Source: a virus. From it: a stretch of 34,242 bases of DNA. The position numbers were made by a program, and so were the translations under genes. Positions 1 through 34,242 of the stretch are shown in pieces (position 1 is the first letter of the stretch; every line of letters starts with the position of its first letter). The stretch spans positions 1-34,242 of IMG/VR virus record IMGVR_UViG_3300036719_005005; one strand, written 5' to 3'. Under the pieces are notes generated by a model. It was not told where the DNA came from. It did no database searches and saw only the letters and a list, made by a program, of their open reading frames with translations.

Positions 1-195
1 CCAAAGAGAATCTTGATCGTAGTACTTAATTCGACTACGAACTTCATCTTTATCCGGCGTAAACTTAAACGGGTTTGCATCTAATGAATATGCAGGTGAT
101 TTCCGAAACTGTTTTGGATCTTCAAAACCACCAAAAGACTTTCCGTTGAAATTTAATTTAGCTGGATTTTTGAATCCGCTAGAATTAAAGGGCAT
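1..195 (-). CDS. Partial structural-operon protein, function unknown (C-terminus off the left edge)
   Basis: An open frame starts at an ATG at 195 and runs without a stop to the window edge (65 codons). The protein begins MPFNSSGFKNPAKLNF and is polar, rich in Asn, Lys, Phe and Asp. It follows the 205-996 gene by 9 bases in the same direction, so it is probably co-transcribed as part of the virion block. I do not recognise a family from this fragment. The frame is open over its whole visible length and the spacing is operon-like, so I think the gene is real. Confidence 0.6.
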   Translation of the reverse strand, partial: MPFNSSGFKNPAKLNFNGKSFGGFEDPKQFRKSPAYSLDANPFKFTPDKDEVRSRIKYYDQDSLW

Positions 196-204
196 TGTCT
201 TGCA

Positions 205-996
205 TCAATAGTATCCGCCTTGGACACCTACATAGAAACCATTAGTTAGCGCAGTGGGACCGCTTACTGCTGCATAAAGAGCTTGTCCACGTTGCAACAT
301 TAAACCACGAATTTTAGGCGATGTCAGGCTGTTTGTACTTGTAAAGTTTGCGCCAGCCTGAGGAACTGGGTGGTTAATGAGAGGAAGAACGTTATTAGAG
401 CTGAGGCTAAAAAACTGGTTATCGTAAGTTGCGGGGATGCTAGCAACAAATAAAGGAAAGAACTGGTTTGTATTTGTAAGAGTTGCTGCGTTAACAAGAT
501 AGAAACAAAAGTCAAGTGGCAGGTAAGCATTGACATTACCGGTAATTGGTCCTGAGACAGAGGCCGCTGTTGTGCCGGTAAAGGTTGTTAGAGTTACGGA
601 AGTAACTGTAATAATTTCATCTGCTGGTAAGCTGCCAGAGCTGTAGCTGGTGTAATCCAGAACAACTTTTTGTCCAATCTGCGCGTTGTGACCAGCTGCA
701 ATTGTTACGGTAACTGTTGTTCCATTTGCAGAGTAAGTTCCCGTTGTTGGGGACTGCGCGTCAATAGCTGTGTTATTTCGTTTTGCGTATTGAAACCAAA
801 TTTCGTCAATGTATGCGCCACTGACAGATGTATCAGTTAGAGAGGAATCAACATCAAAAATTTTTGTAGCGTTGCCAACAGATGTCGGCACCAGTGTGGT
901 AGAAAATGTTTGGCCCGAAGCAACAGTGACAAGAGTGCTTGTAGTTGCTGGACGATCAACCAGCATTGGTTGTTTATTTGAACTAGAAGACGACAC
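205..996 (-). CDS. Probable virion structural protein, function unknown
   Basis: A 263-residue protein rich in Thr, Ser, Val and Asn with alternating hydrophobic strands and almost no charge, the composition of beta-rich phage tail, fibre or decoration proteins. The middle (about residues 85-150) is especially Thr/Val/Ser-rich and the C-terminus ends in GGYY. No catalytic motif is visible. The frame opens at a GTG at 996 without a good ribosome-binding site; an ATG at 966 (MLVDRPATT) is an equally possible start. It lies near the 3' end of the visible late operon, after the wall hydrolases, which fits a tail or decoration role, but that is inference. Confidence 0.7.
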   Translation of the reverse strand: MSSSSSNKQPMLVDRPATTSTLVTVASGQTFSTTLVPTSVGNATKIFDVDSSLTDTSVSGAYIDEIWFQYAKRNNTAIDAQSPTTGTYSANGTTVTVTIAAGHNAQIGQKVVLDYTSYSSGSLPADEIITVTSVTLTTFTGTTAASVSGPITGNVNAYLPLDFCFYLVNAATLTNTNQFFPLFVASIPATYDNQFFSLSSNNVLPLINHPVPQAGANFTSTNSLTSPKIRGLMLQRGQALYAAVSGPTALTNGFYVGVQGGYY

Positions 997-1050
997 TGCG
1001 TTTTACGTTTCTGATTTTTAGATTCTAGTCTAGGTCAACAGTTATGGCAT

Positions 1051-1365
1051 TCAGTAGAGAAAGGGAACCCTGATTTCTGCTCTTCCTACATCAGGCAACG
1101 GCTCTGTGGATGGCGTACCAGTTGAGTTTATGAACGCTTGAAGGGCTTCTCCTGCCATACGCGCTTTACGAGGAGCGCCGGTCATTCCAGGCCCTGTACT
1201 GGTTGCAGATGGACGTTCGTAGGGAGGAGCGTTGCGGTTCAGTCCCAGGGTGTAGCCAAGTTTAAAGTCGCCTGGCCTTGCCACGGGAGGCTCATTTTTC
1301 CTACCCCAATCGTCTGGATGCTCCGTAGGCTGCACAAAACGATTAAAGCTGCTAAGACGTCGCAT
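1051..1365 (-). CDS. Small hypothetical protein of the virion operon
   Basis: A 104-residue basic, proline- and arginine-rich protein starting MRRLSSFNRFVQ. Its ATG follows the TAG of the upstream M23-like gene directly, with no bases between, so the two are translationally coupled. There are no transmembrane segments, and proline spacing suggests an extended protein. I recognise no family. Position between a peptidase and a structural gene suggests a minor virion component. Confidence 0.65.
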   Translation of the reverse strand: MRRLSSFNRFVQPTEHPDDWGRKNEPPVARPGDFKLGYTLGLNRNAPPYERPSATSTGPGMTGAPRKARMAGEALQAFINSTGTPSTEPLPDVGRAEIRVPFLY

Positions 1366-2037
1366 CTATCCCAACCCAAATGAGGAATACACGTTGGAAG
1401 GAGCAGCAGCTGATGTCAGCATTTTATAGATGGAGTTAGCTGAAAGAGGCGACTCTTTTTGTTGCTGAAGGTTTTCTTCAATAAAAGAAGTAAGGTAGTC
1501 TTTAGAAGATTTTTGTTTTTTTGGTTGAACGTAGAAGTTGTATGTAACGTTTGTACCAAAAGCGTCAGTTAATTGAGTTTGAGGTTGCGGTTGAACAGTT
1601 GTTTGCTGTGTGGGTTGAAGCTGAGTTTCTTTTCCTCCTTTGGTGTGAAGAAGACGAACTTCGTATCCTTCTGGGGTTGTAATGCTTCCGTACCCTTTGC
1701 CAGGTTTAAAAGTTCCTGGGCCCTCCCAGAACAGCTGCTCTCCTCCTGCAATACCGTAATCAATGCCCTTGTGGTCTGTTGATGCACCAGCCGTAGGAGC
1801 GACCCTAGGGCCGTAACCAGAAGTAATTGCAAATCCCGGAGACCACTTGTCTCCTTGTTGCCGATAGAGCGGTGTACGAGCAGATCCAATTTTTAAACGT
1901 TGTAAACCTGAGCGCCAAGTAGATGGATCAATATACTGACCGTCTTTAAGAACACGAACATCGAGATGTGGGCCAGTAGAAGGGAGAACGTCTTCTCCGC
2001 TTTTTGCTACATATCCGACGTGCATGCTGTTGGTCAT
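1366..2037 (-). CDS. M23-like (LytM-type) peptidase domain protein
   Basis: A 223-residue protein. Residues about 71-133 resemble the LytM/M23 zinc peptidase fold: SGYGPRV followed by DHKGIDYG, giving the first zinc motif HxxxD (H89, D93). A later VRLLHT segment matches the position of the second motif, but only one His (H131) of the usual HxH is present. Zinc binding may therefore be altered and activity is uncertain. The N-terminus holds TGPHLDVRV, itself like an M23 C-terminal motif. The C-terminal half is Gln/Thr-rich and low-complexity. M23 enzymes cut peptide cross-links in peptidoglycan; next to a muramidase-like gene this suggests a virion-borne wall-opening function. Its start overlaps the upstream stop by one base. 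Confidence 0.72.
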   Translation of the reverse strand: MTNSMHVGYVAKSGEDVLPSTGPHLDVRVLKDGQYIDPSTWRSGLQRLKIGSARTPLYRQQGDKWSPGFAITSGYGPRVAPTAGASTDHKGIDYGIAGGEQLFWEGPGTFKPGKGYGSITTPEGYEVRLLHTKGGKETQLQPTQQTTVQPQPQTQLTDAFGTNVTYNFYVQPKKQKSSKDYLTSFIEENLQQQKESPLSANSIYKMLTSAAAPSNVYSSFGLG

Positions 2038-2765
2038 CAGCTCATACCAAAACCAAAGTTCTGAGGAGTGCTGGCGGCGCCAGCAATTGCACTAGCCATG
2101 TCAGCAACGTTTAAATTGTTACGGCGACCAAGAGCTAAGGTTCGCATGAAATCCATGGGATCAACAGATTCTTTTTGGTCTTCATCTGTTAAATAAATGT
2201 TGTAGGTAATTCCACCTGGGGTTTGAGCTTGTCTTGCAGCTACGGGTTGTTGTGTAAGTTGTTGTGTGGGTTGCGTTGTTTTTGGAGTTGTGCCAAAAAC
2301 TTTTTGTAGATCTTTTAAAGACTTGACCGGTTGTCCGTAATAGCTTTTACCGCTTTGCGTGGGGAACGATGCCCACTCCGGAGATAAAGCGGCCGCAACT
2401 TCTGGAGACAACCCTTCTTTTTCTAAACGTGCAAAACCACCAATTGGTTTTAAACGTTGATGCGCTAAGTACGTACCAGCAATGTCTTGCTCTTTAGGGC
2501 CAAAACCTTTTAGTCCAAGTTTTTTTGAAACAGATTGCCAAGTCGGTGTTAAAAATTGATAGGCTCCAGCGGCGGTGCTGGTGTATCCACCTGAACTGAT
2601 TGCTTGATCTGGATGGCGACTTAAATCAGAAAACTTTTTACCACTGAACTGTGTTTGGTAGCCTTGAGGACCAGCTGTTCCTTCTGCGTAACGAATTGCG
2701 TTAAGCAGCTTTTGCACAGAAGGATTCTGTACTTGTTGTTGGTAAAAAGCTAGATCTTCTGCCAT
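2037..2765 (-). CDS. GH104-like lytic transglycosylase / lambda-lysozyme-type muramidase
   Basis: From the ATG at 2765 the protein has 242 residues. Residues about 20-150 match the lambda R-type fold: LLNAIRYAEGTAG with the expected catalytic Glu at residue 28, then HPDQAI, TSTAAGAYQFLTPTWQ, LGLKGFGPKEQD and a substrate-groove C-terminal part. Such enzymes cleave the MurNAc-GlcNAc bond of peptidoglycan. The C-terminal 80 residues are Gln/Thr-rich linker and tail. The frame can be extended to 2924, but that adds 53 residues overlapping the 2788-3267 gene, so I prefer 2765. Position between a possible neck protein and an M23-like gene suggests a virion-associated hydrolase rather than a free endolysin. 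Confidence 0.8.
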   Translation of the reverse strand: MAEDLAFYQQQVQNPSVQKLLNAIRYAEGTAGPQGYQTQFSGKKFSDLSRHPDQAISSGGYTSTAAGAYQFLTPTWQSVSKKLGLKGFGPKEQDIAGTYLAHQRLKPIGGFARLEKEGLSPEVAAALSPEWASFPTQSGKSYYGQPVKSLKDLQKVFGTTPKTTQPTQQLTQQPVAARQAQTPGGITYNIYLTDEDQKESVDPMDFMRTLALGRRNNLNVADMASAIAGAASTPQNFGFGMS

Positions 2766-2787
2766 GACTGATGCAGCTGATGAGGAT

Positions 2788-3267
2788 TTAGCGGAAGCTG
2801 TTGTTGAGCATAAGTCGAGTGCCAACAGCAACGTCAGCGGGGCCAGGAAGTGCTTGGATAAACTCAGCGCCTTCCCGATTAAACCGATACCTCGCTTGTT
2901 CAGGATTTCGGTAATTGGGGACATAAAGATGAAGGGCTAGTCGATCCGTCTCGTATAGATAAATTGCCGTCCAGGTTTTTAGCGTGTCCCTAAAATCAGA
3001 AGTTGCAATCGTACGATCAACGTCACCAGCGATGCTTTCAATACGATTACGAGGAACGGTGTTATTGTTCACGCTACCTGTCATGTCTGTGCGTTTTTCA
3101 GCCTCATCGCACCGACCGACCTGTTCGACAATCTTGCTATACCAGAACGAATCTGGGATGTTGTTGACAGCTTCCTCTAGCCGCGCTTGGTCACCAGCGG
3201 GGATGGATGTAGTGTTGTACCCCAGGTGCCAGCGGACCTTTGATTTAAGGAAGGTATCGAGTTGCAT
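2788..3267 (-). CDS. Conserved-looking phage head-tail connector (neck) candidate
   Basis: A 159-residue soluble, mixed alpha/beta protein starting MQLDTFLKSKVRWHLGY, with no membrane segment. Its size and place, after capsid and decoration genes and before wall hydrolases and tail-like genes, are those of head completion or neck proteins. No diagnostic motif is visible, so the assignment is contextual. The 3' end is overlapped by a spurious extension of the following hydrolase frame. Confidence 0.55.
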   Translation of the reverse strand: MQLDTFLKSKVRWHLGYNTTSIPAGDQARLEEAVNNIPDSFWYSKIVEQVGRCDEAEKRTDMTGSVNNNTVPRNRIESIAGDVDRTIATSDFRDTLKTWTAIYLYETDRLALHLYVPNYRNPEQARYRFNREGAEFIQALPGPADVAVGTRLMLNNSFR

Positions 3268-3341
3268 TAGTTTTTATTAATGCGTTTTTGGGTATCGCAG
3301 GCTATAGCTATACCCAGTAACACACTAGCACGCGCAAATTA

Positions 3342-3782
3342 TCACTCTACGCGGACAAGATTTTCTTTAAAAATCTCATCCCAATCGACGCGTTTAATTG
3401 ATCGGAGTTGCTCTAACTTCTGGAAACGTTCAGCTGGCAACGACGTTTGCAAGTCTTTAATGTCACGGGCTGTCTTAAGTCCGACGCCAGGGAGAGAGTC
3501 TGCGATCTGACGTGCAGTTGCTGTGTTGATATTGATGCGGACATCAAGAGGGAAAGTTTCCCGTGTTGTTGGCTTGGCTGGACGAACGCCTTCAGCTTCA
3601 AGCTGAGCAGTTAGACGTTCTTCCGTCCGAATTTTTTCGTTGGTGGCTTCAAGATGAGGCGTCAAGTCGTTTTCTTCGACATAGATAACCTCATCTTGAG
3701 AGTCCACACACATTAAGACACCGTCTCCGTGTTTAGAAACAACTTCAACGAGTCCGCCAGTCAGTTTGTATTGGTAGAGCAT
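3342..3782 (-). CDS. Helix-hairpin-helix (ComEA-like) protein in the capsid operon
   Basis: A 146-residue protein. Residues 84-112 contain ININTATARQIADSLPGVG followed by LKTARDI, a classic helix-hairpin-helix module of the ComEA type that binds the DNA backbone non-specifically. A weaker second copy may lie at 119-138. The N-terminal 40 residues look like a small beta-barrel, followed by a charged helix at 41-70. HhH proteins usually act in DNA uptake or repair; here the gene lies between the decoration and neck candidates, so a role at the portal/DNA interface or in genome ejection is possible. The domain call is strong and the role is inference. Confidence 0.75.
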   Translation of the reverse strand: MLYQYKLTGGLVEVVSKHGDGVLMCVDSQDEVIYVEENDLTPHLEATNEKIRTEERLTAQLEAEGVRPAKPTTRETFPLDVRININTATARQIADSLPGVGLKTARDIKDLQTSLPAERFQKLEQLRSIKRVDWDEIFKENLVRVE

Positions 3783-3839
3783 TCCATAGGAGTGACAACT
3801 ACCAATACAATACCAACATTAACCTTGTTGCGCTACTGA

Positions 3840-4646
3840 TCAGATGTCGTCGCCACCCACTTGGGAAGCAAAGTCAATCAGACCCTCAATGTCGCGCCAG
3901 GAGACGGCGGCTTGAGGACGAATGTAGTTCACGCGACACACAAGGTAGCCTGCACGTCCAGCATCAAAATCAGTTTGGCTGATGAAGATACCGGCGCCAT
4001 TTACCGTTGTGGAGGTGATGGCAGTGGTGTTGAACACCTTGAAGGTGGTGTCCGAAGTTACTTTGTACATCATGCTGTTGGCAAGGTCGCCAGCAACAAT
4101 TGTGCTAGTAACGCTGGACGGGAAGGGAAGACCAGCAGCCGTAACGCCAGACAGGCCCTGAGTAAACAGGGAGCTGGCAGCAGTGATGCTTGATGTAGCA
4201 GCGGCAAGACCGTTCAGCTGAGTAGCAGGAATACCAAAAGGTACGCCAGCGTTGTTAGGACCAAGAACCAGCAGCTCGGAAGTGGTACCACCAATGTTGG
4301 CAGTCACAGGATCAGCGGGGAAACCAGTAACTGTGTAGTCTTGGGCCACCGCGATCGACGCACCCACAACGTAGGTAGGACGAGCTGAAGAAGCTGGCAC
4401 CACGAGAGAGGTGCGGTTGTCGCGCACACGGTCGTCAGGACGACGATCCGGGGAAGGCACGGTGATGTCAAAGCTCTTGAAGTTAGCTTTGTCAGCAGCA
4501 AGGTTGCTGATCCTGACGTAACCAATAGTTTCGTAAGCTTCAACACCTGGCCAACCAAACACACCCTCGCCGTTGTAACCAGAGAGGCGGTTAACCTGGT
4601 TGCCTGGTTGCAGAATTGCACCAGCGTTTGATTTATAAGTAGCCAT
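3840..4646 (-). CDS. Probable capsid decoration or second head protein
   Basis: A 268-residue protein rich in Thr, Ala, Val and Gly with few charges, typical of a beta-rich shell protein. It begins directly downstream of the major capsid gene with a strong site (AGGAGGTAACTAAC before the ATG), implying high expression. The adjacent position and high-level translation signal argue for a decoration or cement protein. No specific family is recognised. Confidence 0.65.
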   Translation of the reverse strand: MATYKSNAGAILQPGNQVNRLSGYNGEGVFGWPGVEAYETIGYVRISNLAADKANFKSFDITVPSPDRRPDDRVRDNRTSLVVPASSARPTYVVGASIAVAQDYTVTGFPADPVTANIGGTTSELLVLGPNNAGVPFGIPATQLNGLAAATSSITAASSLFTQGLSGVTAAGLPFPSSVTSTIVAGDLANSMMYKVTSDTTFKVFNTTAITSTTVNGAGIFISQTDFDAGRAGYLVCRVNYIRPQAAVSWRDIEGLIDFASQVGGDDI

Positions 4647-4660
4647 TGTTAGTTACCTCC

Positions 4661-6721
4661 TCAAACGATGGTGAAAGCTGCGGTGACGAAGTCCTTGTTC
4701 AGGTTGGCAAAGCCAGCGTACAGCTGCCAAATCAAGATGATAAAGCGGCTGAAGTCATCGTTGTTGTTGATGAGAACCTGAGCGTTGGGGCCACCGATGC
4801 CCACGCCAACGGCCTGAGGACCGAAGAACAGAGCAGGAGGAGTGTTGTGAGACACAGCGCCGAGACCGTCGCCAGTGTCCACAGTGATGGACTTGTCAGC
4901 AAAGTTGGTGGACTCGAAGAAACGTACGCCTTCAAAGACAAAGCCAGAAGGCATGATCGGTTCACCAGCCACGAATTGAGCTTGGCCGTACTGACCGCCG
5001 CCATAGATGGAGGCGTTGGGAGCCATGGCACCCATAAGGGGGTTAGGCTGGCCCATGCCAGGGTAACGAGCCACTTCACGGAAACCTTGGTCAGCACGCA
5101 GATCCTTCATGAAAGAGGGATCAGCAATACAGCGGTAGTAACCGTCAGCAAAGACAGGCACATTGCGCTTGCGGAGTTGCTTGACAACTTCCAGAAGGTC
5201 AGTTTTGACGTTGAACTTATAACGCTCAGAAGCGTATTCTGTAGCGGAATAAGCAGTCAGCGTGGTAGAGCCAGTCTTGATCTTACCGTTGGGGTAGTAG
5301 TAACCACCTTGGGTGTCAGAAGAGGCACCACGAGCTTCCGATTTCGAAAACTCATCAAGGAACACACGATCGCGCCAGCGGCGATAGTCGTCTAGCAGGG
5401 TCAGCGAACCGATGGACTGGTGGAACATGTTAAGGTTCCCGGTGTCCAGCAGCAGACGCTGAGCGGTCATCAGAGTCTCACGAGCAATTTTGAAAGTGCT
5501 CGGGAGGTTGGAGTTGTTCGGGTCGGCAGGACCAGTGTACTCACGCAGAGAGACGAGCACTTTGTCCTTAACGATGGAGCGGCTATTAGCCGTACCAATC
5601 GTTTGGTCTTGGGTACGCTCACGCTGAGTTTTGGTGCCGGGGTTGCCCCAGAAACGGTACCGGTCTAACTGAACAGTTTGACCAGGCTGTTTAGTGAAGT
5701 CGTGGACAACAACAGGCTCGGCTGCCATTTCCACAATATAAGCCGGGTGGGGACGGTACAGCTCCGCGCCCAACAGCTTGGGAAAATCGTTCTCCTGATC
5801 TCCAGTCTCCTGAAGGGGTGGACTATCTCTTCACCCTGTAAGGGTGCCGGGCGCTAATGGCGTATTACGAATGAAGCGTCATTCACCGCCTAGTCTCTGC
5901 ACCTTCCAACTACGTACTTAGTTGGCTTGGCTCAGGATTACCCTCGACTTGACGTTAGGGCTTCCCTGAATTCACCCGGTTTTCACTGATCAGTTGCCTG
6001 ATCAGGCGACAACGTTGACTACTCAGCTAAGTCGTGTTAGGATTGGAATCAAGTTGTTTTTATACAACATGGAACCAAAACTTGTTCCTGGATTTGAAAA
6101 CCTTTACTTGAGCTTTTCTGGGACTCCTTATCAAAAAATCAATGAAGACTTTGTTGAATTAAAGGTCAGCTCATCAAGCATGTACGACAGGGTTTCTGTT
6201 CTTAAAAATGAAAAGAAAGAAAGGCACCATGTACACGTTCTTATGGCTGTGACATTTTTAGATTTAGATTTAGCTTTACACGGAACCGGAAGTGCTTCTC
6301 TTCAAGTTGATCACAAAGACGGAAACAAAAGAAACAATTCTCTTGAAAACCTTGAAGTTGTTACAAAAAGAGAGAATTACGATAGGGCGTTAAAAGCTGG
6401 GTGCTACTCTAAAAATGGTTACGCCAGTAAAGGTAGGCCAAAGAAAACATTAAGAAAGTTTTCGGAGGATGACATTGTGCAGATTAAAGAAATGAGATCA
6501 GACGGTCTTTCTTATAGAAAAATTGCTGCTTACTTTAACTGCAATCACTTGGCCATTTATCAAATCTTAAAAGGAAAAACCTATCAGGATCTGAGTTAGC
6601 TATCGATAAACATGTTGGTAATTCAGCGTAAGTTTTAGCTGAAACCAGGATCTGGAGGATCCTTGGGTACAGTAGTTTCCGGTTTCCCGTAACCGCTGCT
6701 TGCCTGGAACTTCCGTCCCAT
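4661..6721 (-). CDS. Major capsid protein, split by a group I intron (exon 1 about 6643-6721; exon 2 about 4661-5799)
   Basis: Exon 2 encodes about 379 residues including LGAELYRPHPAYIVEMAAEP and a long soluble capsid-like body ending in FVTAAFTIV. Without splicing its best start would be a weak TTG at 5773. On the same strand an ATG at 6721 opens a short frame (MGRKFQASSGYGKPET) that meets a stop at 6635-6637, just inside the intron. Joining about 6643 to 5799 restores one frame of 1,218 bases, or 405 residues. The protein has no motif I can name. The call rests on size, place after portal and scaffold-like genes, and the strong expression context. Splice sites are estimated from phase and the P9 hairpin and could be off by a few bases. 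Confidence 0.75.
5800..6642 (-). mobile_element. Group I self-splicing intron inside the capsid gene
   Basis: On the minus strand, 5800-6000 reads as a group I core. P4 is TCAGG/CCTGA, P5 is CCCT/AGGG, and P6 is CCAACTA/TAGTTGG. The P7 strands are GACTA in GTGCAGAGACTAG and TAGTC in AAGAGATAGTCC. P8 is CACCCT/AGGGTG, and a terminal P9 hairpin has stem UUCAG/CUGGA with a GAGA tetraloop. The GTGCAGAGACTA and AGATAGTCC strings are hallmark group I core sequences. The intron end is placed at the G after P9. The 5' end near 6642 is supported by phase and a local hairpin (TTCAGC/GCTGAA), but no clear U-G pair was found, so that boundary is approximate. Confidence 0.82.
6069..6599 (+). CDS. HNH homing endonuclease encoded antisense within the intron
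   Basis: From the ATG at 6069 the protein has 176 residues. It starts MEPKLVPGFENLYLSFSGTP, like the NUMOD4-type N-terminus of HNH homing enzymes. The core LQVDHKDGNKRNNSLENLEV is the HNH motif with its His and Asn positions. The C-terminus (about residues 135-170: KFSEDDIVQIKEM and SYRKIAAYF) is a helix-turn-helix for target binding. The frame stays open upstream to 5994, but that part overlaps the intron core. The gene points against the capsid gene and lies wholly within the intron, so it needs its own promoter; TTTTTATACAAC just before the ATG is A/T-rich. Such enzymes cut the intronless allele and spread the intron. Confidence 0.88.
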   Translation: MEPKLVPGFENLYLSFSGTPYQKINEDFVELKVSSSSMYDRVSVLKNEKKERHHVHVLMAVTFLDLDLALHGTGSASLQVDHKDGNKRNNSLENLEVVTKRENYDRALKAGCYSKNGYASKGRPKKTLRKFSEDDIVQIKEMRSDGLSYRKIAAYFNCNHLAIYQILKGKTYQDLS

Positions 6722-6765
6722 TGAAAAAATTATAGCAACCCTTTATCAATCCAGATTATTTAAGT

Positions 6766-7029
6766 TCAGTAGTTGACCATATGCGGAGCATTGTGACCGG
6801 CAAGCATATTACCTGCTGTATATGACGTTGGAGCCATTGTACCGGTTGCTCGATAAGGATTGATGTAACCGTCTGCTGGTTGCAGTGAGATGGAAGAAGC
6901 TTGAACTTCAGGGTTAATTCCAGCGGTAGCACTCATCATGCCAAGGGCTGCTGCTGGATCTTCCTGTTGCGCAGTTTTTTTACGACCTTTTGATTTGCTA
7001 ACTGCTTTTTTTGCTTTTGCTTTGTCCAT
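6766..7029 (-). CDS. Small basic-N-terminus protein upstream of the capsid gene
   Basis: An 87-residue protein with a highly basic N-terminus (MDKAKAKKAVSKSKGRKK) and a neutral, flexible remainder. Its start overlaps the stop of the 7029-7466 gene, so the pair is coupled. The lysine-rich head could bind DNA or a scaffold. It precedes capsid exon 1 by 44 bases. I recognise no family. Confidence 0.65.
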   Translation of the reverse strand: MDKAKAKKAVSKSKGRKKTAQQEDPAAALGMMSATAGINPEVQASSISLQPADGYINPYRATGTMAPTSYTAGNMLAGHNAPHMVNY

Positions 7030-7466
7030 CAGCGGTTACCTTTCTTTTGGGGAGCGGGAGGCATAATACCCATGGGAAGTTGTCCACGCATCGGCATCAT
7101 TTGTGACATCATCATTTGCTCACTGGCGAGCATCTGATCTTGTGTAATTTCTGTTGCTTTAACATTACGATCTGTAAACAAACCATGTTGTGGCAACGGA
7201 GATCCTGGAAGGTTTAACTTTAGGTAGGCAGCATCCAGGTTTTGTGCCATTGGAGGTTGCGGAGCACGAGGATCACCAACACCGGTTCCGTCACTCATCA
7301 TTCGCACAGCAGCAAAATGATCTGTGTTACCTGCTTGAACCTGCTGTGCAAGATCGTAACCACCAAAACCAACCAATGAAGGTGAGCCAATTGGTCCGCC
7401 AGCTGTGCCAATACTGGCCAAGAACTGTTGCGTCCTGGCACCCACACTGGCTTTTTTTGATGCCAT
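7029..7466 (-). CDS. Methionine- and proline-rich small virion-operon protein
   Basis: A 145-residue protein. The N-terminus is basic (MASKKASVGARTQQF), the middle is Gly/Ala-rich, and the C-terminal third is extraordinarily Met-, Gln- and Pro-rich (MMMSQMMPMRGQLPMGIMPP). It lies between the scaffold-like gene and capsid, a usual place for capsid-maturation accessories. A strong terminator sits just upstream of its start, so it may have a separate promoter or depend on read-through. Function unknown. Confidence 0.65.
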   Translation of the reverse strand: MASKKASVGARTQQFLASIGTAGGPIGSPSLVGFGGYDLAQQVQAGNTDHFAAVRMMSDGTGVGDPRAPQPPMAQNLDAAYLKLNLPGSPLPQHGLFTDRNVKATEITQDQMLASEQMMMSQMMPMRGQLPMGIMPPAPQKKGNR

Positions 7467-7474
7467 TTTTTTAG

Positions 7475-7504
7475 AAACAAAAACGGGGCAGCTATTGCTA
7501 CCCC
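7475..7504 (-). terminator. Intrinsic terminator after the scaffold-like gene
   Basis: On the minus strand GGGGTAGC-AATA-GCTGCCCC forms an 8-pair stem with one G-U pair, followed by GTTTTTGTTT. It lies between the scaffold-like gene end (7560) and the next start (7466), and could limit scaffold/portal transcripts relative to capsid transcripts. Confidence 0.8.
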
Positions 7505-7559
7505 TTATTTTACAGTTACTATGTTTTCTAATAAACGGATTATATCAACAATCCGAGTA

Positions 7560-8561
7560 TCACTCCATCACCATCAGCTTCTGACGGAAAGCATCGGGAG
7601 ATGCCATGTTCAGATAGCGCCAGGCATTGGAAGGATCACGTTCGGCCAGAGCACCAAAACCGTTCCAGAAGTCAGCGGGGTTGCCCTGAACTTGGGGCTG
7701 CGGGGGAGCAGGCATTTCAGGACGCTGAGGAGCCACAGGACGCTGGAACTGTTGACCAACGGCTTGAGGGGCACGGCTGTAACCAATTTCTTCATCGGGC
7801 ACCGGATAGGGGCCATTTTCACCGAAAAACTCACAAGTGTAGTCAGCCAGGACGTCCGGATCGGTCAGGATGGTCTCATAGGAGCGGTGCTCGTTAGAGA
7901 GTTCCTGGAGCAGACCAACAGCCTCAGTGAGCTGCTGGTTGGTAGCAATCAGAGCATCTTCTAACTGACACGCGTAGCTATTGAGAATAGCTGGCACGTC
8001 AGCACCGAAGTGATCAATGACCTGAAGACTAGCTTCGCTTACCCCGCTTGCGCGGAGTTGGTCCGGGCTGATTTCCTGCGAAGTTTGGGAATAACCGTTG
8101 GAGTAAGCCTGGTTGTTGTTGATCCCAGGCATAGAGGTCGGCATCCCCGCGTTGTTGTACTGGGGAACCGGTTGGGAATTGTAGTTGACCGGTGCGACTT
8201 GTTGGTTCGCGCTCGATTGTTGACCCTGGAACGGGAATTGGACGGGCGAACTCAGGAGCCCCACTACCCGGTTGAATGCCTCCTTGTAAGGGTTCTCCGA
8301 TTGTGGTGCTGTTTGTTGGGGCGCCAGGGATTCCTGGTGGTAGTACGGTGTAGGGCTGGATTGGTAGTTGCTGACCCCCATCTGGGCCTGCATTTGCGGG
8401 GCTGGGGCCACCGCTTGCTGGTAAGGCGCCACCCATTGGGGAGACGTTGCCACCGCCGGGGCCTGAGCCGCCGTCTGTGCTACCGGAGCCGCGTAGCTGA
8501 TCGGCTGGGTCTGGGATACTTGGGGTACCGATTGGATCGGCGCTGCGGTATCGGCCTGCAT
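7560..8561 (-). CDS. Scaffold-like protein, overprinted on the portal 3' end
   Basis: A 333-residue acidic protein. The N-terminal 180 residues are Gln-, Pro-, Ala- and Tyr-rich low complexity. Residues about 180-230 form a helical segment (SLQVIDHFGADVPAILNSYA then LEDALIATNQQLTEAVGLLQ), and the C-terminus ends in DAFRQKLMVME. Position between portal and capsid and the disordered-plus-helical build fit a scaffold. Its ATG at 8561 has a strong site (AAGAGGTAACCT), so the start looks genuine although it lies 533 bases inside the portal gene in another frame. No sequence motif proves the scaffold role. Confidence 0.68.
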   Translation of the reverse strand: MQADTAAPIQSVPQVSQTQPISYAAPVAQTAAQAPAVATSPQWVAPYQQAVAPAPQMQAQMGVSNYQSSPTPYYHQESLAPQQTAPQSENPYKEAFNRVVGLLSSPVQFPFQGQQSSANQQVAPVNYNSQPVPQYNNAGMPTSMPGINNNQAYSNGYSQTSQEISPDQLRASGVSEASLQVIDHFGADVPAILNSYACQLEDALIATNQQLTEAVGLLQELSNEHRSYETILTDPDVLADYTCEFFGENGPYPVPDEEIGYSRAPQAVGQQFQRPVAPQRPEMPAPPQPQVQGNPADFWNGFGALAERDPSNAWRYLNMASPDAFRQKLMVME

Positions 8562-10296
8562 AGGTTACCTCTTTTTGTAGGCTTTCGAGAGTTCGGTAAA
8601 GGAAGGGAGTGAGATCTAATCTCGGATCCGCAGCCATCGGAAGATTGGGTTGCTGCGGATGTGGTGTTCGCATCTCTTGATTGATTAGATCAATAAATGC
8701 GGAGTAGGCCCTCTGTACTTCCCCTACCATTCGGAATGGGAAACCGGAGAGCATTCCCGCGATTTCGTCATCCGTTTTTGAAGGGAATAAATACTTCAGT
8801 GCTTCAATGCTATCAACACCTAATTCTTGTAGGTTACGAGTAAAGATAGATTGGTTTAATTTGTCCTGTGCAGTATCTTCATAAACGGGTCCCATCCAGC
8901 GCCAGTTAACTACCCGATCCCCGTCTGGCGCTAATCCAAGAACGCCATCAGGTACTTCTTTTGTTTCCAGGGCAGTGTCAATAGCTTTTTGAAGTTTTTT
9001 TTCATACGCTGCTTTCTGTTTGTCGTATTTAATTTGCGCAGCTTCGTCATTAGGATCTTCCGGAGGAGCCGGATATTTGATGCCGGAGGCGTACGCCAAA
9101 GACTTACGGAAAATCTGTTCCTCCTGGAAGATCATTAATTCAAAACACTTGCACACTCCATAGGTATAAAGTTGTAAGCATTTTTTCTTTGCAGTAGCAC
9201 TTACGCGTCCATAAGCTGATTTAATCTCCGTAGCTGTTACATTTGTAATGCTAAGGTCATCGATACCACCTAAAGCAAGCCGGATCTCATTACGAAGTTG
9301 TTCGGAATACCGAGCTTGATCAGAGCTAACAGCATTGGGAGTAATGAAGCCAACACGATCAGTTGGCTCCAGGTTTGCAATGACTCGTGGTACACGCATG
9401 CCACTACCTGGACGCCCAATGTATCCAGGAGCCTGGCGACTTACGTTGTCTTGTTTGTACGTTGAACTTGAAAGAAAGAAGTCTGATTGGAATCCAGATT
9501 GACTGGAAATGCTGGGTCTCTGCGCAACATCATTGTCTTGGCTTTCAATAATGTCTTGCTTGGGGCGAGAAGAAAGAAGAGTAGGGTTGCCAAAGAATGA
9601 AAGGTTTGCTCTGATATTTTTAACCATTTCATCGTGAGCAAGAATTTGATTGGATAACCACTCAAATTCACCTACACCTTCTGTGCCAAAAGCATCGGGA
9701 TTGTTAAAGACTTCAATGCAAGGAATAAATTCCATTGTATTGATTACAGTCTTTTTTTCGGTTATACCAAACTCCATGTTTGGCATGTCGAATGTAATTT
9801 CTTGTTCGCTGTGGAACTCTTCGATTTCTGTAGCGGTAATGCGAAGCCGCATGTAACGCTTATCCGTATTTAAACCAACACCCTGGAAGCCACGCGAAGC
9901 TTTAACTTTGTACGGATAGATGATGATAACTTCTTCTAGTTCACCTTCTGGAGAGTAATAGGTTCGATACGCGTCTTTATCAAACCAATAAAGGCGGTAC
10001 GTTTTTTTGGTAGGACGTATATAGAAAAGACCTTTTCCGTAGCACAAGAATCGATCCCAAATGGAATCGAGCCTGGCATCGAGCTTGTTAAATTTGATGA
10101 CTTGTTGAATGAAGTCAAACCGTTGAGTACCAAAATTATCTTGCTGCGGATAAAACTCAACTCCCTGACGCACCCCAAACATTTTCATTTGGGATAGGTG
10201 CGCATTAACCAGCATGGTGTCAGCCGTGCCGGTACCATCGCGGTTTACGACGGCTTTGAGGATAGCGTCGAGTGCGGATTTACTACTATCGCTCAT
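8029..10296 (-). CDS. Portal protein
   Basis: A 755-residue protein. Residues about 1-560 look like a phage portal body: an N-terminal helical wing, the segment WDRFLCYGKGLFYIRPTKKT, a stretch resembling the portal clip and stem, and YSEQLRNEIRLALGGIDDLS. The last about 180 residues are Gly/Pro/Gln-rich and end in a basic tail (PGPTPRKRGKRS). It follows the terminase and a 60-residue gene and precedes the scaffold-like gene, the normal packaging-module order. The Pro/Gly tail is exactly the part that overlaps the scaffold-like gene, suggesting the tail arose or is constrained by overprinting. The portal forms the dodecameric DNA channel. Confidence 0.82.
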   Translation of the reverse strand: MSDSSKSALDAILKAVVNRDGTGTADTMLVNAHLSQMKMFGVRQGVEFYPQQDNFGTQRFDFIQQVIKFNKLDARLDSIWDRFLCYGKGLFYIRPTKKTYRLYWFDKDAYRTYYSPEGELEEVIIIYPYKVKASRGFQGVGLNTDKRYMRLRITATEIEEFHSEQEITFDMPNMEFGITEKKTVINTMEFIPCIEVFNNPDAFGTEGVGEFEWLSNQILAHDEMVKNIRANLSFFGNPTLLSSRPKQDIIESQDNDVAQRPSISSQSGFQSDFFLSSSTYKQDNVSRQAPGYIGRPGSGMRVPRVIANLEPTDRVGFITPNAVSSDQARYSEQLRNEIRLALGGIDDLSITNVTATEIKSAYGRVSATAKKKCLQLYTYGVCKCFELMIFQEEQIFRKSLAYASGIKYPAPPEDPNDEAAQIKYDKQKAAYEKKLQKAIDTALETKEVPDGVLGLAPDGDRVVNWRWMGPVYEDTAQDKLNQSIFTRNLQELGVDSIEALKYLFPSKTDDEIAGMLSGFPFRMVGEVQRAYSAFIDLINQEMRTPHPQQPNLPMAADPRLDLTPFLYRTLESLQKEVTYAGRYRSADPIGTPSIPDPADQLRGSGSTDGGSGPGGGNVSPMGGALPASGGPSPANAGPDGGQQLPIQPYTVLPPGIPGAPTNSTTIGEPLQGGIQPGSGAPEFARPIPVPGSTIEREPTSRTGQLQFPTGSPVQQRGDADLYAWDQQQPGLLQRLFPNFAGNQPGPTPRKRGKRS

Positions 10297-10314
10297 TGCT
10301 GCTTAAGAGTCAGA

Positions 10315-10497
10315 TTATTCTTCAATATCGTAGCCAGCGGAAAGCCGTTTGAGTGTGATGATGTCATCTTCAACCTCAACTTCAAACCTTTCATTTGGTT
10401 GAAGGGCCATGTCGTGGCACAGCTCATCAGGAAGAGGAATGACTGCAGAACCGTAAGCGTCTTGCTCCAGTTCTACATTGTAATAGCTGGTAGACAT
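10315..10497 (-). CDS. AbrB/MazE-like small protein between terminase and portal
   Basis: A 60-residue acidic protein. GSAVIPLPDELCHDMALQPN followed by ERFEVEVEDDIITLKRL fits the swapped-hairpin AbrB/MazE pattern (a beta strand into IPLP, a short helix, then two strands). AbrB-fold proteins are usually dimeric DNA-binding regulators or antitoxins. It lies alone between terminase and portal in the same direction, so it could be a late regulator or a morphogenesis protein reusing the fold. Fold call moderate, role unknown. Confidence 0.65.
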   Translation of the reverse strand: MSTSYYNVELEQDAYGSAVIPLPDELCHDMALQPNERFEVEVEDDIITLKRLSAGYDIEE

Positions 10498-10526
10498 TGT
10501 GAGGGTGATTTCTTTAGTTTAAATCG

Positions 10527-12050
10527 TCAATACTCTAACTGCAGTGCGCCTCTGGTCATTAAGCCATTGCACAACCAAATTAACGCGTCAACGCAGTCGT
10601 CATGAGAGCTTACACCAAAGTTTACGATCTCATCTGTTAAAGCGCCAAATCTGCGAAACCTGTTAAAGATGATTTTACGCTGCTCAAACAAACCCATGAT
10701 TCCTCTAAACCGCGCAACTTTATCCCCACGGAAACCTTTTACTGCATGCCAGTTCATGTTGTAAAGCCCGTGTTCGCCTAAACAAATTCGTTTAAAGTCT
10801 GCCTCCAGGGATGCTTGGTATGCGACGGCTTCTGACCAAATGTCAATGTGGCTTCCCGTTGGGAAGTATTGATTCTTATCTTTGTGGATGACGCCCCATT
10901 CTTCCATCATTTCCATTAAGGCTTCCAGTTTTTCTAGGTTGCCCATAATCCGGAGACGTTTGGAATCAATGATATGAATCTTGTCTCCGACACGCCCACC
11001 CATTACAAAAACGGTGTAGTCATTACGTTCTCGTACACCAGCGGAAAGATCGACGCCAACGCCAAGGGTGTCGAATTGTGTAGCGATGTTTCCTTTAACA
11101 ATCAAATCTGGCGAAAGAGACAGCTCGCTGGTTTGAACAATTTGGTTTTGATACTGAAAGCTGAATGCAATGGGAGCTTGGCGACGCCTGTCTTGCAGGT
11201 ATTCCAATGACCACATTTCGGGCCAGTATGATTCTTCGTCTCCGTGCTCATCTACGGTAATTGCTGATTGAACGATTTGGACCCAATCATTAGCTGGAGT
11301 AAAAGTACTGTTGTGAATGTCGTCGTGCCGGAAACGTGTGCCAAGGCAAATGGCGCGTCCGCCTTCAAACATAGTAGGAACAATAACTGAGTTCCAGTTA
11401 TCTTCCATTGCTGATCGGATGTCGCGGTTTTTAATATCGTCGGCACTCTTAATAGCATCATCGATAATACACAGATGGGAACGCTTAGAGGTCACAGCAC
11501 CTTTAAGACCAGCACAACAAACAGTGAATTCTTCTTCACCTGTTGATTTAATGCCTGCAAATTTCCAATCAATACTCCAGTATTCATTGGAGTTAATTCC
11601 TTTGGCAATTTTTACCATTGGAAAAACTTCTTTGTATGCTTTGCTTTCTTCAATAATTCGTTTAATGGCCGCGCTTTTGGGACGGGCAACATCAACGGTG
11701 TATGAGATATAGAGAATTTTTAACGGTTTTTTGTGCAGAGCGTGAACACCAACTGCCCAAGCAGTATAGAGACCTAAGATTGTTGACTTTGCTGAACCGC
11801 GAGGTGCCAGAATGTCAATGTTTGGTCCACCAATGCCGATTAAACATTCAGTGCTTTCGTTAGTACAGAGATAACGGTGCCATTCTTTGTGATGTCGTGC
11901 TGGCGGTTTGTCACCTACAACGTCACAAAAATAAGCAAAATCTGTACGTGCTCTTTCTATGTCAATATCTGTTGTTTTTTTAACAACGCGTTGCTGTGCT
12001 GCTGCACGAGCAGTACGACGGTAAACGGAATAAATGCTAGTGCCTGCCAT
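10527..12050 (-). CDS. terL: Terminase large subunit
   Basis: A 507-residue protein with the two-part terminase build. Walker A is APRGSAKST (residues 82-90) and Walker B is LCIIDDA (193-199), with GTRF at 237-240 as a coupling motif. The RNase H-like nuclease part starts at GVDLSAG (332-338) with its first acidic residue, and SSHDDCVDAL (481-490) supplies the later acidic residues. It packages DNA into the prohead through the portal using ATP and cuts the concatemer. It follows a coiled-coil gene that may be the small subunit. Length and motif order are normal, with no sign of truncation. Confidence 0.93.
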   Translation of the reverse strand: MAGTSIYSVYRRTARAAAQQRVVKKTTDIDIERARTDFAYFCDVVGDKPPARHHKEWHRYLCTNESTECLIGIGGPNIDILAPRGSAKSTILGLYTAWAVGVHALHKKPLKILYISYTVDVARPKSAAIKRIIEESKAYKEVFPMVKIAKGINSNEYWSIDWKFAGIKSTGEEEFTVCCAGLKGAVTSKRSHLCIIDDAIKSADDIKNRDIRSAMEDNWNSVIVPTMFEGGRAICLGTRFRHDDIHNSTFTPANDWVQIVQSAITVDEHGDEESYWPEMWSLEYLQDRRRQAPIAFSFQYQNQIVQTSELSLSPDLIVKGNIATQFDTLGVGVDLSAGVRERNDYTVFVMGGRVGDKIHIIDSKRLRIMGNLEKLEALMEMMEEWGVIHKDKNQYFPTGSHIDIWSEAVAYQASLEADFKRICLGEHGLYNMNWHAVKGFRGDKVARFRGIMGLFEQRKIIFNRFRRFGALTDEIVNFGVSSHDDCVDALIWLCNGLMTRGALQLEY

Positions 12051-12074
12051 GCCCGTAGCATAGCGTACTAATCC

Positions 12075-12560
12075 TCAGGATTCTTCTGACAAGATCTTGG
12101 TCCAAACACCCATGGAAGCTTCCTGGAGAGGACCTTCAATGGGATCATCTCGAAAGATGGATAACATTTCACGCAATGCTCGGTCTGCGCCAGCAAGGAT
12201 TAAACCTTGTTTATCAAGCAAAACCTTTTCGTCGTTCAGTTGTTTAATTGAGCCACGCAGTTCTTTTTGGAGCATTGCAATTCTCGACGTGCCCATATCT
12301 TGTTTAACCATGCCCATGTCAATGGCATCGCGTAGCTTGGCGATGTCACTTTGCATAGAATCAATTTCGTCTTCTAAGATAGCGTTAAAGTTTCGTTTTT
12401 TGTATTCGTTTTGCGACCACTCATTGCACTCTACAATGCTACCTGTAAACCCGAGAAAACGGGCATACAGGTACATTTGAATTGGAGAAGATGTACGTTT
12501 ACAAAATGCAAGAAAGGATTCGCGGTCTTTGTCGGTTAAACTTTGAATCCAGGTTTTCAT
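12075..12560 (-). CDS. Candidate terminase small subunit
   Basis: A 161-residue protein. The N-terminal third (MKTWIQSLTDKDRESFLAFC) is helical and could hold a DNA-binding fold. The middle and C-terminal parts are long charged helices (DEIDSMQSDIAKLRDAIDMG) of coiled-coil character, as used for oligomerisation in small terminases. It lies directly upstream of the large subunit, 24 bases away. No clear helix-turn-helix signature is seen, so the assignment is mainly positional. Confidence 0.5.
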   Translation of the reverse strand: MKTWIQSLTDKDRESFLAFCKRTSSPIQMYLYARFLGFTGSIVECNEWSQNEYKKRNFNAILEDEIDSMQSDIAKLRDAIDMGMVKQDMGTSRIAMLQKELRGSIKQLNDEKVLLDKQGLILAGADRALREMLSIFRDDPIEGPLQEASMGVWTKILSEES

Positions 12561-13669
12561 GCACGGTATTGGCGTTGCGCCTGTTCGTAATCTCTGTTCT
12601 CTTTATAGCGCCTAAACATCTCTTGTTGCAAGTCAGTTGTACGTTGTTCACCTGCAGTAGTCTGGATTCCTTTACGCTGCTCTTCTCCAGAAACGCGAGT
12701 AGTTGCACGTTCTTGTTCGCCACGAGCACCAACTAAACGCTCCTCACCGCCATAACGTTCAGCTTGTGTTGCACGCTCTTGTGCTCCGGATTCCCTAAGC
12801 AATCCAGTTTCTCCTAAGTACCGTTCTGCTTGGGTTTGACGTTGCTGCGCTCCAGTAGCCCCAATTAAACGTTCTTCACCGGTGTACCTTTGAGCCTGTG
12901 TTTGACGTTCTTGTTCGCCGGCTGTTGCATAACCTAAACGTTGTTGCTCGCCAGTAACGCCAATTGTGGCACGTTCTTGCGTTCCACGGGCACCGACCAA
13001 TCGTTCTTCGCCGCCATAACGTTCAGCTTGGGTTGCACGCTCTTGCGCACCAGAAACGCCGATTGTTGCACGCTGTTGTTCACCTGTTGCACCAATTAAA
13101 CCGGTTTCACCAGCATATCTTTGAGCTTGGGTTTGACGTTGTTGTTCACCTGTTGCACCGATTAAACCAGCTTCACCGGCGTACCTTTGTGCTTGCGTTG
13201 CACGTTCTTGTTCACCGGCTGCTGCATAGCCGAGACGTTGTTGTTCACCTGTAGTTCCGATTGTGGCACGTTCTTGCGTTCCACGGGCACCGACCAATCT
13301 TTCTTCGCCGCCATAACGTTCAGCTTGGGTTGCACGCTCTTGTGCGCCAGCAGTTTCTAAGCCGGTTCGATATTGTTGGCCTGTTGCACCAATAGTTGCA
13401 CGTTCTTGTTCGCCAGCGGTAGCTGTTGTTAAACGTTGTTCGGCGCCGGCACTTTGAGTTCGCCTGATGTCTTGACCGGTAAAAAACTCACTGTTAGTGC
13501 GATCAAGTTGGGCGCCTAACTCCATGTTTAAGCGTTGTTGCGCTGCCGCTACTTCATCAAGCGCACTTTGCGTACGTACAGCTTGAGTTGGTGTAGGAGT
13601 AACCGTTGGAGGAGGCGGCGGCGGATTATAAACGACGTTTGGGGGCGGCGGTGATGATGGTGATCCCAT
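12557..13669 (-). CDS. Proline-headed repeat protein of the virion block
   Basis: A 370-residue protein. The head (residues 1-30) is poly-proline (PSSPPPPNVVYNPPPPPP). Residues about 75-340 are built from short repeats with themes GEQERAT, GEQQRQTQAQRYAGE and AQERATQAERYGGEERLVG, in 9- to 22-residue registers. The C-terminus is a charged helix. The repeats are Gln/Arg/Glu-rich and predicted helical, so a long fibrous or coiled protein is likely. It overlaps the small-terminase candidate start by 4 bases. The role could be an internal core protein or fibre. Repeat copies are near-identical at DNA level, so length variation by recombination is expected. Confidence 0.75.
   Translation of the reverse strand: MGSPSSPPPPNVVYNPPPPPPTVTPTPTQAVRTQSALDEVAAAQQRLNMELGAQLDRTNSEFFTGQDIRRTQSAGAEQRLTTATAGEQERATIGATGQQYRTGLETAGAQERATQAERYGGEERLVGARGTQERATIGTTGEQQRLGYAAAGEQERATQAQRYAGEAGLIGATGEQQRQTQAQRYAGETGLIGATGEQQRATIGVSGAQERATQAERYGGEERLVGARGTQERATIGVTGEQQRLGYATAGEQERQTQAQRYTGEERLIGATGAQQRQTQAERYLGETGLLRESGAQERATQAERYGGEERLVGARGEQERATTRVSGEEQRKGIQTTAGEQRTTDLQQEMFRRYKENRDYEQAQRQYRA
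12650..13450 (-). repeat. Tandem degenerate coding repeats inside the repeat protein gene
   Basis: The coding repeats show at DNA level as recurring blocks, for example the run encoding AQERATQAERYGGEERLVGA appears three times nearly unchanged, interleaved with GEQQRQTQAQRYAGE units. The array covers roughly residues 75-340. Confidence 0.8.
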
Positions 13670-13697
13670 TGTCAGTTAGTCTTTTAATGTATTATAA

Positions 13698-14330
13698 TCA
13701 GGCTGCTCTGCCGCGTGGAGCAAGACCTTGAGCGTTTGCCATGGCAGCTCTGTAAGCAGCGTTAGAGACGGCATCAAGTTCAGTGGCAAAACTACCAGAG
13801 GCTTGTGCTAGTTGATTTTGAGCTGAGGCTGCACGAGCCGCAACCGCAGAAGGGCTTTGCTCACGAATATTTAACCCTTGGGATCCGTAAGCAAGATCCA
13901 TTGCACGCGTTTTCTGTGCAGTATCTAAAACACGTTTTTGAAGCGGGTCAAGCATTGCAAGGTTGTAAGCGTAATCATCTGCGCGTTGTTCACGTGCGAG
14001 AGCCCTGTATTTATCGTAAAGGCGATCAAGATTGGTTTCGCTAATTGGGCTTGCCGGGTCTGAATAAGTTGGGGGAGTTAAAACGTTAGAAGAAGGTTCT
14101 GCCCCAGGTGAATTAATACCGAAGTTTGCATATTGCCCAAGGTCAACAGCTTTACCGGTTGTAAAATCAATTCCTTTAAAGGAAGGAAGTTGCGTTTTTG
14201 ATGGTAGTTGTTTGTATTCAGAGTAGTCTGGTGCAGCTCCTGTTGCAATTCCAGGAAAGTATTTTTTCCAGGCAGCGCTACTACCAAGCCTGGAAGTGAT
14301 TGCTTCAAACGGCGTGGAGAAGTCTGCCAT
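13698..14330 (-). CDS. Putative internal virion protein
   Basis: A 210-residue protein from the ATG at 14330 (MADFSTPFEAITSRLG); a TTG two codons upstream is possible but overlaps the previous stop. The first half is Pro/Ser/Gly-rich, and the second half is a long Ala-rich, charged helix (YDKYRALAREQRADDYAYNL onward) ending in a basic tail. It resembles ejected or internal head proteins in composition. No family recognised. Confidence 0.6.
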   Translation of the reverse strand: MADFSTPFEAITSRLGSSAAWKKYFPGIATGAAPDYSEYKQLPSKTQLPSFKGIDFTTGKAVDLGQYANFGINSPGAEPSSNVLTPPTYSDPASPISETNLDRLYDKYRALAREQRADDYAYNLAMLDPLQKRVLDTAQKTRAMDLAYGSQGLNIREQSPSAVAARAASAQNQLAQASGSFATELDAVSNAAYRAAMANAQGLAPRGRAA

Positions 14331-14332
14331 TA

Positions 14333-15136
14333 TCAAAGATAACGATATTGGGTGCCAGCAATTTGACCAATATTAGCTAGTGCTTGTCCGGCTTGTGCAC
14401 CAGCGATTTGTTGGCCTTGCAGTTGCATCTGGGATTGAGTGGCCAACAGGGTGCTTAATTGTGCAGCAGCAGCATTGCGTTGCATGTCACGTTGCTTAAC
14501 AGCATCACTAGCCTGCAGTTGATAGTTTGCAAGACTGCGGATATTTTGATTGTTAATGTCTTGAAGCTGTTTTTGATATTGGAGATTAGCTTGCCAAGGG
14601 CCCAGGGGGTTTTGTTGCTCAATAAGACCGGGATAGCCGTATTGACTAATTTGTGGTACAGCACCGGTTTGATACTGCGGACCAGCACCCATTTCTTCTG
14701 GGTTAAAAGTTGCTGTGCGCCCTAGTCCAGCGGCACCGAGAGCGGCTTTGCCTGCACCACCAGCAACGCTTGCAGCTGGACCCGATGCAGCGCCTGCTAA
14801 GCCGCCGATAAGGGGCACTGCTGCGGCTGCGCCAGCAAGCGGAATTCCGATTTTAGCGGCGTTGCCAAGTGTGGACATTAACTGTCCTGTCTGTGTACCG
14901 GCAAACGCTGCTCCCGCCGGTCCTGTCATAGGAACAGCAAATCGTCCTGCTGCTTTTTCTGTAACACTTTTAATTCCTTTGCTGCCAAGACCGCCGCCAA
15001 AATAACCAAGACCGCCACCAAGCGCAGCTTTACCTAAATCACCTTCTCTTAAGCCAGGGGCTGCACCCATTGCAGCGGTTACGTACGGGAGCGCTTGCAT
15101 AGCAAACCTTCCAGCACCAAGTAAAGCAGGCAGCAT
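14333..15136 (-). CDS. Glycine/alanine-rich membrane-active candidate ejection protein
   Basis: A 267-residue protein. Residues about 1-145 are strongly hydrophobic with glycine-zipper stretches (GKAALGGGLGYFGGGLG; IPLAGAAAAVPLIGGLAGAA). The C-terminal 110 residues are a Gln-rich helix. The ATG at 15136 has an AGAGG site. Proteins of this build are used by phages to line a channel during DNA ejection; that role is inferred from composition and position among similar genes, not from a motif. Confidence 0.6.
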   Translation of the reverse strand: MLPALLGAGRFAMQALPYVTAAMGAAPGLREGDLGKAALGGGLGYFGGGLGSKGIKSVTEKAAGRFAVPMTGPAGAAFAGTQTGQLMSTLGNAAKIGIPLAGAAAAVPLIGGLAGAASGPAASVAGGAGKAALGAAGLGRTATFNPEEMGAGPQYQTGAVPQISQYGYPGLIEQQNPLGPWQANLQYQKQLQDINNQNIRSLANYQLQASDAVKQRDMQRNAAAAQLSTLLATQSQMQLQGQQIAGAQAGQALANIGQIAGTQYRYL

Positions 15137-15177
15137 GATTTAAATCCTCTTGTTTGTTATTTTAAATGAGATACGCT

Positions 15178-15597
15178 TTAGCCAAACCAAGGTGCAGCAC
15201 CACCTGCAATTGCTCCTGCAGGTCCGCCAGTTAAGAAACCGCCGACACCGCCGATTATAGATTGACCAATGGTTTCACCAAATCCTTTTTTACCAGGTGT
15301 ACCTGGAATGTACATTGGTGCTTGTTGTTGCGGGTAAACAACATTTAATTCCGGAGACAAGTTAAACGCACCTCCAGACATAGAGTTTCCAAAAGAAGGT
15401 CCGTTTTCCCAATTCCTGTATTTGTTATCATTGTCAGCGGAACGACTTTTTAAAAACCCAGAAGCTAGATCAAAAGCTTGTTTCCATTTGTTGCCGCTGT
15501 CCCCAGAAGAGTATTTATAGTTTGACGAACCAAAGTCTCCTGTGAATCCTCCTTTGGGCTTGTAGATATAATCGTCAGTAAAGAAACTGCTAGCCAT
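15178..15597 (-). CDS. Small virion-block protein with C-terminal glycine zipper
   Basis: A 139-residue protein. The first 100 residues are polar, aromatic and disordered (YIYKPKGGFTGDFGSSNYKY). The last 35 residues (IGQSIIGGVGGFLTGGPAGA onward) form a membrane-type glycine zipper similar to that in neighbouring proteins. It ends in APWFG. The function is unknown; membrane association during ejection is plausible. Confidence 0.6.
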   Translation of the reverse strand: MASSFFTDDYIYKPKGGFTGDFGSSNYKYSSGDSGNKWKQAFDLASGFLKSRSADNDNKYRNWENGPSFGNSMSGGAFNLSPELNVVYPQQQAPMYIPGTPGKKGFGETIGQSIIGGVGGFLTGGPAGAIAGGAAPWFG

Positions 15598-15598
15598 T

Positions 15599-16717
15599 TT
15601 ATTTTACGTAAGGAGTTAATTGTTGCCAGTTCTGTGCATTAGGTTGGCCCAGGGCTTGGGCAGCTTCTTGGAAGGATCCGTGTTTATGCTTTAGGTATTC
15701 TATTGGCTCTTCTTTTTTAACACGACGCTCTGCTGCTTTTTGAAATGCTTTTTTGGTTGCCATACCAACTGCAGCGGCAGTAGCTGCTCCAGCTGCAAGC
15801 AGAGCTGTATCAGTATGTTTTCCTAGTTTTTCTGCTATTTTTTCACCGATAGTTGGCACTCTAGAAATAAGTTCTTCTCTGGAGCCAGTCTTAAGTTCAA
15901 TTGAAGGGCTCAGTGTTTTTGATAAACCTTTAATTGCACCGAGTCCAGCGGCAGTACCGAGTACTGCACTTGCCGTAACAGGAACACCTTTGATTCGAAG
16001 TTCAGGATCATTCAGTCCACGTGCGGTTCCTTTTATTGCTCCACCTAAAGCAGAAAAAGATTGCGTTTCAGGATCAGCCGAAAAAAATTGACCAGCTTTT
16101 GGCTTCATTCTTTCGTAACGACGATATGCTGAATATGTAGACGGAAGAACATCTGGACGTTCTTCTTTGAAATCTTTATAAGCAAGCAGTTGACTTTTCT
16201 GCCCTAGCAGATAGCGCATTGCTGCTTCACTTGCTGGAGAGATTGGGATTTTGCCTGACGGGTCTTCTTCTTTTGAAACAGGAGCAACTGCTTTATATCC
16301 TGCGGGACGAAGACCTTTGTGTATCGGACCCACTTGACCGCTTAGCATACCAATTGCAACAGGAACTGCTGCAGCCACAGTTGCCCCAGCGAGGGGGCTG
16401 TCTAAGCCAAGCCTGGGCCCTACGTATTGACCAACATCACCAACCATGCGATGCATGTTTGTAAAACGCCAAACATCTTTTCGTGTTTCATTTGTTAGGG
16501 CATCAAGTGCAGCTGCGGCTGTAACTCCTGCCGGTCCCATGCGACCTGAATCAGTTACAGTTGTTGCAGCTTCTTTTACGCTACCGTACGCACTTGAATA
16601 GCGTCCCCATGGTTTACGCTCAATTCCTTCTTGCATTTTGTTGACAACTTGCCCTGCAAAACGCTGTACAGCTTGTGCGCTGTTTGTAAGATGGTTAAGC
16701 GTTGTATTTGGATTCAT
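15599..16717 (-). CDS. Putative internal virion or ejection protein
   Basis: A 372-residue protein, Ala-, Lys- and Arg-rich, with several hydrophobic Ala/Gly/Val stretches (LAGATVAAAVPVAIGMLSG; TASAVLGTAAGLGAIKGL; TALLAAGAATAAAVGMA) separated by basic linkers. It starts at the base where the 16717-17247 gene ends. The pattern of repeated weak membrane segments in a basic protein resembles ejection proteins. No named family. Confidence 0.6.
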   Translation of the reverse strand: MNPNTTLNHLTNSAQAVQRFAGQVVNKMQEGIERKPWGRYSSAYGSVKEAATTVTDSGRMGPAGVTAAAALDALTNETRKDVWRFTNMHRMVGDVGQYVGPRLGLDSPLAGATVAAAVPVAIGMLSGQVGPIHKGLRPAGYKAVAPVSKEEDPSGKIPISPASEAAMRYLLGQKSQLLAYKDFKEERPDVLPSTYSAYRRYERMKPKAGQFFSADPETQSFSALGGAIKGTARGLNDPELRIKGVPVTASAVLGTAAGLGAIKGLSKTLSPSIELKTGSREELISRVPTIGEKIAEKLGKHTDTALLAAGAATAAAVGMATKKAFQKAAERRVKKEEPIEYLKHKHGSFQEAAQALGQPNAQNWQQLTPYVK

Positions 16718-17247
16718 TACCTCAAGATGTTGCGAACCATTTCATTTGCAGTAGTAGACGTATCTCTGGAGCTGTGGTGATACATGAAAGTTGGCGGACT
16801 ATAGTTACGCGCGTATGCTAATTGAATTTGGTTGTTAACTCTTTGTTGTTCTTCAGCGGCACGCATTTGTTGCATTGCATACAACTGGTGAAAGTTAGCG
16901 TGGTTTTCTTGAACAACTTCAGGATCAATTTGATTTGCAAATTGAGCTGCTGCTGCGCTACCTAAAATACCACCGGTTGTTGCAGCAGCAAACGCAGGCG
17001 TACCAATAGATTGCAATGCTCCAGAAACAGGAACATTTACAGCTGAGTGCACGCCAGCGTGAATTAAGGATTGAGGAATTGATTGGGCAGGACGTTGACC
17101 AACCATCCGAGGAACGATCTGTTGTGCAGCAGCACCTAACGCAGCTTCAGTCCCGATTGCTTTTCCAATCTGTTTAAGACTGGCGGGATCAGTGAAGTAT
17201 TGCTTTAAGGCGCTGCCAGCTGTACGGATTGATTGCGGGATGTTCAT
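16717..17247 (-). CDS. Putative internal virion protein
   Basis: A 176-residue protein starting MNIPQSIRTAGSALKQYF. The middle has Ala/Gly-rich hydrophobic runs (GALQSIGTPAFAAATTGGIL) and the C-terminal part is Gln-rich helical. It overlaps the previous gene by four bases and the next by one. It shares its composition with the proteins at 14333-15136 and 15599-16717, suggesting a functional set. Confidence 0.58.
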   Translation of the reverse strand: MNIPQSIRTAGSALKQYFTDPASLKQIGKAIGTEAALGAAAQQIVPRMVGQRPAQSIPQSLIHAGVHSAVNVPVSGALQSIGTPAFAAATTGGILGSAAAAQFANQIDPEVVQENHANFHQLYAMQQMRAAEEQQRVNNQIQLAYARNYSPPTFMYHHSSRDTSTTANEMVRNILR

Positions 17248-17693
17248 CCGATTTGCGTTCCTGATTCTCCGGGGAATTTACTTGCAGTTTGTGGACTTCT
17301 TTCGGAAGATCCTGCAGTAGCGTCTTGTGAGGAGATATACCTAAGTTTATCTGGACCTACCCTATCTTCTTCTGAAATTAAACCTCTTTCAACACCTTGG
17401 AGATAGCGATTTAAAAAACCTTGTGCAATAGTGTTGTCTGCTGGATCTTTAAAGTTGGGTTGACTCGTTCTTGATGCGTTATCAATCTTTACTTGAGATT
17501 GATCTGCAATGTCTTGAAAAAATCCGTTATCATAAAAACCTTTGTAGTCAGGGTTTTTATCTAGCTTACTTGCAAATGCGTTCTTAAATTGAACAGAGGC
17601 GTTTGGCCCTAGGGTTCCAGCATCTGGGTGGAAGCCGGATCTCCAAGCTTGGTCAGGAGGAGACGTGTAATCTTTTGAGAACGGTTGTCTCAC
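17244..17693 (-). CDS. Hypothetical polar protein of the virion block
   Basis: A 149-residue soluble, Asp/Ser/Gln-rich protein (FSKDYTSPPDQAWRSGFHPD) without membrane segments. The frame starts at a GTG at 17693 that overlaps the stop of the previous gene, so the pair is translationally coupled. No family recognised. Confidence 0.55.
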   Translation of the reverse strand: MRQPFSKDYTSPPDQAWRSGFHPDAGTLGPNASVQFKNAFASKLDKNPDYKGFYDNGFFQDIADQSQVKIDNASRTSQPNFKDPADNTIAQGFLNRYLQGVERGLISEEDRVGPDKLRYISSQDATAGSSERSPQTASKFPGESGTQIG

Positions 17694-17890
17694 TGTTCTT
17701 TTTTCTTACGGAGTTTGCTTAAGGTTTTAGCAAGATTTGCTTGACGAACAGTTTTTTCGTCGTGTTTTTCTGGGTTAGCAGACACCTCGGCTGCATATTC
17801 TTTAACGCTTTTGCCAGCCGCTTCTGCTTTTTTGGTAAAAGCGCCAGGGTGTTTAATGGCGCCTTGAATCCATTTCTTATCTTCAGCCAT
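17690..17890 (-). CDS. Small basic phage protein of the KWIQGAIK..PGAF type
   Basis: A 66-residue highly basic protein. The opening WIQGAIKHPGAFTKKAEAAG then SVKEYAAEV matches a short conserved pattern I associate with small phage proteins of unknown role, found in many genomes. The C-terminus is poly-basic (LRKKKEQ). It sits between the holin candidate and the ejection-like genes. Confidence 0.65.
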   Translation of the reverse strand: MAEDKKWIQGAIKHPGAFTKKAEAAGKSVKEYAAEVSANPEKHDEKTVRQANLAKTLSKLRKKKEQ

Positions 17891-17899
17891 GGTTGGTAA

Positions 17900-18295
17900 T
17901 CAGAAAGGAAGAGAGTTTACTCTTTTGGCAATGCTGGCGGCAATTTGCATTTCAGGTACAAACGTAGAAGACCGTTCAAAACGCCTTACTTTGTCTGCGG
18001 CTTTTTGCGGAAGCCAAGCTTTGGCCATTTCAAAGGCTAAAGTCTTTACTTCGCTAGGAGTTAGTTTACCATCGGCAACAGTTTGGATGGCAAGTTCAAA
18101 AGCTGTATCAACTTGTGACCCTCTCCAGCCGTGAAGGTTTTGGTCAAGGATTGGGTCAATAATGTTGTAAGCTTTTTGGACTAGCGGGCCGTAACGAAGC
18201 AGTAACCTTGCTCCTCTGGTTTTATTGATTTGCATAGTCAAACCAGTAGCTGCAGCACCGATAGCAGCCGCAATGATGGGTTCCAGTAATTCCAT
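17900..18295 (-). CDS. Possible LLH-type holin
   Basis: A 131-residue protein with one N-terminal membrane helix (LEPIIAAAIGAAATGLTM), then a basic stop (NKTR) and a helical soluble tail (VDTAFELAIQTVADGKLTPS). One N-terminal helix with a charged soluble tail is the layout of LLH-family phage holins, which form lesions in the inner membrane. The family call is a similarity of shape, not a proven match; a membrane-anchored virion protein is the alternative. The ATG at 18295 has an AGAGG site. Confidence 0.45.
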   Translation of the reverse strand: MELLEPIIAAAIGAAATGLTMQINKTRGARLLLRYGPLVQKAYNIIDPILDQNLHGWRGSQVDTAFELAIQTVADGKLTPSEVKTLAFEMAKAWLPQKAADKVRRFERSSTFVPEMQIAASIAKRVNSLPF

Positions 18296-18372
18296 GACAA
18301 CCTCTATTTGTTTTTAATTTAGCAGAAGGTGTCATTAGGACACCGAACCGAGGTGTTACCCTTGGTTTTGTT

Positions 18373-21300
18373 TCAGAACGGAACTCCGTTGTATTTGGTG
18401 TAGTCAAAGTGTGTTATACCAGGCTGGACCGGTTCATTTTCAACATTTAGCGATGGCTGATAAACAGCAGCTTTGGAAAGAGCTTTTTGCATTGCAGCGC
18501 GAAGATTCCGACCAGGGCGGGTGCCCATGTATTGTTCAGTAGCAACAGCTTCTTCCAGTGCTGGAGTAGAGCGAATTTGCGGTGCTACGCCTGCGCCAGG
18601 AATTACGAGCTGGGTTGGCTTGAATTCACGGTGAGTCACAACTGTTGCAGAAGCGGGCTCAAGTTGAATTGTTTGAGCAGCACTATTACTTTGCAGATCA
18701 GCGGGATCTCCCCAAATCCCAGCATGGATATGTGCACGCAAGAAGGATTGTTCTGCTGGTGTTGGAACACGCGTTGAAATTTTTTCCATTCTGGTTTTGT
18801 ATGCGGTTTGAGGATTAACATTTTGCGCAACGCCAGATGAAGCAATTAACGAATTAATTTTTGCTTCACGTGCACTACCTGGAGTTGGTAACGGCGTTTG
18901 TTCATCAGGATCTAACCAAAAACCTGTTTCTCTTTCTGCACGTGAAAAAGCGGGGCTTTTGTCAAAACGTGTTCCAAGAGTTGATCGGGCTCCACCACCA
19001 GGGCTTTCTAATGCCCCTGGCGCATAAACTAATCCTTCTGGAGTTTTAGCTTCTGGGAAAGCAGCAAGCAATCTTTCACGTTCAACGGGATCAAATGAAG
19101 CACGGTTAATAACGTCTGCGGAAATGCCTTTAAACGTACGTCCTTCTTTACCCATAATGCGTTGCGGTTCAACTGTTTCACCTGAAATAGGTACAACGGA
19201 ACCATGTGCAATTTCGGCAAGTCCGACGTCGCTGCCGGTCAAAATTTCTCCTGTATCTTTATGTCTGTAAAGAACAGTTTCTAAATCAAGCGGTGAACCA
19301 GAACGTGTGTGGCCATATTCAGATTCAAGTGATTCACGACGTCGTCCAACGCCACCAACTTCTTGGCGGCCAGCGCCACCAGCTGCACGCATGCGATACA
19401 ACTCAGGGGTTGCAACTGCTTTTTCAGCCGGAACAGCGGACATGCCTACAACATCGCCAGTTGTTTGGCTGACGATAGGAGCCATTTTTGTTCCTTGTTG
19501 AATTTCTTCTGGGATGGAGAAAAGAACAGGCATATCTTTTGCTCGATTTAAACGAGTTGTTGCTTCAGTCCAATCACTGTGCGCATCCATTAAAACTTGT
19601 CGTTGCGCTTGAGGAAGTTGATTGAACATGTTGTTTGTAATTTTGTCAGTCGGTTCTTTTCCAAACTGCTTTAAAATCCCTGCTTTTACATTGTTTAGTG
19701 TAGTCTGCTTGCCAATTGCAATATTTTCAAGAGCTTGAACTTGCGTCGGGTTTGTTGTTATAAACTCATTTGCGCTAGGTTCGCCAGCACCAACAACACC
19801 AAACGGTTTAAAGAAACTTTTTGTTGGAACAGTTTCGCCGCCAGGGAGTGTGACATTCAAGGGAAGCGCACGTTGTCCAGCCGCTTCTAACAGCTTAGGA
19901 TCTTCTGTGATGTCGTACAGACCTGTAACTTGTTTTAAGAAAGTAAGTGCACGCGGGTCTGTTTCGGCTTCAAGTCCTGCTGCTTTACGTTGTTGAGGTG
20001 TACCCTCAATTTGCATCTTGAGTGCAGCAAGTTGTGGCGCTGCTTCTGCTAAACGTTCTTGCCTTGCAATTTCACGTTGTTGTTTTGCTTGCTCGACCCA
20101 ACCAGCTTTTCCTCCCAAGTAACCTTGAACTTTGCCGAGAACGCTTTGTTCGCCAGCGGTAACAACACGTGGATCAATTGTGCTTGATTGACGCCAAATT
20201 TCACTTGCAGGAGCATACTCTTCTCCGCTTACCAGGGAAGAGTAACGGCCTTCGGGATAAACTCCTTGTGCTTCACGTGTTGCAATAGCAGCTTCAATAT
20301 CTCGTGCGCCAGCTAGACGTGTAACTTTAGGTGTTAAGAATGCGCCAGTAATATCCCGTTGCTCTGCAGGACCTATTTCACCTGGATAAAATTGTTGTTC
20401 AACTGTAGCTGTTTCCCGGCTTGGACCTTCACCTTGGATACGGACTAAACTACGTCCGCCTAATTTAGGTGCAGGTACTTCCCCGTGGTGAACAATTCGA
20501 CCGGAGCCAGAATAGCCGATGTTTCTTGCGGGAATGTCTAATTGTTCTTTGACTGTTGGGTTTAAATCTGATGTTTGTTGAAAAGGAGAATAAGTAGGAA
20601 CAGCAGGGGTGTACTCACCAGTCCAAGGATCGGGGGTTGTATGCAGTAAAGAATATTGTTCTGTACTAGGACCAAGTTTTGGTGCTGGGGGTGCTTGATA
20701 GACTCCTGCTTGTTCTGGCGTTACGCCTGCTTCTTTAGAACGCAGGGCCATAAGTGTTGCGCCTACACCAGGGATTTCCATCTGGTACGGTTCACTGCTG
20801 CGGATAGATTCAGCTGCACGTTGAAGTTGCGCAGTAGCTGCTTGACGCCGTGCTTCCTGTACTGTTTCAGTTGCTGGCATTGCATTTTCATACTCAGCTA
20901 ATGCAGCACTGCGGAACCCTGTTTCCCTTGGAGTAAACGTTTGGGATGTAGAAATAATTTCACTTTCCGTTACAGGTTTAACGCCAGTGGAAGCAGTTGT
21001 TGTTGGGACAGTTGCTTTTTCTGGCGTACCGACGTTTGCTCCCTTTGCTGCTTGCAATTCTTGCATAGCATTGGGAATTTGTTCTTGTTGATACCGTTGA
21101 CTAGTTGTAGGTGGTGTTACGTCACCTGTGTTATGAATGGTTTCATTATCAACGGAACGCGAAACCCCTAGTCCCCCTAAGAAGTCCGAAATACGGTTTC
21201 CAATATTAGAAGCTTGTTGCTGTGCAGTATCAATAGCACCACGAACAGCTTGCCGTGCTTCAGGACGAGTAGCAAGGATTGCACCACCAGCAACTACACC

Positions 21301-21681
21301 CGTTGCAAGTGCGGCTCGGCCCAGGTTACGAACTAAGTTGTTGCTGCGGGCATTATCTTCCCGCATATCACGTTGTTGGTTGTCATAATGCTCCCCGGTC
21401 ATTGTGTTGTCCAGGGTTCCAGCAACTTTAGGAATGTTGTTGTCTGGAGTTACTGAAGAATGTAGAACAGAGTTATCATCTGCAAACTGCGCAGAAATAG
21501 GTTGATCGAATACAATTCGGCCGCCGACGCGTGAACCAGGAGCATTTGCACCGGTCTTGCCCAGGTTTTTAGCAAAATCGTAGGCATGCGGCGCCGCAGC
21601 CATCTTTTCTTCTGGCGTTTGCGGATATTTATTGCCTGTAGCGGATGCCCAGAGAGCAAAATCCCTTGGAGAGACGGGCAT
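18373..21681 (-). CDS. Large virion-block protein, first gene of the late operon
   Basis: A 1,102-residue protein, mostly polar, Pro/Thr/Glu-rich and probably flexible. One membrane-like segment lies near residues 125-142 (LGRAALATGVVAGGAILA). No catalytic motif was found. It opens the leftward block, preceded by an A/T-rich promoter-like region (TATATATAAAG). A very large protein ahead of small glycine-zipper proteins is reminiscent of large internal virion proteins in podovirus-like ejection sets, but length and position are the only support. The C-terminus ends in FDYTKYNGVPF. Confidence 0.7.
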   Translation of the reverse strand: MPVSPRDFALWASATGNKYPQTPEEKMAAAPHAYDFAKNLGKTGANAPGSRVGGRIVFDQPISAQFADDNSVLHSSVTPDNNIPKVAGTLDNTMTGEHYDNQQRDMREDNARSNNLVRNLGRAALATGVVAGGAILATRPEARQAVRGAIDTAQQQASNIGNRISDFLGGLGVSRSVDNETIHNTGDVTPPTTSQRYQQEQIPNAMQELQAAKGANVGTPEKATVPTTTASTGVKPVTESEIISTSQTFTPRETGFRSAALAEYENAMPATETVQEARRQAATAQLQRAAESIRSSEPYQMEIPGVGATLMALRSKEAGVTPEQAGVYQAPPAPKLGPSTEQYSLLHTTPDPWTGEYTPAVPTYSPFQQTSDLNPTVKEQLDIPARNIGYSGSGRIVHHGEVPAPKLGGRSLVRIQGEGPSRETATVEQQFYPGEIGPAEQRDITGAFLTPKVTRLAGARDIEAAIATREAQGVYPEGRYSSLVSGEEYAPASEIWRQSSTIDPRVVTAGEQSVLGKVQGYLGGKAGWVEQAKQQREIARQERLAEAAPQLAALKMQIEGTPQQRKAAGLEAETDPRALTFLKQVTGLYDITEDPKLLEAAGQRALPLNVTLPGGETVPTKSFFKPFGVVGAGEPSANEFITTNPTQVQALENIAIGKQTTLNNVKAGILKQFGKEPTDKITNNMFNQLPQAQRQVLMDAHSDWTEATTRLNRAKDMPVLFSIPEEIQQGTKMAPIVSQTTGDVVGMSAVPAEKAVATPELYRMRAAGGAGRQEVGGVGRRRESLESEYGHTRSGSPLDLETVLYRHKDTGEILTGSDVGLAEIAHGSVVPISGETVEPQRIMGKEGRTFKGISADVINRASFDPVERERLLAAFPEAKTPEGLVYAPGALESPGGGARSTLGTRFDKSPAFSRAERETGFWLDPDEQTPLPTPGSAREAKINSLIASSGVAQNVNPQTAYKTRMEKISTRVPTPAEQSFLRAHIHAGIWGDPADLQSNSAAQTIQLEPASATVVTHREFKPTQLVIPGAGVAPQIRSTPALEEAVATEQYMGTRPGRNLRAAMQKALSKAAVYQPSLNVENEPVQPGITHFDYTKYNGVPF

Positions 21682-21774
21682 TTGACCAAAATACTTTATA
21701 TATAACCGATTTTAAGCGTTCTGAACACGTTAAAACGCAGCTAGAACCCTACTGCCGCCTAAAAACAGCCAAAA
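21682..21774. promoter_or_regulatory. Divergent control region between late and early blocks
   Basis: The minus strand carries TATATATAAAGTATTTTGG just before the 1,102-residue gene; this A/T-rich box resembles T4-type late promoters (TATAAATA) in spirit, but the match is not exact. An inverted repeat CTGCCGC/GCGGCAG (about 21,751-21,797) surrounds an A/T-rich loop and could be an operator or hairpin. All genes to the left are read leftward and most to the right rightward, so both transcription directions probably originate here. Confidence 0.45.
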
Positions 21775-21846
21775 TTGGGTAAAAATTGCGGCAGCCATCA
21801 GACAACAACAGCTGCTGGAAGGCGGCTGAAGGAAAAAAAGAAAGGT

Positions 21847-22125
21847 ATGAGACTACGTTGGGGTTGGGTCGGAAGTAACAGCCGCAGAGGTAGTTCAAGC
21901 GGTGGCGTTGTGTTGGATTTTAATCCGATGGCGAACTACTACACGCTCGAAGTTGAGCGTTACGGCGAGTGGGTGAAGTACGACTTCATGCCAAACGCTA
22001 ACAACACGGTCTATACCAAGCCAAGCTTTGGTCGCGGTAAGACAATACCAACCGAAGAAGCTCGCCGCCTCTGGTCAGCGCTGATCCGTAAGGGTTGGTC
22101 GCTTCAAGGTGAGCCTAACTTCTAA
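21847..22125 (+). CDS. Small early protein followed by a hammerhead ribozyme
   Basis: From the ATG at 21847 the protein has 92 residues. The likely folded part starts at residue 28 (MANYYTLEVERYGEWVKYDF), with an ATG of its own at 21928, then NTVYTKPSFGRG and a helix (TIPTEEARRLWSALIRKGW). The upstream part is Arg/Gly/Ser-rich and may not be translated; an A/G-rich run precedes 21847. The aromatic strand-strand-helix layout suggests a small beta/alpha domain, family unknown. The stop is followed within 3 bases by the first hammerhead. Confidence 0.65.
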   Translation: MRLRWGWVGSNSRRGSSSGGVVLDFNPMANYYTLEVERYGEWVKYDFMPNANNTVYTKPSFGRGKTIPTEEARRLWSALIRKGWSLQGEPNF

Positions 22126-22127
22126 AT

Positions 22128-22192
22128 ACACGGCGAAACCGGGGGTAACACCCCGGTCCGGCAGCTTGACATGCTGTCGCTGATGAGCCTGT
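22128..22192 (+). ncRNA. Type II hammerhead ribozyme 1
   Basis: All core elements are present in type II order. The stem II 3' strand is GGC (22132-22134), then GAAA (22135-22138). Stem III is ACCGGGG/CCCCGGT with a 6-base loop. The cleavage triplet GTC ends at 22158. Stem I is CGGCAGC/GCTGTCG with one G-U pair and a 7-base loop. CTGATGA (22160s-end, 22180-22186) is the canonical CUGANGA box, and GCC closes stem II. Extra pairs ACA/TGT extend stem II past a bulged C. Cleavage is expected between 22158 and 22159. It starts 3 bases after the stop of the preceding gene. Confidence 0.93.
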
Positions 22193-22488
22193 CACACCTA
22201 TACCATACCTAATCTACCCTGAAACACCCTGTCAGCATACTCACACCACTTTCATGGGTACAAACCCCTGTACTCCCCTTCAAATCCCTTCCAACGCAAG
22301 GCTTCTCAGTCTTGACGCCTGATATTTAGTGGGGGTCGATTTTCAACCGGCAGAGCCTGTGGAATGAGCCACACCTTGTTTACTTCGTTAATTGCGGAAC
22401 GCGCTTACACAATTAACACCGATGATTGCCTCCAGGGCTAACAGCCTTAGATGCAGTCTTCATGACTGTGTAGTTTACAAAACAACCC
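22193..22488 (+). other. Non-coding stretch after the first ribozyme
   Basis: I see no credible gene here. The first 100 bases are C/T-rich and unusually poor in G. Small hairpins include GTACA/TGTAC (about 22,258), TGTGG/CCACA and CAGTC/GACTG (about 22,456). AACAGCCTTAGATGCAGT at 22440 is related to elements at 22706 and 23943. It may be a long leader or a control region for the following cassette array. Confidence 0.5.
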
Positions 22489-22662
22489 GTGATTGAACTA
22501 ATGATCGGACATCCCAGCTTTGCTGAAATGAGCATTCTGGAAGTGTTTAACTATCCGGTAACTTCAGCTCAAATTATGAACCTGGAGTTTCTGTACATTG
22601 CTTCACCCCAGTGGAAACCCGCTTGGAGTGAAGATTTTGCAGTAGCCGGTACAGCAGATTAA
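22489..22662 (+). CDS. Cassette gene A: 57-residue hypothetical protein
   Basis: GTG at 22489 (or ATG at 22501) opens a 57-residue frame: MIELMIGHPSFAEMSILEVF followed by NYPVTSAQIMNLEFLYIASP. It is acidic and aromatic, without motifs. Its last codons form the 5' acceptor-like strand of the first tRNA-like element, and its TAA is the single-stranded linker. The next cassette genes share the GTG start after a C-rich run, which supports this start. Confidence 0.6.
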   Translation: MIELMIGHPSFAEMSILEVFNYPVTSAQIMNLEFLYIASPQWKPAWSEDFAVAGTAD

Positions 22663-22696
22663 GGCGTGAGCCGGGGGATCGAATCCCCCATCTGCT
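22653..22696 (+). ncRNA. tRNA-like element 1 (acceptor stem plus T-arm)
   Basis: Perfect 7-pair stem AGCAGAT (22653-22659)/ATCTGCT (22690-22696). Inside are TAA, a hairpin GGC-GTGA-GCC, then a T-arm GGGGG-ATCGAAT-CCCCC whose 7-base loop carries the T-loop TCGAA core. There is no D-arm or anticodon arm; total 44 bases. The stop codon of gene A is exactly the linker. There is no U-tract, so it is not an intrinsic terminator. Confidence 0.85.
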
Positions 22697-22697
22697 A

Positions 22698-22732
22698 TTG
22701 CATTGAACAGCCTAAGAAGCAGTTCTATGCAA
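22698..22732 (+). ncRNA. Conserved hairpin with AGCCTAAGAA loop, copy 1
   Basis: Stem TTGCAT-GAAC/GTTC-ATGCAA (one T-T mismatch) closes the loop AGCCTAAGAAGCA. A second copy at 23940-23966 keeps the loop sequence while its stem bases change yet still pair, an indication of conserved RNA structure. Confidence 0.6.
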
Positions 22733-22735
22733 ATT

Positions 22736-22755
22736 TGCTCCAGTGGAGATAAGCA
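22736..22755 (+). promoter_or_regulatory. Leader hairpin of cassette gene B
   Basis: TGCT/AGCA closes a loop with CAGTGGAGATA, followed by ACCGCAC. Equivalent hairpins precede genes C and D with different but pairing stems (TACCC/GGGTA, TGCC/GGCA) and the shared loop CAGYGGAGAT, suggesting a conserved leader. Confidence 0.6.
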
Positions 22756-22775
22756 CCACACCGCACACACCCACC

Positions 22776-23012
22776 GTGCATAACTTCTATCCCTCTGAAG
22801 ACATCTTTTTTGCGACCGAAGCCGCTGCTCAGGCAGCAGCTGAGAACACCGTACAAGAGCTGTACCGACGAGCAGGAGAACAGCGCAGCGTAGCTGTAGG
22901 CATTGCAAGTGTAGTAGTTACTGGCACAGCCGTAGCTGCTATTGCAGCCTGGAAATCACCTATGGGCCGCAAGGTCCGTAACAAGATCGCAAACGCGATC
23001 AAAGCTGAGTAA
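22776..23012 (+). CDS. Cassette gene B: small single-pass membrane protein
   Basis: GTG at 22776 opens a 78-residue protein. An acidic N-terminal helix is followed by a membrane segment (residues about 41-57, VAVGIASVVVTGTAVAAIAA) and a basic C-terminus (MGRKVRNKIANAIKAE), a positive-inside arrangement. The frame is open further upstream, but that part lies in the conserved leader hairpin, and the GTG start matches genes C and D. A tail-anchored or inner-membrane effector is possible; no family known. The 3' end forms the 5' strand of the second tRNA-like element. Confidence 0.65.
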   Translation: MHNFYPSEDIFFATEAAAQAAAENTVQELYRRAGEQRSVAVGIASVVVTGTAVAAIAAWKSPMGRKVRNKIANAIKAE

Positions 23013-23056
23013 CCGCAAGGTTGGCGTGAGCCGGGGGATCGAATCCCCCACTCGGC
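23004..23056 (+). ncRNA. tRNA-like element 2 (three stacked hairpins in a 7-pair stem)
   Basis: GCTGAGT (23004-23010) pairs with ACTCGGC (23050-23056) with one U-G pair. Inside, with no linker bases, are AACC-GCAA-GGTT, GGC-GTGA-GCC (both GNRA loops) and GGGGG-ATCGAAT-CCCCC. This is a compact four-way junction of 53 bases, like a miniaturised tRNA. The TAA of gene B spans the acceptor end and the first hairpin. Confidence 0.85.
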
Positions 23057-23058
23057 AT

Positions 23059-23079
23059 TACCCCCAGCGGAGATGGGTA
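23059..23079 (+). promoter_or_regulatory. Leader hairpin of cassette gene C
   Basis: TACCC/GGGTA with loop CCAGCGGAGAT, then ACCGCACAACGGAG, whose GGAG could serve as ribosome-binding site for the GTG at 23102. Confidence 0.6.
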
Positions 23080-23101
23080 CCGCACAACGGAGCTAACCCC
23101 C

Positions 23102-23260
23102 GTGGTTAACCACAACTACCAGGTGATCCTTGAGGATCTCATCGAGAATCTCCAGTCTTTAGGACAGGATTATACCGATGAACAGGCACAAGCCTGGGCC
23201 TGGGATCGGTTCTTCCAGCAGTATCCAGAATACTGTGAACTTCCGGAGAACTACGGCTAA
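23102..23260 (+). CDS. Cassette gene C: 52-residue hypothetical protein
   Basis: GTG at 23102 preceded by GGAG opens a short acidic, aromatic protein (MVNHNYQVILEDLIENLQSL then DYTDEQAQAWAWDRFFQQYP). It is helical, soluble and without known motif. It ends in ENYG, with the stop inside the folded region of the third tRNA-like element. Its frame is shorter than 60 codons and easily missed. Confidence 0.6.
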   Translation: MVNHNYQVILEDLIENLQSLGQDYTDEQAQAWAWDRFFQQYPEYCELPENYG

Positions 23261-23301
23261 TCCGTCAAAGCGGGTTGGGAGGTGCAAACCCTCCCACAGT
23301 T
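23249..23301 (+). ncRNA. tRNA-like element 3
   Basis: T-arm GGGAGG-TGCAAAC-CCTCCC (23277-23295), preceded without a gap by a hairpin AATCCG-TCAAAG-CGGGTT (23259-23276). An outer closing stem is either AACT/AGTT (4 pairs) or the longer ACTGTG (23232)/CACAGT (23295) upstream. The TAA of gene C lies in the 5' side. Core sequence ATCCGTCAAAGCGGG recurs in element 4. The outer stem is less certain than in elements 1, 2 and 5. Confidence 0.7.
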
Positions 23302-23303
23302 AT

Positions 23304-23324
23304 TGCCTTCAGCGGAGATAGGCA
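23304..23324 (+). promoter_or_regulatory. Leader hairpin of cassette gene D
   Basis: TGCC/GGCA with loop TTCAGCGGAGATA, followed by ACCGCACAACAGGAG, an apparent ribosome-binding site 9 bases before the GTG at 23345. Confidence 0.6.
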
Positions 23325-23344
23325 CCGCACAACAGGAGAACCCT

Positions 23345-23536
23345 GTGGAACCAGCACTTGCTTACACTCTTGAGGTTCTTATTTCGCTGCGTGAAGCAGC
23401 GATTGAAGTCTCTTGTGAAAGGCACGTGAGCCACGAGAAATGTCTTGCCGAGATTATTGATCATTTCATCAAAGAGAATGATCTTAACGGTGAGATTACT
23501 CACAAGGTTTACGACTCGCTGTTTCAACTTAGCTGA
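23345..23536 (+). CDS. Cassette gene D: 63-residue helical protein
   Basis: GTG at 23345, preceded by AGGAG, opens an acidic helical protein (MEPALAYTLEVLISLREAAI then EVSCERHVSHEKCLAEIIDH) with two Cys and several His in CERHVSHEKC, a spacing that could bind a metal, though this is not a known motif. The frame could open earlier, in the T-arm of element 3, which is unlikely. The stop TGA lies inside tRNA-like element 4. Confidence 0.65.
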   Translation: MEPALAYTLEVLISLREAAIEVSCERHVSHEKCLAEIIDHFIKENDLNGEITHKVYDSLFQLS

Positions 23537-23577
23537 TCCGTCAAAGCGGGCGGCCAGGTGCAAACCCTGGCCCAGTT
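23526..23577 (+). ncRNA. tRNA-like element 4
   Basis: T-arm GGCCAGG-TGCAAAC-CCTGGCC (7 pairs, 23552-23572), preceded by TCCG-TCAAAG-CGGG, with AACT (23526-23529)/AGTT (23574-23577) as a short outer stem. The T-stem sequence differs from element 3 yet stays fully paired while the loop is identical, which is covariation. The TGA of gene D lies in the 5' side. Confidence 0.72.
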
Positions 23578-23579
23578 CT

Positions 23580-23599
23580 TGCCTGCAATTCAGCAGGCA
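23580..23599 (+). promoter_or_regulatory. Leader hairpin of cassette gene E
   Basis: TGCCTG/CAGGCA with loop CAATTCAG, at the same place as the other leader hairpins, though the CAGYGGAGAT loop is not kept here. It is followed by the ACACACCACC-rich leader of gene E. Confidence 0.5.
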
Positions 23600-23626
23600 C
23601 TTTCGCACACACCACCAAGCGTCGCC

Positions 23627-23890
23627 ATGACCGAAGCTGCTGTGTATAACAAGCTCCAGGATCTTCGCCTGCTTGCCAGGCGTGATTCCACTCTCCGTTC
23701 ACCCCAGGTGGATGCAGAATTGGAGCAGTTCCGCCTCCAGTTCTTCGCTGCTTTTGAGCAGTGGATGGATGGCATGCGTGAACTCGATCTCACACCGTTC
23801 ATTGTAACGGCTGATCGAATAATCACCGGGAACCGTGAGCTACTTAAGTGGCTCAAAAATGAGATTGAGCAAGAAATCAATCTCGGCTGA
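23627..23890 (+). CDS. Cassette gene E: 87-residue helical protein
   Basis: ATG at 23627 opens an acidic, helical, Leu/Arg-rich protein (MTEAAVYNKLQDLRLLARRD ... WMDGMRELDLTPFIVTADRI). The frame can be extended to 23558, but that would include the T-arm of element 4 and the leader hairpin. It resembles helical phage proteins of unknown role. The stop lies within the 5' strand of tRNA-like element 5. Confidence 0.65.
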   Translation: MTEAAVYNKLQDLRLLARRDSTLRSPQVDAELEQFRLQFFAAFEQWMDGMRELDLTPFIVTADRIITGNRELLKWLKNEIEQEINLG

Positions 23891-23931
23891 GCTGTAGACA
23901 GCCAGGGGAGGTGCAATTCCTCCCTCTCAGC
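23886..23931 (+). ncRNA. tRNA-like element 5
   Basis: GCTGAG (23886-23891)/CTCAGC (23926-23931) encloses CTG-TAGA-CAG and a T-arm GGGGAGG-TGCAATT-CCTCCCT (6 pairs plus G-U). The TGA stop of gene E is within the acceptor 5' strand. It is followed by ATTT, like the ATTG/ATTA after the other elements. Confidence 0.82.
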
Positions 23932-23939
23932 ATTTCATC

Positions 23940-23966
23940 AATAACAGCCTAAGAAATAGTTCTATT
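23940..23966 (+). ncRNA. Conserved hairpin with AGCCTAAGAA loop, copy 2
   Basis: AATAAC/GTT-TATT (two-base bulge) closes the loop AGCCTAAGAAATA. It shares AACAGCCTAAGAA and AGTTCTAT with copy 1 at 22698-22732 while stem positions covary. It lies upstream of the SSB-like gene. Confidence 0.5.
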
Positions 23967-24054
23967 CAATTTAACGATTACTTTATATTTCCATACATTT
24001 AATTGCCCAATCGCAGCCTGGGCTTGGATGCTGCATGTCCTTTGAACAACGACC

Positions 24055-24471
24055 ATGTCTGCAGTCAACAATGGAACCATCGTCGGTACCATCGTGTCCG
24101 ACATCAACCAGCGCACGCCTAACGATTCGCTGGCAATCACTGAGTTCCGAGTAGCACCGCTCGATAACAGGGAGCAAGACTCCCCAATCCCTGTCACCGC
24201 TTACAACGGTGTCGGTGAGAACATCAAGCAGCGTTACAACAAGGGTGACACTGTCGCTCTGGATGTACGCCTGCGCTACAACACCTGGCAAACGCCGGAA
24301 GGTGAGCCTCGCGGTCGCATGGAGGTGATTGTCACCTCTTCTACCACTGTCCGCCTCGGTCAGATTTCCACGGCACAACGGGCCGCAGAAGCTGCAGAGC
24401 AATCTGCAGTTGAATCAAAGTCCGTCGCCAGGAAGAAGGCTGAGCCGACTCTGGAGGAAGTTCCGTTCTGA
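24055..24471 (+). CDS. Single-stranded DNA-binding protein (SSB-like)
   Basis: A 138-residue protein. The first about 105 residues form an OB-fold-like beta-rich domain (IVGTIVSDINQRTPNDSLAI ... GDTVALDVRLRYNTWQTPEG), with aromatic and basic residues suited to ssDNA. The tail is flexible and ends LEEVPF, the acidic-Pro-Phe tip that SSBs use to recruit replication partners. Shorter than the usual bacterial SSB, as in many phages. It has its own leader and is closed by an intrinsic terminator. It protects ssDNA during phage replication. Confidence 0.82.
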   Translation: MSAVNNGTIVGTIVSDINQRTPNDSLAITEFRVAPLDNREQDSPIPVTAYNGVGENIKQRYNKGDTVALDVRLRYNTWQTPEGEPRGRMEVIVTSSTTVRLGQISTAQRAAEAAEQSAVESKSVARKKAEPTLEEVPF

Positions 24472-24522
24472 TTGACGGTTACCTGAAAGGGAGTTATAAG
24501 TTGCGTTTCACACACTGAAACG

Positions 24523-24543
24523 GGAGTTATAACTCCTTTTTTT
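24523..24543 (+). terminator. Intrinsic terminator after the SSB-like gene
   Basis: GGAG-TTATAA-CTCC followed by TTTTTTT. An imperfect copy of its 5' arm (GGGAGTTATAA) lies 30 bases upstream, separated by a GTTTC/GAAAC hairpin. Confidence 0.78.
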
Positions 24544-24578
24544 GTAGCCCTCATGGCTACTCCACTTGCTCTCTAATC

Positions 24579-24788
24579 ATGTCCGCTATCAAGAACTGCA
24601 CTGTTCTTGTTTGGAACAATTTGATTGACAGCTATCATCCTGATTCTGAATCTGCAAAGCAACGTGCAGCAACCATTGCTAGTCAATGGCGAATACACGT
24701 TGATTGCGGTTCGGATTATCCCAGACCACATCTTGAAGTAATGAGTGCTGCTCAGTACATCAAGAACCAACACACCTCTGATTTCTGA
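24579..24788 (+). CDS. 69-residue early hypothetical protein
   Basis: ATG at 24579 opens a small soluble protein (MSAIKNCTVLVWNNLIDSYH ... SQWRIHVDCGSDYPRPHLEV). It has an alpha/beta look but no motif. It is followed by the next gene after one base, so the two are probably coupled. No family recognised. Confidence 0.62.
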   Translation: MSAIKNCTVLVWNNLIDSYHPDSESAKQRAATIASQWRIHVDCGSDYPRPHLEVMSAAQYIKNQHTSDF

Positions 24789-24789
24789 C

Positions 24790-25032
24790 ATGCGCAAACT
24801 TGTTTCTGCTGCAGCAATTGCTTCGATTGCTGCAATCACCTGGCAACGACTGAGTGATCAACAACGTCAATCTGTTGTTGATGCAGTAAAAGTTGGTAGA
24901 CGCAAGCTTGCTAATTACGTTGCTCCTCAAGAAGATCTTGGAGATTTAACCAACTGCGTAGATCCAGAAATTTTGGAGATACTTACAGTTGAACTCCAGA
25001 AAGAAGAGGAAGCTCAAACTAAATCTGAGTAG
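24790..25032 (+). CDS. 80-residue protein with N-terminal membrane or signal segment
   Basis: ATG at 24790 (one base after the previous stop) opens a protein with a hydrophobic N-terminus (MRKLVSAAAIASIAAITW), a basic helix and an acidic C-terminus (EDLGDLTNCVDPEILEILTV ... EEEAQTKSE). It may be a membrane-anchored small protein. The frame could extend to 24745, but that overlaps the previous gene. Its TAG is part of a terminator hairpin. Confidence 0.62.
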   Translation: MRKLVSAAAIASIAAITWQRLSDQQRQSVVDAVKVGRRKLANYVAPQEDLGDLTNCVDPEILEILTVELQKEEEAQTKSE

Positions 25033-25049
25033 GTTTTACCTGCTTTTTT
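25029..25049 (+). terminator. Intrinsic terminator overlapping a stop codon
   Basis: GTAGG-TTTTA-CCTGC (one U-G pair) followed by TTTTTT. The TAG stop of the preceding gene is within the 5' stem, another example of structure placed right at the gene end. Confidence 0.75.
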
Positions 25050-25073
25050 GTTCACCCACCACCACCACTAACC

Positions 25074-25304
25074 ATGCGCCAAGACACTTCGTTTCTGTAC
25101 CGCAAAGAAGATAGTGGCTACCTAGTCACTATTCGTGGCGACTTTGCAGAAATGACCAAAGTTAACTGCAAACAACATCGCTCCGAATACATCCGATTAG
25201 AAGCACCCATTGAAGTGATTCGAGATTCGGTCTCTAAACTCACTAAGCAAGGTTACAAGCTCTGCATCTCTCTTGATCTGGACTGGCGTAAGCTTGCTGC
25301 ATGA
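25074..25304 (+). CDS. 76-residue early protein followed by a hammerhead ribozyme
   Basis: ATG at 25074, after a CACCCACCACCACCACTAACC leader, opens a small alpha/beta protein (MRQDTSFLYRKEDSGYLVTI ... EAPIEVIRDSVSKLTKQGYK then LDLDWRKLAA). No known motif. The TGA stop touches stem II of the second ribozyme, so after self-cleavage the mRNA would end with stem III of the ribozyme about 34 bases past the stop. Confidence 0.65.
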   Translation: MRQDTSFLYRKEDSGYLVTIRGDFAEMTKVNCKQHRSEYIRLEAPIEVIRDSVSKLTKQGYKLCISLDLDWRKLAA

Positions 25305-25368
25305 GGACGAAACCAGGGGGCTCCAGGGCTCTCTGGTCGGCCACTCAATAGTGGCCCTGAAGAGTCCT
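25304..25368 (+). ncRNA. Type II hammerhead ribozyme 2
   Basis: AGGAC (25304-25308) and GTCCT (25364-25368) form stem II. GAAA (25309-25312) follows. Stem III is ACCAG/CTGGT with a 16-base loop. GTC ends at 25338, the expected cleavage site. Stem I is GGCCACT-CAAT-AGTGGCC (7 pairs). CTGAAGA (25357-25363) is the CUGANGA box. Order and all core bases are right for a type II fold. A competing stem (AGGGCTCT/AGAGTCCT) could form and might switch activity. Confidence 0.93.
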
Positions 25369-25382
25369 TTGCACCTAACAGA

Positions 25383-25640
25383 ATGTCTCTTTCCAGCAAA
25401 TTGATCAACACTTCTAGCAACCGCAAAGAAATTATCTGTATTTACACAGCAATTTCACTCGGTACTAGCATCGGTCTTCTTGCTTGCATTCTTTTAAACA
25501 ATGTATTGAACAACCACGTTATGAGAACGTGCAATACAAAGTTGAATCAGATTGTCACGCTGAATACAGTCATAGGTGACAGTTATGGCTGTGTTTCCAA
25601 AATGGTTCTTCATGGTCCTCCTGCTCCTTTGAAGCCATGA
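25383..25640 (+). CDS. 85-residue single-pass membrane protein
   Basis: ATG at 25383 opens a protein with one membrane segment (residues about 17-40, ICIYTAISLGTSIGLLACIL) and a C-terminal part with Cys and Pro. It overlaps the next start by 4 bases (ATGA). It may be an inner-membrane early protein; there is no family match I can name. Confidence 0.6.
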   Translation: MSLSSKLINTSSNRKEIICIYTAISLGTSIGLLACILLNNVLNNHVMRTCNTKLNQIVTLNTVIGDSYGCVSKMVLHGPPAPLKP

Positions 25641-25897
25641 ACAATCCTGACCACGAGCAACTTGCTCAAGAAGATACGCTTTTTCCTTGGCTTGCATCTG
25701 CTTCCATGTCTGACTATTCATTCCACGAACAGCAGCACACCGCTGATTACCTTGATGCCATGGCTGACATACACAACGAAATTGAAGAAGCCATGCGCGA
25801 ATCATCCCAAGATGATTGGGACGGTGTCGAAGAAATCAGTTCAGCAGAACGCAATGCCTGTGACCACTACAACGAGAGGTATGTAATCCATGACTAA
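25637..25897 (+). CDS. 86-residue acidic early protein
   Basis: ATG at 25637 overlaps the previous stop (ATGA). The protein is highly acidic (ADIHNEIEEAMRESSQDDWD then GVEEISSAERNAC), soluble and helical. Strong negative charge suggests DNA mimicry or binding of a basic partner, as many anti-defence proteins show, but this is speculation. It overlaps the next ORF start. Confidence 0.6.
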   Translation: MNNPDHEQLAQEDTLFPWLASASMSDYSFHEQQHTADYLDAMADIHNEIEEAMRESSQDDWDGVEEISSAERNACDHYNERYVIHD

Positions 25898-26357
25898 CGA
25901 AACTAATCGCCAGGTGTGGGATGAAGATCCGATCATCTTGCTGATCACTTTCCTGTCCATTGCAATCACACTCATAAGAGAAGCAATCCAATGCGCACTT
26001 ACCCTCCATACGCCAAAAGCGAAGTCGTCAGACGTTACATCAGTCTCTACCAGATGTACGAAGACTTCGAAAGCAAAGAGCCAACCACAGTCTGCCTCTA
26101 CGAGTGCGGAATGTATTACGGTGGGCCTGAGGAAGGAGGTTGGTACTACGAACGTGGTTTCCCAATCCGCACAGTCTGCGTCTTCAGCAAAAAGCAGGCA
26201 ATCAAAGAAGCCATCGACCTCGAAGCCTACGCCAGGTCGGAGATCGGTGAAGACACAGACTCCCTCGGTTGGGCAACCTATCGGGTTTGCTACGACGACA
26301 AATACGCCACGTCGTATCCAGAAGTCCGGCCTCGCTATGAGTGACGGACAACAGTAA
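25890..26357 (+). CDS. Possible membrane peptide reading through the next gene in another frame
   Basis: ATG at 25890 overlaps the previous gene end and opens MTNETNRQVWDEDPIILLIT followed by a membrane-like segment (FLSIAITLIREAI). After residue 34 the frame runs inside the 25991-26344 gene and becomes Ser/Thr/Lys-rich without pattern, like a shadow frame. The start is plausible, but the 155-residue length may be an accident of missing stops. Weak call. Confidence 0.3.
   Translation: MTNETNRQVWDEDPIILLITFLSIAITLIREAIQCALTLHTPKAKSSDVTSVSTRCTKTSKAKSQPQSASTSAECITVGLRKEVGTTNVVSQSAQSASSAKSRQSKKPSTSKPTPGRRSVKTQTPSVGQPIGFATTTNTPRRIQKSGLAMSDGQQ
25991..26344 (+). CDS. 117-residue early protein
   Basis: ATG at 25991 opens an aromatic, acidic alpha/beta protein (MRTYPPYAKSEVVRRYISLY ... 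MYYGGPEEGGWYYERGFPIR ... EAIDLEAYARSEIGE). The high Tyr/Trp content and ordered-looking composition make this the real frame of the overlapping pair. It is soluble with no motif known. A strong hairpin follows. Confidence 0.65.
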   Translation: MRTYPPYAKSEVVRRYISLYQMYEDFESKEPTTVCLYECGMYYGGPEEGGWYYERGFPIRTVCVFSKKQAIKEAIDLEAYARSEIGEDTDSLGWATYRVCYDDKYATSYPEVRPRYE

Positions 26358-26364
26358 ACATGTA

Positions 26365-26408
26365 CTACCCCGGAAATGAGTTAAACCACTCACGACCGGG
26401 GTAGTTTT
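26365..26408 (+). terminator. Strong hairpin, probable terminator between convergent genes
   Basis: CTACCCCGG/CCGGGGTAG (9 pairs) encloses a small GAGT/ACTC hairpin and is followed by TTTT on the plus strand. It separates the rightward 117-residue gene from the small leftward ORF ending at 26408. No hammerhead core is present. Confidence 0.6.
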
Positions 26409-26548
26409 CAGTACATCTGTACTAGCCCTGCTTTATTCTCTTGCTTTGCATCTACAACAGTTTGTTGAATTGCAACAAATTGCTTGTTTTGCTCGCGTTT
26501 CTGTGTACGCTTAAACGTGACTAGGTACGTCACCAGTGCCGGAGTCAT
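26408..26548 (-). CDS. Possible 46-residue protein on the opposite strand
   Basis: ATG at 26548 preceded by GAGGACAGAGC opens a 46-residue basic protein (MTPALVTYLVTFKRTQKREQ then NKQFVAIQQTVVD). It has an N-terminal hydrophobic turn and an amphipathic basic/Gln-rich helix. It is the only leftward gene in the early region. Its stop abuts the terminator-like hairpin. The ribosome-binding site and ordered composition support it; shortness argues for caution. Confidence 0.4.
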   Translation of the reverse strand: MTPALVTYLVTFKRTQKREQNKQFVAIQQTVVDAKQENKAGLVQMY

Positions 26549-26651
26549 GCTCTGTCCTCAATTCTGTAGCAATTACTACAATAGCAGACAAAGAGACAAG
26601 AGGTAGTTCAAGAGGATACAGTCAACAACTTCACTTTCACCACCACACACT

Positions 26652-26987
26652 ATGAGCCTTCCAAACGGCATCCTTTCAATCGAGAAAGTTTATCTCGATG
26701 AAGACGGAGACATTGTTGTCGAAGCAGTTATCGAAGATATGGGTAAGATAACCAGTCCTCAAACTCTGTATGACATGGCAGAATATGCTCCAGGTCTCTG
26801 CAGAACACACGTATACAAGGAAAATGTTCCTCCAGGTATTGAAATTGAGGACAAAGAAGAAGATCTGAAAGGTATCATCGATCGTTACAACTTGTTGGTT
26901 CACCAAGAGTGGGAATCTGTTGACGTCGATGATTCAGATAAATGCCTGGATGACTACACTCCGTCCGAATCCAGAATGTTCTTTTAA
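26652..26987 (+). CDS. 111-residue acidic early protein
   Basis: ATG at 26652 after CACCACCACACACT opens an acidic protein (MSLPNGILSIEKVYLDEDGD ... GKITSPQTLYDMAEYAPGLC ... VDVDDSDKCLDDYTPSESRM). The N-terminus looks like beta strands. The phrase resembles small cyanophage early proteins, but I cannot name the family. There is no Shine-Dalgarno site. Confidence 0.62.
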   Translation: MSLPNGILSIEKVYLDEDGDIVVEAVIEDMGKITSPQTLYDMAEYAPGLCRTHVYKENVPPGIEIEDKEEDLKGIIDRYNLLVHQEWESVDVDDSDKCLDDYTPSESRMFF

Positions 26988-27007
26988 TCTCAAGCTGCAT
27001 AAACACA

Positions 27008-27295
27008 ATGCCAAACTCACTTCAGTTCAACTCAGTTACACCTCGTCCTGTTCCTGATTGCATCCGGTTTTCCCTCATTAAGAAAGAATTGAATGCAATG
27101 CTTCAGCGCCAAGAAAAACTTCCTATTGATGTAGGAGATCACTATTTTATCAATCTCCTTGAAAACATCCTTGAACAGATTGAAGAGTACGAAAACTATG
27201 AACCAAGTGATGAAGAAATCCTTGGTGAACCTCCTATCTCTGCTCATGAAAGATGGACCGCTGCTCACGCTAAGCACATAAAGCTCCACTCTTGA
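27008..27295 (+). CDS. 95-residue early protein
   Basis: ATG at 27008 opens a helical, acidic protein (ELNAMLQRQEKLPIDVGDHY ... EDIL-type helix then EPSDEEILGEPPISAHERWT). No motif is recognised. It is separated from its neighbours by about 20-30 bases of A/C-rich leader. Confidence 0.62.
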   Translation: MPNSLQFNSVTPRPVPDCIRFSLIKKELNAMLQRQEKLPIDVGDHYFINLLENILEQIEEYENYEPSDEEILGEPPISAHERWTAAHAKHIKLHS

Positions 27296-27328
27296 CTAAC
27301 TACAACAACTAACACACTCAACAACACC

Positions 27329-27511
27329 ATGAACTCTCTCACTCTCTTTGATAAAATCCATCTTGCAGAATGTGCAGCAAGACGTGCAAACATTCACTTC
27401 ATGAACAATGAAAGATTTGACAGTGAATACGACACTGTCCGTCTTTGGAAAATGCACAACACTTACAACATGAAGGTGCAGAACACGGTAATCACTTACA
27501 ACGCAAATTGA
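27329..27511 (+). CDS. 60-residue early protein
   Basis: ATG at 27329 after CTCAACAACACC opens a 60-residue protein (MNSLTLFDKIHLAECAARRA then NIHFMNNERFDSEYDT). It is helical and unremarkable, ending one codon before the next ATG. No family recognised. Confidence 0.5.
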   Translation: MNSLTLFDKIHLAECAARRANIHFMNNERFDSEYDTVRLWKMHNTYNMKVQNTVITYNAN

Positions 27512-27513
27512 TT

Positions 27514-27750
27514 ATGACACCAAAAGAATACCAACGGAATGCACGTTTTAATTGTTTGCAAGAGTATGATTGCTGCGCTAAACCAGATGACTTTATTGAG
27601 GTAACCGAATGGTACAACGGTGAAGGTTTTGATGTACATCTCAGTACCAGCGCTGGTGAACAGCGTATGTCATTTAGCTGGGGTGAGTACCAGGCATTGA
27701 AAGCAACACTTGGTGACTGGGCTGAAAACAATCTGGAGGATGAAGAATGA
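27514..27750 (+). CDS. 78-residue early protein
   Basis: ATG at 27514, two bases after the previous stop, opens MTPKEYQRNARFNCLQEYDC ... EWYNGEGFDVHLSTSAGEQR then FSWGEYQALKATLGDWAENN. The frame is open further upstream to 27445, but that overlaps the previous gene. It is a soluble alpha/beta protein. Its TGA overlaps the ATG of the broken gene. Confidence 0.62.
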   Translation: MTPKEYQRNARFNCLQEYDCCAKPDDFIEVTEWYNGEGFDVHLSTSAGEQRMSFSWGEYQALKATLGDWAENNLEDEE

Positions 27751-28085
27751 CTAATCAACACCCCATCACCCCACCACTCGAGCTGCTGCAGCAGTAGTGG
27801 GAGCAAGCCGATCAGTATCAAGACGATCCAAAGACTTACTTCGACTTTATAGTTACCGAAGTAGCCCAATGGGGTGCCGACCAGGAGCTGGAGGCGTGCT
27901 GTGAGTGGGTGAAGATGGAAACGCCAGCAGACGGGGTACATCTTCGCGCCGCCCGCCGCCCCAAGCCGCCGAGCTTGAAGGAGCAGGCGCTGGAAGCCGT
28001 TATTCGACTTGGCAAGAAATACCCCAGCTACGAAGGAGCTGACATTGAAACCATCCGCCGCGCACTGGAGGCGCTACCTGAATGA
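27747..28085 (+). pseudogene. Amber-interrupted cyanobacterial-type small protein gene
   Basis: ATG at 27747 opens MTNQHPITPPLELLQQ, then TAG (codon 17, 27795-27797), then in the same frame WEQADQYQDDPKTYFDFIV ... WGADQELEACCEWVKMETP ... LRAARRPKPPSLKEQALEAV to a TGA at 28083. This closely resembles a short protein family I know from cyanobacterial genomes, in which the interrupted position reads like QQWWEQ, so one G-to-A change (TGG to TAG) would explain it. The 3' half is clearly more GC-rich than its neighbours, suggesting acquisition from a host. It may be dead, or read through. Confidence 0.65.
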
Positions 28086-28273
28086 CTAAAACTTTAACGC
28101 ACAACAGAGTTGACATCAAAGCTATTTTGGCTGATCCCTTACTCCGAGAAGAGTTAATTGAAGGTGCTGTAGATTTTATTTGCAAAGTTGAAGGTATTCG
28201 CCGTGAAGAAGATTTAAAAATGACTGACCTTTCTTCTGCCGCCATCGCCGCCGAGCTGGAGGGTACCAAATGA
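28082..28273 (+). CDS. 63-residue early protein
   Basis: ATG at 28082 overlaps the previous stop. The protein (MTKTLTHNRVDIKAILADPL then LREELIEGAVDFICKVEGIR) is helical and ends in AAIAAELEGTK, which reads like the tail of cyanobacterial small-protein genes. It overlaps the following start by 4 bases. Function unknown. Confidence 0.55.
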   Translation: MTKTLTHNRVDIKAILADPLLREELIEGAVDFICKVEGIRREEDLKMTDLSSAAIAAELEGTK

Positions 28274-28884
28274 CTGACGCCATCATGCTTACCAAGAACA
28301 CAGACCAACTTCGCCAACAAGTAGCAGCTCACGTTGCTGCTGACTCTATCGCTCAAGGCTGTTACTGGGACGAATACAGAAAACGCGGTTGCTTTATTGG
28401 GTGCTTGGCGCACTCTGACGATCCAGAGATTAACGAGCAAACCTATGGCTTGCCTGTAATGGTGCAGCGTATTGCTGAGTCGATTTTTGAATCGTTGCCT
28501 GACGATGAAGCCAAAGCGTTTTTTGCTACATTGCCTGATGCGGTCGGTTGTGATGGCAAAGATCTGAGCAAAGTCGGCTGGCAGTTTCTTGCTGCTGAGC
28601 TGCGTGCATTGCCTGAGCAACCTGACGAGGTTCAGGTAGTTATTGATCCTGTTATTGCAGGTATGGATCTGCTTGCCAGTGGTCAGGAATTGGCTGATGC
28701 TGATGCTCGTGCTGTTGCTGCTTGGGCTGCTTGGGCTCCTGAGGCTGCTGCTCGTGCTGCTGATTCTGCTGCTTATGCTGCTTATGCTGCTAGTGCTGCT
28801 TCTGATGCTGCTCGTCGTCGGCAACGTGACACTCTGCTGGCTCTGATTAGCCAAGCGCCAGTGCTAGAGAACAGAAATGACTGA
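28270..28884 (+). CDS. Hypothetical protein with Ala-rich repeat tail (cyanobacteria/phage family)
   Basis: A 204-residue protein. The N-terminal 140 residues include GCYWDEYRKRGCFIGCLAHS and YGLPVMVQRIAESIFESLPD, a pattern I associate with a widespread bacterial and phage hypothetical family. Its tail is a run of Ala-rich AAx units (AAWAAWAPEAAARAADSAAY then AAYAASAASDAARRRQ). Two Cys near residues 31-46 may pair or bind metal. The tail repeat suggests a coil or a repeat solenoid. The domain has no assigned function as far as I know. Confidence 0.7.
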   Translation: MTDAIMLTKNTDQLRQQVAAHVAADSIAQGCYWDEYRKRGCFIGCLAHSDDPEINEQTYGLPVMVQRIAESIFESLPDDEAKAFFATLPDAVGCDGKDLSKVGWQFLAAELRALPEQPDEVQVVIDPVIAGMDLLASGQELADADARAVAAWAAWAPEAAARAADSAAYAAYAASAASDAARRRQRDTLLALISQAPVLENRND

Positions 28885-29053
28885 AAATCAATCCAAAACA
28901 ACAATTAAATACTTTGCAAAAGACGATCCTTCTATGCGTACGCAAGATCACAAATCAATGCGTACAGCTGTTGCCGTAGCAAATCTTTTACTTGCATATG
29001 GAGGTTACACAATTATTTCAATTGAAATGGTTGATCAGCATGACAATGTCTGA
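28877..29053 (+). CDS. 58-residue early protein
   Basis: ATG at 28877 overlaps the previous gene end by 8 bases and opens MTENQSKTTIKYFAKDDPSM then an amphipathic helix (MRTAVAVANLLLAYGGYTII) ending HDNV. It is below 60 codons. It has a compact alpha/beta look with no motif. It overlaps the following start. Confidence 0.5.
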   Translation: MTENQSKTTIKYFAKDDPSMRTQDHKSMRTAVAVANLLLAYGGYTIISIEMVDQHDNV

Positions 29054-29480
29054 TCACCAGCAACAACTTTTCATTTATCGTAACCGCAACAAAAATCTCG
29101 TCCGTAAAGCAATGAACAATCTTGATTGGGAAGCAAACAACAACTCTTCCGACCTTGCAAACCAAAACAAGTACAGCATGGAACAACTTAAAGCCATGCA
29201 ACTTGTTGCACGCATGAAAGAAGCAGCGGACAATGTTGGTGCTGGTTTTGTTGGTGGTTTTATCACACCATCAGGTCAACGTTTTATGATGTCTAACGTT
29301 GATGCCGATGATGTTCAGAACCAAGCAATCATGGCGCAGCTGGATGCAATTCATCACGCAACAGAGGCATCGCAAACCTCAGACGACTCATTGAGTTTTT
29401 TTGATGCGTTTCAAAACAATCTCAGAATCGTTGAAACCGAAGACGGCGTTCAAATTATCATTGAAGCTACAGACGAATAA
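29040..29480 (+). CDS. 146-residue early protein
   Basis: ATG at 29040 (or 29046) opens MTMSDHQQQLFIYRNRNKNL ... MEQLKAMQLVARMKEAADNV then GAGFVGGFITPSGQRFMMSN, and an acidic tail. The frame extends to 28992, but that part overlaps the 58-residue gene. A central Gly-rich segment FVGGFITPSG is distinctive. No family recognised. Confidence 0.6.
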   Translation: MTMSDHQQQLFIYRNRNKNLVRKAMNNLDWEANNNSSDLANQNKYSMEQLKAMQLVARMKEAADNVGAGFVGGFITPSGQRFMMSNVDADDVQNQAIMAQLDAIHHATEASQTSDDSLSFFDAFQNNLRIVETEDGVQIIIEATDE

Positions 29481-29536
29481 AGAGAAGTGGCTTACAGTAA
29501 ACTGCAGTGAACTTGTACACCTGGAGCATCCAAACC

Positions 29537-29776
29537 ATGTCCAAAACTCAAGCAACAACCTACGAAACAATCGTCACCAAGCTTGAATTGATTCTCAACA
29601 CGCTTGATGACTTAATGGAAGATCCTCTTTTCATGGATACAATCCACGGAGAGCAGGAATTGAGTCTTGACCTCTACTACGAACTGATGGACACAATTAT
29701 CACTCAGTTCAAACCACAGGAAACTACAACAGCGTATCGTCCTCTGCTTGTTGACGACAGCTACGACGCAGAATAA
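29537..29776 (+). CDS. 79-residue acidic early protein
   Basis: ATG at 29537 after CATCCAAACC opens MSKTQATTYETIVTKLELIL ... LDDLMEDPLFMDTIHGEQEL, a helical acidic protein. A leader with TAAGAAG-type sequence and a T-rich hairpin lie on both sides. No known motif. Confidence 0.6.
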   Translation: MSKTQATTYETIVTKLELILNTLDDLMEDPLFMDTIHGEQELSLDLYYELMDTIITQFKPQETTTAYRPLLVDDSYDAE

Positions 29777-29790
29777 AACATAAGAAGTAG

Positions 29791-29860
29791 CTCATAGTCA
29801 TTATGAGTTAACCTTAAACGTGGCATCAGTTGGGAAGCCGCTCAACTGTGTAAGTCCACG
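29791..29860 (+). promoter_or_regulatory. Two hairpins in the leader of the next gene
   Basis: CTCATA-GTCAT-TATGAG (29791-29807) and a nested hairpin with outer CGTGG/CCACG and inner CAGTTG/CAACTG (29819-29860). Preceding CATAAGAAGTAGCTCAT is loosely like the AGCCTAAGAAGCAGTTC element at 22706. Structured leader or regulatory RNA; no ribozyme core is seen. Confidence 0.45.
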
Positions 29861-29886
29861 ACCAACGTCCACACAACAGTCAAACC

Positions 29887-30096
29887 ATGTTCAATCCTTT
29901 CCTTACTGAAGGACAGCTTCAGTTGATGATTAACCGCGAGATCACCAATGCAATTCGCTCTCAATCATCTCTCCCAATGCCTGGTCCAACAGGCTTTAAT
30001 TCCCACTACGGCTGCACTCCACCTGCTCCAGGTGCACAGCCTCTAATCACAGCTGCTCTTGGTCAGCTTCTGGTTAACGCAATCAGAAAGTTCTGA
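29887..30096 (+). CDS. 69-residue early protein
   Basis: ATG at 29887 after CCACACAACAGTCAAACC opens MFNPFLTEGQLQLMINREIT ... SLPMPGPTGFNSHYGCTPPA then an amphipathic helix. The middle is Pro/Gly-rich. No motif recognised. Confidence 0.58.
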   Translation: MFNPFLTEGQLQLMINREITNAIRSQSSLPMPGPTGFNSHYGCTPPAPGAQPLITAALGQLLVNAIRKF

Positions 30097-30103
30097 TCAG
30101 ATA

Positions 30104-30373
30104 ATGGTGTACCGCAGCAAGTCACACCACTATTACAAACCAAATCCAAAGTTTGATAGAACGCGTAAATTCTGGCAAATTTACCGTGGCATCAAGTGGG
30201 TGGTAGGAATCATTTATGATTCATGCTCCGTTATCTTGATCCTGATGAGTTTTGACAAAGTTTACAAGTTTAAGAGTTGGCGTGTCATTAAACCGTGGCA
30301 AATTGCCAAACTCATTGAAAAGATTCCCAAGTTGTTCCGCAGTCTGCGGCATCAAATGACGTACGGAATTTAA
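30104..30373 (+). CDS. 89-residue basic membrane-associated protein
   Basis: ATG at 30104 opens a very basic protein (MVYRSKSHHYYKPNPKFDRT ... RKFWQIYRGIKW) with one hydrophobic segment (residues about 34-52, VVGIIYDSCSVILILMSF) and a basic C-terminal helix. It is possibly an inner-membrane protein of the infection stage. Family unknown. Confidence 0.58.
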   Translation: MVYRSKSHHYYKPNPKFDRTRKFWQIYRGIKWVVGIIYDSCSVILILMSFDKVYKFKSWRVIKPWQIAKLIEKIPKLFRSLRHQMTYGI

Positions 30374-30427
30374 AACCTGTCAAACTTTCACTACACAAAC
30401 CTATAAGCAACTCTTAACAATCACTTT

Positions 30428-30577
30428 ATGATTTCTGATGAGAGCTGTTGCTACGCTTGGTGTCCAAAACCCAGTGCTAGCAATGGTTCTCATCTTTACA
30501 AGTCGTTGCACAAGTACAGATTTATACCTCTCATAATGAAGTGCGGACAATATAAAGCAGATGGAAAACACCAGTAG
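30428..30577 (+). CDS. Possible 49-residue cysteine-rich protein
   Basis: ATG at 30428 opens MISDESCYAWCPKPSASNGS then HLYKSLHKYRFIPLIMKCGQ. Four Cys are present, which might bind metal, but no named motif is matched. It overlaps the start of the 30561 gene. Short and weakly supported. Confidence 0.35.
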   Translation: MISDESCCYAWCPKPSASNGSHLYKSLHKYRFIPLIMKCGQYKADGKHQ

Positions 30578-30728
30578 CACCAACGGAAAACTGGCTTGGG
30601 CAGTACTTGCTCACACACCGACTGGACGTAGTGAAGTCATCAAAGTAACAGATCATGAAGATGCCGATCGAACAGTCCAAGACAACCCATCAGCTTTCTA
30701 CAAGTCCGGACCATTCATTGTTGCTTAG
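30561..30728 (+). CDS. 55-residue early protein
   Basis: ATG at 30561 opens MENTSSTNGKLAWAVLAHTP then TGRSEVIKVTDHEDADRTVQ and ends FIVA. It looks like a small beta-rich protein. The alternative frame from 30655 overlaps it and seems a shadow in that part. No family recognised. Confidence 0.45.
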   Translation: MENTSSTNGKLAWAVLAHTPTGRSEVIKVTDHEDADRTVQDNPSAFYKSGPFIVA

Positions 30729-30789
30729 CGTTGGCGCAGATCAAAGGGTCAACCAATCTGCTAGTATCATCCAAGCAACAAAACACTCA

Positions 30790-30996
30790 ATGCAGCTGCC
30801 AGTCACCAACTACGTGGTCATGCTTCACCACCACGATGTCGGAACATTTGCTCCTGCATTCCCCAACCTGGATGAAGCAGAAGAATTCTCCAACGCCCTA
30901 CGCCTCATCACCAATGACGTAGCAGTCAGTGAGCCAGTTCCTGTTGCCGCCAGGCAAGCAATCAACTTCAGCACAGCAATCAAAAGCAATTGCTGA
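30790..30996 (+). CDS. 68-residue early protein
   Basis: ATG at 30790 opens MQLPVTNYVVMLHHHDVGTF then APAFPNLDEAEEFSNALRLI, a small alpha/beta protein. The frame stays open upstream to 30655, but there it overlaps the 55-residue gene, so this start is preferred. A terminator follows shortly. Confidence 0.55.
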   Translation: MQLPVTNYVVMLHHHDVGTFAPAFPNLDEAEEFSNALRLITNDVAVSEPVPVAARQAINFSTAIKSNC

Positions 30997-31020
30997 AAAG
31001 TTAATAACATCCTGAGAATA

Positions 31021-31050
31021 CGTGCTATCGTTTCGGTAGCACGATTTTTT
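31021..31050 (+). terminator. Intrinsic terminator
   Basis: CGTGCTA/TAGCACG with a 9-base loop, followed by ATTTTTT. The next gene starts only 4 bases later, so it may need its own promoter. Confidence 0.85.
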
Positions 31051-31054
31051 ATGC

Positions 31055-31306
31055 ATGGCTATCGTCGTCAGTGTGTCAGTACCAGAAGCACTCCACATTC
31101 GTTGGAAAGAATCCAAACTTGACATCAGCCCCTCTGCTCTATTTCAAACAGCACTTGAAACTGAACTCAACAAAACAAACCAACACCTGGTCTACTGGAG
31201 TTCACGTGCACTCAACGCTGAAAAGAAACTCAAGACAATTGCTCAACTCATCAACGCAAATGACAAAGAAGTCAAGAAGTTCCTGTTGTTTGATTCTGAT
31301 CGTTGA
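31055..31306 (+). CDS. Ribbon-helix-helix-like small protein
   Basis: An 83-residue protein. The start MAIVVSVSVPEALHIRWKES and the helix DISPSALFQTALETELN fit a ribbon-helix-helix layout (strand VVSVSV then two helices), often used by small DNA-binding regulators and antitoxins. The rest is a long charged helix. It could be an early transcription regulator. No toxin partner is apparent beside it. Fold call moderate. Confidence 0.55.
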   Translation: MAIVVSVSVPEALHIRWKESKLDISPSALFQTALETELNKTNQHLVYWSSRALNAEKKLKTIAQLINANDKEVKKFLLFDSDR

Positions 31307-31341
31307 GCAGCAATAGAATAAAATCATCCATCTGCAAAGTC

Positions 31342-31542
31342 ATGGAAGATCTAAATAAAAATATTCGTCATTACCATCCCATTGAGTTGACGAATACACA
31401 GAGACTGGAAACAGCTGCATTGATGGATCAACTGAGAGACGCAGGAATTCTTCCTAAAAACATCAACCTTGGTCGATTCATCAATGAATGCTACTCCAGG
31501 GGTCTAAACGATTACAGAAAAGATCTCAGCTGTTTCGACTAA
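31342..31542 (+). CDS. 66-residue early protein
   Basis: ATG at 31342 opens MEDLNKNIRHYHPIELTNTQ then RLETAALMDQLRDAGILPKN and LGRFINECYSRGLNDYRKDL. The pattern of basic N-terminus followed by two helices is reminiscent of short DNA-binding proteins, though no motif is definite. It lies beside the ribbon-helix-helix-like gene. Confidence 0.5.
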   Translation: MEDLNKNIRHYHPIELTNTQRLETAALMDQLRDAGILPKNINLGRFINECYSRGLNDYRKDLSCFD

Positions 31543-31640
31543 TGTTGCGACTAACAGCAAAAAATCTCTATCACCTCGACTAATGTGACGACTACCAAAA
31601 AGAATCCTTAAGACAAACCAAAGAATCAGTTATACAATCA

Positions 31641-31689
31641 ATTCCATTTGTATCAGGGGTAGATCTATGTACCTCTGTGCAAGTGGAAT
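31641..31689 (+). ncRNA. Long structured hairpin
   Basis: ATTCCATTTG pairs with CAAGTGGAAT (one U-G), and an inner stem AGGGGTA/TACCTCT has one G-U pair. A T-run follows. May be a terminator, or a leader RNA. Confidence 0.65.
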
Positions 31690-31736
31690 TTTACGTATAA
31701 ATCAATCCAAGTTAAGTCCGCCGCCAGGGGTTTATA

Positions 31737-31824
31737 TATAGATAGAACTTAATACTGTTTACCTATAGATAGAACTGAATAGTATCTACTTCTATATGAA
31801 TAGAACTGAATAGTATCTACTTCC
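31737..31824 (+). repeat. Three tandem repeats of about 29 bases with internal dyad
   Basis: Consensus TATAGATAGAACTGAATAGT followed by ATCTACTTC. Copies start at 31737, 31764 and 31793. Copy 2 contains the dyad TAGATA/TATCTA spaced by 11 bases, suited to a dimeric DNA-binding protein; copy 3 is nearly identical and copy 1 is diverged. Confidence 0.75.
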
Positions 31825-31993
31825 ATCTATAGATTAAAAATGGCGCATGAAAAAAAGCCAAGGGCACCACCCCTTGACCCAAACCATTGAACACACACAC
31901 ACATGCTTGGTCGTCCAACCATGCACACTTGCAATCTAGCAAGGATCAGCTAGGGTGGTCAAGCAATCGGGTCAACCGCACGCACACTCAACC

Positions 31994-32458
31994 ATGAACT
32001 CCTTCAGCTTCGAGCCCGTCCAAGTCCTGAACATCAAATCTGAAGACAATCCAAAGATTGATGTCCAGGACGGAATGATCGTCATCAGCGCCAACCGTGG
32101 TGACGATCGCATCATCATCAGCGCACCTCTTCAGAGCGTACTGCCTTCTATTTCAGTAGCGCAAACCAAAGTTCGCAACACTTCTATCAACGTTCACAAA
32201 CCAAAACGTCCACCAGCTATTAAACCCGGTACACGTCTTCCTGCTACACACGGATCTGTTGGAGAGCGCAGCCCAAAATCTAAACTCAAAGAAACCGATA
32301 TTCGTGAAATCAGAAGTTTAGCTATCGACCCAAAATACACTGGCACTTTTCCAAACCGTCAAAAGATGGTAGAAGATCTTGCCAAGGTCTACAGGATTCA
32401 TTGGACAACTGTTTACGGAATCATTAACCGGAAAAGCTGGAAGCACGTAGTTGATTGA
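31994..32458 (+). CDS. Helix-turn-helix DNA-binding protein
   Basis: A 154-residue protein from ATG at 31994 after GCACACTCAACC. The first half is beta-rich (VQVLNIKSEDNPKIDVQDGM). The C-terminal part (about residues 100-154: KLKETDIREIRSL ... MVEDLAKVYRIHWTTVYGII then NRKSWKHV) is a helix-turn-helix of the type found at the C-terminus of HNH homing enzymes. It may bind the repeats just upstream. A longer frame to 31955 is open but lacks a clear start. Confidence 0.65.
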   Translation: MNSFSFEPVQVLNIKSEDNPKIDVQDGMIVISANRGDDRIIISAPLQSVLPSISVAQTKVRNTSINVHKPKRPPAIKPGTRLPATHGSVGERSPKSKLKETDIREIRSLAIDPKYTGTFPNRQKMVEDLAKVYRIHWTTVYGIINRKSWKHVVD

Positions 32459-32871
32459 TGGAAAAAATTTACAACGTCCGCATTTGTTTCGGTGATGGTA
32501 AACCTTTAGAAACAGTTATAAAAGCAAAAAGCGGCATCAATGCACAAGATAAAGCAATCAAAGATCACCCTGGCGCCAGGAATGTTCACATTCTCAGCGT
32601 TAAACAGGTTGAAAAACAAGAGCAACCTAAACAAGCCCCGGCTAAAATTGTTGCTCCTGTTGTCAATGATAAGCTTCATCCTTTGTTTACTGATGTCACT
32701 CATGAAGAAGTAAAACGCTACATCAACAAAGATAAGCTTCACAGAATGAAGCAAATTCAATCAGCAATTGAGTTGAAGAAAAATGGCGTAACTCATCGTC
32801 GAATTGCTGCTTTGCTAGGCGTTGGCTCAACCACAGTCGGCACCTGGCTCAAACAATACAGCCCCGATTGA
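32458..32871 (+). CDS. Helix-turn-helix protein, second copy type
   Basis: A 137-residue protein from ATG at 32458 (one-base overlap with the previous TGA). The N-terminal domain is a small alpha/beta unit (MEKIYNVRICFGDGKPLETV ... NAQDKAIKDHPGARNV). The C-terminus holds AIELKKNGVTHRRIAALLGV then STTVGTWLKQY, a clear helix-turn-helix. With its partner it may form an early regulatory pair. The stop lies in the loop of the terminator. Confidence 0.7.
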   Translation: MEKIYNVRICFGDGKPLETVIKAKSGINAQDKAIKDHPGARNVHILSVKQVEKQEQPKQAPAKIVAPVVNDKLHPLFTDVTHEEVKRYINKDKLHRMKQIQSAIELKKNGVTHRRIAALLGVGSTTVGTWLKQYSPD

Positions 32872-32886
32872 CGGGGCTTTTTTTTT
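32860..32886 (+). terminator. Intrinsic terminator containing the stop codon
   Basis: AGCCCCG-ATTGA-CGGGGCT followed by TTTTTTTT. The TGA stop of the preceding gene is inside the loop. Confidence 0.9.
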
Positions 32887-32909
32887 GTACACACAACCTT
32901 GAACTCACC

Positions 32910-34242
32910 ATGGAATTCCGTCTTCCGACCAACCTTCAAAACGAACTTATCCCTTACGATCCAACGCTCAAGAAGTTGGCACGTACTGAGAATCAAGCCA
33001 AGGCAACTACCAAGAAATCTAAATATCCACTTGGCAATCCACCACAGTTAATGCCATTGGATGTTGTAAAAGAATCGCTGCAACAAGAAGCAGTTGATGT
33101 CATTAATGCATCAGCTACTCCCGATAGGCACCATGAATTCAAGCTGCCTGTCGGTAACATTCCCAACGTAGAGTACGTGGTCCATGCAGTAATGTACCAC
33201 TACGAAGGCGTATGGGTAGCAGCATGGCTGCCACCTAAAGGCAAGGAGAATGATTATGTATACGGCTACACTTACTGCTTCAAGGACACAGCCGCCACTC
33301 GTAAGATGCTGGATTACCAGATTAAAAATCACCTGGAACAATACACCGTATCAGAAATTGGTCGCTCTACTTATTACCACAAGACTGAATTGGTTACCAA
33401 GCAAAACATAATTGATGGTAATGATCAAACCCGCTGGGTGTATAACGTTGGTAGCTGGAAAGCAAAGAGTAAAAACATTTCATTAATGCTTAAGCGCTTC
33501 CAGGGTGCACTTATGAAAACAATTCCAACTTGGTCAGACGGTCGTGGTATCTTTGATCGCATCAAAACTTCTCGTAATCTATACAACTTGCTTAGTGAAG
33601 ATCGTGACTTAAATCGTAACTACTGGATCAAATACGAACAAGATTTTAAGCAGACTAAAGAACAATGGTCTGCATCAGTTGCATCTTTGTTCTACATAAT
33701 TGATTACCATGTAAATGTCCCTCACTATAATCCGCTCAGCGAATTTGTACGCATTCGTCACATCCTTAATAAACCATTCTTCCGCAAGTGGATCCAAGAT
33801 AAATGTAATGAGATTAATGCAAATTACCAAGATGAATCAGTAGATACCATGGCTACAATCCGCAAGCCTTGGTTGTTAATTAAAGAGTTTGTTAAGGGTA
33901 TTCATTATGTCCATTCAATCTGGGGTGATGCAGTTCCACTGGATTACTACCAGTCAAACATTGATAACTTGATGGGCATTAAAGTCTGGAGCCCTGTATC
34001 AACAATTATTGTTTCGTGGCTAGCTGAACACATGCCAGTTGCTTCATTCTTCCAAATGCGTAGTAAATACTACTTGGAACAGAAGGCTGCTCCACAACGT
34101 AGTTATGACTATGAAGAAAGGCTTGGCATGTCTCAGTACCGATTCCGTGAATGGGAAGATACATGCAGCATGCTTAATCAAATCCTCAGCAACGACAAAA
34201 CAATTGATCCACCCAAGCGTTGGCGCATCACTGAATTCCATG
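32910..34242 (+). CDS. Large early protein, function unknown, C-terminus off the right edge
   Basis: ATG at 32910 after ACCTTGAACTCACC opens a frame of 444 codons without a stop to the window end. It starts MEFRLPTNLQNELIPYDPTL and is rich in Tyr, Trp, Lys and Asn, with segments such as VHAVMYHYEGVWVAAWLPPK, LLNKPFF-like helices and EEWEDTCSM-like helices further on. It has no signal peptide and no nucleotide-binding or nuclease motif that I can see. The strong upstream terminator means it has its own promoter. It may be a replication or takeover protein, but nothing in the sequence proves it. Confidence 0.7.
   Translation, partial: MEFRLPTNLQNELIPYDPTLKKLARTENQAKATTKKSKYPLGNPPQLMPLDVVKESLQQEAVDVINASATPDRHHEFKLPVGNIPNVEYVVHAVMYHYEGVWVAAWLPPKGKENDYVYGYTYCFKDTAATRKMLDYQIKNHLEQYTVSEIGRSTYYHKTELVTKQNIIDGNDQTRWVYNVGSWKAKSKNISLMLKRFQGALMKTIPTWSDGRGIFDRIKTSRNLYNLLSEDRDLNRNYWIKYEQDFKQTKEQWSASVASLFYIIDYHVNVPHYNPLSEFVRIRHILNKPFFRKWIQDKCNEINANYQDESVDTMATIRKPWLLIKEFVKGIHYVHSIWGDAVPLDYYQSNIDNLMGIKVWSPVSTIIVSWLAEHMPVASFFQMRSKYYLEQKAAPQRSYDYEERLGMSQYRFREWEDTCSMLNQILSNDKTIDPPKRWRITEFH

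Follow-up and report, generated by a model that had tools for sequence, protein, structure and literature searches.

A candidate type II hammerhead ribozyme behind a stop codon of an S-EIV1-like cyanophage, and a T-loop RNA element at neighboring gene ends

Our analysis indicates that positions 22132–22194 of a freshwater cyanobacterial virus genome very probably form a competent type II hammerhead ribozyme, a conclusion drawn from the sequence together with covariation. The window, by which we mean the whole stretch of DNA analyzed, comprises all 34,242 nucleotides (34.2 kb) of IMG/VR virus record IMGVR_UViG_3300036719_005005. This ribozyme, referred to below as hammerhead 1, lies directly behind the stop codon of a small gene, and its main role would probably be to separate cistrons while leaving a structured end on both products. 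Other gene ends nearby carry a different RNA, the T-loop element, which at one gene is replaced by a hammerhead in a relative.

The minimal fold of hammerhead 1 (22132–22189, plus strand) starts 6 nt past the stop TAA at 22123–22125. Its stems I and III are loop-closed, its stem II is open, and its strand order is II-III-I-II, which excludes types I and III. The 5′ strand of stem II (GGC, 22132–22134) pairs over 3 bp with GCC at 22187–22189 and leads into G12, A13 and A14 (GAA, 22135–22137), read from the sequence as is the CTGATGA box (C3–A9, 22180–22186). Between them lie the stem III hairpin (22138–22157; ACCGGGG at 22138–22144 with CCCCGGT at 22151–22157, 7 bp), C17 at 22158, with the cut predicted between C22158 and C22159, and the stem I hairpin (22159–22179; CGGCAGC at 22159–22165 with GCTGTCG at 22173–22179, 7 bp, loop UUGACAU). 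Bases UGACA of loop I (22167–22171) can pair over 5 bp with UGUCA of the 3′ tail (22190–22194) in a predicted pseudoknot. All core positions described for hammerheads by Perreault et al., 2011 are present, that is C3 U4 G5 A6 N7 G8 A9, G12 A13 A14, A15.1 (A22138), U16.1 (T22157) and H17 (C22158). The core-adjacent pairs 10.1–11.1 (G22187-C22134), 1.1–2.1 (C22159-G22179) and 15.1–16.1 (A22138-T22157) are formed as well, and they are kept in all three versions of the element that we found. The hammerhead is the minimum-energy fold (–30 kcal/mol, z –2.98), and in the predicted structure an ACA/TGT extension of stem II competes with the pseudoknot. The initial annotation had placed a type II hammerhead at 22128–22192, and the full core, covariation, pseudoknot and diverged orthologues bear this out. 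Its landmarks, a GTC ending at 22158, CTGATGA at 22180 and a start near 22128, are likewise correct from the sequence; the distance of three bases that it gave from the preceding stop has to be amended, two bases separating that stop from 22128. The pseudoknot is an addition to that annotation.

The terminase of the window shares 66% identity with its counterpart in Synechococcus phage S-EIV1, and at least 599 IMG/VR stretches match it; on terminase sequence, the phage belongs to the S-EIV1-like cyanophage group. Structural genes run leftward to 21681 and small genes rightward from about 21.8 kb. The gene that precedes hammerhead 1 (21928–22125, plus strand, 65 aa) has an open frame from 21775, and its start is the ATG that follows a conserved GGATTTTAATCC leader; alignments with its homologues (96% identity in L088, 67% in L089/L090) begin near this ATG at 21928. 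A family search with its product returned no known family. Since it is the first rightward gene past the divergently oriented structural genes of this S-EIV1-like phage, its description as an early gene is plausible. The leader is a perfect inverted repeat ahead of the start codon (21910–21930), also present in L082 and L089, and an AGAGGYAGTTC-like motif recurs ahead of several genes (near 21885, 22705, 23950 and 26600). Elsewhere in the window, a group I intron (93.7 bits; 5799–6039, minus strand) adjoins a 370-aa ORF (4661–5773) and is overlapped on the opposite strand by an ORF (5994–6599, plus strand) that looks HNH endonuclease-like by eye.

Identical copies of hammerhead 1 occur in L083, L087 and L092 (one contig) and in L085/L088; the copies in L086/L089, L090 and L252 have diverged. 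Across its three distinct versions, all 65 of the 65 cells with letters are paired, the structure counting 22 pairs when the pseudoknot is included. Both partners of a pair have changed in stem I (C-G to G-C), in stem III (G-C to A-U) and in the pseudoknot (a compensatory C-G to G-C in L252). Sliding the partners cuts pairing to 34–48%, and 29 of 500 column shuffles reach the observed value, a weak control with only three sequences. This retention of the core and of every pair, with compensatory changes in diverged phages, argues against a non-cleaving relic or a mere 3′ stabilizing pair of hairpins with hammerhead bases, and the second hammerhead of the window, described below, likewise keeps its core and pairs. 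Losses in some relatives and an Rfam score under the cut-off are what such a relic would lead one to expect, and we regard it as very improbable.

The losses are instructive in themselves. Two nearly identical relatives, G019 (L082/L254) and G002 (L250), match the window as far as the start codon at 21930, then carry another gene, and match again from 22151 in stem III, the stretch exchanged in L250 and L254 being 21931–22150 of the window. They have lost GAA and the 5′ strands of stems II and III, so that a broken ribozyme, its 3′ half, is all that remains, and G004 lacks hammerhead 1 altogether; the ribozyme is thus dispensable. The initial annotation had made its case depend on the core bases being present in related phages, which holds for G020, G021, G022 and G023, for one half of the element in G002 and G019, and not for G004. 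Replacement of the gene between start codon and stem III in G019 and G002 implies that genes are exchanged as cassettes, and L254 also lacks two whole cassettes of gene plus T-loop element (window 23063–23578), with breaks at the element ends. These breakpoints would fit a model in which ribozymes and T-loop elements are mainly DNA recombination joints for gene cassettes and any RNA function is secondary, but any conserved flank could produce a like picture by homologous recombination, and covariation at the RNA level and intact catalytic cores require RNA function, so that we give this model very little credence.

By calling hammerhead 1 the first copy, the initial annotation implied a second, and a strict type II scanner, with exactly two matches in the window and not a single one across 100 dinucleotide shuffles, located it at 25303–25369 (plus strand; predicted cleavage 25338|25339, CTGAAGA at 25357–25363, fold z –3.49). 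The final two bases of the stop TGA at 25302–25304 fall inside stem II of this hammerhead 2. In its four distinct versions 18 of 18 pairs are formed, six of them with both-sided changes, and none of 500 shuffles reached its covariation score; its loop I/3′-tail pseudoknot would comprise at most 3 bp.

These elements largely escape Rfam. RF02276 detected hammerhead 1 in a 161-nt search (26.4 bits, E 0.0011) under the gathering cut-off of 37, a score that is a detection threshold and no defining feature of type II hammerheads, and a short search gave no match at hammerhead 2. The initial annotation had suggested a scan of the genome with the Rfam hammerhead II model, and RF02276 run over the record returned no hammerhead, as did Rfam at gathering score over the whole window and a scan of 21.7–34.2 kb up to E 10. 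Since the 161-nt search does find hammerhead 1, we attribute the silence on long stretches to a filter and threshold effect. The cut-off is also insensitive in contigs L200, L106 and L120, each with several full-core hammerheads, for which RF02276 scores two, none and none above it, so a missing Rfam match is no evidence against such elements.

Placement at a stop codon, which the initial annotation considered the notable feature of this copy, turns out to be common. We searched viral contigs with a pattern that fixed only GGCGAAACC, GGTC and CTGANGAGCC, leaving stems I and III free, and found at least 120 stretches; both free stems form in 119 of 144 distinct matches listed, against 12 of 2880 shuffled versions. 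A structural scan of the contigs of the listed matches gave 226 distinct type II hammerheads with a median stop-to-G12 distance of 6 nt and a stop within 15 nt for 145 of them; the next start codon often follows about 25 nt further on in these contigs. An ORF stop falls at –15 to +8 of G12 in 138 of 215 listed phage hammerheads, against 9.9% of random same-strand positions, and loop I/tail complementarity of at least 4 bp is found in 46% of 230 listed phage hammerheads, against 17% with shuffled tails, figures that describe a GGC/GCC sub-class, since the collection was chosen mainly through that stem II pattern. In L200, hammerheads mark successive gene ends, nearly every one over several kb. 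We conclude that a position at the gene end is the rule for phage type II hammerheads, mainly of the GGC/GCC sub-class. That hammerheads flank individual prophage genes was published by Perreault et al., 2011 (PMC3088659) and repeated in a 2017 review (PMC6155905); within the open-access literature, we found no paper stating the stop-codon rule. The 2011 study also reported that tandem phage-type hammerheads cleave in vitro and in E. coli, and that the loop I/3′-tail pseudoknot is typical of type II, not universal.

A model consistent with these data is that, on a polycistronic early transcript, hammerhead 1 would fold once the ribosome leaves the stop codon, dock loop I on the 3′ tail and cut itself between C22158 and C22159. 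The upstream mRNA would then carry the stem III hairpin and a 2′,3′-cyclic phosphate at its 3′ end, and the downstream RNA a 5′-OH and the stem I hairpin at its 5′ end; neighboring cistrons would be separated, each with a structured end, and their stabilities could differ. We infer the cleavage, its cotranscriptional timing and its effect on mRNA stability, and the end chemistry is taken from known hammerhead chemistry. What lies downstream allows another reading. The roughly 300 nt after hammerhead 1 (22195–22500) hold no listed gene, parts of them are kept in relatives, and they lie near the strand switch and close to the peak of cumulative GC skew (about 22 kb), so that they possibly represent an origin or a regulatory region. 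The cut might serve mainly to free this non-coding stretch and fix its 5′ end, for instance as an origin or regulatory RNA, and less to trim the upstream mRNA, and the hammerhead of G023 likewise stands just ahead of a similar non-coding stretch. Such a release is unlikely in our judgment, because L089 has another gene between the ribozyme and that stretch and because a start codon follows hammerhead 2 and most listed phage hammerheads. We retain cistron separation as the probable main role.

The spacers between hammerheads 1 and 2 hold T-loop elements at stop codons. Such an element is a three-way junction of 44–53 nt that includes a T-loop hairpin and as a whole covers the stop codon; the final codons of the gene, in most cases together with the stop, lie in the 5′ strand of its outer helix. 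A small hairpin occurs in the variants UCCG-UYNARG-CGGG, GGC-GUGA-GCC and CUG-UAGA-CAG, and a second hairpin has a 7-nt loop with the T-loop motif (UGCAAAC, UGCAAUU, AUCGAAU). On the plus strand of the window, element 1 (22653–22696, z –4.35) combines a 7-bp outer helix, GGC-GTGA-GCC and a 5-bp T-loop hairpin with loop ATCGAAT; element 2 (23004–23056, z –4.23) has a 7-bp outer helix, two small hairpins and a T-loop hairpin; element 3 (23255–23301) has a weak outer helix with only three Watson-Crick pairs; element 4 (23531–23577, 5 + 7 bp, z –1.4) folds poorly alone in a longer stretch; and element 5 (23886–23931) comes from descriptor scan and fold. Relatives carry them at L252 5379–6313, at about 3790 and 3496 (reverse) of L094 and at about 1504–1550 of L389. 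Two descriptor scans yielded 4 and 3 elements for the window, compared with 0.13 and 0.17 per shuffled window, the top shuffled score equaling the top window score in the second. Past the T-loop elements (about 22728–22760, 23063–23090 and 23305–23330; also in L084, L088, L089, L252 and S-EIV1) we noticed a leader element, UGCCU-CCA-GCGG-AGAU-AGGCA-CCGC and variants, in which two helices overlap, each showing covariation by eye. These helices look mutually exclusive and may form a switch ahead of the next start codon; an H-type pseudoknot is sterically unlikely (no third loop, a first loop of 3–4 nt), and two alternative hairpins fit better.

A pattern scan for T-loop elements in viral contigs matched at least 119 stretches. 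Among the listed matches there are about 100 distinct elements, mostly from S-EIV1-like cyanophages, and 18 of 28 contigs checked from these matches also encode an S-EIV1-type terminase. An ORF stop lies at the element in 83 of 92 distinct listed elements, and at the exact same base in 59. Two T-loop elements occur in the isolate S-EIV1; in the marine podovirus S-SBP1 there is a single one, closing an unannotated ORF a short way ahead of the major capsid gene. Alignment of the mixed set (MAFFT + RNAalifold) gave a poor consensus with misaligned classes, and we counted one class of fixed geometry instead. In its 34 listed sequences, which had been selected for a second hairpin with 6 or more of its 7 pairs formed, 98.5% of cells pair, with a covariation score of 0.595 versus 0.173 and 115 both-sided changed cells versus 33 shuffled and at most 28 slid. 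The outer helix, unselected, offers the fairer test: 96.5% of its cells pair, and four of its five pairs show both-sided changes. Loop conservation is uninformative, as the search pattern fixed the loops. No Rfam family matched the T-loop elements, which apparently are undescribed. They are not tRNA genes, ARAGORN finding none in the window, nor intrinsic terminators, none in the window being followed by a T run. A cellular origin is not supported either, the pattern giving only nine scattered matches in 84,980 genomes and none in cyanobacteria.

One gene connects the two RNAs. The gene at 23618–23890 ends in T-loop element 5 in the window and in a T-loop element in L082, L084 and L085/L088, and its G023 orthologue (56% identity, E 1.6e-30) has a type II hammerhead in that place (L252, 6600–6675), stem II of which is overlapped by the stop TAG. 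This swap makes it probable, from one case, that hammerhead and T-loop element are equivalent at gene ends, and setting mRNA ends at gene borders is their likely shared role. The outer helix and T-loop stem together measure 12 bp in 63 of 103 listed elements and 11–13 bp in 97 of 103, counted with a finder that maximized pairing and required the T-loop pattern, and the split varies (5+7, 6+6, 7+5). The acceptor and T arms of tRNA also total 12 bp, and RNase P cuts tRNA precursors at the 5′ end of the acceptor helix. The matching length at most suggests recognition by tRNA-processing enzymes, with the difficulty that RNase P, cutting just 5′ to the outer helix, would strip the stop codon from the message. 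It is conceivable, and we put it forward tentatively, that S-EIV1-like phages end many small early genes with either a hammerhead or an interchangeable mimic of the tRNA top half built on a putatively stacked, T-loop-capped helix of about 12 bp, the latter cut by RNase P or RNase Z of the host or itself a new self-cleaving RNA; if so, polycistronic phage mRNA would be punctuated by tRNA mimics and ribozymes.

Hammerhead 1 alone is one more phage hammerhead. The wider value of our analysis lies in the generality of stop-codon type II hammerheads in phage genomes, many of them missed by the Rfam cut-off, and in an abundant cyanophage group whose hammerheads share gene ends with another conserved RNA for which Rfam has no entry. 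A gene found with one or the other RNA at its end is a natural experiment on what phage hammerheads do, and the T-loop elements of the isolates S-EIV1 and S-SBP1 open the question to bench work.

T-loop elements resemble the top half of tRNA and viral tRNA-like structures in their roughly 12 bp of helix and 7-nt T-loop (UGCAAAC or AUCGAAU), but they have no complete cloverleaf and no CCA end, and their 5′ strand carries the last codons and the stop. Hammerhead 1 shares with the type II hammerheads of Perreault et al., 2011 (PMC3088659; RF02276) the core, loop-closed stems I and III, a short open stem II and the pseudoknot, as well as an occurrence in multiple copies beside small phage genes; it differs only in residing in an S-EIV1-like cyanophage genome, in its low similarity (26.4 bits, under the Rfam cut-off) and in sharing gene ends with a second RNA element. 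A parallel in arrangement comes from the IMG/VR contigs L200, L106, L120 and L103, with at least five type II hammerheads each, mostly at successive gene ends and many below the Rfam cut-off. These arrays have the same fold, at or directly after stop codons, but whereas in L200 hammerheads occupy nearly all gene ends over several kb, the window has two, with T-loop elements between them.
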